Shown one piece after another: positions 1-51,150 of a stretch of DNA of 51,150 bases; position 1 is the first letter of the stretch; every line of letters starts with the position of its first letter. The notes below the pieces were generated by a model. The model saw only the letters and a program-made list of their open reading frames with translations. It did no database searches and was not told the DNA's origin. The stretch is taken from assembly GCA_945861465.1 (NCBI GenBank), contig CAMAVB010000021.1, positions 1-51,150 of the forward strand, read 5' to 3'. This DNA comes from Candidatus Kuenenia stuttgartensis. GTDB lineage: Bacteria; Planctomycetota; Planctomycetia; Planctomycetales; Planctomycetaceae. Made by a program: the position numbers and the translations under genes.

Positions 1-70
1 ATGATGCAGGATTTGAACGACCCGTGTTGTCGGCGGGGATTCTATCATGCATCGGGCTTTGCGTATTGTC

Positions 71-307
71 GGCTTTCCACCCTGGCTCGTCCAGGTGGAA
101 GCCAAATTTGGCAACCAGATCGCGGCACCATTCCCATCACGCCGCTTTCCACACTGGCTTGCCCAGGTGGGAGCAAATCTGGCTGCCGAGCACGTTGCTG
201 AACAAAACGAGGCTACCACCGAGGCAAGCTCGGTGGCGTGCAGTAATGTGGTATAGACGTCGCGATCTGGTGGCCAGACGGGGCTTCCATCCACGCAAGG
301 TGGATGG
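71..307. repeat. Cluster of four related hairpins
   Basis: Four imperfect palindromes lie at about 71-103, 144-174, 216-236 and 287-307. Their stems differ in sequence but the five-base loop is similar: CTTGC in the second, GCAAG (its complement) in the third and fourth, CTCGT in the first. The first and fourth also share flanking sequence (GGAAGCC plus ACCAGATCGC) in inverted orientation. No gene is supported in bases 1-470. The cluster lies beyond the 3' end of the kinase gene and could act as a transcription stop or be a REP-like family. Confidence 0.6.
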
Positions 308-470
308 CGTGCCGGGGAATTCGGAACAGTCATACTCGACGCTTCGCAACCATGAACAAAAATGGCACAATTCAAAAGTTATGTCTAAACTCGTCAATAG
401 CAAATTTTTAACAGCCCAGCCTTGTCCCCATCGAGCAATGCTCTTTAAGCAGGACGTTGCTCTTAAATCG

Positions 471-2447
471 TCAAAATAATGCATCCATGAGTGGCCCGAC
501 GACACTGGCAGGGAACGCTTTTTCAACGATCGCGACGACTCCCAGTTGCCGCACTGGATCGAGAATTCGCGGATCCGTCTCTGTGGTCACCATCACAATC
601 GGGATCGTTGCGGTGGCCGGATCCTGCTTCAGGTAGCTTACCAGCGCCCTGCCGTCCATCAGGGGCATGTTGTAATCCGTCACAATCAGATGGCAGATTT
701 CGCGGGCCGCAACCGCAATCGCATGGGCTCCGTCAGGAACTTCAAGGAACTGTGAAAACCCCAGCCCCTGAAGAACCGTGCGAACTTTGATTCTCGCCGT
801 GCTGCTGTCGTCAGCGATCAAGACCCTCAGCTTGCTGCGGTCCGCTCTGCCCAGCTTTTGCTGAGCCGTCGCAGAAGCGATTGACGCAGGTCGCAGCGGC
901 GTCGAAGCCCCGGTGACCAGGTTGAATGCCTCAACCAACTGCTGGGATGAAAATGGTTTCTGCAACACCAACACCCGATTCAGTTTGCTCAGTGATACAG
1001 ATTCTGCGTCGTCGGATTCGCTCGTCACCAGAATAAATCCGGGTGCATTGACCCTGATCTCTGTCCGGATGCGTTGCGCGAGCTCCACTCCATTGATATC
1101 GGGCAAGTGCATCGCTGAGATCACCACGTTGGGGCCGAGCGACTGTACGGCGCTGATGGCGTCGGTTCCATTGGCAACGGTCCCCGCCACTGACACCGAG
1201 TGTTCTTCAAGATACCGCCTGATAATCGAAGCCTGTACGCGAGATGGCTCGACGACAAGGACTGTGATTGACGCGACACCCGGCTCCGGTGCCACAGTCA
1301 GTTCAGGTGGCGCGTTCATTGAAATTGTTGCGTCAGACACTCCGGCGATGCCTGAGGGCATCATCATGGTCGTTGACGTACACTCCTGTGCATGCTGGTC
1401 TGGCCCGATCGTCGGTGCAATCGCCTCCAGTTGCGCGACCACTTCGGACATTTGCTGGACTCTCTCGTCCGCGCGTTTAGCCAGCATTCGCCGGAAGAGA
1501 TCGTCCAGTTGCGGTGGAGTCCCGGGTCGAACTGCGCTGAGTCTCGGAATCTCAGCATCGCGATGCTTGAGCAGAATTGCCATAATCGTCGGGCCACTGT
1601 AGGGAGGTCTTCCCGTCAGGAGATAATGCAGCGTGCAGCCCAGGCTATAGATGTCGGCCCGATGGTCGATGCTGGTTGAATCCACTGCCTGTTCCGGCGG
1701 CATGTAGTCAACAGTTCCCATGACTCCGCCAACCATCGTCAATTCCGAGCCGGAGGCAGCCCCTTCGGCCCCGTGACTGAGCCGCGCAAGGCCCAGATCT
1801 GTGACTTTCACTGCACCACGGTCATCGAGCAGCAGATTGTGCGGCTTGATGTCCCGGTGAATAATCCCCTGCGAGTGTGCATAAGCCAATCCTCGAGCCA
1901 CCTGCAGCGTGTAATTCACCGCCCGACTCAGCGATATAGGTCCCTCACGATCGACATACGCTGCAAGGTCCCTGCCGTTGACAAACTCCATTACCAGAAA
2001 ATGGCCGATTTCAGCTTCATCGGCATCATAGGCCATCACAATGCCAGGGTGTCCAAGGGCCGCAATGGTTTCGACTTCCCGCTGGAATCGCTTTACAAAG
2101 ACCTCATCGCGGGAAAGACTGGCGGCAAGAACTTTCAAAGCGACGATGCGCTTCATCCGACGGTGCCGGGCCTTGAAAACTGTGCCCATACCGCCCGCAC
2201 CCAGTTTGTCCAGAATGTCGTAGTTGCCGACTCGCAGGGAGTCTCCGCGCTGTTCGCGAAACGCCGTTATCTGGAACGTTGTTAATAGTCCATTCGCCGT
2301 GAGAATGTCGGCCAGCCGCTGTCCATCCTCACCCGAGGCTGCGACAGCGGCAGCGAATTCTTCATTGCCAACAAGCCCGCTGGATGCAATGCTGTTCACC
2401 AGAGCTTCGAATGAAGCTGTTGTTGTCTGCGGGCTGGGTGAATTCAT
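471..2447 (-). CDS. Ser/Thr protein kinase fused to a pseudo-receiver and a receiver domain
   Basis: A 658-residue cytoplasmic signalling protein. A helical N-terminal region (about 1-70) of the kind often seen before planctomycete kinases is followed by a Hanks-type kinase domain (about 75-340). That domain has the glycine loop GAGGMG (83-88), lysine 105, the catalytic HRDIKPHN (197-204) and DLG in place of DFG (217-219). A first CheY-like domain (about 394-512) has alanine 445 where the phosphoacceptor aspartate should be and EP in place of the acidic pair, so it is probably not phosphorylated. The second receiver (about 539-657) is intact: D546/D547, phosphoacceptor D591 and K643. The start is preceded by GGAG ten bases upstream. 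The gene lies 5 bp downstream of the Gfo/Idh/MocA gene on the same strand, suggesting co-transcription. No transmembrane segment is visible. Family assignment is secure; the target is unknown. Confidence 0.93.
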   Translation of the reverse strand: MNSPSPQTTTASFEALVNSIASSGLVGNEEFAAAVAASGEDGQRLADILTANGLLTTFQITAFREQRGDSLRVGNYDILDKLGAGGMGTVFKARHRRMKRIVALKVLAASLSRDEVFVKRFQREVETIAALGHPGIVMAYDADEAEIGHFLVMEFVNGRDLAAYVDREGPISLSRAVNYTLQVARGLAYAHSQGIIHRDIKPHNLLLDDRGAVKVTDLGLARLSHGAEGAASGSELTMVGGVMGTVDYMPPEQAVDSTSIDHRADIYSLGCTLHYLLTGRPPYSGPTIMAILLKHRDAEIPRLSAVRPGTPPQLDDLFRRMLAKRADERVQQMSEVVAQLEAIAPTIGPDQHAQECTSTTMMMPSGIAGVSDATISMNAPPELTVAPEPGVASITVLVVEPSRVQASIIRRYLEEHSVSVAGTVANGTDAISAVQSLGPNVVISAMHLPDINGVELAQRIRTEIRVNAPGFILVTSESDDAESVSLSKLNRVLVLQKPFSSQQLVEAFNLVTGASTPLRPASIASATAQQKLGRADRSKLRVLIADDSSTARIKVRTVLQGLGFSQFLEVPDGAHAIAVAAREICHLIVTDYNMPLMDGRALVSYLKQDPATATIPIVMVTTETDPRILDPVRQLGVVAIVEKAFPASVVGPLMDALF

Positions 2448-2452
2448 AAAGA

Positions 2453-3781
2453 CTACTCCACTTCCCAGCCAGCGCGATATTCCTTGTTGATCAGCTTCGC
2501 GGCTTCCGGCACGTTCGTAACCACCAGCTTTTCAGCATCCCAATCGAGGGCCTTTCCGAGACGATATGCTACGTTGCCCAGCAGGACCGTTTCGGTCAGC
2601 GCACCGGAGTAGTCAAAGTTGCAGGTGGTCGGAGAACCGTCTTTGCAGGCTTTGATCCATTCCGCGTGATGGCCGATCGAGTTCGGAATTGTTTCCGCTG
2701 GCGGTTTGAAGTCGTTGAACTTGTCACCAGGAAACAGCTTGTACTTGCTGTAGTCGGCGAACATCATGCCGTCGGTCCCGACAAACATGACACCGTTGGC
2801 TGGCACGACCTGGCCGTTGACCTTCTTTGGAATCAGGTCTCCGTCGTACCAGGTAAGTTTGCAGGCTGGCATCTTTCCTCGGGCAGGGAAGTCGTACCTG
2901 ACGATCAGGCCAAGCGGACACGTCTCAGGATGGACTGGTGGGCCTTCCGCTTCGCAGCGTGTCGGATGACGCAGATCGAGAGCCCAGAATGGCAGGTCCA
3001 TATAATGACAGGCCATGTCGCCCAGCGTACCCTGACCGAAATCCCACCAGCGACGCCAGTTTGCCGGATGATACATGCCGTTCGCGTACGGTCGTTCCGG
3101 AGCTGGCCCGAGCCACAGATTCCAGTTCAGATTTGCCGGAACAGGATCGCCTTTCGCAGGCCGGTCGCCACCGCCCCAGCCCTTCCCGACCCACACATGC
3201 GCCTCAGTCACATCACCGATCACACCGGCCTTGATGATTTCGACAACGCGACGATAGTTGTTTTCAGCGTGGATCTGAGTGCCCAATTGAGTCGCTACGC
3301 CTTTTTCAGCGGCAGCTTTCGCAATGAGTCTGGCTTCAAACACGGTGTGGGTCAACGGTTTTTCACAATACACATGCTTGCCCGCTCGAATCGCCCGGAT
3401 CGAAGCCGGAGCGTGATGATGATCGGCGGTACCGATCACAACGGCGTCAATCCTGTCGCCTTCAGCCTCGATCATTTCGCGATAGTCTGCGTAACAACGT
3501 GGTTCGAGGTGATTTTTTTCAATGAGCATCGCCTTCGCTTTGTCGAGGTAACCGGAATCGACATCCACGATCGCGACGATATTTTCGCCGATCACACCGT
3601 TCACATCGTCAGCCGCTCGATTTGCAGTTCCGACGCAGGCGATGTTGAGCTTTTCCAGCAGACTGCGGGACGGCTTAGCCCCAGCTTCTGAAACATACAA
3701 CGACGCAGACAAAGCAGCGGCAGACCCGGCAGCAGTAGTCTGCAGAAACGAACGACGATTTTGGGCTGGCGTAAGTGCCAT
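2453..3781 (-). CDS. Tat-exported Gfo/Idh/MocA family oxidoreductase
   Basis: A 442-residue NAD(P)-dependent oxidoreductase-like protein. The N-terminus carries a twin-arginine signal (RRSFLQ followed by a hydrophobic Ala-rich stretch), so export folded across the cytoplasmic membrane is likely. A Rossmann segment (KLNIACVGTANR) follows, then the family motif EKPLTH with its lysine. Homologues act on sugars, inositols and related polyols; the substrate cannot be read from sequence. Planctomycetes carry many such secreted paralogues, and a second lies at 47.9 kb. An AAAGG stretch about nine bases before the ATG supports the start. It is the first gene of a probable two-gene unit with the kinase downstream. 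Confidence 0.92.
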   Translation of the reverse strand: MALTPAQNRRSFLQTTAAGSAAALSASLYVSEAGAKPSRSLLEKLNIACVGTANRAADDVNGVIGENIVAIVDVDSGYLDKAKAMLIEKNHLEPRCYADYREMIEAEGDRIDAVVIGTADHHHAPASIRAIRAGKHVYCEKPLTHTVFEARLIAKAAAEKGVATQLGTQIHAENNYRRVVEIIKAGVIGDVTEAHVWVGKGWGGGDRPAKGDPVPANLNWNLWLGPAPERPYANGMYHPANWRRWWDFGQGTLGDMACHYMDLPFWALDLRHPTRCEAEGPPVHPETCPLGLIVRYDFPARGKMPACKLTWYDGDLIPKKVNGQVVPANGVMFVGTDGMMFADYSKYKLFPGDKFNDFKPPAETIPNSIGHHAEWIKACKDGSPTTCNFDYSGALTETVLLGNVAYRLGKALDWDAEKLVVTNVPEAAKLINKEYRAGWEVE

Positions 3782-4062
3782 GGCGGGAACCTTTCAGGAA
3801 AAGGTCGGGGATGAAGAGAGTAGACAGCAGAACATGCACCACAGGATAAACAGCGGCGGGCAGAAAAGGCAACGATCGGAAGCAGACTTTCTCTGACAGC
3901 GGAGAAGTGCAGTCCGGAAATGCGGGTCGGAGGAACGATGTGTTCATTGTTTGTTAAAATAGGTCCTGGCAATTCGCCCCGAAAAATAAAAATTAACAGG
4001 ACTGCGCCAGCTGCTTTTTCGGGAAATGATTGAAGAACATCTCTTTAAGAAAGGCAGTTACA

Positions 4063-4224
4063 ATGGTTACGAAAGTCACGACCGGGAAAAACAGTACAAA
4101 GCGACGCACGAAGGCGTTTGCTGCAGCCGTGATGGGCAAGCTGTCGGGGCAGATTCTGGAGCGGTTGAAGCAGGCGGAGGAGGGACACTTGCGGGAAGTT
4201 GACGCCAGCCTGGCAGGACAGTAA
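4063..4224 (+). CDS. Possible small basic protein
   Basis: A 53-codon frame starting at an ATG preceded by AAAGG with about nine bases of spacing. The product begins with a Lys/Arg/Thr-rich stretch and continues into a possible amphipathic helix (GKLSGQILERLKQAEEGHL). No family is recognised. It lies in an otherwise empty stretch between the Gfo/Idh/MocA gene and the tRNA-modification fusion. It may be a real small protein or a chance frame. Confidence 0.25.
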   Translation: MVTKVTTGKNSTKRRTKAFAAAVMGKLSGQILERLKQAEEGHLREVDASLAGQ

Positions 4225-4282
4225 GGTGTCCCAGTTGGCATTGATCGGGAACGCAATTCGGCGGAGTGATGTCGTCTACGTA

Positions 4283-4303
4283 GCTCAATCGCTTCTCGAT
4301 TGA
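4283..4303. other. Short hairpin before the fusion gene
   Basis: A perfect stem of about eight base pairs (CTCAATCG / CGATTGAG) around a short loop, ending about 50 bases before the downstream TTG start. It has no following T-run, so it is a poor intrinsic terminator. It may structure the leader, or be a repeat remnant. Confidence 0.3.
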
Positions 4304-4355
4304 GATTTATCCGGACAATTGATCGAGGTAGTCCATCATCACTCGAAAGACCCAC

Positions 4356-6041
4356 TTGTCCGATTCAGATGCCCTGATCGTTGGCCAGGGTTTGGCGGGT
4401 TCGTGCATGGCATGGACACTCCACTGGGCTGGTCGCCAGGTGATGATCGTGGATCGCGGCGAGCCGATCACCGCGTCGCGGATCGCCGCTGGTTTGATCA
4501 CCCCCGTTACCGGTCAACGAATGGCGCTCACGACTGGATACAAAGAGAGCTTCCGACACGCTGCCGCATTTTATCGCCGTGTCGAACGCGAATTGAATTG
4601 TCAGGTCCTTAACGAGAAACCTGCAGTCCGGCAATTCGTCAAAGACGACGGACAGCACGCTTTCGAAAAGAAACTCTGCGGGTCCGACGTTCGTTTTAGC
4701 ACTCTCAAAGATGACGCAGGCAGAGTCACTGGCATCGAATTGCGCGATGCGGCGCGGCTGAACGTCCCAAAATTCCTTGAACAGACGCGGCAGTATTTTG
4801 CGTCGCTCGGACGCTACCAACAGGCGGAGCTGAATCCGGACACCGACATCGTGATCAATGACAAAGGAGTGTTCGTCGCCAGACTTGATATTCGCTGTGC
4901 ATGTGTCGTCTTTTGCCAGGGTTATCAACCAATCCGGAACCGCTGGTTTCCCACAATTCCCGATGGCCCGGCAAAGGGCGAAATTCTGCGTGTCAGATTA
5001 TCAGATTACACGGAAGACAGAGTCGTGCATCAAGGCATCTGGCTTGTGCCGGATGGGCTCGAGGCCGACGCAGCGTTTTATCTTCTCGGCGCGACGTATG
5101 ACAGAGTCAACCTGAACAACGAACCCACGACCGTCGGGCGGGAAGAACTCGTATCTGGCCTGCAACAAATCACAGCGGAAACACCGATCGTCATGGATCA
5201 TGTTGCCGCCGTTCGCGCGGGGATGAAACGTCGCAAGCCGATCATCGGTCCGCATCCCGACAGCGATTGCGTGTTTGTGCTGAACGGACTTGGCTCCCGT
5301 GGTGCGTTGCTGGCACCCGTCGCGGCGCAGGCGTTGACCGATCTGATATTTGGTGCACCGATCACCAGCGATCAGCACGACGTGATCGACGTTTTGCCCG
5401 GGAAGTTGGACAGTCGTCTGGCAGCCACGCACTCCACCCGGCCCAAATCGCTGACACAGCTTGCCCACAACGTCATCCGCAGAATCGTGCAGCCGGGCGA
5501 CACTGTGATCGATGCGACAGCAGGCAACGGCAACGACACACAAATGCTGGCGACTCTCGTCGGAGCCGCTGGCCGCACCATCGCGCTAGACGTCCAGCAG
5601 TCAGCGATCGACAGCACGGCAAACCGCCTGGCGAAAGCCGGACTTACGGCAGACCTGCGGCTCGGCGATCACGCGCGCGAACTTGCATCGTTGCAGGCAT
5701 CCGGAATTCGCGTAAAAGCCGTGATGTTCAATCTGGGATACCTGCCGGGCAGCGACAAGCAGATCACAACCTCAGGAAACTCAACTCTCGCTGCGGTTCA
5801 GATCGCCAGCGACATCCTTTTGCCCGGCGGAGCTGTCACCATGATCGCCTACCGTGGCCACACCGCAGGACCAGCCGAAGCCGCGATCGTGGAACAATGG
5901 ATCGCGGAATTGCCCACAGATCGTTTTGAAACATCCCGCATCGAAGGAGATGCGACTCAGGCAACTTCCCCGGTGTTGTTTGTCGTGCGAAGTGTGAGTT
6001 GTGGCTCAATCGCCGGGGCTGGCCAGTTTGCAGCTTTGTAG
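4356..6041 (+). CDS. Fused FAD-dependent oxidoreductase and MnmM (YtqB)-like tRNA methyltransferase
   Basis: A 561-residue two-domain protein. The first half (about 1-345) is a DAO-type FAD oxidoreductase: dinucleotide-binding motif LIVGQGLAGS near the N-terminus, later GMKRRKPIIGP and a C-terminal NGLGSRGALLAP typical of this fold. The second half (about 370-545) is a Rossmann methyltransferase with the SAM loop DATAGNGND, then FNLGYLPGSDK and AYRGH, which are hallmarks of YtqB, characterised in Bacillus as MnmM (nm5s2U34 tRNA methyltransferase). In E. coli MnmC one polypeptide carries an oxidoreductase that turns cmnm5U into nm5U and an unrelated methyltransferase that makes mnm5U. The inferred role here is the same two steps with a different methylase. 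The only workable start is TTG at 4356, because an in-frame stop lies at 4329 and the FAD motif begins a few codons in. The stop codon lies in a repeat. Confidence 0.85.
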   Translation: MSDSDALIVGQGLAGSCMAWTLHWAGRQVMIVDRGEPITASRIAAGLITPVTGQRMALTTGYKESFRHAAAFYRRVERELNCQVLNEKPAVRQFVKDDGQHAFEKKLCGSDVRFSTLKDDAGRVTGIELRDAARLNVPKFLEQTRQYFASLGRYQQAELNPDTDIVINDKGVFVARLDIRCACVVFCQGYQPIRNRWFPTIPDGPAKGEILRVRLSDYTEDRVVHQGIWLVPDGLEADAAFYLLGATYDRVNLNNEPTTVGREELVSGLQQITAETPIVMDHVAAVRAGMKRRKPIIGPHPDSDCVFVLNGLGSRGALLAPVAAQALTDLIFGAPITSDQHDVIDVLPGKLDSRLAATHSTRPKSLTQLAHNVIRRIVQPGDTVIDATAGNGNDTQMLATLVGAAGRTIALDVQQSAIDSTANRLAKAGLTADLRLGDHARELASLQASGIRVKAVMFNLGYLPGSDKQITTSGNSTLAAVQIASDILLPGGAVTMIAYRGHTAGPAEAAIVEQWIAELPTDRFETSRIEGDATQATSPVLFVVRSVSCGSIAGAGQFAAL

Positions 6042-6156
6042 GGTGGGACCAGCGGAGCGCAGGCCCACCAGATTGAATGCATGGTGGGCTGTCGCTGTCG
6101 CTTGTCCCACCAGATTGAATGCATGGTGGGCCGGCGCTGTCGCTTGTCCCACCCTA
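6038..6156. repeat. Repeat family K, copy 1, with a 42-bp tandem duplication
   Basis: The element is bounded by GTAGGGTGGGACC on the left and its near complement GTCCCACCCTAC on the right. Inside are two adjacent 42-bp units (6064-6105 and 6106-6147) differing at few positions, each with a CCCACC...GGTGGG palindrome. The TAG stop codon of the fusion gene (6039-6041) is part of the left end. Related sequences lie at 36180, 41354-41396 and 47695-47726. Confidence 0.75.
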
Positions 6157-6321
6157 CAGACGGTGCCGGATTCACAAGTTGGCCGACCGTGAGATCAATT
6201 CGCCGGGCGATTGAGCTCAACCAAGTCCACACGGAGTTTATGGAAACAAGAAACATTCCGCCGGTTGTTTGAAATTCTGATTCTCATTGGGTTGGGGCGA
6301 ATGTCACATGTCAGATATACT

Positions 6322-6402
6322 TGAGGCACGGGCTTCGCAGCCGTGTCTGATGCGAGCCGACGGAGCGGCTCGCCTGCGTAGGTCCGCCGCTCCGTCGGCG
6401 GA
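6322..6402. repeat. Intergenic palindromic sequence
   Basis: Contains GAGCCGACGGAGCGGCTC and GTCCGCCGCTCCGTCGGCGGAC, both self-complementary. It lies between the fusion gene and the M16 peptidase, and no reading frame is supported there. Confidence 0.45.
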
Positions 6403-6472
6403 CATTTATCGCTGTGCCAGAATCGGCTCTCGAAAACTAGACTCGTCACGTTTGCTGAGCAGTGGGTCTGAA

Positions 6473-6579
6473 TAAGGACCGCTCGAGAAATAACTGTCCC
6501 TTTTTATGCCCCTCACCCTGCCCTCTCCCCTTGCCAGGGGAGAGGAGGATGCGGTCAATTATTTCTCGAACGGTCCTAA
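6473..6579. mobile_element. Repeat family A, copy 1: about 100-bp MITE-like element
   Basis: A 101-bp element (6476-6576) with terminal inverted repeats of about 20 bp: GGACCGCTCGAGAAATAA on the left and its near complement on the right. It is flanked by TAA on both sides (6473-6475 and 6577-6579), consistent with a 3-bp target duplication. The centre has a CTCCCC/GGGGAG palindrome. It has no coding capacity. Copies lie at 46401-46500 and, interrupted, at 49652-49892. Three-base TNA duplications are known for the IS1031 group of the IS5 family, but assignment to that group is only a guess. Confidence 0.8.
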
Positions 6580-6624
6580 GGTATTTTGTTGTCGCCGAAG
6601 TCGTGAGACTTCGGCTTGAATCAT
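6580..6624. repeat. Repeat family D, copy 1
   Basis: A 45-bp unit centred on the palindrome CCGAAGTCGTGAGACTTCGG and ending in TTGAATCAT. A second copy is at 16773-16817. This copy sits in the leader of the M16 peptidase gene, ending a few bases before its GGAG ribosome-binding site. Confidence 0.65.
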
Positions 6625-6640
6625 ACTGATGGAGAAATTT

Positions 6641-9406
6641 ATGAGTGGGTCGTGTCTTCCGACGGTGTTCATGTGCCTGGCAATGATGCTCACAATGGCG
6701 AGAACGGGATCAGGCGCGGAGCCACCTGAGAAGATTGCCACGATTGAAGGAGTCTCCGAGTTTCGACTCTCAAACGGCGCACGAGTCCTGTTGTTTCCGG
6801 AAGCGTCCCGGGCCACGATCACGGTCAACATGACCGTGCTGGTTGGTTCTCGGCACGAAGGTTACGGTGAGGCCGGCATGGCGCATTTGCTGGAACATCT
6901 GGTCTTCAAGGGGACGCCGACGTTTCCTCAGGTTCCGAAGGCCCTCCGCGATCATGGAGCCAGTTTTAACGGCACGACGAATGAAGATCGCACAAACTAC
7001 TTTGAGACACTGCCCGCCACAGATGAGAACCTGGAGTTCGCGATCCACATGGAATGCGATCGCCTGGTCAACAGCTTCATCAGCCGTGACGACCTGCTGT
7101 CAGAATTCTCCGTTGTGCGTAACGAATTTGAGCGAGGTGAAAACAGCCCGGAGAGCGTTCTCTATCAGCGCGTGATGGCTGCGGCGTTTGAATGGCACAA
7201 TTACGGCAAGACGACAATCGGCAATCGCTCAGACATTGAACGAGTCCCCATCGATAATCTTCAGGCGTTCTATCGCAAGTACTATCAACCCGACAACGTC
7301 GTGCTGATCGTGACAGGTCGGTTTGAAGAAGAGCGGGCTCTGGAATACGTCACGAAGTACCTCGGATCAATCCCGCGTCCGGAACGCAGGCTGGACCCGA
7401 CGTATACAGAAGAACCGGCTCAGGATGGTGAGCGGCTCGTGATTCTGCGACGCGTGGGAAGTCTTGGATCCGTTTCGGTGGCATATCACATGCCGGCGGC
7501 GTCACACACGGACTGGCCGGCGTTATCGGTTCTCGGCAGCGTTCTGTCGGAAACGAAAATCGGCAGACTGGATCAGGCCCTCACAGAAACCAAACTGGCA
7601 ACAAGCGCTTCCGGCCGATCGGACAACGTTCACGATCCGGGGTTGTTCTTCTTCTCGGCATCGCCCGCCGAAGGCAAGCTCGAAGAAGTCCGCGACGTGC
7701 TGCTGAAGACGATCGAAACCATGGGAGAAACACCCTTCACCGCCGCCGAAATCGACCGGGCTAGATTGCGATCTCAACGAAGCTCTGAGCAACTCATGAC
7801 GAGCGCTGCGGCGATGGCCTCAGCACTGAGCAGTGCATCCGCGCTGGGTGACTGGCGGCTGTTGTTTCTGCAGCGAGATCGGGTTCAGGAAGTGACGGTC
7901 GACGACGTCAATCGAGTGGCGAAGATGTACTTTGTGCCTCACAACAGAACGCTCGGCATGTTCTACCCGGCTGATGCGCCGCAGCGCTTGTCGGTTCCCG
8001 CCGTAGAGTCCATCGCAGACGTGGTGAAGGACTACAAGGGAAGCAAGACGGTCGTGGCGGGAGAAGTCTTCGATCCGACTCCGGAGAATCTGGATTCCCG
8101 AACGTCCATCATCGAACAGGACGGCGTCCGGATCGCACTGCTGCCGAAAAAGAATCGCGGCGAGACCGTGGTCATGTCACTGACACTGAGATACGGCAAT
8201 GAAGACTCATTGAAGGACAACACAATCGCAGCCGGGATGCTGCCTTCAATGCTCATGAACGGTACGAAGCGGCTCAACCGCCAGGCGCTGCAGCAGGAGA
8301 TGGACAAACTCAACGTCCAGATCTCCGGAGGTGCTGGAGGCGGCGGACGACGTGGCGGACGAGGCGGCGGTGGTGGCGGAACGTTCGGACGTTTGTCGTT
8401 CTCGATCGAAGCCCGACGCAGTTCGCTGGAGCAAGGCATTCGCCTGCTTGGGGAAATCCTGCGCGATCCGGCTTTCCCTGCAGACGATTTTGCACAAATG
8501 AAACTCGCCACAGTCTCGCGCATTTCGACCATGCAGACTGATCCAGCGGCGTTGTCCAGCGAGTTGCTCTCGCGCGCCCTTTCGCCGTATCCCAAAGGTG
8601 ACGTGCGTTACGTGGCGACGATGAAAGAAACTGCAGAAGACACAGAAAAAGTCACACTCGAACAAGTCATGGCGATCTACAAAAACCAACTGTCCGCTGC
8701 GACCGGTGAGATCTCTGTCGTAGGCGACTTTGAACCGGAGCCCGCGATGTCTGCCATCCGCGAAATGTTGTCAAACTGGAAATCGAACGTCGAATACAAG
8801 CCGGTCCTCAGGGAAGCCATGCCTGACCTGCAAGGCGCGAAGGAAGAAATTCTGACCCCGGACAAAGCGAATGCAGTGTTTGTCGTCGGTCTTTCATTCC
8901 CGATGAGCGACACCGACCCGGACGCAATCGCATTGCAACTCGGGAATTTCATTCTTGGCGGCGGAACACTGTCGTCACGACTCGGTGACCGTATTCGTCA
9001 ACAGGAAGGTCTGTCATACGGAGTCACGTCTCAGGTCGGAATTCCGAGTGAAGGCAACGACGCACGATTCTCCATCAATGCCATCACCAACCCGGACAAC
9101 ATGGATGCGGTTGAAAAGGCCGCGTTCGAAGAACTCAATCGGTTCCTCGCGGACGGTCCGACCGAAAAGGAACTCAGCGATGCCAAGACCGCATGGCTCG
9201 AATCCCGCAAGCTCTCCCGCACGACCGACGGAGCCGTTGCCGGTCAACTCCTCTCGAACCTTCATCTCGACCGCACGTTCGCCTACGCCGCAGACGAAGA
9301 ACGACGAACCGCCGAGCTGACGACCGAACAGGTGAAGGCCGCTTTCCAGAAGCACATCCATGTTGATCAGCTGATCGTGATCCGAGCGGGGGATTTGAAG
9401 AAGTAG
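6641..9406 (+). CDS. Secreted M16 (insulinase-like) zinc metallopeptidase
   Basis: A 921-residue protein with an N-terminal signal peptide. The ATG at 6641 is preferred over the one at 6629 because GGAG lies six bases before it. The first M16 domain has the inverted zinc motif HLLEH (residues 82-86; ligands H82 and H86, catalytic E85) and a distal NE pair (E162 as third ligand). A second, non-catalytic M16 repeat occupies the C-terminal half, as is usual for two-domain pitrilysin/PqqL-type peptidases. A glycine/arginine-rich stretch of about 23 residues (562-584) is inserted early in the second half and looks like a flexible loop. The protein probably cleaves peptides in the periplasm. It is followed by two hairpins and then the sulfatase. 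Confidence 0.93.
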   Translation: MSGSCLPTVFMCLAMMLTMARTGSGAEPPEKIATIEGVSEFRLSNGARVLLFPEASRATITVNMTVLVGSRHEGYGEAGMAHLLEHLVFKGTPTFPQVPKALRDHGASFNGTTNEDRTNYFETLPATDENLEFAIHMECDRLVNSFISRDDLLSEFSVVRNEFERGENSPESVLYQRVMAAAFEWHNYGKTTIGNRSDIERVPIDNLQAFYRKYYQPDNVVLIVTGRFEEERALEYVTKYLGSIPRPERRLDPTYTEEPAQDGERLVILRRVGSLGSVSVAYHMPAASHTDWPALSVLGSVLSETKIGRLDQALTETKLATSASGRSDNVHDPGLFFFSASPAEGKLEEVRDVLLKTIETMGETPFTAAEIDRARLRSQRSSEQLMTSAAAMASALSSASALGDWRLLFLQRDRVQEVTVDDVNRVAKMYFVPHNRTLGMFYPADAPQRLSVPAVESIADVVKDYKGSKTVVAGEVFDPTPENLDSRTSIIEQDGVRIALLPKKNRGETVVMSLTLRYGNEDSLKDNTIAAGMLPSMLMNGTKRLNRQALQQEMDKLNVQISGGAGGGGRRGGRGGGGGGTFGRLSFSIEARRSSLEQGIRLLGEILRDPAFPADDFAQMKLATVSRISTMQTDPAALSSELLSRALSPYPKGDVRYVATMKETAEDTEKVTLEQVMAIYKNQLSAATGEISVVGDFEPEPAMSAIREMLSNWKSNVEYKPVLREAMPDLQGAKEEILTPDKANAVFVVGLSFPMSDTDPDAIALQLGNFILGGGTLSSRLGDRIRQQEGLSYGVTSQVGIPSEGNDARFSINAITNPDNMDAVEKAAFEELNRFLADGPTEKELSDAKTAWLESRKLSRTTDGAVAGQLLSNLHLDRTFAYAADEERRTAELTTEQVKAAFQKHIHVDQLIVIRAGDLKK

Positions 9407-9432
9407 ACACCACACGGTCAGGATCGAGAGAA

Positions 9433-9504
9433 TTGGCGAGCGGCATGCGTCAGCTTGCCGGTACAAAAACGAAGTACCGGAGGGCTCACGCCACTCCGCT
9501 CGCC
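9433..9504. repeat. Palindromic element after the M16 gene
   Basis: An outer stem GGCGAGCGG / CCGCTCGCC encloses an inner CCGGTAC / GTACCGG hairpin. The right arm GGCTCACGCC...CCGCTCG is also present at the 3' end of the Uma2 gene (16054-16072), so this is a dispersed repeat. It could also help end transcription of the peptidase gene. Confidence 0.5.
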
Positions 9505-9567
9505 GGATTCGTCAAAACATCTCACTCAGACTCGCGCGCAGCATAAGCCATCGCGCATTAGTTTTTT

Positions 9568-9640
9568 CGTTTAACGGCGAGCCGCAGGTGTAGGCGAATC
9601 CAGCTTGTTTCCGCCTACGCCTGCGGCTCGCCGTTAAACG
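9568..9640. repeat. Very stable hairpin before the sulfatase gene
   Basis: Two 29-base arms (9568-9596 and 9612-9640) are complementary throughout except for one G-T wobble, separated by a 15-base loop. The core of each arm is GGCGAGCCGCAGG or its complement. It is located in the peptidase-sulfatase gap and is probably a REP-like unit. It would also block read-through in either direction. Confidence 0.65.
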
Positions 9641-9732
9641 ATTTGTGCCAACATGATTCTGACCAGGTGCATCGCATAAAGTCCGAATGTACTCGGCATC
9701 AACCTTCAATTCTCACGGAAGCCCCGATCGCC

Positions 9733-11556
9733 ATGCGCTATTCCAATCGCATCCTCTCCGCGATCATGATCGCGCTCTGGATGAATATCTCCGTCACCGC
9801 CGGTCCACCGAATGTGCTCATCATTCTGACAGACGATCAGGGATGGGGTGATCTCAGCCTGCACGGGAACACGAATCTCGCAACGCCGCACATCGACCAG
9901 CTCGCAAGGTCCGGAGCGCGTTTTGGACACTTTTACGTTTGCCCCGTGTGTTCGCCAACGCGAGCTGAAATGCTCACGGGGCGCTGGCATCCGCGCGGCG
10001 GCGTGCGGGATGTCACGAGCGGCGGCGAACGACTGGATCTGGACGAAACAACCATCGCCGACGTATTCCGCAGCGCGGGCTATCGAACGGCTCTGTTTGG
10101 CAAATGGCATAATGGAACTCAAGGACCCTACCATCCGCTGGCGCGTGGCTTCGACGAATTTTACGGATTCACGTCCGGCCACTGGGGACATTACTTCAGT
10201 CCGCTCGTTGAACAGCAGGACGAACTGACGCGCGGAGATGGCTATCTGCCGGATGATCTCACGAACCATGCAATCGACTTCATGCGTCGCGACGACTCAC
10301 AACCTTTCTTCACGATTCTGACGCTGAATACGCCGCATTCACCAATGCAAGTGCCGGACACCTGGTGGGACCGCGCCAGGGATCGCCGAATTGACAAGCA
10401 GGGGACGAATCCTGATAAGGAAGATCAGCAGTTCACCCGCGCCGCATTGGCAATGTGCGAAAACATCGACTGGAACGTCGGTCGGCTGATGACGACGCTG
10501 GATCAGGACAAGATCGCTGAGGAAACAATCGTCGTCTATTTCAGCGACAACGGGCCGAACAGCAATCGCTGGAATGGCGGCATGCGCGGCCAGAAAGGCA
10601 GCGTCGATGAAGGCGGTGTCCGGTCACCGCTCTTTATCCGCTGGCCGGGACAAATTGCGGCAGAAACGACGGTAAAGCCGATTGCAGGTGCTATCGACTT
10701 GCTGCCGACGTTGAGCGAACTCGCCGGAATCAAGGGCGTGCCTGCGAAGCCGCTTGACGGTGTCAGCGTCGCTGCACTGCTGAAGAATCCGGATGCAGAC
10801 TGGTCGGATCGCCTGCTGTTTGCTCACTGGAACGGCAAAGTGAGCGTTCGCAATCAGAAGTATCGGCTTGACGAATCCGGGCGACTGTACGACATCGAAA
10901 ACGACCCTGGCCAGTCGCGTGACGTGCAGACCGACCATCCGGAAATCCATACACAGCTCGTCGCCGCCGTGACTGAATATCGCGAACATGTGCTGAGCGA
11001 CCTCGTGAGGAAATCTCCGGCGATTCCTGGGTGGCCCAAAGATCCGCGGCCTGCCGTGATTGCCGATTCCAAAGGCAACCGCACGACGCTGCTGCCTGCA
11101 CGCGACGCGATTCTGAGTGCCGACCTTCAACGCTCAAGCCGCCACCCGAACTGTTCGTACATCACAAACTGGACAACGACGGACGACAGCATCTGGTGGA
11201 ACATCGACGTCCCGGAATCCGGCGACTTTGATGTTGAGATGCTCTACACGTGCGACGCGAACCAAATCGGTTCGGTGATCGAGCTCACTCTGGCATCCGA
11301 CGCCATCGCTGTTTTTCCGGTCCTCACAGCGACAATTGATCGCCCTCATGAATCGCCGCTCATCGGTGCCGCAGAAGATCGCGTGCCGCGCACGGAATCA
11401 CTCGTGAAAGATTTTGGCCGGATGAAACTGGGAACGATCTCACTGAGTCCCGGCATTATTTCGTTGTCAATCAAAGCCAAAACTGTTGCCGCTGAAAACG
11501 TCATGGACCTGCGAATGCTGATCCTCAAACGGCGGACGCCCGATGGAGACGAATGA
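9733..11556 (+). CDS. Secreted sulfatase (formylglycine-dependent)
   Basis: A 607-residue arylsulfatase-type enzyme hydrolysing sulfate esters, probably of polysaccharides. The start at 9733 gives a clean signal peptide ending near VTAGPPN. The metal-binding TDD (34-35) and the sulfatase signature CSPTR (C73 to be converted to formylglycine) are present, followed by TGR. Later segments FGKWHNG and YFSDNGP are also characteristic. The C-terminal portion (about 470-607) is an additional domain after the catalytic core and may be carbohydrate-binding or structural. No maturase (FGE or anSME) gene is in the window. Family is certain; substrate is unknown. Confidence 0.95.
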   Translation: MRYSNRILSAIMIALWMNISVTAGPPNVLIILTDDQGWGDLSLHGNTNLATPHIDQLARSGARFGHFYVCPVCSPTRAEMLTGRWHPRGGVRDVTSGGERLDLDETTIADVFRSAGYRTALFGKWHNGTQGPYHPLARGFDEFYGFTSGHWGHYFSPLVEQQDELTRGDGYLPDDLTNHAIDFMRRDDSQPFFTILTLNTPHSPMQVPDTWWDRARDRRIDKQGTNPDKEDQQFTRAALAMCENIDWNVGRLMTTLDQDKIAEETIVVYFSDNGPNSNRWNGGMRGQKGSVDEGGVRSPLFIRWPGQIAAETTVKPIAGAIDLLPTLSELAGIKGVPAKPLDGVSVAALLKNPDADWSDRLLFAHWNGKVSVRNQKYRLDESGRLYDIENDPGQSRDVQTDHPEIHTQLVAAVTEYREHVLSDLVRKSPAIPGWPKDPRPAVIADSKGNRTTLLPARDAILSADLQRSSRHPNCSYITNWTTTDDSIWWNIDVPESGDFDVEMLYTCDANQIGSVIELTLASDAIAVFPVLTATIDRPHESPLIGAAEDRVPRTESLVKDFGRMKLGTISLSPGIISLSIKAKTVAAENVMDLRMLILKRRTPDGDE

Positions 11557-11598
11557 CAAATAAAAAGCGATGATCTGAACTGATCGCTCGCTGAAAGT

Positions 11599-12474
11599 TC
11601 AGTGTTGCGGCCTCGTTTGTTGCTCAGAGGAACCATTCTCCTCTGCCGAGCTATCTGCACCCGCTTTTTCATCCGTTTCCGGAATTCGATTGAAAGCATC
11701 GAGAAGACTTTCAACTTCGTCAGACCTCGGATCAGACGGTGGAAGAGAACGAGAGAGCCGTTCCAGAATCTCACGGCTATGTGATCGATTTCCAGCATCG
11801 AATGATGCACTTGCAGCCTCGATTTCTTCGTCAACCTGCAACCGTCGAACGGTGCATTCACGCTGTAGCACTCGGTCCAGCCCTCTTCGAGCCTCCCGCT
11901 CAGGAATTCTTGACGCGGTCAAATGGGCTAACGCAGCATCATATTGAGACTGATCAAACTGAGATCTCAAGGGATATCCGTCTTGTGGCAACGCAATTTC
12001 GAGGGAAGCAATGTACCGAGGATCCTTTAGCAGGCGTTGAAGCTGGGTGAAGTCGTCGGGGAATAAACGGGTTTTGATCGGCCAGGCAACAACGGCCAAC
12101 ACAGCCAGAGGGAACACCAGAGGACATCGGTAAAGAAATGGCGTGCTAAACTTGTCTGCCGCAGAATGTCCCAGAAGTGATCGCCACTCTTCTTCTGGAA
12201 GTTCCCAATATTTGTCACCGTTGTAAAGGACGTGCTTGCCGTCCCAAGTCCACAGATCGACGTAGAACACATGAAACTGGTGATAGTGAAAACCCACCCT
12301 GACGTTGTCGCCAAGCTGTTGACTCACCGCCCTCTGCGAATCTCCTTCCAGTGCACCCGAATCTGAAATCTTCTCTCCTTGGCCCCAAACAACTCTTACA
12401 CGAGCAACGACAGGGGCTTCGTCGTGAATCTGGAAAAACAGAGAAAAGAAGACACACGCCAAAAGGGGTTGCAT
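11599..12474 (-). CDS. Membrane-anchored hypothetical protein with acidic tail
   Basis: A 291-residue protein of unknown function. The ATG at 12474 is chosen because a signal peptide or membrane segment (MQPLLACVFFSLFFQ) follows at once. A Trp/Tyr-rich extracytoplasmic stretch follows, then a single transmembrane segment (VFPLAVLAVVAWPI) at about residue 125, then a charged helical region rich in Arg and Glu. The C-terminus is Glu/Ser/Gln-rich and probably disordered. It converges with the sulfatase gene. No family recognised. Confidence 0.7.
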   Translation of the reverse strand: MQPLLACVFFSLFFQIHDEAPVVARVRVVWGQGEKISDSGALEGDSQRAVSQQLGDNVRVGFHYHQFHVFYVDLWTWDGKHVLYNGDKYWELPEEEWRSLLGHSAADKFSTPFLYRCPLVFPLAVLAVVAWPIKTRLFPDDFTQLQRLLKDPRYIASLEIALPQDGYPLRSQFDQSQYDAALAHLTASRIPEREARRGLDRVLQRECTVRRLQVDEEIEAASASFDAGNRSHSREILERLSRSLPPSDPRSDEVESLLDAFNRIPETDEKAGADSSAEENGSSEQQTRPQH

Positions 12475-12843
12475 CCGAAAATTCCCACTAAGCCAAATAC
12501 AGACACTGTTGCCCTTCACACTATGGCACAACACGTACGCGATCGATTTTAGTTTGGCTATGACACCGACACAATCCACCCGTAATCTGTTTTATCCAGA
12601 CATTTCCTGATAGTTCGATGGCTGCGAATGAATGATCCAGCAACGTGGTCGAAATCTTTCCCGCTAATCCCCGCGTCATTGGATGCGAAGTGCCAATTCC
12701 GTCTCAATGAACGGACAGGGTCCCCGGTTGAATTATGCTTCAATTGCCTCGTCAGGTCGAGTATTCTGCGATGCGACTGGAATCTGCACAGACGTTTACA
12801 ATAGCTTCCACCACCTATCCTGCTGAAGAGTCCTGGATCCCTC
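12475..12843. other. Intergenic region between divergent genes
   Basis: A 369-bp gap between the divergently transcribed membrane hypothetical and SNF2 helicase genes. It must hold both promoters, but no clear -35/-10 pair, repeat or RNA is evident. A minus-strand frame running from here into the helicase is judged a shadow. Confidence 0.4.
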
Positions 12844-15660
12844 ATGCAACTCGTAATTTCCATTACGCCATCGGGCCGGATTGTCTGTGAGCCGGAAACC
12901 CATGTACAGAACGACGCCTTGCCTGGGATCGCGATTGACGACACAGTCGCTGCAGAGTTGCTCGACACGTTCAGTGCATCCTCGGCGAGCGGGTTGTTGT
13001 GTTTGGCAGGCATTGACAGCAAGGTATCACTGCCTCTGGAATTTGTGTATTGGCGAACCTGGGCACAACGATTTCTGAAGGTTGTCTCGCAACTGGATGA
13101 TGAACGCTTCGCAGCATTGGAGAAAGCGGCGAAGTCAGGCAAATCGGCTTTGGCGTCCACCAGCAGCGGGGCGAACATTGCGCCACCCGACGAACTGGCG
13201 CTCGCCGTCCTCGTGGCAGACGCTCCGCCGATGCGGGGATTGGAATTCCTGACGAATGAGTTGCTCAGGAATCTCTGGACCGAGCTGCTCGCGGGATTTC
13301 TGCAACGTGCTCATGACGCCGAAGGCGGATGTCGCGGGTTGCTGCTGAAACTGAATCCGGATGCGAATCTGCTGGGTCGGGTCACCTTTCACCTTGCGGA
13401 AAACAAGCGAGATCCTGACCGGCCGTTTGCGTTTCTCGCGACCTACGCGCATCGATTGTCGGCGAAGTCTCAGGTGCAGCATCTGCCGCTCGGTGAAGCG
13501 TTGCGACAATATGCTGCGGAACGAGATCAGGCTAAACTCACGGAGTTGCTGGTTCCAGTGCGTGCGGCGGCGAGTCACAGCCAGGTTGTGGGCCAGATGC
13601 TGACATCGCGGGCCATCTTTCAGCCGCAGGCATGGTCGGTGTCGCAGGCGTATCGATTTCTCAACGATGTCGCAGTCATGGAAGAAGCCGGCTTGAGCGT
13701 CCGTGTTCCGGACTGGTGGAAGTCACGCCGAGTCACGCGGCCGCAAGTGCAGGTGCGCATCGGTGATCAGCGTGCCAGCGCCGTCGGACTGGATAGTCTG
13801 CTGGATTTTTCAGCGAACCTCGCAGTCGATGGCACGCCGCTCACGGACGCAGAACGCAAACAGTTGCTGGCGGCGACCGATGGACTGACGTTGCTCCGCG
13901 GCAAATGGGTCGAAGTCGATCAGCAGAAACTGAAGCAGGCACTGGCACAATGGAAAGAGTTGCAGCAGGAACACGCGGACGGCATTTCGTTCCTGGAAGG
14001 CATGCGGCTGCTCGCAGGAACGCAGCTGCAATCGTCAGAATCCGTGGATGACGATACACGGCAATGGTCGTCGGTGACGTCCGGTGCGTGGCTCGCGGAA
14101 ATCCTGCAGCAGATCCGTGACCCGCACGGCATCGTGGGCTGCAATCCGGGCAGCGGATTGAATGCGACGTTGCGACCGTATCAGGCGGACGGCGTCCGCT
14201 GGCTGTGGTTTATGACTCAATTGGGACTCGGGGTGTGTCTTGCCGACGACATGGGGCTGGGAAAAACGATTCAGGTGATCGATCTGATTCTGCAGCTCAA
14301 GGAATCCCAAAAGGCTCAGCCTGCGACAAAGAATCGCCGAGCGAATTCCGGAGACGGAACCGCTCCGTTTTTGCTGATCGTTCCCGCATCGCTGATTGGA
14401 AACTGGAAACAGGAACTGGACAGATTCGCGCCGCAGCTGAAAGTGTTTCTGGCGCATCGATCGGAATGTGACGTGGAGACTCTGGACAGAATTGCGAAAA
14501 AGCCGGTGACGGAATTGTCCGGCTTCGATGTCGTGGTCACGACTTATACATTGATCCGTCGTGCGACATGGCCTGCGGACGTGCATTGGCGCATGGTCGT
14601 GCTGGACGAAGCGCAGGCCATCAAGAACGCCGGTTCGGCGCAGTCAAAATCGGTGCGTAAATTGAAATCATCCGGACGCATCGCACTGACCGGCACGCCG
14701 GTGGAAAATCAACTGGGTGATCTGTGGTCGCTGTTTGATTTCTGCGTGCCGGGGCTGCTGGGATCGGTGAAGCAGTTTCGCGATTTCGTAAAGCAGATGA
14801 CGAAGCAGCAGAACTCCGGAGCTGTTTCGGCTCTGCGAAAACTGGTGCGCCCCTATATTCTGCGGCGGATGAAAACCGATCCAGATATCGTACCTGATCT
14901 TCCGGACAAGACGGAAATAAAAGTCGAATGCGGACTGTCGAAGAAGCAGGCCGTGCTGTACGAACAACTCGTCGCCGACGTCGCCCGGCAGCTGAAAGAG
15001 GCCGACGGCATCCAGCGTCGCGGCCTGGTGCTGTCGATGCTCATGCGGTTGAAGCAATTGTGCAATCATCCCGATCAGTTCCTGGACCAGAAAGTATTCG
15101 ATCCTGCTGAAAGCGGAAAATTTCAGAGTCTTCGCAGCGTCTGTGAACCGATCTGTGACCGTCAGGAAAAGGTGCTGGTGTTCACTCAGTTCCAATCAAT
15201 GTGCGAACCGCTGTCTGCGTTCCTGGCGGCGGAGTTTCGCAAGCCCGGTCTGGTGCTGCACGGCGGTGTGGCAGTGGCAAAGAGACAAGGTCTGGTGAAG
15301 CAGTTTCAGGAACGCGACGACGTTCCGTTCTTTGTGATTTCTGTCAAAGCCGGTGGTACGGGACTGAACCTCACTGCCGCCTCCCATGTGATTCACTTCG
15401 ACCGCTGGTGGAATCCCGCAGTGGAGAATCAGGCAACCGACCGAGCCTATCGTATCGGTCAGAAACGTAACGTGTTGGTTCACAAGTTTGTCTGCAAGGG
15501 AACTTTGGAAGAACGCATCGATCTGATGATCCGCGACAAACAGGAACTCGCTGACAACGTACTCGATGCAGGCAGCGAAACGCTGCTGACAGAGATGACT
15601 GATTCGGAATTGCTGAAATTCGTGGCCCTCGACGTAAACCGCGCAACGCTGGATGAATAA
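12844..15660 (+). CDS. SNF2-family DEAD/DEAH-like helicase
   Basis: A 938-residue ATP-dependent DNA translocase of the bacterial HepA/SNF2 type. The N-terminal 430 residues are a helical bacterial SNF2-associated region with no enzymatic motif visible. The first RecA-like domain has motif I DMGLGKT (469-475), motif Ia IVPASLIGNW, the DEAQ box (588-591) and motif III LTGTPVEN. The second has GGTGLNLT and the SNF2 signature DRAYRIGQ near residue 880. No DISARM- or BREX-type defence genes are adjacent, and the gene stands alone, so chromosomal repair or transcription recycling is as likely as defence. Confidence 0.93.
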   Translation: MQLVISITPSGRIVCEPETHVQNDALPGIAIDDTVAAELLDTFSASSASGLLCLAGIDSKVSLPLEFVYWRTWAQRFLKVVSQLDDERFAALEKAAKSGKSALASTSSGANIAPPDELALAVLVADAPPMRGLEFLTNELLRNLWTELLAGFLQRAHDAEGGCRGLLLKLNPDANLLGRVTFHLAENKRDPDRPFAFLATYAHRLSAKSQVQHLPLGEALRQYAAERDQAKLTELLVPVRAAASHSQVVGQMLTSRAIFQPQAWSVSQAYRFLNDVAVMEEAGLSVRVPDWWKSRRVTRPQVQVRIGDQRASAVGLDSLLDFSANLAVDGTPLTDAERKQLLAATDGLTLLRGKWVEVDQQKLKQALAQWKELQQEHADGISFLEGMRLLAGTQLQSSESVDDDTRQWSSVTSGAWLAEILQQIRDPHGIVGCNPGSGLNATLRPYQADGVRWLWFMTQLGLGVCLADDMGLGKTIQVIDLILQLKESQKAQPATKNRRANSGDGTAPFLLIVPASLIGNWKQELDRFAPQLKVFLAHRSECDVETLDRIAKKPVTELSGFDVVVTTYTLIRRATWPADVHWRMVVLDEAQAIKNAGSAQSKSVRKLKSSGRIALTGTPVENQLGDLWSLFDFCVPGLLGSVKQFRDFVKQMTKQQNSGAVSALRKLVRPYILRRMKTDPDIVPDLPDKTEIKVECGLSKKQAVLYEQLVADVARQLKEADGIQRRGLVLSMLMRLKQLCNHPDQFLDQKVFDPAESGKFQSLRSVCEPICDRQEKVLVFTQFQSMCEPLSAFLAAEFRKPGLVLHGGVAVAKRQGLVKQFQERDDVPFFVISVKAGGTGLNLTAASHVIHFDRWWNPAVENQATDRAYRIGQKRNVLVHKFVCKGTLEERIDLMIRDKQELADNVLDAGSETLLTEMTDSELLKFVALDVNRATLDE

Positions 15661-15668
15661 TCACCTTG

Positions 15669-15845
15669 GCGCGGGCTTCGCCTGCAACCCAGTCGAATCG
15701 CAGTCGCGGTGTCCTGTCACAAAAGATGAATGCATTCAGTGTGCGTCGAATGGCCGGCCCGTTGGGCCTGAAGAGATTTGTGCTGTTCCTGGACCTGGCC
15801 CGCTGGGCCAGGCTATTGGAACGGATGGCCCGTTGGGCCGGAAAC
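15669..15845 (+). repeat. Repeat family H, copy 1
   Basis: A dispersed repeat of about 177 bp beginning GCGCGGGCTTCGCC and containing three GGCCC-GGGCC palindromes and the string GTCACAAAAGATGAATGC. A longer copy in opposite orientation lies at about 21010-21264. It is non-coding and immediately follows the helicase stop codon. Confidence 0.65.
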
Positions 15846-15919
15846 GCAGTTGCGCGATCGCATGAATTCTTCTCAGAAATACAATACTCTTAACGTTTGC
15901 TGAGCAGAAGAGCTCACGG

Positions 15920-16062
15920 GCTCACGCCCAATGGCACTCACTTTGCCTCAACAGTAGCAGGCACACTCCGTGTGCCGTCCGCTCTTTCGTCCGTTTCTCA
16001 AGGGCTACGGCACTTGGAAAGTGCCTGCCACTTTCTAAAGTGAGTGCCATTTGGCTCACGCC
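15920..16062. mobile_element. Repeat family I: 125-bp MITE-like element with 9-bp target duplication
   Basis: The element (15929-16053) has terminal inverted repeats of about 16 bp (CAATGGCACTCACTTT against CAAATGGCACTCACTTT read from the other end). It is flanked by a perfect 9-bp direct repeat, GCTCACGCC, at 15920-15928 and 16054-16062. Inside are two more hairpins built on GGCAC...GTGCC. It has no coding capacity. The right target copy overlaps the last codons and stop of the Uma2 gene. Confidence 0.7.
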
Positions 16063-16718
16063 GCTCCGCTCGTCGGCGGGCGGCGGTCCAGTTCACCGAA
16101 GACGTCCGCCAGCCGGATCTCAAAGCCCGGAAGCACATTGTGGCCAGTCAGTGTCTGACTTTCATCGAGAATCACATAATCGTTGATTGTCGTATACACT
16201 GCGACCGAGCGTTCACGCGGATCGACCATCCAGACCAGGCGGACACCCGCATGAAAGTATTCACGACGCTTGCGTGACATCTCCATATGCGTATTTCCGA
16301 CACTCAGCACTTCCACCGCGAGATCCGGCACAATACGGGGGACCGCGATGTCGGGAACCTGGAGATCCGGCAAACGAACCCACGAAACGAATGACACATC
16401 CGGGGCTCGCACCAGTGATGGAAGTATTTCAACGAAACCATCAGAGCCGGACACAAGACCGAGGTTGTGTTTCCGCACGAAACCGCCCAGTATCTCAATC
16501 AACACGGCAGCAATAAAAGATTCACTCCATCCCATCGCTTTCTCCACCAGAGTGGCGTCTACAAGTTCGCAAGTTGCGCCGTTGTCATTCGCTTTCACAA
16601 GGTCGGCCATTGTCGCGCCTCCCGGTGCAGGTTCTCGACGCACTCGATGCGCTGCAATGCCCCCGAGTTCGTTGAGAACTTCGTTGAAATTACCTGCGAC
16701 AGCCGCATTGCTTGCCAT
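16056..16718 (-). CDS. Uma2-family (DUF820) PD-(D/E)XK nuclease-like protein
   Basis: A 220-residue protein of the Uma2 family, which has a restriction-endonuclease fold. The core reads APDVSF, VPDLAVEVLS and later KRREYFHAGVRLVWMVDP, giving the acidic pair and lysine expected for a PD-(D/E)XK centre followed by the conserved GV-W-VDP strand. The ATG at 16718 fits the usual length; the upstream extension would run through a repeat. Uma2 genes are highly multiplied in planctomycetes and cyanobacteria and their biological role is not settled. The last codons and TGA stop coincide with a dispersed repeat. Confidence 0.85.
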   Translation of the reverse strand: MASNAAVAGNFNEVLNELGGIAAHRVRREPAPGGATMADLVKANDNGATCELVDATLVEKAMGWSESFIAAVLIEILGGFVRKHNLGLVSGSDGFVEILPSLVRAPDVSFVSWVRLPDLQVPDIAVPRIVPDLAVEVLSVGNTHMEMSRKRREYFHAGVRLVWMVDPRERSVAVYTTINDYVILDESQTLTGHNVLPGFEIRLADVFGELDRRPPTSGAA

Positions 16719-17105
16719 AAGTACGACTCCGGACGATAAGGAACCATGAATACTTCGCGCGGGTCTGTATGAGGCATTTTCTTGTAGCCGAAGTCGTGAG
16801 ACTTCGGGTTGAATCATGGCCTGGCTCCGAATTCTGACGAATCCGGCTACACTTCATTGCAACCCGCGCGAGGTATAAACACTGCGACGTATCTTAACCT
16901 GCACTTCGCACGGCACGGTAGGCCGGACCGAGCAAACCCGGCAAAAGCCGGAACGTCGATCGCCAGTTGAACGCAAGCCCTGTCGACAAGGTGTCAAAAC
17001 GCGAAACTCGGGTTTACGCTGTTCCGGCACAGGCGGCAGTCTGCTTCCTCCAATCGCAACAAATCAGGGGATTTACATCCCCCGCTCGCCTTTGTCCACG
17101 CCATT
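16719..17105. other. Intergenic region with small repeats
   Basis: Contains repeat D copy 2 (16773-16817), a 26-bp unit at 16832-16858 with ATTCTGACGAATCCGGC that recurs at 26333-26358, and a GTAGGCCGGACC-type sequence near 16919. No coding frame is supported. Confidence 0.5.
16773..16817. repeat. Repeat family D, copy 2
   Basis: The same 45-bp palindromic unit as at 6580-6624 (CCGAAGTCGTGAGACTTCGG core, TTGAATCAT end). It lies upstream of the Uma2 gene. Confidence 0.65.
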
Positions 17106-19559
17106 TCAGCGATCATCGGCAGGTAGGACGCCATCTCGCAATACAAGTTTCACCGTCGCTTCACTCACGACCTGCACATCGTCGTCCATCAACCCGACAG
17201 CTCGAAATCGTAGTGGAACGGATGAATCCTGCGGCATTGGTCGGCCCATCTGAATCGCCACGTCAGCATGGGTCTCTCCGGCACTGATCGTGACGGCTTC
17301 GGCGGAAATTCCTGGAGGCGGATCGCACAGGTGAATCTGCATGGGTCCCGTGAAGTTCGGCGTGCGATCCAGAATCAGAGAACACATGATCCTGTTGTCC
17401 GCTCCTGCCACAATTTCCCGCTCGGGGATTCGCAGCTTCACGACTGTCGGCAATGTTCGAATCATGCAGCGCATGGTAGAAACGACCAGCATTGTCTGCT
17501 TCTGACCGAATTTGTCCATAAATGCGACGTACCCCTGAGCGTACACATTGGAGTGAGCCTGGACATTGATGTGCATCGTCTCAGGCAGATACAGCGGCAA
17601 CATGAACTGCGACTGCTCCGGAGCAATTGTGGTTTCCGGAATTTCGATTCCGTCCAGATCCTTAATCTGCCGATCAGCCACTTCCAGATGAATCGGCTGA
17701 TCGAAACCGTTCAATCGCTCGACTTCCATCTGGTAGGGATAGACTGTGCCGCGATGTGCGTACTGATACGCTTCATTGCAATACAGGCGGAAGACCGGTT
17801 TGTGGACGATAGTCAGCTGCAGATGGTCCACATCGGACGATTCGACGCCGACTCCATCGAGGTCATGTCCCAGATGCATCGCCCGGACTGGATGTTCGAT
17901 GATCGCTCCTGCGGCGATTTCTGCTGTCCCTTTGATTCGCAGCGTGACATCGCAGGAACGAGCTTCCTCGGTAGCGACGAAGGCGAGCTTAGCAGTTGTC
18001 TGACCGGCAGCGACCTGGTGTCCTTCGAGGGACACACCCTCGGGAAGTCCGTCCGCAATCAGTTCGATCGGCCCTGCGTAGCCACCGAGGCGTTCGATCG
18101 ACACATCCACATCAGCCCGCGATCCCTGAACCACGTTGATCACGTCCACTTTCGCCGATAGGAGAAAGTCGGGGACAGCTTCCTGCACCGTCAGTTGGTA
18201 GATGAAGTCCAGACCGCCGCGAATTCCGTGCTGCAGATCGCGGACGCGCAGCCACCATTCACCGTCTGACGGTGGTTGCCATTGCATTCGCGATGTGCCA
18301 CCGACCGACTGGACTCCACTGACCGACGACACCACATTCCCCTGGGCATCGACAAGGGCGACAAGAGGCACCGCCGTCGACCAGCCCGGTTGCGACCGGC
18401 ATTGGATCGAGAGCGTTGTCCCGGCGCGACATGCGAGGCGATACCAGTCTTCATCGGTCGCCGTTTCAAACTGACCATTCATCACCTGCGGCATCCTGAG
18501 TTCAGTAGCCGATTCGCGGAGATCGTTGTGTGCAGTCTCAATGGCTTCCGGCAGATCTCCAGCCTGCAGCGGCACGGAATTTTCACGGCCGCCGGGATGG
18601 GTCCAGAAGAGTCCGTTGGTCGGTGGGAAACTTACCGCCTGCGGACGTGCCAGGAAATGTCCGTCGCCGGTCGGGGAGAAGAAATTGACTGTTGCAGTCG
18701 TCCCCGCCTGTCCTCCAGCAGGGAAGGTGAATCGCAAAAACGGCGATGTCGACAGAGTTACGCGGTAGACGAAAGCGGGGCCACCGCGAAGCGTAACGCC
18801 GGAGATCATCAGCTGATATTCGCCAGTGACATCGGCGCGAAATGCCAGCACTGGATCTGCCCCGACGCGCAGCTCCTGAGCAGCAATGCGGTGGCCCGCT
18901 GCGTCAAAGATCTGGACGACTGGATCCAGCGCAGATCCCAGTCGGGCAGCAACCACATCGATCTTGACCACGTCGTCTTCGTTCACACGAAATCGGTAAT
19001 AGTCCAGATCGCATTCGCCGGCAATCTGGCCATTGATTGTGACAGGCAGCTGGACCTGCTCGGCTGTTTCAGGTTCGGAATTAGGTTCGCTCTCGATAAA
19101 CTCCGGCAGGTCGCCAACGATGAACGGACGACCTCCGGTTCCACCGCGGGCGCAGCTCAGCCGCCAAAGTCCGGGGCGCAGGGACGCATCAGCCGCGATG
19201 GTGACGTTCGATTTCCATTCTGTCGGATGAGTCACCGGCTGCTCACTCGGTTTTCGCCTGGGTGAGATCGCGTACTTTCCCGTCGCACGTTCTCCCAACT
19301 CAGGCGGGGCTGCGAGACCCTCTCCCCAAATACGAAAACGGGTACTCGGCGGGATGCACTCTCCGCCGACCTGCACATTGACCGAAGTACCGCGTCGGCC
19401 GCCAGCCGGAAAAATATGTGTGCTGGAGGGATCCGTGGGGACTTGCTGAGCGCACGTGACGGCCGGTGCCAGGAGACTCGACAGCACGAGGAGTATCGTC
19501 CGCAGTTCATCAGACCAGTGGCGCGAATCGAAATGGCCGGTCAGTTGATTTCGAAGCAA
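17106..19559 (-). CDS. Large secreted protein with bacterial pre-peptidase C-terminal-like domains
   Basis: An 817-residue exported beta-rich protein. A hydrophobic signal (LRTILLVLSSLLAPAVTCAQ) is preceded by an unusual 18-residue N-region. The first codon is TTG, because an in-frame stop lies just upstream and no ATG precedes the signal. Two segments with the PPC pattern (ESEPNSEPETAEQVQLPVTI with DLDYYRF, then ETAHNDLRESATEL with DEDWYRL) lie at about residues 150-260 and 340-450. The C-terminal half is a series of Ig-like strands. Such proteins are common in planctomycetes and are presumed surface or periplasmic. Repeat C copy 1 lies directly upstream. Confidence 0.85.
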   Translation of the reverse strand: MLRNQLTGHFDSRHWSDELRTILLVLSSLLAPAVTCAQQVPTDPSSTHIFPAGGRRGTSVNVQVGGECIPPSTRFRIWGEGLAAPPELGERATGKYAISPRRKPSEQPVTHPTEWKSNVTIAADASLRPGLWRLSCARGGTGGRPFIVGDLPEFIESEPNSEPETAEQVQLPVTINGQIAGECDLDYYRFRVNEDDVVKIDVVAARLGSALDPVVQIFDAAGHRIAAQELRVGADPVLAFRADVTGEYQLMISGVTLRGGPAFVYRVTLSTSPFLRFTFPAGGQAGTTATVNFFSPTGDGHFLARPQAVSFPPTNGLFWTHPGGRENSVPLQAGDLPEAIETAHNDLRESATELRMPQVMNGQFETATDEDWYRLACRAGTTLSIQCRSQPGWSTAVPLVALVDAQGNVVSSVSGVQSVGGTSRMQWQPPSDGEWWLRVRDLQHGIRGGLDFIYQLTVQEAVPDFLLSAKVDVINVVQGSRADVDVSIERLGGYAGPIELIADGLPEGVSLEGHQVAAGQTTAKLAFVATEEARSCDVTLRIKGTAEIAAGAIIEHPVRAMHLGHDLDGVGVESSDVDHLQLTIVHKPVFRLYCNEAYQYAHRGTVYPYQMEVERLNGFDQPIHLEVADRQIKDLDGIEIPETTIAPEQSQFMLPLYLPETMHINVQAHSNVYAQGYVAFMDKFGQKQTMLVVSTMRCMIRTLPTVVKLRIPEREIVAGADNRIMCSLILDRTPNFTGPMQIHLCDPPPGISAEAVTISAGETHADVAIQMGRPMPQDSSVPLRFRAVGLMDDDVQVVSEATVKLVLRDGVLPADDR

Positions 19560-19584
19560 GATGCATCTCGATCAGGCGTTGAGA

Positions 19585-19702
19585 TCCTTACTCTGTTTTA
19601 TGCGCGCACCGTGCGCACATCATTGTCGCTCGTGTCTCCGACGCGAGTCTTCCCGCCTCGGAGTGACGGGCAACTATGCCTTGCGGGCAAGGCCCGCGTT
19701 AA
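19585..19702. repeat. Repeat family C, copy 1
   Basis: A 118-bp unit with three internal hairpins, about 85 percent identical by eye to 50584-50700. Both copies have the same orientation and both end 25-45 bases before the start of a minus-strand gene. Read toward that gene, the end nearest it carries an A/T-rich ATAAAACAG, which could serve as a -10-like element; this is speculative. Confidence 0.65.
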
Positions 19703-19823
19703 GTCAATCAAGGAAACGGTTGCCGCATTCTACCGGACTTTGCGCCCGAAATCGAGATCGTACGGCTTTTAAAAGCAACGATCCGCCGCCGGGCTAAGAT
19801 TTATCGTCGGGCCTCAACATCAT

Positions 19824-19893
19824 GGGCAAAAAGATGTTGGGCAAAAAAATGGCTGCTATTTTTCTGCCCATACATTTTTCTGCCCCGAACGTC
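19824..19893. repeat. GGGCAAAAA-type palindromic repeat
   Basis: Two GGGCAAAAA units followed by two TTTTTCTGCCC units in inverted order form a long imperfect hairpin. It is non-coding. The remaining gap to 20108 shows nothing else recognisable. Confidence 0.5.
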
Positions 19894-20108
19894 CTCGCTC
19901 CTAAAACGTCGTATTGACGGTGGCGTACGCGCAAATTCCTGAGCTTAGCTTTGCAGCGTGCCTTTGTTTTATAGCGTGCGCCGTCGAAATTGACATGAAC
20001 CCGAACAGCGCCCTCCGAGCTGGCGTCTACAGTGTCTGCAGTGACTGGAATTCGAGATGCATAACGACGACACTGTGAATGTGAAACTGTACAACCACTT
20101 TGCACTGG

Positions 20109-20837
20109 ATGAAGCTGATGATGCGAATACTGGCCCTGCTGCTTTTTGTGACCGCCGTGCCTTCAGTACGAGTTCTGGCGGATGATTCTCGTCAGACATC
20201 ACAGCGATTGAACGCCACCATCAAGGTCGAGATGGGCTACTTGCTTTCTCTGCCCAAAGACTATGAGACGAAGGAATCATGGCCGCTGGTTTTGTTTCTT
20301 CATGGGTCTGGCGAAAGAGGTGACGATCTCGAACTCGTGAAAAAACATGGTCCGCCAAAATTGATCGGCGAGGGTAAAGAATTCCCGTTCATCGTTGTTT
20401 CACCGCAGTGTCCAGGGAGTCAATCCTGGCGGGCGATTGAACTGACAGCGCTGCTGGATGAAGTCACCAGAACTCAGAAGGTGGATCAGGATCGCATCTA
20501 CGTCACTGGTCTGAGCATGGGAGGATTCGCCACATGGGAACTGGCGGCATTTGCACCAACGCGATTTGCCGCGATTGCCCCGATCTGCGGCGGAGGTGAT
20601 CCAGGCTGGACTCGCCGCTTCAAGCATCTGCCAACATGGGCCTTCCACGGAGCCAAAGACCTGGGTGTGCCCGTCGAACGTTCGCAGGAAATGATCGACG
20701 CCATGACGAAATACGGCGGTACACCAAAGCTGACGATCTATCCAGAAGCCGAGCATGACTCTTGGACAGAAACGTACAACAACCCCGAGTTCTATGAGTG
20801 GTTGTTGGCGCAGAAGCGAGCAGATATCAAGGAATAA
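20109..20837 (+). CDS. Secreted alpha/beta hydrolase (esterase, dienelactone hydrolase/phospholipase-like)
   Basis: A 242-residue serine hydrolase. The ATG at 20109 begins a short signal peptide ending near VRVLADD. The oxyanion segment FLHGSGERG, nucleophile elbow GLSMGG (Ser136) and a late EHDSW supplying the catalytic histidine are present, and FHGAKD provides the probable acid. The arrangement matches the small prolyl-oligopeptidase/feruloyl-esterase-like hydrolases often found in polymer-degrading bacteria. Substrate unknown. No operon partner. Confidence 0.88.
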   Translation: MKLMMRILALLLFVTAVPSVRVLADDSRQTSQRLNATIKVEMGYLLSLPKDYETKESWPLVLFLHGSGERGDDLELVKKHGPPKLIGEGKEFPFIVVSPQCPGSQSWRAIELTALLDEVTRTQKVDQDRIYVTGLSMGGFATWELAAFAPTRFAAIAPICGGGDPGWTRRFKHLPTWAFHGAKDLGVPVERSQEMIDAMTKYGGTPKLTIYPEAEHDSWTETYNNPEFYEWLLAQKRADIKE

Positions 20838-21009
20838 CGAAGATTTTCGATTTTCTGGTACGGGGTGAATTCTGGACAATGTGCGATCGTGTATCAGCCG
20901 CAGTGCGTCAGCACTTGGTTTCCCACGTAATTCTGAGTGAACCGGACGCTAAGAACTCGCCCAGAATCAAGGGCGCGGGGTGTATGTTCTTGCCCGCTTT
21001 TTTGTTTGT

Positions 21010-21264
21010 TCCGGCCCAAAGGGCAATCCGTTTTGATAGCCTGGCCCATTGCGCCAGGAATCAGACCCAATGCTCTCCAAAGGCCCAAACGGGCCGACCC
21101 TTCGTTGTCAAGGACCCTCATTCGGAATCGAACTGACGGCCCGTTGGGCCGAAAAACAGCAACTCCGCATTTGGCTCGAATGCATTCATTTTATGTGACA
21201 GCATTCATCTTTTGTGACAGGGCACCGCGATTGCGATTCGACTGGGTTGGGGGCGAAGCTCGCG
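21010..21264 (-). repeat. Repeat family H, copy 2 (inverted)
   Basis: A reverse-complement copy of 15669-15845, longer by an internal segment. It keeps the GCGCGAGCTTCGCC end, the GTCACAAAAGATGAATGC string (partly duplicated here as TGTGACAGCATTCAT) and the GGCCC/GGGCC palindromes. The rest of the 20838-21542 gap shows only an ATTCAATTGTC direct repeat near 21360-21395. Confidence 0.6.
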
Positions 21265-21542
21265 CTGGGTTTCTTGTGGCGATCCGTCCATCGCACAACA
21301 GGCAGATACCAAACAACTCGCGCAACTGCCGCACGGAAATCTTCGCGGCACGACAAGAATTCAATTGTCAGTCGTACGGAAATTCAATTGTCGATTGTGC
21401 TGAGAAGTTCGCCGAATTGTAAAACTTGCGCAATCCGACGAGAATACGCATGCGTACAATTCGAATTAAACGCTGTCACATGTTTTTTGTCGGATCGTCA
21501 ACTGGCCGTGACCATGGCCGATTTCTCAGGCATATTTGAGTT

Positions 21543-22487
21543 ATGACAGAATTTGCAGTCGAACTGTCGAATGTCACCAAGACGTTTGGGACTAATACTG
21601 CGGTTCGAGACCTGGATCTGGCAATTCCTACGGGATCAATTTATGGTTTCATCGGTCCCAACGGATCCGGCAAGACCACGACGATTCGCATGATTCTGCG
21701 GATCTTTTTCCCGGATCGGGGTCGAGTCACCATTCTTGGAGAATCTGAAGGCAAATGTGCGGATGATCGCGTCGGCTATCTGCCGGAGGAACGAGGTCTC
21801 TACCGCCGCATGAAAGTACGAAATCTGTTGCAGTATTATGCAAGGCTGAAAGGCTTTCGTGACTGCAATGGAGAAATCGACTTCTGGCTGAATCGTCTCG
21901 GCGCGGCAGATTGGGCGAACAGGAAAATCGAGACACTGTCAAAAGGGATGACGCAGAAGGTGCAGTTTATTGCCGCTGTTATTGCCCGTCCGCAACTGCT
22001 GATCCTTGACGAGCCCTTCAGCGGACTGGACCCCATCAATCTGGAATTGCTGCGGGAAGCGATTTTGGAAATCCGCAGCCGCGGCACAACGATCATCTTC
22101 TCGACCCATGAAATGGACGTGGCCGAACGAATGTGCGAAAGAGTCTTTATGATCCACAACGGAAACAAAGTTCTGGATGGTACAGTCCGCGAGATTCAGA
22201 AGCGATGCCCGGCGGATGAAGTTCGGATACGACTGTCTGAGGGTCAGCGATTACCGGATCGGATTCCCGGAGTCCTGTCCCGTGAAGAGCGCGGCGCGTA
22301 TGTCCACTTGAAGTTGCAGGACGGCTCTGAAGCCAATGCACTGTTGAAACGACTGGCCAACGAGATTCAGCTGGAGCACTTTGAGCTGCTGCGTCCGTCG
22401 TTGCACAATATCTTCATTCGCATGGCGGGGCCAGAGGCTGTCGCTTCTGAACTCACTGAACTGTCAAGTTCCTCCGCATCCCACTGA
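21543..22487 (+). CDS. ABC transporter ATP-binding protein (NatA-like)
   Basis: A 314-residue cytoplasmic ATPase of an ABC-2 type exporter. Walker A is GPNGSGKTT (38-46), the signature is LSKGM, Walker B is LLILDEPFSGLDP and the switch histidine lies in FSTHEMD. A C-terminal extension of about 85 residues resembles the accessory domain found in NatA-like subunits. The permease gene follows after 26 bases on the same strand, so the pair forms one transporter. The substrate may be an ion, lipid or peptide; NatAB of Bacillus exports sodium, but that function is not shown here. Confidence 0.93.
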   Translation: MTEFAVELSNVTKTFGTNTAVRDLDLAIPTGSIYGFIGPNGSGKTTTIRMILRIFFPDRGRVTILGESEGKCADDRVGYLPEERGLYRRMKVRNLLQYYARLKGFRDCNGEIDFWLNRLGAADWANRKIETLSKGMTQKVQFIAAVIARPQLLILDEPFSGLDPINLELLREAILEIRSRGTTIIFSTHEMDVAERMCERVFMIHNGNKVLDGTVREIQKRCPADEVRIRLSEGQRLPDRIPGVLSREERGAYVHLKLQDGSEANALLKRLANEIQLEHFELLRPSLHNIFIRMAGPEAVASELTELSSSSASH

Positions 22488-22513
22488 ACAACATTCACGA
22501 CTGAAATCGACAG

Positions 22514-23971
22514 ATGCAGAAAATCCTTACAATTGCCCGACGCGAATATCAGGCGATGGTTGCCACAAAGGCGTTCGTGATCGGGATCGCGCTGATGCCC
22601 GTGATGATGCTCGGCGGCATGTGGATTCCCGGACTTTTGAAGGGAATGGAACGTGCCGAAGATCGCATAATCGCCATTGTGGATGGGTCCGGCCAGCTCT
22701 TCGAATCATTACAAATGGTTGCCAATCAACGCAATCAGAAGTTGAAGACGGTCACTGACGAATCAACCTCGGAAGAATCTGCTGGAGGAGCCAATGCCGG
22801 GGACGGGTCGCCGAAATCTCTTCCCTTTGACAACAACAAAGAAGAGGATCGACAGGCTCGAAAAGCAATGGGGTTGGAGGAAATTCATCGGTACGTGCTG
22901 GAATCGATTCCTGTTGACAAATTCGGTGACGAACAGCGGTTGGCGTTGTCGGACAGAATTCGGAGCGGGGATCTCTATGCGTTCGTCGAGATTCCTGCTG
23001 ACGTCCTGATGCCGCAACCACTTGACCCGCTCACGGCAACGTCTCTGCAATTACCCGAAATCAAATACGTCGCTCAGGACGCTGCGTTGGCAGACGCCAG
23101 GCAATGGGTCGATAAGGAGCTGAATAAGTTGATCCGCGCGAATCGACTCAGCGCGGCTGGAGTCGCGCCGACCGTACTGCTGGAACTGGAGCGAAAAGCA
23201 CCGGTCGTGGGATCGGGTCTGTATAGCCGCGACGAAGCCAGCAACATCCGCAGTGAAGTCAACCCGAACAAATTGGCCAGTATTTTTCTGCCGATGGGGC
23301 TGATGATGCTGATGTTCATGATCATCATGATGTCAGCGCAGCCGATGCTGGAGAGCGTACTGGAAGAGAAGACTCTGCGGATTTCTGAAGTGCTGCTCGG
23401 TTCGGCAAACGCACAGCAATTGATGACCGGGAAGCTGCTGGGAAATGTGGCAGGATCGCTGACTGTGTTCGCTTTGTACGCCAGCGGCAGTCTGGTTGCC
23501 GCCTACTGGCAGGGCTACATGGACAGCATCCCGTTTCATATCCTTCCGTGGTTTATCATCTATCTGTTGTTGGCCGTACTGCTGTTCAGCTCGATTTTCA
23601 TGGCAATTGGGGCGTCAGTGAGTCAGCTTCGAGAAGCTCAGGGGCTGCTGCTGCCCGTATGGATGGTCATGTTGTTGCCGATGTTTGTGTGGTTCAACGT
23701 CCTGCGAGAGCCCAACAGCCTGCTCGCGACAGTGCTGAGTCTGTTTCCACCATCGACTCCATTGATGATGACGCTGCGACTGGCCACCGGTGCGACAATT
23801 CCTGCATGGCAAATCGTTCTGAGTTTCGTGCTGCTGATCTTCTCGACCGTCATTGGAGTGAATGCGGCCGCAAAGATTTACCGGATCGGAATTCTGTGGC
23901 AGGGAAAAACGCCTAGACTTTCCGAAATGCTCATGTGGCTGATTCGCAATCCGACGACTTCCAGAAACTGA
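22514..23971 (+). CDS. ABC-2 type transporter permease (NatB-like)
   Basis: A 485-residue membrane protein. One transmembrane segment lies near the N-terminus (AFVIGIALMPVMMLGGMWIP), followed by a large extracytoplasmic region of about 230 residues. Five more hydrophobic segments fill the C-terminal half, with the conserved LEEKTLRISEVLLGS before the second cluster. This is the typical topology of NatB/CcmB-like ABC-2 permeases. It is co-transcribed with the ATPase immediately upstream. Confidence 0.92.
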   Translation: MQKILTIARREYQAMVATKAFVIGIALMPVMMLGGMWIPGLLKGMERAEDRIIAIVDGSGQLFESLQMVANQRNQKLKTVTDESTSEESAGGANAGDGSPKSLPFDNNKEEDRQARKAMGLEEIHRYVLESIPVDKFGDEQRLALSDRIRSGDLYAFVEIPADVLMPQPLDPLTATSLQLPEIKYVAQDAALADARQWVDKELNKLIRANRLSAAGVAPTVLLELERKAPVVGSGLYSRDEASNIRSEVNPNKLASIFLPMGLMMLMFMIIMMSAQPMLESVLEEKTLRISEVLLGSANAQQLMTGKLLGNVAGSLTVFALYASGSLVAAYWQGYMDSIPFHILPWFIIYLLLAVLLFSSIFMAIGASVSQLREAQGLLLPVWMVMLLPMFVWFNVLREPNSLLATVLSLFPPSTPLMMTLRLATGATIPAWQIVLSFVLLIFSTVIGVNAAAKIYRIGILWQGKTPRLSEMLMWLIRNPTTSRN

Positions 23972-24056
23972 AAATGCGGCGGTCGATTATTGGGCCGGTA
24001 TCAGATGGATCCAGCAAGGTGTTCCATTTGTGGCGCCCCTCTGTCCTGGAACAGGA

Positions 24057-26039
24057 TTACAACAACACCGTTGGGGCCGCAATCGGGGGCGGGGAATCGA
24101 GATACATCCGCTGCCACAGTTCCAGGCACAGCAGGTTCCACAAACGATACGCATGATCGCATCTGCTGGAAACGTGTTCGTCGATCAATTGTCGAACTGA
24201 GTCTTCTTTCAACAAGCCTCGTTGCAGGCAGCGGGGCGACAACAGGATATCGTGCAGCAGGGGTTTCAATTCGGCTCGAAACCAATGATCAATCGGGACG
24301 CCAAAGCCCATCTTTTTGCGAGTCTGAATGTCTTTCGGAATCAACCGGCTGAATGTTTCGCTCAGCACTTTTTTAGACTGCTTCAGAGTCTGCTTGACCT
24401 CAATCGGCATGCGGGCGGCAAGTTCAACGACGTAATGGTCGAGCATCGGGCAGCGGCACTCCAACGACGCGGCCATGCTCGCGATGTCCACCTTCGTGAG
24501 GATGTCGCATGGCAAATAGGTCTGGAGGTCGGTCGCCGTCGTGCGCGTTACGAAGTCGCGGTTCGGAAAACTTCGATAGGCGTCAAAGATACAGTTTGCC
24601 GGATCTTCATGTTGTGCCAGAGCCCAGAGTTCCGGCGTGACGAGCCATTCCAGACGCGAAGAATTAAAGATCGTGATCCAGTTGAGATAACGTCGTTCCG
24701 GTTCCTGTGCCAGGGATTCCAACAGACGTTTCAGACGTCGGCGGAATGATCGATGTTCTACCGATGTCGGCAATCGTGAAATCACGGACGACGCAAGGCG
24801 ACGTGCCCACTGCGGCACAAAATCCGTCATGCCTGTGAGTTTGACAGCACGGTAGCGTTCGTAGCCGCAGAACAGTTCATCGCCTGCGTCACCAGTGAGC
24901 GCTACCGTGACGTGTTCGCGCGTCATACGCGCAAGGTACATGGTGGGGATCGCTGAACTGTCTCCGAACGGTTCGTCGTAGTGCCAGATCAACTGCGGCA
25001 GAATCGAAAGCGCGTCCGGGGTGACAACGGCTTCGTGATGTTGAGTCCCGAGATGCAACGACGCCTGACGTGCGAAGGCGCGTTCATCAAAGGCGGCGAC
25101 AGGGAAGCCGATGGAAAATGTCTGCACGGGGCGATCCAGCTGAGTCTGCATCAGGCCGCAGATCACGGTTGAATCAATCCCGCCCGATAGAAACGCGCCT
25201 AGCGGAACATCGCTTCGCAGGCGCAGTCGAACAGCTTCGGACAGCGTTGCATCCAGTTCTTCACGCCAGTCGTCGACCGTCCCGCGACTCAAATCAGGCT
25301 GGTCATACGGAGCGGACCAGTAGGTCTGCAGTGAAAGCGTGCCGTTTTCGAGGACTCCGATCGTCGCTGGCGGCAACTTCTGGAAACCTTCAAGAATGCA
25401 ATGTGGATGCGGAACATATTGCAGCGTCAGAAACTGCAGCACGGCATGGCGATTGAGTCTGCGCGGGACATCTGATATCTGGAGGAGTGCTTTGAGTTCA
25501 CTCGCAAACGACAACCGGCCCTCTTCCATCCGATAACAGAGCGGCTTTTTTCCGACTCGATCGCGCGCTATCACCAGCCGTTGACGGTTGGCATCCCAGA
25601 TCGCAAGGGCAAACATGCCACGCAGATGCCGGACGAAGTCCAGCCCATGTTGTTCGTAGAGATGCACAATGACTTCGGTATCACCTTCGGTTCTAAACTT
25701 GTGTCCGGCATTGATCAGCTCCGTCCGGAGCTCACAATAATTGTAGATTTCGCCGTTAAATGTAATCTGGACACTGTTGTCTTCGTTCCCCAATGGCTGT
25801 GCGCTGCCGGCAACGTCGATGATACTCAGTCGTCGATGCCCAAGTGCTACGCCCGACACACTCACGGTTGGTGATGTTTGGGTCGCGGCACCGCTGCCTG
25901 AAGAACCTGGTGGTGGCCAGAAATAGTGTCCGTCCGCATCCGGCCCGCGATGGCGAATGCTGTCGGTCATCCTTTGCAGCGTTTGCCTGCAGATTGCCAG
26001 TGAAGGCTGCCACCATACTGCTCCTGCAATTCCGCACAC
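24057..26039 (-). CDS. asnB: Asparagine synthase (glutamine-hydrolysing)
   Basis: A 660-residue two-domain amidotransferase. Mature Cys2 (MCGIAG) is the nucleophile of the class II glutaminase domain, and FNGEIYN lies within it. The synthetase domain contains the ATP pyrophosphatase loop SGGIDST and, later, DAGDELFCGYERY. The enzyme makes asparagine from aspartate with glutamine as nitrogen donor. A short Pro/Ser-rich insert (about 46-65) interrupts the glutaminase domain. Members near exopolysaccharide genes can have other amidation roles, but no such neighbours are seen. Convergent with the ABC permease. Confidence 0.93.
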   Translation of the reverse strand: MCGIAGAVWWQPSLAICRQTLQRMTDSIRHRGPDADGHYFWPPPGSSGSGAATQTSPTVSVSGVALGHRRLSIIDVAGSAQPLGNEDNSVQITFNGEIYNYCELRTELINAGHKFRTEGDTEVIVHLYEQHGLDFVRHLRGMFALAIWDANRQRLVIARDRVGKKPLCYRMEEGRLSFASELKALLQISDVPRRLNRHAVLQFLTLQYVPHPHCILEGFQKLPPATIGVLENGTLSLQTYWSAPYDQPDLSRGTVDDWREELDATLSEAVRLRLRSDVPLGAFLSGGIDSTVICGLMQTQLDRPVQTFSIGFPVAAFDERAFARQASLHLGTQHHEAVVTPDALSILPQLIWHYDEPFGDSSAIPTMYLARMTREHVTVALTGDAGDELFCGYERYRAVKLTGMTDFVPQWARRLASSVISRLPTSVEHRSFRRRLKRLLESLAQEPERRYLNWITIFNSSRLEWLVTPELWALAQHEDPANCIFDAYRSFPNRDFVTRTTATDLQTYLPCDILTKVDIASMAASLECRCPMLDHYVVELAARMPIEVKQTLKQSKKVLSETFSRLIPKDIQTRKKMGFGVPIDHWFRAELKPLLHDILLSPRCLQRGLLKEDSVRQLIDEHVSSRCDHAYRLWNLLCLELWQRMYLDSPPPIAAPTVLL

Positions 26040-26112
26040 AGAGATTGTTTCCGAAAAGGGAACGAAATAATTCTTGACGCGGGTTTCGACCGCAACCTAA
26101 ACAGCCACAGAC

Positions 26113-26250
26113 CGCTAGTGCTCTGTCAACCTTTAAAGTTGGGGTTGAATTGTATTTGTACGACGGACTTCCAGTCCGTCGGCGGTAACCTTTGTCGACG
26201 GACTGGAAGTCCGTCGTACCCGAAAATTGAGCCTTGACAGAGCACTAGCG
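26113..26250. mobile_element. Repeat family F, copy 1: symmetrical MITE-like element
   Basis: The 138-bp unit has 17-bp perfect terminal inverted repeats (CGCTAGTGCTCTGTCAA and its complement). It encloses a second pair of 23-base inverted arms around 26158-26219 that are themselves partly palindromic (GACGGACT/AGTCCGTC). If the duplicated target is CTAG, the true ends are TGCTCTGTCAA. It has no coding capacity. A half copy is at 29766-29806. Confidence 0.7.
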
Positions 26251-26349
26251 CCCTGCGGATGATCGTGATAATCATTCTCAGAAAAACAATCCTCGCAGCG
26301 AGTGCGGCACAAGTGTGGGTGTTTCGGCACCGGATTCTGATGAATCCGG

Positions 26350-26886
26350 CTACGTTTCAGTCGGAGCCGGGGAGGGAATCCAGTTGTTGTGCTGGCCAGT
26401 GAGGATGTTGTCGGCGATTTTCCCGACGTCCTGACGACTCCACACCGCACATTTTAAACCTGGCGGAGCGTCATCCGACACTACGGCGACAATCGCTGAA
26501 TCGTTTGCGGCATATGGGCTTTCCCCGGAAACGCTGCGCCAGACTTCGATCCGCGGTGCCGATGCCTGAAGGTCACCCTCCACCAGAATCAGGTCGCAGT
26601 CTGAAAACTGGACCTCAAACTGCGCGTACCGCGATTCCCTGAGTTGCTCACGTTCGATGGGAATGAACAGGGCCGTCATATGGGGCGACAGAATTCCGAC
26701 GGCAGCGGCACCTGCTTCGCGATGCTTATATGAATCCTTACCGGGTGTATCCAGTTCGTGATTGTGGTGCGTATGTTTCACGGTCCCCACTTTCAGGCCC
26801 CGCGCCGTGAATTCACGGACAAGCTCACAGACGAGCGTGGTTTTGCCGCAGTTCTTGCGACCGACGATGTGTATGCGATGTGACAT
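26350..26886 (-). CDS. mobB: Molybdopterin-guanine dinucleotide biosynthesis protein MobB
   Basis: A 178-residue P-loop GTPase-like protein that assists MobA in attaching GMP to molybdopterin. It begins with IHIVGRKNCGKTT (Walker A), followed by the typical VGTVKHTHHNHELD and SYKHREAGA segments and LILVEGD. The gene is complete and starts at ATG 26886. A small exported ORF ends 7 bases upstream on the same strand. No mobA or molybdoenzyme gene is in the window, so its client enzyme is elsewhere. Confidence 0.92.
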   Translation of the reverse strand: MSHRIHIVGRKNCGKTTLVCELVREFTARGLKVGTVKHTHHNHELDTPGKDSYKHREAGAAAVGILSPHMTALFIPIEREQLRESRYAQFEVQFSDCDLILVEGDLQASAPRIEVWRSVSGESPYAANDSAIVAVVSDDAPPGLKCAVWSRQDVGKIADNILTGQHNNWIPSPAPTET

Positions 26887-26893
26887 GCGGGAT

Positions 26894-27085
26894 TTACTGC
26901 GCCATCAAATACTTGAACAGTTCGATTCGTTCGCGATCATTCAGCGTCCTCCCATCGAACAGACTCACCGCTGCAGCGGAACGCACAGCGGGCGACTGCC
27001 CCGAAACGGAGGATGAATGCGAGGCAACGACACAGCACAATGCGATGATTTTCCGGAGAAAGACTGTGCGCGATTTATGAAACAT
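26894..27085 (-). CDS. Small putative exported protein upstream of mobB
   Basis: A 63-residue frame with a hydrophobic N-terminal segment (RKIIALCCVVASHSSSVSG) resembling a signal peptide and a short C-terminal helix (LNDRERIELFKYLMA). The helix recalls the C-terminal helix of planctomycete cytochrome c-like proteins, so it may be a remnant. It lies 7 bp before mobB, which suggests co-transcription. The ribosome-binding site is weak. No family assigned. Confidence 0.4.
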   Translation of the reverse strand: MFHKSRTVFLRKIIALCCVVASHSSSVSGQSPAVRSAAAVSLFDGRTLNDRERIELFKYLMAQ

Positions 27086-27184
27086 CGGAGAGACCGCTGT
27101 GTTGAGTCGGAGAGGAACGCGGCGAAAAGAAAGTTATAGCAGAAATGGTAAAAACGGGCCGGGCTCACCAGCCCCGTTTTTCTT

Positions 27185-27901
27185 CTAAAGTTCAGCAATT
27201 CCGGTGGAGGAAGGGTTGCCGCCGCTGCGGAGGATGACTTCAGCTTTCGCGATGACGGCTTCTTCGATGCCTGAATCCCACATGTGCCGCACCGTGCGAT
27301 CGATGTCATAGGCGACGCGTCGAAATTCCACGCGCCCATCCTCGATAATAGCGTAGGCCGCTCGTGGATCACCATCCCGCGGCTGGCCGACGCTGCCGGG
27401 GTTAATCACTTGTGTCTTGCCGATCTGCAGTTGCATCGGAATGTGCGTGTGGCCGACGCAGACAAAATCCACATCGACATGTTCCAGCCGCTGCTGCCAA
27501 TGTTCCACATTGTCACCAATGTATTCGTCCATCGGGTCACGCGGCGTGGCATGTACAAGCAGAAACCGATGAACTCCAATCACGAGGTGTCGCGTGACGG
27601 GCATTTGAGCCAGCCAGGTCAGTTGTTCATCGTTGAGGACATCAAAATGGTGTGGTCGCATCGCCGAAACCATTCTTCGAAAAGTTCCGCCTGGCCGTAC
27701 CGCCACGCGTTGCGCGACGGAATGATCATGGTTGCCGCGCACCACACTGGTGGCATTGCGACGCACCCAGTCGATGCAGGGAATCGGATCGGTGGCGTAA
27801 TCGACCACGTCGCCCAAAAACAAGCAGGCATCGAATTTTTCATCGATCGCCGCCAGAGCAGGCCAGTTTGAGTGAATGTCGGCAACCAGCAGGATACGCA
27901 C
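27185..27901 (-). CDS. Calcineurin-like metallophosphoesterase (YfcE/MJ0936-type)
   Basis: A 238-residue cytoplasmic phosphodiesterase. Metal ligands are recognisable as ADIHSN, GDVVDY, RGNHDH, VHATP and GHTHIP in the expected order. Such enzymes hydrolyse phosphodiester bonds, often with broad in vitro specificity. The start is GTG. It begins one base after the TAA of the secreted-protein gene upstream, so translation is probably coupled. The family is clear but the natural substrate is not. Confidence 0.88.
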   Translation of the reverse strand: MRILLVADIHSNWPALAAIDEKFDACLFLGDVVDYATDPIPCIDWVRRNATSVVRGNHDHSVAQRVAVRPGGTFRRMVSAMRPHHFDVLNDEQLTWLAQMPVTRHLVIGVHRFLLVHATPRDPMDEYIGDNVEHWQQRLEHVDVDFVCVGHTHIPMQLQIGKTQVINPGSVGQPRDGDPRAAYAIIEDGRVEFRRVAYDIDRTVRHMWDSGIEEAVIAKAEVILRSGGNPSSTGIAEL

Positions 27902-27902
27902 G

Positions 27903-29666
27903 TTACGGATTCTCGTTCACAGTCACGTTCAGTTGCAAGGCCAGCGAGTCTTTTTCGTGCCGTAGTGTCAGCCCGGCATCCTTGATGCACCGAACGAATT
28001 CAAACACCAGATCAATCGCAGCTTCGGCTTCTTCGCGGGAACGGCCTTCCTCCAGCATGTTTTGTGAAATCAATTGCTCCCGATTGTCGCTCAATGCAGC
28101 TCGAATTGCTTCTGAATGCAGTTCAAGCTGAGTATTGACGTCACTTTCTGATGCCCGGGCCACCGGGGCACTCGCGAGTTGTTTCGCCAGGTCCGTAGTG
28201 CTGGCGAGAATGAACTGGTCACCCGAAAACGCTGCCGATGGAGAAAAATTGAATATCATATCAGCCGTGGTGGAATCTTTGTCTTTCTTCTCGGGAACGT
28301 AGTGTGACGTAATCAAATCCACGTCGTTGAGCTTTGTCATATCCATTTCCAGTTGCGGTCGCCCCTCCATCGCACCGACGATATTGAAGAAGCCAATCAC
28401 GCTTTGAAACGTGCGGCGAAGTTCGGGACGCATGGTTTCGGAATCGCGAAGTTTCAGAATCAGCGCGAAGGCTGGCAGCTTGAGGGCCGGAACTGGCGTG
28501 ACGTTTTCAAAACTCTGCCGAGTCACAATCAGTCCCATCTGCGGATCCAGCGCACCCAGAATCTCTTCACCAAAATCGCGACCGGCGAAGATTGTGGAAA
28601 GCCCGCTGTCGGCTTCGGCGAGCTTGTCGTTCATTTGTTCGTCAAACAGATCTCCGGCTCGCAGCCACATCTGTGAGATATCCCGATAAGTCGTCAGCGT
28701 CATCAGGGTGCCGGGGATTTCGGGCAGCCCTGGTGCGGAACCGTTGTTGTCAGAACCAAAGAAATACGCTCGTTCTTCAGGAATCCAGTCACCCTGCCAT
28801 GGCGTTGCAAATTGCAGTGTCAGCCCGGCATCGGTCAGTTCCAGGTCGGCAACGACAAAAGGAGCGTGCCGCAACACACTTTGAATTCCACCAACCAGAG
28901 CCTCAGCGAGCGGGTTTTCAGCCTTGCCTTCAAAGAACTCCTTCGCTGCACCTGCGTCGCGGATTGTCTGAATATTGCCGTACGCCCATGCCTGGGAATC
29001 CCTGTTCCGCAAAGCGTATATGGTTTTGAACTGGGCGTTTGCTGAAAGCGTCCCGGCAATCTCGGCGTCCGCGCCGGATGCCTGTTGGTCGAGCAATCGA
29101 TCAAGAACACTTTTCCCAAGCTCCCCTTTGTTCGTCACGACGATCCAATTGCCCACCACAGCCGAGCCTGAGTTCTTATCGACTTTGTAAACTGTGACAT
29201 CACGATATTCATCTGTCTTGCCGTTCTGTTCTTCATTCAAGCGTGTCAGTTCGAGGATCTTTGTCCGGAAGTTTTCGGCAGTTGCGTCGTCTTTAGTCTT
29301 CACAAGGATGACCGCACCTTGAGTTGCAGCGTCATAAGCCGCATAGATTCCGCCAGCGGACAATGCTTCGAACGCAGGACGCCAGTCGGAGCCAATCTGA
29401 ATCTCCAGAAATTTTCGACCTGTCAGGAACGCGCGGTACTGTGCAGTCTGCGTTGCCGCCTTCCATGCTTCCAGATCCTGAATGTGATGACTGACCGGAT
29501 GATCGTACAGACTGGCCATGATGGCCGCCGTGTCTGTGACTTCGACATACCCAACCGTGGTGTCAGGCAACAGTTGAATCGCGGTCAGATCGCCAGCGCG
29601 AAGGATTGGTGCGACGAATAGTCCGATGGAAAAGTAGACGACAGTCATCATGCGAAAAATCAGCAT
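27903..29666 (-). CDS. Secreted hypothetical protein, DUF3352-like
   Basis: A 587-residue protein with an N-terminal signal (MLIFRMMTVVYFSIGLFVAP) and no further membrane segment. The ATG at 29666 is chosen because AAGGA lies seven bases upstream; a longer frame would run through the hairpin leader. The body has the alternating alpha/beta composition and the LLPDTTVGYVEV opening seen in planctomycete DUF3352-type secreted proteins. Its function is unknown. It overlaps in expression with the phosphoesterase one base downstream. Confidence 0.8.
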   Translation of the reverse strand: MLIFRMMTVVYFSIGLFVAPILRAGDLTAIQLLPDTTVGYVEVTDTAAIMASLYDHPVSHHIQDLEAWKAATQTAQYRAFLTGRKFLEIQIGSDWRPAFEALSAGGIYAAYDAATQGAVILVKTKDDATAENFRTKILELTRLNEEQNGKTDEYRDVTVYKVDKNSGSAVVGNWIVVTNKGELGKSVLDRLLDQQASGADAEIAGTLSANAQFKTIYALRNRDSQAWAYGNIQTIRDAGAAKEFFEGKAENPLAEALVGGIQSVLRHAPFVVADLELTDAGLTLQFATPWQGDWIPEERAYFFGSDNNGSAPGLPEIPGTLMTLTTYRDISQMWLRAGDLFDEQMNDKLAEADSGLSTIFAGRDFGEEILGALDPQMGLIVTRQSFENVTPVPALKLPAFALILKLRDSETMRPELRRTFQSVIGFFNIVGAMEGRPQLEMDMTKLNDVDLITSHYVPEKKDKDSTTADMIFNFSPSAAFSGDQFILASTTDLAKQLASAPVARASESDVNTQLELHSEAIRAALSDNREQLISQNMLEEGRSREEAEAAIDLVFEFVRCIKDAGLTLRHEKDSLALQLNVTVNENP

Positions 29667-29689
29667 AAGTTTCCTTTTGTGTAAGTTCC

Positions 29690-29766
29690 GTAGGCCGGAC
29701 CAGGCGAAGCGCAGTTCCGGCAATTGGCCGACCTGCCGGAACAGCGCTTCGCCTGGTCCGGCCTAC
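29690..29766. repeat. Repeat family G, copy 1: long hairpin
   Basis: Two perfectly complementary 23-base arms (29690-29712 and 29744-29766), extended by further pairing to about 30 bp. The outer end reads GTAGGCCGGACCAGGCG. It lies between the TruD stop and the secreted-protein start, in the 5' leader of the latter. A second copy is at 31165-31243. Directly next to it, at 29766-29806, is a half copy of repeat F that includes the TruD stop codon. Confidence 0.75.
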
Positions 29767-29800
29767 GGATTCAACCCCAATTCGTTGGCTTGTCAAAGCA

Positions 29801-30928
29801 CTAATCATCATCCCCGTCATCGTCAACAGGCACCGTCGCTCCGGTCTGTTCGACCAGTGAGCCGGAATCTTTAACCGAGCTGAAGATTTCGCGGAGGACC
29901 ACGGTCGCATATGTTCCCGACGTTACCGAAAACGTTGCCTGGATCGCAGCATTGTCCGTCAGCCGGGCATCTGCTTCCGTTGGAAATTCTATCATCTTCC
30001 GACGAATGCCGGAGGTGAGTCGTGAATACTTTTGGAAATCTTTGGGACTCAGACGCAATAACGACATAATCTCACGCTCCATGTCTGCTACGGCTCCGGT
30101 GGCCACAAGCATCTCAGGGCCCGGCATCGGGCCTGCCGGGATGATGTCGTCAGTTGGGCCATCGACCGGCAGAACGTAGGGCTTCGTTCCGTTTCGACGA
30201 ATGACAACTTCACCAGGCAGCGGTGTGCGCAGGGTTCCGTCGGCAACACGCTGAGCCAGCACCAGATTGAAGATTCCGGACTGCACGGCACTCAGCACCA
30301 ACCGCCGCATCGTGCGCGTCTTGTTTTCTGGCCAATGATCGTTCGGGAGGGTGCCCTTCAGCAGGCGCAGACCATCGACCATTGTATTGCCATGATGTCC
30401 AAAGCGTTGTGTTCCAAAGTAATTGGGAATTCCATCCGTCGCTAACACTTGCAGGCGTTCATGCACGGCATCTGCTTCTGCGGCCGTGAATGCACCCGAC
30501 GGACTGCGGAGGATCAGACAGAACTTGTTGCCACGCAGATGACCAGTCTTCAGCTTATTCGGATGCGCGGTGACAAGCAGTACTTTGATGTTGTCATCGT
30601 TCAGCTTTGCAGCGTATTCAGTGAACCGCCTGGGGATCGAAACAAACTGCCGAGTCACGGCGTGGCGGTCTTTCTGACCGGCAAGGCCAATCTCTTTGGC
30701 AGGCACGCCAAGATTCCGCACGATCCGATGGATCAACTCCGGCGAGGTCAGACCGCGTTTTTCAATCCACAGGTATCCGTGTTCTCCCTTTCCGGTCGGC
30801 TGATAGGCGGGAACTTCATCGACCTGAAAGTCTTCAGGTGTACTGCGAATGATGCATTCCGGAAGCACGGGGCCGAACAGTTTCGGCGGGTCAATAATGC
30901 GTGACAACAGTTCTGGAGTAATCGACAT
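29801..30928 (-). CDS. truD: tRNA pseudouridine(13) synthase TruD
   Basis: A 375-residue pseudouridine synthase that modifies U13 of tRNA. The diagnostic motif AGQKDRHAVTRQ is present (catalytic Asp87). FGTQRFGHHGN and LRGNKFCLILR, characteristic of this family, follow. The ATG at 30928 has AGGA upstream, while the upstream ATG at 30967 has none. The TAG stop lies in a repeat F end. The product ends in a short acidic tail (DDDGDDD). Confidence 0.92.
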   Translation of the reverse strand: MSITPELLSRIIDPPKLFGPVLPECIIRSTPEDFQVDEVPAYQPTGKGEHGYLWIEKRGLTSPELIHRIVRNLGVPAKEIGLAGQKDRHAVTRQFVSIPRRFTEYAAKLNDDNIKVLLVTAHPNKLKTGHLRGNKFCLILRSPSGAFTAAEADAVHERLQVLATDGIPNYFGTQRFGHHGNTMVDGLRLLKGTLPNDHWPENKTRTMRRLVLSAVQSGIFNLVLAQRVADGTLRTPLPGEVVIRRNGTKPYVLPVDGPTDDIIPAGPMPGPEMLVATGAVADMEREIMSLLRLSPKDFQKYSRLTSGIRRKMIEFPTEADARLTDNAAIQATFSVTSGTYATVVLREIFSSVKDSGSLVEQTGATVPVDDDGDDD

Positions 30929-31164
30929 CGAGCAAGGTTTTCCTGAAGACGCAGCCATGCCAACCATGAATCAAACATCGGCCACTCAGCGGCGACTGCG
31001 GGCACACTGTATCGCAATGGTGCTTTAGATGCTCGCATAAAAAAGCCGAGTTGTGATTCGGGAAATTGCCGACCATGTGCCAGATCTGAACGCCGCTGCG
31101 TGGATCGTCGGCTGGAATGTTGTAAGATCCTTTGAGGAAATGGTTTAGGGGCAACACAAAGTCT

Positions 31165-31243
31165 GTAGGCCGGACCAGGCGCAGCGCCGTTCTGGCAATC
31201 GCAGGACACCTGCCGGAACGGCGCTGCGTTTGGTCCGGCCTGC
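31165..31243. repeat. Repeat family G, copy 2: long hairpin
   Basis: A second GTAGGCCGGACCAGGCG hairpin, with GCGC stem variation compared with copy 1. It lies between the divergent truD and membrane-protein genes and ends 17 bases before the latter's likely ATG. The rest of this gap (30929-31260) holds no other feature. Confidence 0.7.
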
Positions 31244-31260
31244 CACAAACTCGAGCATTG

Positions 31261-32289
31261 ATGTCGTACGAACTGGATTCGACAAAGGGAGATGCAGGGC
31301 AAATGAATGTAGACGGGGTTCGAGTCACGCGGATTGACTGGCTGGCGGCGATTCCATCCTTGCGACTAGTGGAAGCGATTCCGATAGCGATTTCGCTGCG
31401 CATCTTCGTGCCGGTGTTGCTGCTCATGCTTTTTACCTGGGGCACAACCCGGCTTCTGGATGAGAAATTCACTCACGTACGAGGGACGAATCCGGGCCGT
31501 GGCTTGCTGAATGTGTCTGACTTTGAACTGCCCGAATACCTGAACATGATCAACGAGTCTCTCTCGATAGTAGCAACAGGGAGTGCGTTGCAGGCTGCTG
31601 CGGGCGCGGTCACGCTCAGTCTGTGGACGCTGATGCTTGGGTTTTGCGGAGTGGCCGCAATCAGGTCGGCTGGTTGCCGCTTCTGTACGGGAATGGGAGG
31701 CGGCTTGATATCTTCCGTCAGATTTTCGCTGCAAAGCTGGAAAGCCATCCTGATCAGCGCGTTGCTGAGCTGGGTTCTGTTGGGGTTACTCTGTGCGGCG
31801 TTTTGGATTCTGTACCAGGTTGGCACAACGACGCACGAGGGCATTTCGGGGATGGCGTCGCTGATGTATGTCGTCGGCTGCGTAGTACTTGGAATCGCCT
31901 GGCTATTGTCACTTGCCGCAATCTCGATCGATCGCTGCGATGGTGCCGAGGCGCTGAGTCGCGGAATCAGCTACGTGCTGTCACGCTGGCTGCGGGTCTT
32001 TGTCTATGTGACCCTGTACTGTCTGATCATGGTGATCTTCAATCTGGTAGCGCAGTTGCTTGCCGAACAGGCACATGCCCTGGCATCGTTTACTTACAGG
32101 AATCCTGATCCAATGACACGCGATGCGTTCCGCATCTCGGTCTGGTCAACACTGGACCGATTCGTTGAACTGCTTCGGCTGAGCATCTTGCTCTGCGAAA
32201 TTGCGATTGCCTATGTGCTGCTCCGTCATGTTGAAGACGGTGTCAGCCTGCGAGAAATCGATGGTGGCGTCAACAAATCGACGGGCTGA
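31261..32289 (+). CDS. Multi-pass membrane protein of unknown function
   Basis: A 342-residue integral membrane protein. Six or so hydrophobic segments are visible, including IFVPVLLLMLFTW, ALQAAAGAVTLSLWTLMLGF, ILISALLSWVLLGLLC, YVVGCVVLGIAWLLSLAAIS and VFVYVTLYCLIMVIF. The ATG at 31261 is preferred because the longer frame would run through repeat G. A second in-frame ATG at 31303 is also possible. No catalytic motif is recognised. It converges with the transaldolase gene. Confidence 0.75.
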   Translation: MSYELDSTKGDAGQMNVDGVRVTRIDWLAAIPSLRLVEAIPIAISLRIFVPVLLLMLFTWGTTRLLDEKFTHVRGTNPGRGLLNVSDFELPEYLNMINESLSIVATGSALQAAAGAVTLSLWTLMLGFCGVAAIRSAGCRFCTGMGGGLISSVRFSLQSWKAILISALLSWVLLGLLCAAFWILYQVGTTTHEGISGMASLMYVVGCVVLGIAWLLSLAAISIDRCDGAEALSRGISYVLSRWLRVFVYVTLYCLIMVIFNLVAQLLAEQAHALASFTYRNPDPMTRDAFRISVWSTLDRFVELLRLSILLCEIAIAYVLLRHVEDGVSLREIDGGVNKSTG

Positions 32290-32336
32290 TCGGTCGGATC
32301 GGACAGATCGGTCGGATGAATGCCGCAGAATCCAAT

Positions 32337-33299
32337 TCACCCCTTCAATCTCTTCTGAAGCAGATCACGCAGCTTGTTCAGATCGCTGGCAAAGCCGCGA
32401 ATGCCTTCAGCGAGTTTTTCCGTCGCCATCGCATCTTCATTCAGCATCCAGCGAAACAAGGGTTCATTCATATCGATACGGTTGATCGACATCGAGGCGG
32501 CGTCAGTGGCGTTTAGTTGCTGTGGCACATCCGTGCTGATCGCACTCAGCTCTGCCAGCAGGTTCGGGGCGATCGTCAACAGGTCGCTGCCACACAGAGC
32601 TATGACTTGTTCCTTCGTGCGAAAACTGGCGCCCATCACTTCCGTCTGGTATCCAAACTTCTTGAAGTAGTTGAAGATCTGCGACACGGAATGCACGCCT
32701 GGATCGTCAGCGACCGGAATCTGATCGACTTTACGCGCTGCTTTGTACCAATCGTAGATGCGACCAACGAAAGGACTGATGAGCGTCGCACCGGCTTCAG
32801 CACACGCCACGGCCTGTCCGAATCCAAACAGCAGCGTCAGATTGCAGTGAATCCCGTTACGTTCCAGATGCTCGGCCGCTCGAATGCCTTCCCAGGTACT
32901 CGCAATTTTGATGAGGACCCGATTCGTGTCAACTCCTGCTTCCTTGTACAACTCGATGAGCTGGTACGCTTTGTCGATCGTGGCTGTCATATCAAAGCTC
33001 AAACGTGCATCGACTTCCGTGGAGACTCGCCCGGGCACAATCTCCAGAATTCGGCGGCCAAAGTTGACTGACAGGCGGTCGATAATCGCATCCACCAGCC
33101 CGCCATCCTTTGTCTGGCGAGCAGAGGCTGCGGAGATGGCGTCCTCAATCAACCCATCGTACTGCGGCATCTGCGCGGCTTTGAAGAGCAGCGAAGGATT
33201 CGTCGTGGCGTCCTGCGGTTTGTGCTGCGCGATGGAGTCGATGTCGCCGGTGTCTGCGACGACCACGGTATGCTGCTTCAACTGGTCCAGACTGTTCAT
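32337..33299 (-). CDS. tal: Transaldolase
   Basis: A 320-residue TalB-type transaldolase of the pentose phosphate pathway, transferring a dihydroxyacetone unit between sugar phosphates. The N-terminus TVVVADTGD, the motif DATTNPSLL, the Schiff-base lysine in [11 protein letters not shown] (K131) and TLLFGFGQA match E. coli TalB closely. The start ATG at 33299 gives the same N-terminus as TalB and has GGA upstream; the longer frame is not supported. Confidence 0.95.
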
Positions 33300-33485
33300 G
33301 TCGAAGATTCCACTGCGGGAAACAAGGGGGAAAATATCTGCCATGCCCGGTCTGCGCCAGCATGAGTAGAATAATCATTGAACTGAAAGAGCGAAAGCGT
33401 ACGAGTGCGTATTGGGAAAACACAACCTGCGGGATTTGCTCATTTATCAGTTTCCAGATCCCAATGTTGAAAATAGACGGGATGA

Positions 33486-34418
33486 TTACTTCGCCTGGAA
33501 GTAGACTTCTTCGTATGGCTGCACGACGACGAAACCGTTGCCCCGGAAGTGCATCTGGATCGATTCGCCGCTGCCGCGACCAAAGAATGTTTTCAGCGAG
33601 ATATCCTTTTTGAACTCAGGCATCAGGTTTCCGGACCAGGCGATCGTGGCGTTCGGGTCCGTGGTGACAGGCTGATCGGGCGTGACGCGAAGTGTCATCG
33701 GCTGGAAATGCGATGTGATGGCGATCATGCCTGTGCCTGTGAGCTTCACATTGAACAACCCGCCCGCCATCATGCCGGCGATGCTGTACATCATCTTGAT
33801 GTCCCATTCAATTGTTTCTTCCAACGCCAGCAAGTCATTGCCATTCACGTAAATCGATTCGTTCTGCAGATTCAGAATGCTGATCCTTTTGCCTGAATCC
33901 GCAAGGTACAGACGCCCCTGTCCTTCGGCCTTCGTCAGTTTGGTGCCTTCTCCAGTCATCGCCTTCTTGAGCAGTTTTCCGAGGCCTTTTTCCAGAATTC
34001 CCTCGCGGACAAATCTGATGTTGCCGACGTAGGCAATCATCGAACCCATCTTCGTCCAGACCATGCCGTTGAGATTGACCTCCAGCATGTAAGGACTCTC
34101 CAGTTCAAAGAACCCCTGGCCGTGGTCCTGTTGGCCCGTCTCTTCCACAAATTCCCGGAGTGAATAGCGTTGGTCATCCTGTGCAGGCTGATGGTTGCCC
34201 CGCGGTGCAGAAAACTGCGGCGGCGATCCAAATGCTGACTTCGATGGGAACGTGATGGGCAGCTGAGGTACATCGTCTGCGTCATCGTCGTCGTCCGGTA
34301 GGGCGAGCGATGGAACCTGAATCTGCGCGTTGCAGCCCGGACATTTGACCATGCGGTCCGCCAGTTTGTCGGGCACTCTCAGTTTCTTTCCACACTGACA
34401 ACGAATCTCGATCGGCAT
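33486..34418 (-). CDS. AIM24-family protein with N-terminal zinc ribbon
   Basis: A 310-residue protein. Residues 5-35 form a compact zinc ribbon (CQCGKKLRVPD...CPGC; four cysteines). A disordered Asp-rich linker follows, then an AIM24/DUF124 domain (about 105-305) with the repeated beta strands and the GTGMIAI, FFGRGSGESIQ segments typical of the family. AIM24 homologues have structural or membrane-associated roles in mitochondria and unclear roles in bacteria. The ATG at 34418 is chosen because the zinc ribbon begins right after it. The gltX gene follows upstream on the same strand. Confidence 0.85.
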   Translation of the reverse strand: MPIEIRCQCGKKLRVPDKLADRMVKCPGCNAQIQVPSLALPDDDDDADDVPQLPITFPSKSAFGSPPQFSAPRGNHQPAQDDQRYSLREFVEETGQQDHGQGFFELESPYMLEVNLNGMVWTKMGSMIAYVGNIRFVREGILEKGLGKLLKKAMTGEGTKLTKAEGQGRLYLADSGKRISILNLQNESIYVNGNDLLALEETIEWDIKMMYSIAGMMAGGLFNVKLTGTGMIAITSHFQPMTLRVTPDQPVTTDPNATIAWSGNLMPEFKKDISLKTFFGRGSGESIQMHFRGNGFVVVQPYEEVYFQAK

Positions 34419-34505
34419 GAGTTTGCTTTCTGTCAAATTCCATAGAGTCAAACCGGATCATTCGAATCGCAATGTGATCCGGACTACCTGTTAAGTGCGA
34501 GAACA

Positions 34506-36086
34506 CTATGGCATGCGTTGCGATTCTGCCTGCCCGATGGCGCGATCAAGTCGATGCAGAACGCAGACCTTTCCGAGCAGTTCAATCGATCGAAACAAGT
34601 CTGCGCCTTGAGCCTTGCCGGTGACACACAACCGAAGTGCCGGGAAGATGTCGCCGACCTTCACTTGTTTCTCGACTGCAAATGACTGCAGCAGTTCGTG
34701 CAGTGGTACAGCCGTAAAATCGTCCGTGTCGCTCAACCGCTGCCGCAGATCCTGCAGCAGGACAACGGCGTTCTCAGGCTGCACCACACGCTTCTGGAAA
34801 TTTTTGAGGTCGATCCTGAGTTCCTCGTCCGTCACGAAGAACTCATCGACCTGAAAGATGTCGCCGAACACACGCAGACGGTCAGCGGCCAGTTCAATGA
34901 CACGGGAGACTTTTGCCTGCGTCTCTTTGTCGTCTTCATCGTCAATCAGCCCGGCCTGTTTCAACATCCGCAGACAGCCGTTGAGTTTCTCGTTTGCTGG
35001 CAATTCGCTCATCCAATGCGACTGGAAGTTCAGCAACTTGTCCGGATCCAGACCAGCGGCACTCTGAATGACTCGATCCAGCGTGAATTTCCTTATCATT
35101 TCCCCATGCGACAGAAACTCCGTCTGATCGTCGAGCGACCAGCCGAGTCGTACAAGTGCATTCAGGACGCCGGCGGGCAGAAATCCAACCTGCTGATAGT
35201 AGGCCACCATGACCGGTGACAGATCGTTCGATTTCGGATCGATTCCGATGCGACTCAGCACCTGATCACCCAATTCAAAGAGCTTTTGAAATTGCGGATT
35301 GGTGCGGTATTTGTCAATCTTTCGCTTGCTCATTTTCTCCTTGCTGCCGGGAGATGCGACATAAGGGACGTGCGCCCATTCAGGCGTCCTGTTGTCCAGC
35401 GCGCGGTGCAGCAGAATCTGGATCGGCGTATTCGAAAGATGTTCTTCAGCGCGAATGACGTGCGTGATTTCCATTTCAGCGTCATCCACGACAGTGGCGA
35501 AATTGTAGAGCGGCGATCCGTCGCTGCGGGCGATGACGGGGTCCGGCATCAGACTGCAATCGAATTCCACGGTCCCGCGAATGTGGTCGTTGATCACGAC
35601 CTTGTCGGTGCGGGGAATCAACAGCCGCACGACGCATGGCCGACCGTCGGCGAGGTATTTGGCGACCTCATCGTCTTTCAATGAGAGTGACGCGCGGCTG
35701 CTGACATAGACGCGTTTCTCCTTCTCCGCTGCTTCGCGCTGTGCCTGAGTATCTGCCGACAGCTCAAAGTCGCGATAGGCGTGCCCGGACTCCAGCAGTC
35801 GGGCAAGCGCCGCAACATACAGATGTCGCCGCTGCGACTGAAAGTACGGACCATGCGGGCCACCGACTTCCGGACCTTCGTCCCAGTTAAGCCCCAGCCA
35901 GCGAAACGCAGCCAGGATTGGCCCCAGCGATTCATCCATATTTCGCTGCTCATCGGTGTCATCGATTCGCAGAATGAACTGACCCTGATTATGGCGCGCC
36001 CAGAGCCAGTTGAACAGCGCCGTACGCATTCCTCCAATGTGCATGTAGCCGGTGGGACTGGGAGCAAATCGAGTTCGAACGGTCAT
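34506..36086 (-). CDS. gltX: Glutamyl-tRNA synthetase
   Basis: A 526-residue class I aminoacyl-tRNA synthetase charging tRNA-Glu. The ATP-binding HIGG motif follows RFAPSPTGYM, the KMSKR motif is present near residue 255, and FALRIDDTD-like FILRIDDTD lies between. The C-terminal anticodon-binding region is complete. No aspartyl/glutamyl-tRNA amidotransferase gene lies nearby, so whether it is discriminating cannot be told. The start has no close neighbour on its strand; the upstream gap holds repeats K and B. Confidence 0.95.
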   Translation of the reverse strand: MTVRTRFAPSPTGYMHIGGMRTALFNWLWARHNQGQFILRIDDTDEQRNMDESLGPILAAFRWLGLNWDEGPEVGGPHGPYFQSQRRHLYVAALARLLESGHAYRDFELSADTQAQREAAEKEKRVYVSSRASLSLKDDEVAKYLADGRPCVVRLLIPRTDKVVINDHIRGTVEFDCSLMPDPVIARSDGSPLYNFATVVDDAEMEITHVIRAEEHLSNTPIQILLHRALDNRTPEWAHVPYVASPGSKEKMSKRKIDKYRTNPQFQKLFELGDQVLSRIGIDPKSNDLSPVMVAYYQQVGFLPAGVLNALVRLGWSLDDQTEFLSHGEMIRKFTLDRVIQSAAGLDPDKLLNFQSHWMSELPANEKLNGCLRMLKQAGLIDDEDDKETQAKVSRVIELAADRLRVFGDIFQVDEFFVTDEELRIDLKNFQKRVVQPENAVVLLQDLRQRLSDTDDFTAVPLHELLQSFAVEKQVKVGDIFPALRLCVTGKAQGADLFRSIELLGKVCVLHRLDRAIGQAESQRMP

Positions 36087-36179
36087 AATAAGACTTCATC
36101 ATGTGGGACTAATCGCGGACTCCGCCGCCACGTCGCGTTTTGCCGCGTGCCTCTTTGTGCCGAACTATAGTCAAGCTCG

Positions 36180-36255
36180 CAGGGTGGGACCAGCGATGTG
36201 CCGCACCGCGGGACAATGTGAAAGCATGGGGTCGCCGCTGTGCGGCGCACCCCAG
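36180..36255. repeat. Repeat family K, copy 2
   Basis: Starts GCAGGGTGGGACCAGCG and contains further GC-rich pairing (GTCGCCGCTGTGCGGCG). It is one of four related sequences in the window and lies in the divergent gap between gltX and the secreted hydrolase. Confidence 0.45.
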
Positions 36256-36348
36256 GTAAAGGAACTGGAATTGATCCGAACCCCAACTGGGTCCACATCC
36301 CCCGTGCTTGAACCAAAACGGGCATTTGCAATGCGGAACCCCGTTGGG

Positions 36349-36491
36349 CAACGCCGTCAGGCATTTGACAGAGTCAGAACCAGCGAATAGTCCACTTATC
36401 CTGCCTCCGGCCACCTTCTCCCCCATGCCAGGGAGAGAAGGGACTTCGAGAAACCCGGTGAAAGCACGACGATAAATCCTTAACGGCGTTG
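36349..36491. mobile_element. Repeat family B, copy 1: 143-bp MITE-like element
   Basis: The unit begins CAACGCCGT and ends with the near complement AACGGCGTTG, with a CTTCTCCC/GGGAGAAG palindrome inside. It is the same length (143 bp) as the copy inserted at 49709-49851, with which it shares most of its sequence. No target duplication is visible here, so it may be old or rearranged. Non-coding. Confidence 0.7.
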
Positions 36492-36612
36492 CTGCGCAGC
36501 ATCTCAATTTGGCAGACCGTGCTGCATCAGCCACTGTTCCCGTGACATCTTCAATGCAACGAGTATGATGTGAGTTCCTTTGTTTTCAGCAGCAGTTCCT
36601 GAGAGGTCTTCA

Positions 36613-37887
36613 ATGTGTTGCTTCCCGCCACTGGTTGCATTCTTAACGTCGGCAATCTTGTTTGTGCCGGGCTTCATCGGCGATTGCGCCCTGGCTGACG
36701 AAAATGACGATGGTCCGACGATCGAGCTGCTCAAGTCGTGGATCAAGGATCACGACCTGAAAGACGAGAACCTGTCTGCATTGAATTCGCAAGAATTTTC
36801 CGCGACAGCTCTGACGGCTGATGAAGCGAAAAAGGCGGCGACGGAATTGTGGAATGCCCGGACGAAGGTTTTGAAGCAAACACGGAAGGCGGAATTCGAT
36901 AACCGCGAAATTGTTATCGGCGAATTGAAAATGCCGTTCTGGTACAAGATCTTCGGCGAGGCCCCGGCGGAGGGACGCAGCCTGTTCATTTCCATGCACG
37001 GCGGCGGAGGCGCACCAGCAACGGTCAATGACCAGCAGTACGAAAACCAGAAGCGGCTGTATCAACCGGAAGAAGGCGTCTATCTGGTGCCGCGTGCCGC
37101 GACAAATACCTGGGACTTGTGGCATCAGTCGCACATCGATATTTTCTTCGAGCGTCTGATCACCGACATGATCCTGTTTGAAGAGGTGAATCCGGATCGC
37201 GTCTACATCATGGGATACTCGGCTGGCGGCGATGGCGTCTATCAGCTGGCACCGCGGATGGCTGATCACCTGGCAGCGGCTGCCATGATGGCCGGGCATC
37301 CGAACGAATCACGCCCGGAGGGCTTGCGGAATATAGGTTTCACGATCCACATGGGAGCCAACGACAGTGCTTACAATCGAAATGCCAAGGCAGAAGAGTG
37401 GGGCCAACTTCTTGACGCTCTTCAGGCTGGCGACAGGAACGGCTACGTCCACGAAGTCTCGCTGCATAAAGATCGCGGCCACTGGATGAATCGTGAAGAC
37501 GCCGTCGCTGTCCCGTGGATGGCGGGCTTCACACGCAATGTCTGGCCAGCTCGAATTGCATGGATTCAGGATGACGTACGGCACGAAAGGTTTTATTGGC
37601 TGCAGGTTCCGAAAGAAACGGCGACAGCCGGTGATCGCGTCGTGGCGTCAGTGAACGAGAACGAAATCTCCGTCGAATACTGTGAGGCAAAGACGATCAC
37701 GATCCTGTTGAGCGACCGTTTGCTGGATCTCGACAAATCCGTCAGCGTGAGATTGCCGTCCGGGGCAACCTCACACCACAATGTGAAACGCACGATTGCC
37801 GACATTGCGGGATCACTGGCGAAACGTTTTGATAAGGCTGCGTTTTATTCCGCGACGATTGACCTGTCCATCAGCGAAAGTGAGTAA
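36613..37887 (+). CDS. Secreted alpha/beta hydrolase, esterase/depolymerase-like
   Basis: A 424-residue serine hydrolase with an N-terminal signal (MCCFPPLVAFLTSAILFVPGF). The ATG at 36613 is chosen because GAGAGG lies seven bases before it. The nucleophile elbow is GYSAGGDG, preceded by the oxyanion strand FISMHGGGGAP and followed by a late DRGHWMN supplying histidine. It resembles esterase D/PHB-depolymerase-type secreted hydrolases. The C-terminal beta region (about 340-424) may be an additional domain. Substrate unknown. Confidence 0.87.
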   Translation: MCCFPPLVAFLTSAILFVPGFIGDCALADENDDGPTIELLKSWIKDHDLKDENLSALNSQEFSATALTADEAKKAATELWNARTKVLKQTRKAEFDNREIVIGELKMPFWYKIFGEAPAEGRSLFISMHGGGGAPATVNDQQYENQKRLYQPEEGVYLVPRAATNTWDLWHQSHIDIFFERLITDMILFEEVNPDRVYIMGYSAGGDGVYQLAPRMADHLAAAAMMAGHPNESRPEGLRNIGFTIHMGANDSAYNRNAKAEEWGQLLDALQAGDRNGYVHEVSLHKDRGHWMNREDAVAVPWMAGFTRNVWPARIAWIQDDVRHERFYWLQVPKETATAGDRVVASVNENEISVEYCEAKTITILLSDRLLDLDKSVSVRLPSGATSHHNVKRTIADIAGSLAKRFDKAAFYSATIDLSISESE

Positions 37888-37997
37888 ACTCAGGTTCAGA
37901 ATGCAGTCCTGGATTCAGAGTGGGAAACTTCCCGGACAACGTGATATGATCCAGAAGATCGTGGCCGAGGCCTGACGTGGAGCAGAGGGATTGCAGC

Positions 37998-40010
37998 GTG
38001 ATTTCGTATCGAGCACTCAAGAAGATTGTCGGCGAGACAAGCCTTGAAAGAAAGTGCCGCTTTCTTTTTGGGTTCGCGTTGCTGATTCTGATCACTGGCA
38101 GCTTCTGGCTATATGACTTCAGTACGCGCCGACTGATTGATTCACAACAGGTGTTGGCCGCGAACTCCCTTGTGGATCGAATCCTGCAGTTGCATCACTA
38201 CCGCCTGTTCATCGCGCAGGAGGAGCCCGCAACCGGAGACCAGTCTACACTGCCCTACGTCACCGATGATTCGGAATCCACGTCGCCGTCCGACGATGCG
38301 GCAATCCGCGATACGACCAGCCGAGACGCAACTCTCGCCTACATTCGGCTGATTCTGTTTGAGCAGTCAGCCAATGACGAGCCCAACTATGATGCCGGAT
38401 CAATCTGGAAGCTGACAAACGCCGCGAACGCGCTCCCGGAGAATGACATCGGTTTCGACGCGCGTCGCATCTTCCTCGACGAAGAACGGACCGAAGATGA
38501 TCATTGGGTCATCCGGTCGGAGGCCGGGAAGCCGCGTGTACTATCGTATTACGCAGCCATCCGGGTGAAAGGATTTTGCAAAAACTGCCACTCGCCGGAC
38601 GGCAAAGTCGGAAACATCGCCAACCTGCAGCCGGAAGTTTTTTCGAGGGAGATACCCGCAGAATCGCCAGCGACTGCTGCAACGGCCTCCGCTGCCGGAT
38701 CTGTCCAGGAGGCCACTGCGCCGGATGCGGTAGAATCGCCGGCAGCAACAGCCGAAGGCGAAGACCAGCCACGACCGCCATTACTGAGTATCCTCCAGAT
38801 TGACCTGTCGCTGGAATCCGTGGACGCGCAACTCAGCCGAAACCGTGCGATTTTGCTGGCAACCGGTATTGTCACCGCATTTCTCGCGATGCTCGTCGCA
38901 TACGTCATCGTCCGGTACATCATTGTCAAACCCGTGCTGCACCTGAAAGATGTCAGCGACGAAATCGCGCGGGGTAACCTGAATCTGCGTGCGGAGATCA
39001 GCACGGGGGACGAGTTTGAAGAACTCAGCCACGCTTTCAATCGCATGTTGAGACATATGATGACCGGGAATGATGAACTCCGGTCACTCAATGACAGCCT
39101 GGATAGCAAAGTCGATGAATTGGCGCAGGCCAATATGGAACTGTTCAACAACAATAAACTTAAGGACGATTTTCTGGCCACAATCAGCCACGAACTGCGC
39201 ACTCCATTGAACAGTATTCTGGGATTCAGTGATATCCTGCAGACCACTGCGAATCTGGATGACCGCCAGAGGAGGTATGTGCAGAATATCCAGTCCTCCG
39301 GGCAGTCGCTGATGCTTCAGATCAACGATTTGCTGGATCTGGCCAAGATCGAAAGCGGAAAAATGGATCTGCACCTGACGACGATGAATCTTGCGGACGT
39401 ACTGGAGATTCAGGTGCAACAAATCATGCCGCTGGCAGATCGTAAAAACATCGATCTGAAGACGGACACTCCACAGATACCGCTGCCCACGATGTTTCAG
39501 GACCGAGGGAAGATTTGCCAACTCATCACAAACCTGCTGTCCAACGCGATCAAGTTTACTCCGGAAGGCGGTCGCGTGAGAGTCTCGTCACGTTTGATCG
39601 ACGAGAATTTCATTGAGTTTTCCGTTGAAGATACCGGCATCGGGATTCCGCTGCAGGAGCAGGAACACATCTTCGAGAAGTTTCGGCAGGGAACATCGGA
39701 TCCCGGTGGCCGCGACCACACGAAACGCGAATACGAAGGCACGGGCCTTGGACTCTCAATTGTGCGCGAACTTTCGCGACTGTTGGGTGGTGACGTCACG
39801 TTAAGAAGTGAGTTCGGCAAGGGCAGTCTGTTCGTTGTGCGACTGCCACTGCAGGCACCGGAGAAAGCGTCTGAGCCCCTGATTCCACTGGAATCCAGAT
39901 CATCCACTACCCTGCCCCGCATCACCAGCATCGATTTGATGACCACCGAAGACAACAGAAACGCCAAACCATCCCCCCGGGAAGTTCCGATCGAGGTCCA
40001 GTCAATTTGA
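37998..40010 (+). CDS. Membrane sensor histidine kinase with CxxCH haem motif
   Basis: A 670-residue two-component kinase. The preferred GTG start at 37998 has AGAGGG eight bases upstream; another GTG lies at 37977. A first transmembrane segment (FLFGFALLILITGSFWL) precedes an extracytoplasmic sensor of about 240 residues with C-K-N-C-H (194-198), a c-type haem motif as in DUF3365/Tll0287-like sensors. An Ala/Pro-rich linker follows. Then come a second membrane segment, a HAMP domain, HisKA with SHELRTPLN (His398), and an ATPase domain with the N box (NAIKF) and G boxes (DTGIGI, GTGLGL). It probably senses redox state or a gas. No response regulator gene is adjacent. Confidence 0.9.
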   Translation: MISYRALKKIVGETSLERKCRFLFGFALLILITGSFWLYDFSTRRLIDSQQVLAANSLVDRILQLHHYRLFIAQEEPATGDQSTLPYVTDDSESTSPSDDAAIRDTTSRDATLAYIRLILFEQSANDEPNYDAGSIWKLTNAANALPENDIGFDARRIFLDEERTEDDHWVIRSEAGKPRVLSYYAAIRVKGFCKNCHSPDGKVGNIANLQPEVFSREIPAESPATAATASAAGSVQEATAPDAVESPAATAEGEDQPRPPLLSILQIDLSLESVDAQLSRNRAILLATGIVTAFLAMLVAYVIVRYIIVKPVLHLKDVSDEIARGNLNLRAEISTGDEFEELSHAFNRMLRHMMTGNDELRSLNDSLDSKVDELAQANMELFNNNKLKDDFLATISHELRTPLNSILGFSDILQTTANLDDRQRRYVQNIQSSGQSLMLQINDLLDLAKIESGKMDLHLTTMNLADVLEIQVQQIMPLADRKNIDLKTDTPQIPLPTMFQDRGKICQLITNLLSNAIKFTPEGGRVRVSSRLIDENFIEFSVEDTGIGIPLQEQEHIFEKFRQGTSDPGGRDHTKREYEGTGLGLSIVRELSRLLGGDVTLRSEFGKGSLFVVRLPLQAPEKASEPLIPLESRSSTTLPRITSIDLMTTEDNRNAKPSPREVPIEVQSI

Positions 40011-40219
40011 TGTGGCGCGGGCTCGCCCGCAGGCCACGTCCAGCGTCGATGTTCAGCCGGATCACGAACGACCCCATGCCGCGATTCAGCGGGAGGGTTG
40101 CACGCCGTATTTTCCATCCATCGCCGGATCACTCGCCAATTTTCTCGCGCATGACCGCGCGGAGTCAAAGTCGCGGAACCGTCCCACAGTTCCATCGAAT
40201 TGTCATTGATTGCTCTGAG

Positions 40220-41356
40220 TTACTTCCAGATCAGTGTGATCGGCACTGTGACCATTTCCGGTGCGTCACCGTCAGTGGCGTTCAGCGTCAGGATGGCCTG
40301 TTCGATGCCACGCGCCGGAAGTTCGGTGATTGATAACTGCACGTTGACGGTTTGGTGATCCGGAATCGCGCCGGGGACAGATTCGTATTTTGCGGTAATT
40401 TCCGGAGGAAACGTGTCGCAGTGCGTGACCTTCCAGCGGCTTGGAAGATCAAAGGCGATTGCCATCCCGACGGATTCTTCAGGGGCTGACGTGTTGAGCA
40501 CGATTCGACCTGTCTCCGGTGACACACGGACTGCGTCGGATGGATCGCGTTTGCTGTCACCGACCATGACGGGAATCTGAATCATCGGAAACTGAGCGTC
40601 ATCGGTGGCGACATTGATGACTCCACGATGCCGACCCTCCGGAGCGTTTTCGCGGAAGTGAACGGAAACAGAGGTGCGGCTCGCTCCCTCCTGATTGAAC
40701 TGTCCGACAAGTTCAGCCGTGAACAGGGATGACGATCCCGAAACTCCGGTGACTTTCATCGGCTTGTCGGCAGACTCCGGTCGAAAATCTGATACGATGA
40801 CAATGTGCTGCTGACCGGCATTCACTTTTCCCATGACCATTAAGACGCGAGGTTCAATGATCAGTGACTTCTCCGGAAGCACGGCCTTGACAGAAAGGGT
40901 GACTCGACGCGGTTCTGGATCGGTATAGGACACCGTGACTGTGTACTCGCGAAACCCCGATGGCTCATTGCTCAACCGAATGGGGAGCGTCAGTTTCTCG
41001 ATGGCTCCTGGATCAATTTCTTTTGTACTGATACTCGGTGCAAGGCAGCCACAACTGGCCTCCATACCGGTGATCTGCACTTTTTCCGAGCCGTTGTTTC
41101 GAAAGTAAAACTCGGGCGTCAGAGTCGGCTGTTGGGGGACTGACGCAGGCCCGTAGTCAATCAGGTATTCAGAAAACACTAACGCCGGTCGGCTGGTTGT
41201 CAAAAGGCATGGCGGCCCGTTTGAATTCTGCGATCCAAACACGGCAGCCGTTAGACAGGGGACAAGCGCCAGCAACGCGACAATCCAGACAGATGATGCA
41301 TCGGATGAGACGGGTTTCGGATTTTTGCGTGCAGCGTTCATGGTAGTAGCAATCAT
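40220..41356 (-). CDS. Secreted DUF1573-like Ig-domain protein
   Basis: A 378-residue protein with a signal peptide or anchor (VWIVALLALVPCLTAAVFG). An N-terminal DUF1573-like domain follows, with the pattern YFRNNGSEKVQITGMEASCG containing CGC, then two or three further Ig-like strand regions. These proteins are abundant in planctomycetes and Bacteroidetes and are presumed envelope or periplasmic. A second ATG at 41341 gives a shorter N-region and is equally possible. It is the last of three genes on the same strand. Confidence 0.82.
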   Translation of the reverse strand: MIATTMNAARKNPKPVSSDASSVWIVALLALVPCLTAAVFGSQNSNGPPCLLTTSRPALVFSEYLIDYGPASVPQQPTLTPEFYFRNNGSEKVQITGMEASCGCLAPSISTKEIDPGAIEKLTLPIRLSNEPSGFREYTVTVSYTDPEPRRVTLSVKAVLPEKSLIIEPRVLMVMGKVNAGQQHIVIVSDFRPESADKPMKVTGVSGSSSLFTAELVGQFNQEGASRTSVSVHFRENAPEGRHRGVINVATDDAQFPMIQIPVMVGDSKRDPSDAVRVSPETGRIVLNTSAPEESVGMAIAFDLPSRWKVTHCDTFPPEITAKYESVPGAIPDHQTVNVQLSITELPARGIEQAILTLNATDGDAPEMVTVPITLIWK

Positions 41357-41396
41357 GGTGGGCCGGCGCGGCTGATCGCCGCTGGTCCCACCCTAC
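41354..41396. repeat. Repeat family K, copy 3, filling the gap between two genes
   Basis: A compact hairpin (GTAGGGTGGGACC paired with GGCCCACC) that occupies the whole space between the glmU-like stop and the DUF1573-gene ATG. Its outer TAG is the stop codon of the first gene, and its other end abuts the ATG of the second. Confidence 0.65.
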
Positions 41397-42343
41397 GTGA
41401 TCTTGATGCATGTGCCATCGGGAATTGTGCATGGTCCGGTCACATGGGTGAATGGATCGACGACGCAGTTTTCTCCGATCACAACATTGCCGTCGATAAC
41501 CGTGAACGGCCGCACGACCGTGTCGCGACCGATTCTTGCGCCGAAATTGATCGTGGTCTGTGCCGCATTTTCGATTGTCACGCCGGACAGCATCAGCTCT
41601 GACAGGATGCGCATCTGAATACTGGCTTGCACTTCTGATAACTGCACACGCGTGTTAACACCCAGAGCCTCCTCCAGTGTCAAACTGCAACTCGCAGCGA
41701 CCTTGTGACCTTGATCCATCAGGATTCTCGGACAGTCGGTCAGATAGTATTCCGACTGGACGTTGTTAGGCTGCAGCTGACGGAGTGATTGCAGCAGGAG
41801 CGGCGTGTTGAAGGCGTAACAGCCGGTGTTGATTTCGGTAATCTGACGCTGCAAAGGCGTAGCGTCTTTGTGTTCCACGATGCGCTCAAACACGCCGGAT
41901 GAATCGCGGACGACGCGCCCGAGCCCTTCGTTGTTGATGGTTTTCGCAGTTCCGATCACGCACGCGGCCTTCTCACCGGACTGCGCGTCCAGCAGGGCTT
42001 TCAACGATGAACCCTGAAGCAGCGGCGTGTCACCGGCAAGGATCAACACCGAACCATTGTGTTCCGTCAGCGCGGTTTCGCACATCATCACTGCATGGCC
42101 TGTGCCCTTCTGTTCAGTCTGTTCGGCAAACAGGACATCAGGGTGATGCGCCAGTGACTTGCGGACAAGTTCAGCCTTGTGCCCGACGACGACGACCAGC
42201 CTGGTGACTCCGGCTGCCCGCGCGGCATCCAGCACATAGTCGATCATCAGGCGTCCGCAGACGGGGTGCAGAACCTTCGGTACTTCGGACTTCATCCGGG
42301 TACTTTTGCCAGCAGCGAGGATGACGGCGATCGGAGCTTCCAT
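41393..42343 (-). CDS. Short GlmU-like N-acetylglucosamine-1-phosphate uridyltransferase
   Basis: A 316-residue nucleotidyltransferase. The N-terminus VILAAGKSTRMKSEVPKVLH is the pyrophosphorylase signature of GlmU, which makes UDP-GlcNAc from GlcNAc-1-phosphate and UTP. E. coli GlmU is 456 residues and has a second, left-handed beta-helix acetyltransferase domain. Here only a few hexapeptide turns (about 250-316) remain and the acetyltransferase active site is absent. The ATG at 42343 is preferred over an upstream TTG at 42361. The stop codon falls in repeat K. Confidence 0.85.
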   Translation of the reverse strand: MEAPIAVILAAGKSTRMKSEVPKVLHPVCGRLMIDYVLDAARAAGVTRLVVVVGHKAELVRKSLAHHPDVLFAEQTEQKGTGHAVMMCETALTEHNGSVLILAGDTPLLQGSSLKALLDAQSGEKAACVIGTAKTINNEGLGRVVRDSSGVFERIVEHKDATPLQRQITEINTGCYAFNTPLLLQSLRQLQPNNVQSEYYLTDCPRILMDQGHKVAASCSLTLEEALGVNTRVQLSEVQASIQMRILSELMLSGVTIENAAQTTINFGARIGRDTVVRPFTVIDGNVVIGENCVVDPFTHVTGPCTIPDGTCIKIT

Positions 42344-42388
42344 ATTTGAATTCGTTTCCAAAGCCCAGTGAACTGTGAAGCCAGCGAT

Positions 42389-43786
42389 CTAATACCGCAG
42401 CCCGATCTGCCCGATGAATCCGTCCGCAAGGCTGAATCCGGGAACCGAGTTGGCAAACTCAACATCCCGATCAAACACCCAGCCGCCTTCGATGATCCAG
42501 CTGTACATGCCAGCGTCCATTTTCAAACCCAGCAGCAGACGCTTGTCTTCAAGTTGAATCTGATTGTCCGCACTGGCACCTGCATAAGTGCTGTTCACGC
42601 CATACGCTTCGACATGGTATTCCGCTCGGACATAGAGCCACTTTGACCAGTACGATTCGTTCCCCAGAAACAGACTCACGCGCGCTTCAGGGTACATCAA
42701 CTGCCATTCCCAGTAATCATCGCGATAGATCAGGCCAGCCCATGGCAGGAAAATATTGTCAACTCGATCCCAGTATTGAGCACCAAGCCCCAGTGTCCAA
42801 TATTGATCCAGTTGCATAAACAGGATGCCGCGGGCATCGAACTGAAATCCCTCATCGAACGCATCGGCATCGAAATCGGTGTTGATCGAAGGCGTCATCC
42901 CGAGACTGATGCTGTAAGGCCCGGACTTTGGTGTTTCGAGCTCCAGATCAATCCCGAAGCGGAACACGTTGCTCGGCAGATCCAGGGTCCCGTCCGGACC
43001 GTTCCAGTTCCGCCAGCTGAACTGGTTAGTCCAGTTCAGAATCCAGCCAGGAGCAGCCTGCGAAGAATGTGTCATTTCGTAATCAACTCCAATGATATCC
43101 ATCCCGCCGGTGACTCCGGCTGGAGCTCCGTTAACGTTGCCGTTCGGCAACCAGGAAGCCTCCAGGCGACTGCACCAGCCAAAGCGATATGGATTCGCGG
43201 GGTTGGCTCCGTAGGCATACGCGCCCTGCGGAGGAATTCCCTGCTGATATGGAGCGGGAATTCCATAGGGTGATCCTCCGGGTTGGCCAACGAACGGATC
43301 CGATGTGATCGGTGGAGCAAACGCATTCCATGTCGTCGTGTCATCGTACATGGGCAGCGTCATGTCCGGTGACGAAATGATCGGCCCAGTCGCATTCGGA
43401 ACACCGACGGTCGGATCCGACGGCTGAAATGTGCCTGCCGATGGAATCGCACCCGCGTCTGGCGGCACCGGCACTGCACCATCCTGAAACAGCGTCATCG
43501 CCGTCAGCGTCGGTTGATAAACTGACGGCTGCATCGCGATCGATCGCTGATTTGCATGGTTGGTATGCCGATGTGCGACATGGGAATAACTGCCATATGG
43601 CGAATGCTGGCCACCATATTGATAGCCGCTTCCGTAAGCGTTTCCGCCGTAACTCTGGAACGCATTGAAATTCTGATATCCACCGCCATTTGAGTAGGCC
43701 GAAGGATATCCGACCTGCCCGATGGCAGTCCGCTGCGTTAGCAGCAACAAAATTGCTGCGATTGCCAGGGAAGAAAACTTCTTCAC
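42389..43786 (-). CDS. Predicted outer-membrane beta-barrel protein
   Basis: A 465-residue exported protein. The GTG at 43786 is the likely start: AGGTGA lies seven bases upstream and a signal (KKFSSLAIAAILLLLTQRTAIGQ) follows directly. An N-terminal low-complexity Gly/Tyr/Ser/Pro-rich region (about 20-190) is followed by a C-terminal part with regularly spaced aromatic-rich strands and a terminal aromatic residue (IGQIGLRY), as in barrel proteins. It resembles planctomycete BBP7-type outer membrane proteins, but the assignment is by pattern only. Possibly the first gene of a unit with the glmU-like gene 45 bp downstream. Confidence 0.75.
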   Translation of the reverse strand: MKKFSSLAIAAILLLLTQRTAIGQVGYPSAYSNGGGYQNFNAFQSYGGNAYGSGYQYGGQHSPYGSYSHVAHRHTNHANQRSIAMQPSVYQPTLTAMTLFQDGAVPVPPDAGAIPSAGTFQPSDPTVGVPNATGPIISSPDMTLPMYDDTTTWNAFAPPITSDPFVGQPGGSPYGIPAPYQQGIPPQGAYAYGANPANPYRFGWCSRLEASWLPNGNVNGAPAGVTGGMDIIGVDYEMTHSSQAAPGWILNWTNQFSWRNWNGPDGTLDLPSNVFRFGIDLELETPKSGPYSISLGMTPSINTDFDADAFDEGFQFDARGILFMQLDQYWTLGLGAQYWDRVDNIFLPWAGLIYRDDYWEWQLMYPEARVSLFLGNESYWSKWLYVRAEYHVEAYGVNSTYAGASADNQIQLEDKRLLLGLKMDAGMYSWIIEGGWVFDRDVEFANSVPGFSLADGFIGQIGLRY

Positions 43787-44263
43787 AGGTTCACCTGCTG
43801 AGAGAGTAGAAATGGGCGAGTTGTTGGACAGGCGGATCGATTGAACCATTTTTCAGGCTGCGACTCCCGAAGAAATCGGGTTGAGAAGTGAGGCGTTGCT
43901 GCAGCTTGAGGGGAACTTGAGCGAATCATGTGGATTCAGCAAATGGCGTCAACACCAACTCGCACACTCTGGCATCCAACGCCTGCCCGGTTCGCCATTT
44001 CGCAGCTTTTGCTGATCATCGTCCGGCTAAAACTGCCGGACGATTGAACAGATGTATAGATTTCTGGAGGTAATGACTCGACGAGTGAGTTAGAACGCAC
44101 TACCTATCGATCAATCCGGACACAGGGTCAAGGGGCTTTTTTAATGATCTTTGAGCCGCCGAGCGTCTTGGCGTCCCCGTCATCGAACTGAACGCACGGA
44201 TGTTGTCATAAATGATTAGCTCACACACATCAGGAAACGTGTCCATGAAGACGTAAGCTTGCG
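43787..44263. other. Intergenic region, nothing recognised
   Basis: A 477-bp gap between the barrel gene start and the end of the membrane hypothetical gene. No repeat family seen elsewhere in the window is present. A minus-strand stretch at about 44110-44250 is open for some 45 codons with no start and no recognised family; it may be a remnant. Confidence 0.3.
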
Positions 44264-45376
44264 TCAGACCACTTCGGAACGCAGGAATTCAGCCGTTCGC
44301 CTGCGGGCCAGTACAATCAGAGCGACCGTAGCCAGAGCGAAGATCAGATTCGCAGACAAATGAATTGCCAGACTTACCCCGTGTGGTCTGTACAGGAATC
44401 CAGCAAGAGAGTACGCCAGCGCCGCGCCTGCCGCGAGCGAAAGTCGGTGCATTTCATTCCACTCTCTTTGTGCGGACTCGCGAAGTACAAACCCGACCAT
44501 TCCAATCATCAGCGATACCTCGAAGCCAGTACAAATCAGCCTGCCCGCAATCGACCAGTGGATCAGCCACAGAAATGCGAAAAGCAATTTGTAGAGGCAA
44601 ACAGCGAGGAAACTCACAACTCCGCAGAGAACCGGCGAAAGAGGTTTCCTGTACGCCGGACAGACGTTAAGAGTCGGAGTTCGAAATGCGGCAACGATCG
44701 TCGCAATCATCACTATGGTCGCAGTGGCCGATTGAAGCCAGGAGATGACGAGGACGTGATCGAGATCGATCTCACGTTTCAACTCGAGTGCAATGATCGC
44801 TGTGAAAGAAATTGTGACAAAGGCATCCAGAGTACACAATTCTCGCTTGCTGAACCATGGACCTCGACGTGCAGGGAACAGAGCTTCCGCCAGCGCAATG
44901 GACACCGAAAACTCGAACATCTGTGTCACGATTGAGGGAAGGATGCTCCACAATGAAAGGCCACGATAGCTTGATCGCAGTACCACGGCCAGCAGAGACT
45001 GAACACCAGCCCCACTTTCTTCACGGCTGAACCACGATTGAGACAGAACAGCAGTGTCGAGAATCGCAAAGGCCAGAACCAGCAACAGAATGCAGTACCA
45101 GCCGCGATCCGTCCGCCTCGCTGTTTCTCGGATGAGTACGGCCCAACCAAAATGGACCGGGACCGAAGCGATCAACAGACCCAGCAGAGTGATAGTCACA
45201 TCTCCAGCCCAAAAGCCGCTGAAAAGCATGCCCGTCAAGTCGATTGATGAGCCACCTGTGAGAATAATTCCGACGACAGCAATCACGATCGCCGGAAAGA
45301 TACGTTTCAGAAAATTCCGGATCTTTTCTTCCACAATATTTGACTCGCACAATTGGAGGGAATGAAAAGGGGACAT
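44264..45376 (-). CDS. Polytopic membrane hypothetical protein
   Basis: A 370-residue protein with about nine or ten hydrophobic segments spread along its length, such as FPAIVIAVVGIILTGG, VTITLLGLLIASVPVHFGW, LSPVLCGVVSFLAVCLY and LIFALATVALIVLA. No conserved catalytic motif is seen, and it is not a clear match to a named transporter family. The start is uncertain: ATG 45376 lies within a repeat hairpin and has no good ribosome-binding site. A downstream GTG before VEEKIRNFLKR is an alternative. Confidence 0.65.
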   Translation of the reverse strand: MSPFHSLQLCESNIVEEKIRNFLKRIFPAIVIAVVGIILTGGSSIDLTGMLFSGFWAGDVTITLLGLLIASVPVHFGWAVLIRETARRTDRGWYCILLLVLAFAILDTAVLSQSWFSREESGAGVQSLLAVVLRSSYRGLSLWSILPSIVTQMFEFSVSIALAEALFPARRGPWFSKRELCTLDAFVTISFTAIIALELKREIDLDHVLVISWLQSATATIVMIATIVAAFRTPTLNVCPAYRKPLSPVLCGVVSFLAVCLYKLLFAFLWLIHWSIAGRLICTGFEVSLMIGMVGFVLRESAQREWNEMHRLSLAAGAALAYSLAGFLYRPHGVSLAIHLSANLIFALATVALIVLARRRTAEFLRSEVV

Positions 45377-45410
45377 TCTACTTATCAAGTAAAGCACAAT
45401 GTCCCCTTTC
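45364..45410. repeat. AAAGGGGACATT-type hairpin
   Basis: GAAAAGGGGACATT and AATGTCCCCTTTC form an inverted pair around a 20-base loop. GTGTCTGGCAC-type strings (45440-45478, again near 46577) follow. It overlaps the proposed start of the membrane hypothetical gene. Confidence 0.5.
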
Positions 45411-45535
45411 AATGTCCCCCCGCCTGAAAAGGCACCCCAGTGTCTGGCACTTAACAAGATAACACGTGTCTGGCACCGTAGACTGTCAGGCACCTCAATC
45501 AGCTGTTGACCAATCTTAAGACCGTCGCATATCAG

Positions 45536-46276
45536 TTAGGTGCCGCACTTGAGGTCCGAGACGCGTTGACGCCACTCGCGGAGGCCCGTCATGAGGACTG
45601 GCCAGTCGCATTCGAGGTCCATCCAACTTGTGTTCATTGCGTATTCGAAAAACTGAAGTGTCGAACGAATTTGTGCGGGGGTGAAAAGGCTGACTTGACG
45701 GTTATCATTGTACGTGCAGATGCGATTTCTAAGAAAATCGTGAAGGAATCCGTGCTTCGAGTCATTCAAAGCCATCCGAACGAATTCGGGGAAAAAGTAC
45801 TGGAATCCCTCTGGGGTCATAAAAGCCAGGGGATTCCAACACGGATTCAAAACCACTTGAATTTCAAAGGACCCGCGTTCCTGCGAACGTAGCGTCGCAT
45901 CATGTTCGAAACACTCATCACAGTGATTCCAGTTCGTGAAGTGTTCGGGGCGTGGGACATTGGCAAAGGAGACATCGACCAACTTGAGCACTGCATCGTC
46001 ATTCCTTGCTGCGCTGCATCTCCACGGAGACCAGTTGCGGTCGCGTTCATCGGATATTGCCGGCGGCCGAACACGATCTCTGAATCGCAGGTCGGATACT
46101 CCGCTGAGGACGAAGTTGTGTTGTGCCCGACGCAGCGACAACTGAATTGGCCCGAATAAGGTTGGGTCCGCTGCTTGCGCAGGATCATCTCCCCAGAAAC
46201 AAATCGGACAAACCAACCACGCATCAGGTTCGAGTAGAGTCTTGTAGCCGCAACAGGCGCACGTATGCATGGTCAA
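45536..46276 (-). CDS. CPCC-type cysteine-rich protein fused to a DUF6714-like domain
   Basis: A 246-residue cytoplasmic protein. The first 80 residues fit the CPCC cysteine-rich family: HTCACCGYKTL, then VCPICFWGDDP, then LSLRRAQHNF and RPPAISDERDRNW, probably binding zinc. Here the usual CPCC is CACC. The second part (about 95-240) has HCDECFEHDATL and NPCWNPLAFMTPEGFQYFFPEF, resembling the DUF6714 family. Function is unknown; such small cysteine-rich proteins can occur as cargo of mobile loci or near toxin genes. Stop codon and start region lie inside a 10-bp inverted pair (GTTAGGTGCC at 45535, GGCACCTAAC at 46279). Confidence 0.75.
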   Translation of the reverse strand: MTMHTCACCGYKTLLEPDAWLVCPICFWGDDPAQAADPTLFGPIQLSLRRAQHNFVLSGVSDLRFRDRVRPPAISDERDRNWSPWRCSAARNDDAVLKLVDVSFANVPRPEHFTNWNHCDECFEHDATLRSQERGSFEIQVVLNPCWNPLAFMTPEGFQYFFPEFVRMALNDSKHGFLHDFLRNRICTYNDNRQVSLFTPAQIRSTLQFFEYAMNTSWMDLECDWPVLMTGLREWRQRVSDLKCGT

Positions 46277-46397
46277 ATGGCACCTAACGAAACGGATTGC
46301 GATCTATGCGGGTGACGAATAGCCGGACGCACAGATCGTGCTTTGAACTTTTCCGCCTCGTGGATTGGTGGCAAGTTTGCGTAATCAATCGAGGCAC

Positions 46398-46503
46398 TTA
46401 GGACCGCTCAAGAAATAACTGTCTCTTTTTATACCCCTCACCCTGCCCTCTCCCCTTCCAGGGGAGAGGAGAATGCGGTCAATTATTTCTCGAACGGTCC
46501 TTA
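46398..46503. mobile_element. Repeat family A, copy 2: about 100-bp MITE-like element
   Basis: An uninterrupted copy (46401-46500, 100 bp) with the same terminal inverted repeats as at 6476-6576, flanked by TTA on both sides. It contains GGTGAGGGG (reverse complement) once, the site into which repeat B has inserted in copy 3. Confidence 0.8.
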
Positions 46504-46634
46504 GCGGGACAATTGAGTCTACAGGGTGTCGAGTCAAATGTCACCTCGATTTTCGCAGCGGCAGGGCTCAACCGTGTCTGGCACCGGCGACCGGCATTTG
46601 GAGCCACGGGCACAAATTGTTAATGCGATCGTGT

Positions 46635-47621
46635 TTATCGGCTTCGCCAAAGCTGTTCCATCGGGATATTCAACGACTGAATTCTCGGGGTGATGTCCTC
46701 TCGAAAGCGTTTGGCATCGAGCGGATAGCCTTGCGTCGGTTTAAGACCAGGGATGTGCGTCGCCCAAAAGTGATTGAACTGGTGCATGAGCACTTCGCGC
46801 GTGTACTTGGCGACCATCGACGCGAGGGCCACCGGCAGGAATTCTTCGGCCTTCGTGCGAAAGCAGAAATCCATTGAGCCCATGCGGTATCGGGATTTTT
46901 CACGCGATTCTTCCAGACGGAACACAAACTGATCGTCAAAGTGCTGCGAGATCAATTCGTCGTAACGGTTTCTGCCCCCATGCTTATCACAGACCACGAG
47001 CGTCGCCTTTTCACTTAACTCGGCATCTGCAGCACACGCATCCGCAAGATCTCGCACTAATTGCAATGTGGCATTCGACAGAACCACGCCTTTGGAATCC
47101 GTCTGCGCCACCAACTGGTTGAATTCTTCCGGGAACATGACCCTCGCGCGGATGCCGAGCAATCGAATCCCGCGTTTCGCCAGTTCGGCGTTCAACGTTG
47201 CCACCCATTCGCTGATGTGATCTTCGCTGGAATCAACCGGCAGCGTCAGACCGGGCGTGGTGTTCCATGGCTCGGCCTGATACGCATGGGAAAACGGTGC
47301 AACCTGAGTCGGCATACTGATGGCACGACACACCTGATCAATGGACGCCGTGTCAACGTTGATCAGAGTCAGAAAAGCCAGAACCGCGACTTCCAGTGAT
47401 TCCAGACCTTCGCCGGACGAAAAAACTTTCTTGGAATCCGCCACAAATAATCGTTGATCGCCGCGTTCCGGTGCACTTGTGAGTACGGATTTCAGTTCTT
47501 CCCAAAGGTCCAGCGGTTCGACGCCGTCGGGCAGATGCCATGCGGTCGCGGCGACGGTGAGTGGTCCCAGATTCGGCCCATATCCAGCCTCATCCGTGCC
47601 AATCAGAATTCTGCCGGTCAT
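46635..47621 (-). CDS. RNase HII-like protein
   Basis: A 328-residue protein of the type II RNase H family, longer than classical RNase HII (about 200 residues). The N-terminus GTDEAGYGPNLGPL gives the Asp-Glu pair (D10/E11), VVCDKHGG provides a third acidic residue, and VALASMVAKYTRE with PTQGYPLD is characteristic of the C-terminal part. The enzyme would nick RNA-DNA hybrids. The enlarged middle region and spacing are unlike E. coli RnhB, so it is best called RNase HII-like. It is divergent from the Gfo/Idh/MocA gene. Confidence 0.8.
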   Translation of the reverse strand: MTGRILIGTDEAGYGPNLGPLTVAATAWHLPDGVEPLDLWEELKSVLTSAPERGDQRLFVADSKKVFSSGEGLESLEVAVLAFLTLINVDTASIDQVCRAISMPTQVAPFSHAYQAEPWNTTPGLTLPVDSSEDHISEWVATLNAELAKRGIRLLGIRARVMFPEEFNQLVAQTDSKGVVLSNATLQLVRDLADACAADAELSEKATLVVCDKHGGRNRYDELISQHFDDQFVFRLEESREKSRYRMGSMDFCFRTKAEEFLPVALASMVAKYTREVLMHQFNHFWATHIPGLKPTQGYPLDAKRFREDITPRIQSLNIPMEQLWRSR

Positions 47622-47694
47622 CGCAAGCCTCGCTCTATCTGATTGCCTAGCGTCTAGAAGCTAGCGACTAGACTCTAGAAGCTAACCGGTCTGG

Positions 47695-47726
47695 TGTGCC
47701 TGCGCTGCCGCTTGTCACACCCTACA
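47695..47726. repeat. Repeat family K, copy 4, and TCTAGAAGCTA direct repeats
   Basis: The GTGTGCCTGCGCTGCCGCTTGT...CACCCTAC-type sequence is a diverged K unit. Just before it (47650-47685) TCTAGAAGCTA occurs twice. This is in the divergent gap between the RNase HII-like and oxidoreductase genes. Confidence 0.4.
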
Positions 47727-47898
47727 AAACAAATTTGCGAATTGGCCAGCCAGGATGAAAATGCCGTCTTCACTTGCATCCGCAGCGGAAATCGAGTTCC
47801 ATGCGGATTCATGTATTCATGATTGTAACAATGGACTTCAGTTTTTGACACTTGGAGTCGCCCTACTTCGTATTCCCATCGTGTTAAGAGGTTCCGCC

Positions 47899-49410
47899 AT
47901 GAGTCAGTTGAATCGCCGCCGATTTTTGAAGTCATCCGCTGCCGCCACGTCCGCTTTTCTGTTTGCTCCGGCAATCGGTCGCGCGGGAATGTCGCAAAAT
48001 GAAAAACTGGGAGTGGCTGTCATTGGTGTGAATAGTCGGGGTGGTTCTCATATCGATGAATATCTGCGGGACGAACGCACGGAAATTCGCATCATTGTCG
48101 ATGCGGACGAAGCGGTCGCCAATCAGCGGTGTGATGAAATCGAGAAAAAACAGGGGACCCGCCCGAAGCCCGTCATTGATATGCGTCGGGCATTCGACGA
48201 CAAATCCATCGACTTCATCAGTACTGCCACGCCCAATCACTGGCACGCACTCACCGGCGTCTGGGCGATGCAGGCAGGCAAGGATGCCTACATCGAAAAA
48301 CCAGTATGCCACAACGTGCATGAAGGGTCGGCTTTGATCGCAGCCGCCCGCAAATACGGTCGCATGTGCCAGGTTGGAACGCAGTGCCGTTCCAGTCAAG
48401 CGATCATTGAAGCATTTGCCTTTATGCGGGAAGGCGGTATTGGTGAAGTCAATTTCGCGCGCGGCCTGTGCTATAAACGTCGCAAGAACATCGGAGCAAA
48501 AGGCGATTACACGATCCCGGCGAATGTAAACTTTGACCTGTGGAGCGGTCCGGCGTCGCTGACCGACCCGAAATGCACGCGGCAGAAATTTCACTACGAC
48601 TGGCACTGGCAGCGGCATTACGGCAATGGTGACCTGGGCAATCAGGGGCCGCATCAGACCGATGTTGCACGCTGGGGTCTGGGGATCGACACGCATCCAT
48701 CCACGATCTTCACATACGGTGGACGCCTCGGTTATCAAGCGGAACAAAAAAATCCCGACTATGTGGATGCTGGCGATACGGGCAATACGGAAGTTTCCAT
48801 CTACGATTACGGCACGAAGTGCATCGTGTTCGAAACGCGCGGCCTGAGTGTCGATGACAGCGATGATGAGGAGTTAAACACATTATTCCGCAGCACCAAG
48901 GACAACAAGATCGGCGTTGTGTTTTACGGATCGGAAGGCTATCTGGTCCAGGATCAATATGACCATTGTTCTGTATTCGACAAGGACAAGAATCTGATCC
49001 GCGAATTCAAGGGTGGCGGTGAACACTTCAAAAATTTCATCTCAGCCGTGCAGTCTCGCAAAGTGGAAGAACTGAACGCGGATGTCCGAGAAGGCCATTT
49101 GTCAGCCGCGATCAGCCATCTTGGCAATATCTCGTACTACATGGGTGAAGAGAACCGCCTGCCGGTGACTGAGATTTCTTCGCATCTCAGCGGCATCAAG
49201 AGTCTGGACGACAATCAGGCGACACTGAACCGAACCGTCAAACATCTGGAAAAGAACGGCGTCGATCTGGACAAGTACCGGATGTCACTCGGAGCGTTTC
49301 TGGAATTCGACACCGAAAAAGAAATATTCACCAACAACGATGCGGCAAATGCATTGCTAACTCGCGAATACCGCGAACCGTACGTCTGCCCCACGGCCGA
49401 TAAAGTCTGA
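47899..49410 (+). CDS. Tat-exported Gfo/Idh/MocA family oxidoreductase (second copy)
   Basis: A 503-residue paralogue of the gene at 2.4-3.8 kb. It has a twin-arginine signal (NRRRFLKSSAAATSAFLFAP), a Rossmann start (LGVAVIGVNSRGG) and the EKPVCH motif. Probably acts on sugars or polyols outside the cytoplasm; substrate unknown. The ATG at 47899 has AGAGG seven bases upstream; a longer frame to 47755 lacks a Tat-compatible N-terminus. A run of repeats follows the stop. Confidence 0.92.
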   Translation: MSQLNRRRFLKSSAAATSAFLFAPAIGRAGMSQNEKLGVAVIGVNSRGGSHIDEYLRDERTEIRIIVDADEAVANQRCDEIEKKQGTRPKPVIDMRRAFDDKSIDFISTATPNHWHALTGVWAMQAGKDAYIEKPVCHNVHEGSALIAAARKYGRMCQVGTQCRSSQAIIEAFAFMREGGIGEVNFARGLCYKRRKNIGAKGDYTIPANVNFDLWSGPASLTDPKCTRQKFHYDWHWQRHYGNGDLGNQGPHQTDVARWGLGIDTHPSTIFTYGGRLGYQAEQKNPDYVDAGDTGNTEVSIYDYGTKCIVFETRGLSVDDSDDEELNTLFRSTKDNKIGVVFYGSEGYLVQDQYDHCSVFDKDKNLIREFKGGGEHFKNFISAVQSRKVEELNADVREGHLSAAISHLGNISYYMGEENRLPVTEISSHLSGIKSLDDNQATLNRTVKHLEKNGVDLDKYRMSLGAFLEFDTEKEIFTNNDAANALLTREYREPYVCPTADKV

Positions 49411-49651
49411 AACGTTGCGCGAGACCAGATCGCCGCACTACGCAGAGCGGTGCGGCGCAACGAGACTGCGCAAATCTGGTGAAGCTGCTGAACATGGCAA
49501 CTCAAGAGAGGCCGGTCTCATTGCACTGTAGTGAGATCAGCCTCTGCGTGTTTGGCACGATTTAACCTGCAGTGCGCTCAGAGTAGGCAGGACCCAGGAC
49601 GCCGCGTGTGCCGGAACAGCGCAAACCCGGGTTTTCCGTTGAGTCACCTTA

Positions 49652-49892
49652 GGACCGTTCGAGAAATAATTGACCGCATCCTCCTCTCCCCTACGAAGGG
49701 GTGAGGGGCAACGCCGTTAAGAATTTGATAGCGTCCGATCCAGCGAATAACCCCCTCATCCGGCCTTCGGCCACCTTCTCCCCCTTACCAGGGGGAGAAG
49801 GGACTTCGAGAAACCCTGTGAAGACACAACGATAAATCCTTAACGGCGTTGGGTGAGGGGTGTAAAAGAGACAGTTATTTCTCGAGCGGTCC
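49652..49892. mobile_element. Repeat family A, copy 3, interrupted by repeat B
   Basis: Both ends of family A are present (left GGACCGTTCGAGAAATAA, right TTATTTCTCGAGCGGTCC), inverted relative to copies 1 and 2. The interior is split by a 143-bp repeat B. Joining the outer parts across the insert restores an A-like element, apart from about nine bases missing near the junction. Left flank is TTA, right flank GTA. Confidence 0.8.
49700..49860. mobile_element. Repeat family B, copy 2, inserted into repeat A with a 9-bp target duplication
   Basis: The 143-bp element (49709-49851) begins CAACGCCGTTAAG and ends with the exact complement CTTAACGGCGTTG. It is flanked by a perfect direct repeat GGTGAGGGG (49700-49708 and 49852-49860), a sequence present once in the intact A elements. 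This is the clearest sign of transposition in the window. Confidence 0.85.
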
Positions 49893-50005
49893 GTATCGGC
49901 AGGACCTGGATTCGACCGACGACCGCCGCTCCGGATTTTGCCGGGTTTGCTTGGTTCGGCCTACCAGGTAACTGCTCAATGTCGGTTCGCCCACCGCAGT
50001 CGGCA

Positions 50006-50542
50006 CTACATAGCGGATGTCGAGGCGGCTTCGTTGAGTTCGTCGGCGACAGAGTCTTCTGTAATCGTGCGATCACGCAGCATCGCGATGCGACCTGTGC
50101 GAACCATTTCCAGAATTCCGAATTCCCGCATGCGTTCGATGAACGCTTCGATTTTGTTCTCGCGACCGGAGATTTCGATCATCACGTGTGACGCACCGAC
50201 ATCGACAATGCGGCCACGGAAGATATCGACCAGTTCGCGAATTTCGCCTCGGCGACCGTTTTCCGTGCTGACCTTGATGAGCATCAGGTCGCGTTCAACA
50301 AAATCGTTACCGGAAAAATCCTGAACCTTGACGACCGTGACAATCTTGCTCAGCTGTTTACGGACCTGATCCAGAGTTTTCTCGTCACCGTTGACAACAA
50401 ACGTGATCCGGGAAAAATCCGGATTCTCGGTCGCACCGACTGCAAGGCTGTCAATGTTGTAAGCGCGAGAGGCCAACATACCGGAAATGTGAGCCAGCAC
50501 GCCGGGTTGATTTACGACCAGAGCAGACAAAACGTGTTTCAT
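50006..50542 (-). CDS. ilvN: Acetolactate synthase small subunit
   Basis: A 178-residue regulatory subunit of acetohydroxyacid synthase in branched-chain amino acid synthesis. The N-terminal ACT domain (HVLSALVVNQPGVLAHISGM, RAYNIDSL) is the valine-binding regulatory module, and the C-terminal IlvH domain follows with RDLMLIKV and GASHVMIEISG. The ATG at 50542 gives the usual family N-terminus. The catalytic subunit is not in the window, so the partner gene may lie elsewhere. Repeat C copy 2 lies directly upstream. Confidence 0.93.
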   Translation of the reverse strand: MKHVLSALVVNQPGVLAHISGMLASRAYNIDSLAVGATENPDFSRITFVVNGDEKTLDQVRKQLSKIVTVVKVQDFSGNDFVERDLMLIKVSTENGRRGEIRELVDIFRGRIVDVGASHVMIEISGRENKIEAFIERMREFGILEMVRTGRIAMLRDRTITEDSVADELNEAASTSAM

Positions 50543-50583
50543 AACCAAAGTCTTTCGAAGCAGCCGCCGACCGAACATGAAAA

Positions 50584-50700
50584 TCTTACGCTGTTTTATA
50601 CGCGCTCCGTGCGCACATCATTGTTGCTCGTGTCTCCGAAGCGAGTCTTCCCGCCGCGGAGTGACGGGCAACAATGGGTTGCGGGCGAAGCCCGCGTTAG
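50584..50700. repeat. Repeat family C, copy 2
   Basis: The same repeat as at 19585-19702, with few differences and the same orientation, ending 42 bases before the ilvN start. On the minus strand the end facing ilvN carries TATAAAACAG. Confidence 0.65.
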
Positions 50701-50832
50701 GATGACTGAATCAGATTGAGAATGAGTGATGGGCCTGTGCAAAGCGCTCGTGGAAACATCTCTGGTTCACTCACGGGTTCATTCGACACGCTGGCGGTTC
50801 CGCAGTGTATGCCGTCCGCGAAGAAGCGGCAA

Positions 50833-51150
50833 CTACTGATTGTGTTTGCCAGCGAAATCGCCCGGAATCATCACTGATGCGAAGTAGCGATTATCCCGAA
50901 TCCAGTCTTCGCGAGTGTAGGAAATGACCGAAGTGTCGGTTTCGCGAACTTCCACGTGAGACAGTCGGAATCCCATTTCGGTGATTTCAGTAAACAGCAT
51001 CCATGCGAGATTCTCGACGCTCGTCGGACCATTGAACAGCTTCATCTTGAAGTTTTCCCCCGTCCGCCGACAGTGATCCTGCAACGATTCATACAGCGGG
51101 TCGTTACGATTGATGAGCATGCCATGGTCGTAATACTCCTTCAGCCACGG
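50833..51150 (-). CDS. QueD/6-pyruvoyl-tetrahydropterin synthase-like protein (5' end outside the window)
   Basis: The C-terminal 105 codons of a small protein whose frame continues past 51150 without a stop. The visible part, YYDHGMLINRNDPL followed by PTSVENLAWMLF and LSHVEVRETDTSVISY, fits the C-terminal half of QueD-type 6-carboxy-tetrahydropterin synthase: zinc-side histidine, PT-EN helix and the ET strand. The enzyme would act in queuosine or pterin synthesis. The N-terminal zinc ligands lie outside, so the assignment is incomplete. Confidence 0.75.
   Translation of the reverse strand, partial: PWLKEYYDHGMLINRNDPLYESLQDHCRRTGENFKMKLFNGPTSVENLAWMLFTEITEMGFRLSHVEVRETDTSVISYTREDWIRDNRYFASVMIPGDFAGKHNQ

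Follow-up and report, generated by a model that had tools for sequence, protein, structure and literature searches.

The open reading frame at positions 4356-6041 (+) encodes a single protein in which a DAO-type FAD oxidoreductase is joined to an MnmM (YtqB) methyltransferase, and we infer that the two halves probably complete, one after the other, a modification of the wobble uridine in the anticodon of certain tRNAs. It seems to do the job of E. coli MnmC but is built from a different methylating half and a different oxidizing half. In this reading, which we consider well supported although it rests on computation alone, without biochemical or tRNA data, the N-terminal FAD domain would oxidize the carboxymethylaminomethyl group of cmnm5(s2)U34, releasing glyoxylate and leaving nm5(s2)U34, and the C-terminal domain would then transfer a methyl group from SAM to give mnm5(s2)U34; the substrate of the oxidase, the order of the steps, the use of FAD, and the presence of cmnm5U34 made by MnmE/MnmG in this genome are inferred.

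Domain architecture and conserved residues of the fusion gene

The window, by which we mean the entire 51,150-nucleotide stretch of DNA analysed (contig CAMAVB010000021.1 of assembly GCA_945861465.1), carries the gene as one continuous frame of 561 aa with a TTG start. Pfam searches recovered DAO PF01266 at residues 5-330 (positions 4368-5345; 81.1 bits, E 1.5e-22) and PF06962 at residues 409-544 (112.5 bits, E 1.9e-32), and residues 365-545 (positions 5448-5990) exceeded the cut-off of the NCBIfam MnmM equivalog NF053511 (166.8 bits against 135). The oxidase half, in contrast, fell far below the cut-offs of the ThiO family TIGR02352 (66.4 of 250.8 bits) and of the MnmC oxidase domain MnmC1, TIGR03197 (60.5 of 174.2 bits). 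No stop lies between the halves. An AlphaFold2 model had a mean pLDDT of 91.2, and the only stretch below 50 was a predicted flexible linker at residues 351-362 (positions 5406-5441), with the last residues near 50. Just downstream of the gene is a 42-nt tandem duplication of unknown function (positions 6064-6147, 95% identical) that begins CCCACC and holds GGTGGG, and a 25-nt inverted repeat (arms 6475-6499 and 6553-6577, 88% complementary) lies between the fusion gene and an M16 peptidase gene. Elsewhere in the window are a Ser/Thr protein kinase joined to response-regulator receiver domains (two stretches) in one protein (471-2447, −) and, 28 kb away, a glutamyl/glutaminyl-tRNA synthetase-like gene (34506-36086, −), some of whose tRNAs would be substrates of the proposed pathway.

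Structural comparison of residues 1-361 of the model using VIA-align matched the oxidase half to glycine oxidase 4ysh (Z 34.6, 338 aligned, 2.9 A), CmiS2 6j38 (Z 33.7), E. coli MnmC 3awi (Z 32.3, 342 aligned, 3.3 A), iminodiacetate oxidase 6pxs (Z 31.2), and sarcosine oxidases (Z about 30.8), where rows less than 1 apart are ties; Foldseek likewise ranked iminodiacetate and glycine oxidases above MnmC. A profile of 12 family members searched against the PDB found CmiS2 (81 bits), glycine oxidases (60 to 49), iminodiacetate oxidase (43), and MnmC (39 to 36), with sarcosine oxidases at 24 bits or less. The closest solved relatives act on glycine or N-carboxymethyl amines, as CmiS2 and iminodiacetate oxidase are likely to do, although the fold is at least as close to glycine oxidase as to MnmC and does not by itself name the substrate. 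The fold of the methyltransferase half rests on Foldseek, which matched it to 3eey (TMt 0.90) and to MnmM with bound anticodon stem-loop, 8h0s (from B. subtilis) and 8h1b (0.89 and 0.88).

The GQGLAG dinucleotide-binding motif (residues 10-15, positions 4383-4400) is conserved in the family alignment and in a set of 85 family rows. Among the residues of E. coli MnmC listed as FAD-binding or critical for FAD (PMC3648344), S304, G518, R567, and G619 are identical in the window protein, as are G271, G273, and G578; the equivalent of Arg567 is Arg287 (positions 5214-5216), which is R in 84 of 85 family rows. In GLGSRG (residues 311-316, positions 5286-5303) a basic residue precedes the invariant Gly, as in the GSRG of E. 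coli MnmC, and this position, corresponding to E. coli R618, is K or R in 83 of 85 family rows and S in the genome’s own ThiO. E. coli Arg653, which is over 98% conserved in MnmC and of unknown function, has no counterpart. In the methyltransferase half, the tRNA-contacting and catalytic residues D34, N101, Y104, K110, Y141, and H144 of B. subtilis MnmM (PMC9976899) correspond to the identical residues D394 (at the end of DATAGNGND), N459, Y462, and K468 (in FNLGYLPGSDK, residues 458-468, positions 5727-5759), and Y499 and H502 (in YRGH, residues 499-502, positions 5850-5861), of which B. subtilis Y141 and H144 hold U34. K468 is K in 51 and H in 17 of 71 MnmM rows examined. The seventh residue checked, K11, whose K11E substitution is inactive in B. 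subtilis, is replaced by H371, but H is the usual letter there (57 of 71 rows, with 13 Q and 1 K) and is also found at this place in 3eey; given that the curated family cut-off is exceeded, we judge this to be a species-level residue rather than a defining feature.

Distribution of the oxidase and its methyltransferase partners

The window’s genome, a 474-contig draft, contains one match to PF06962, that of the fusion gene. No MnmC methylase (PF05430) and no DAO above the MnmC1 cut-off were found elsewhere in the genome, a separate ThiO is present above its cut-off (301.2 bits), and no radical-SAM protein of TIGR01212, a family that probably includes MnmL/YtqA, was over cut-off (best 49.6 of 180).

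Across Planctomycetota, MnmM over cut-off was found in 19 of 294 genomes. Fourteen of the 19 are in the window’s family and all 14 also carry the DAO, 2 as fusions, 10 as neighbours, and 2 unlinked; in all 10 split pairs DAO comes first and the two frames overlap, as the starts were read. The 3 family genomes of that sample without MnmM over cut-off lack the DAO too. The 5 MnmM genomes outside the family lack the DAO, and 3 of these 5 have TIGR01212 over cut-off, against 0 of the 14 and 0 of the 3; as TIGR01212 is wider than MnmL, its absence is only suggestive. The remaining two MnmM genomes have neither this DAO nor TIGR01212 over cut-off, which could reflect a further unknown oxidase or nm5U made directly. 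One genome that resembled a third fusion by frame length gave no DAO match in its long frame or to the family-alignment profile, and another long frame ending just before its MnmM reads like a peptidase.

In 170 genomes of the family, the DAO was found in 103 (E <= 1e-30) and MnmM in 101 (E <= 1e-20), with every MnmM genome being DAO-positive; the two exceptions are a 79%-complete genome and a DAO fragment in a 261-aa frame. Counting by eye from the listed coordinates, 53 of the 101 are fused (one open frame of 500 aa or more over both domains), 38 are neighbouring, and 10 are unlinked or on different contigs. These searches scored only the best first-look candidates in most genomes (12 for the DAO and 19 for MnmM), and absences are accordingly less sure than presences. 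In the window’s genus 16 of the 18 listed genomes are fused, including one with a TGA inside the MnmM match, while one has the two genes near contig ends and one lacks both; one genome of the genus carries two DAO-MnmM fusions. In three genera with both genes in other members, one genome each lacks both. On a tree of the oxidase half (60 rows, 9 fused), the fused/split state requires at least 5 changes.

The oxidase family extends beyond planctomycetes. Of 80 relatives in named genomes (the best of 571), 55 have MnmM (over 90 bits) within the flanking sequence examined, 7 as fusions, 46 adjacent, and 2 further off. Of the other 25 genomes, 6 have MnmM elsewhere, 15 have instead the unrelated methylase MnmC2/MnmD (PF05430), and 4, all metagenome-assembled, showed neither. 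Fourteen of the 15 are clear; the other is a 36-residue match in a 40-aa frame at a contig start, in a record labelled Bacteroidia whose DAO groups with Methylobacter in the tree, and the contig may be mis-binned. PF05430 was sought in 50 of the 80 genomes, comprising all 25 without nearby MnmM and 25 of the 55 with it. Of the 17 over cut-off we left out two as borderline, namely one with a score of about 22 bits in a genome with MnmM elsewhere, the only case in which a genome would have both among those without nearby MnmM, and one of 22 bits among the 25 MnmM-linked genomes, none of which has a clear match. DAO-MnmM gene pairs were found in Verrucomicrobiota, Hyphomicrobiales, Methylococcales, Nitrosomonas, and others, and a fusion in one record named Acidobacteria.

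In two genomes of one Bacteroidota class, here labelled G466 and G709, the DAO gene directly follows MnmC2, overlapping the end of the MnmC2 gene in G466 and following it by roughly 80 nt in G709, and the two pairs are 46-47% identical. These are 2 of 30 loci of a class-wide search, of which only G709 is new, G466 being the only such case among the 80 earlier loci. A profile of 13 DAOs from genomes of this kind found the family in 177 of 247 genomes of the class. MnmC2 is reported in Bacteroidetes anyway (PMC9976899), and its co-occurrence with the DAO there carries little weight apart from the two adjacencies.

Functional interpretation and alternatives

The linkage of one oxidase clade to two unrelated nm5U34 methyltransferases, up to fusion with one of them, points to the step just before methylation, the oxidative removal of the carboxymethyl group of cmnm5U34. 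The first-pass annotation had proposed that planctomycetes combined a DAO-type FAD oxidoreductase with an MnmM-like methyltransferase in the reverse of the MnmC domain order, and this is supported: the MnmM residues checked are kept, but for K11, and no canonical mnmC was found elsewhere in the genome. Two corrections are warranted. By the cut-offs used, the oxidase half is not a transplanted MnmC oxidase but forms its own glycine-oxidase-like clade, for which the tree cannot say whether MnmC1 or ThiO is nearer because both lie on long branches, and the combination is not a planctomycete speciality.

An alternative is that only the MnmM half acts on tRNA, the DAO half being an amine or glycine oxidase with a metabolic substrate that was fused or linked for another reason, while nm5U34 arises directly from MnmEG, which can add an aminomethyl group from ammonium (PMC3936742). 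The glycine oxidase fold matches are compatible with this possibility, and the 10 family genomes with unlinked genes and the 4 relatives with neither methyltransferase count against our preferred reading; however, we regard it as unlikely given that all 101 MnmM-positive genomes of the family have this DAO, that the fused/split state changed at least five times, that the oxidase also lies next to MnmC2 in two genomes, and that a ThiO above its cut-off exists separately. Still less likely is that the DAO half works on tRNA in another step, for example by demethylating or further oxidizing mnm5U34. Sarcosine oxidases, which would be expected to remove N-methyl groups, are fold neighbours, but such a reaction would undo that of the partner, the nearest relatives by profile are glycine/N-carboxymethyl-amine oxidases and MnmC, and Arg287 is kept. 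An artefact joining two separate genes might be entertained for a draft genome whose relatives commonly have split pairs, but this is refuted by the independent fused genomes, one of which is a single-contig genome, and the in-frame linker has no stop.

More broadly, it is probable, though less certain than the function proposed for the fusion itself, that this DAO clade is the missing cmnm5U34 oxidase (MnmC(o)-like enzyme) of many bacteria that have no MnmC oxidase, partnering with MnmM in planctomycetes, Verrucomicrobiota, Hyphomicrobiales, and Methylococcales and with MnmC2/MnmD in Bacteroidota. Under this hypothesis it has fused to MnmM, or split from it, several times, so that an MnmC has been put together more than once from different parts.

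Comparison with known systems

Cho et al. (PMC9976899) expected a fused oxidase-methyltransferase gene or an operon but did not find one among genes shared by three Gram-positive bacteria, and they describe as unknown the MnmC(o)-like oxidase of MnmM organisms and of groups with an orphan MnmC methylase such as Bacteroides and alpha-proteobacteria; the present fusion names a concrete candidate family with two unrelated partner methylases. We recognised no paper on this fusion in literature searches of limited scope that included PMC9976899, PMC3648344, PMC12548931, PMC10965804, PMC5372745, PMC3936742, and PMC7408541, and it may already be described by Jaroch et al. 2024 (10.1128/jb.00452-23, PMC11025329; referenced in PMC10965804), which appears to mention fusion proteins.

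The radical-SAM enzyme MnmL (YtqA-type), which is named beside MnmC for nm5s2U in PMC12548931 and probably makes nm5U from cmnm5U before MnmM acts, is an unrelated protein. ThiO glycine oxidase, CmiS2, and iminodiacetate oxidase share the fold of the oxidase half, but the ThiO cut-off is not reached. The C-terminal half is a member of MnmM by the features examined, with K11 replaced by His, but solved MnmM chains are about 180-200 aa, whereas here MnmM is fused behind an oxidase. Like E. coli MnmC, the protein combines an FAD domain of the DAO/glycine-oxidase fold with a SAM methyltransferase and is proposed to carry out the same reactions, and as the two domains of E. coli MnmC work independently, with fusion thought to give stability and perhaps cooperation (PMC3936742), the same may hold here given the disordered linker. 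It is nevertheless not a member of the MnmC family, as the methyltransferase half is MnmM rather than PF05430, the order of methyltransferase then oxidase (PMC3648344) is reversed, and the oxidase half is a separate clade below the MnmC1 cut-off; if the inferred function is correct, it would be a clear case of convergent gene fusion, with the same two-step enzyme built from a different methyltransferase and with the domains in the opposite order.
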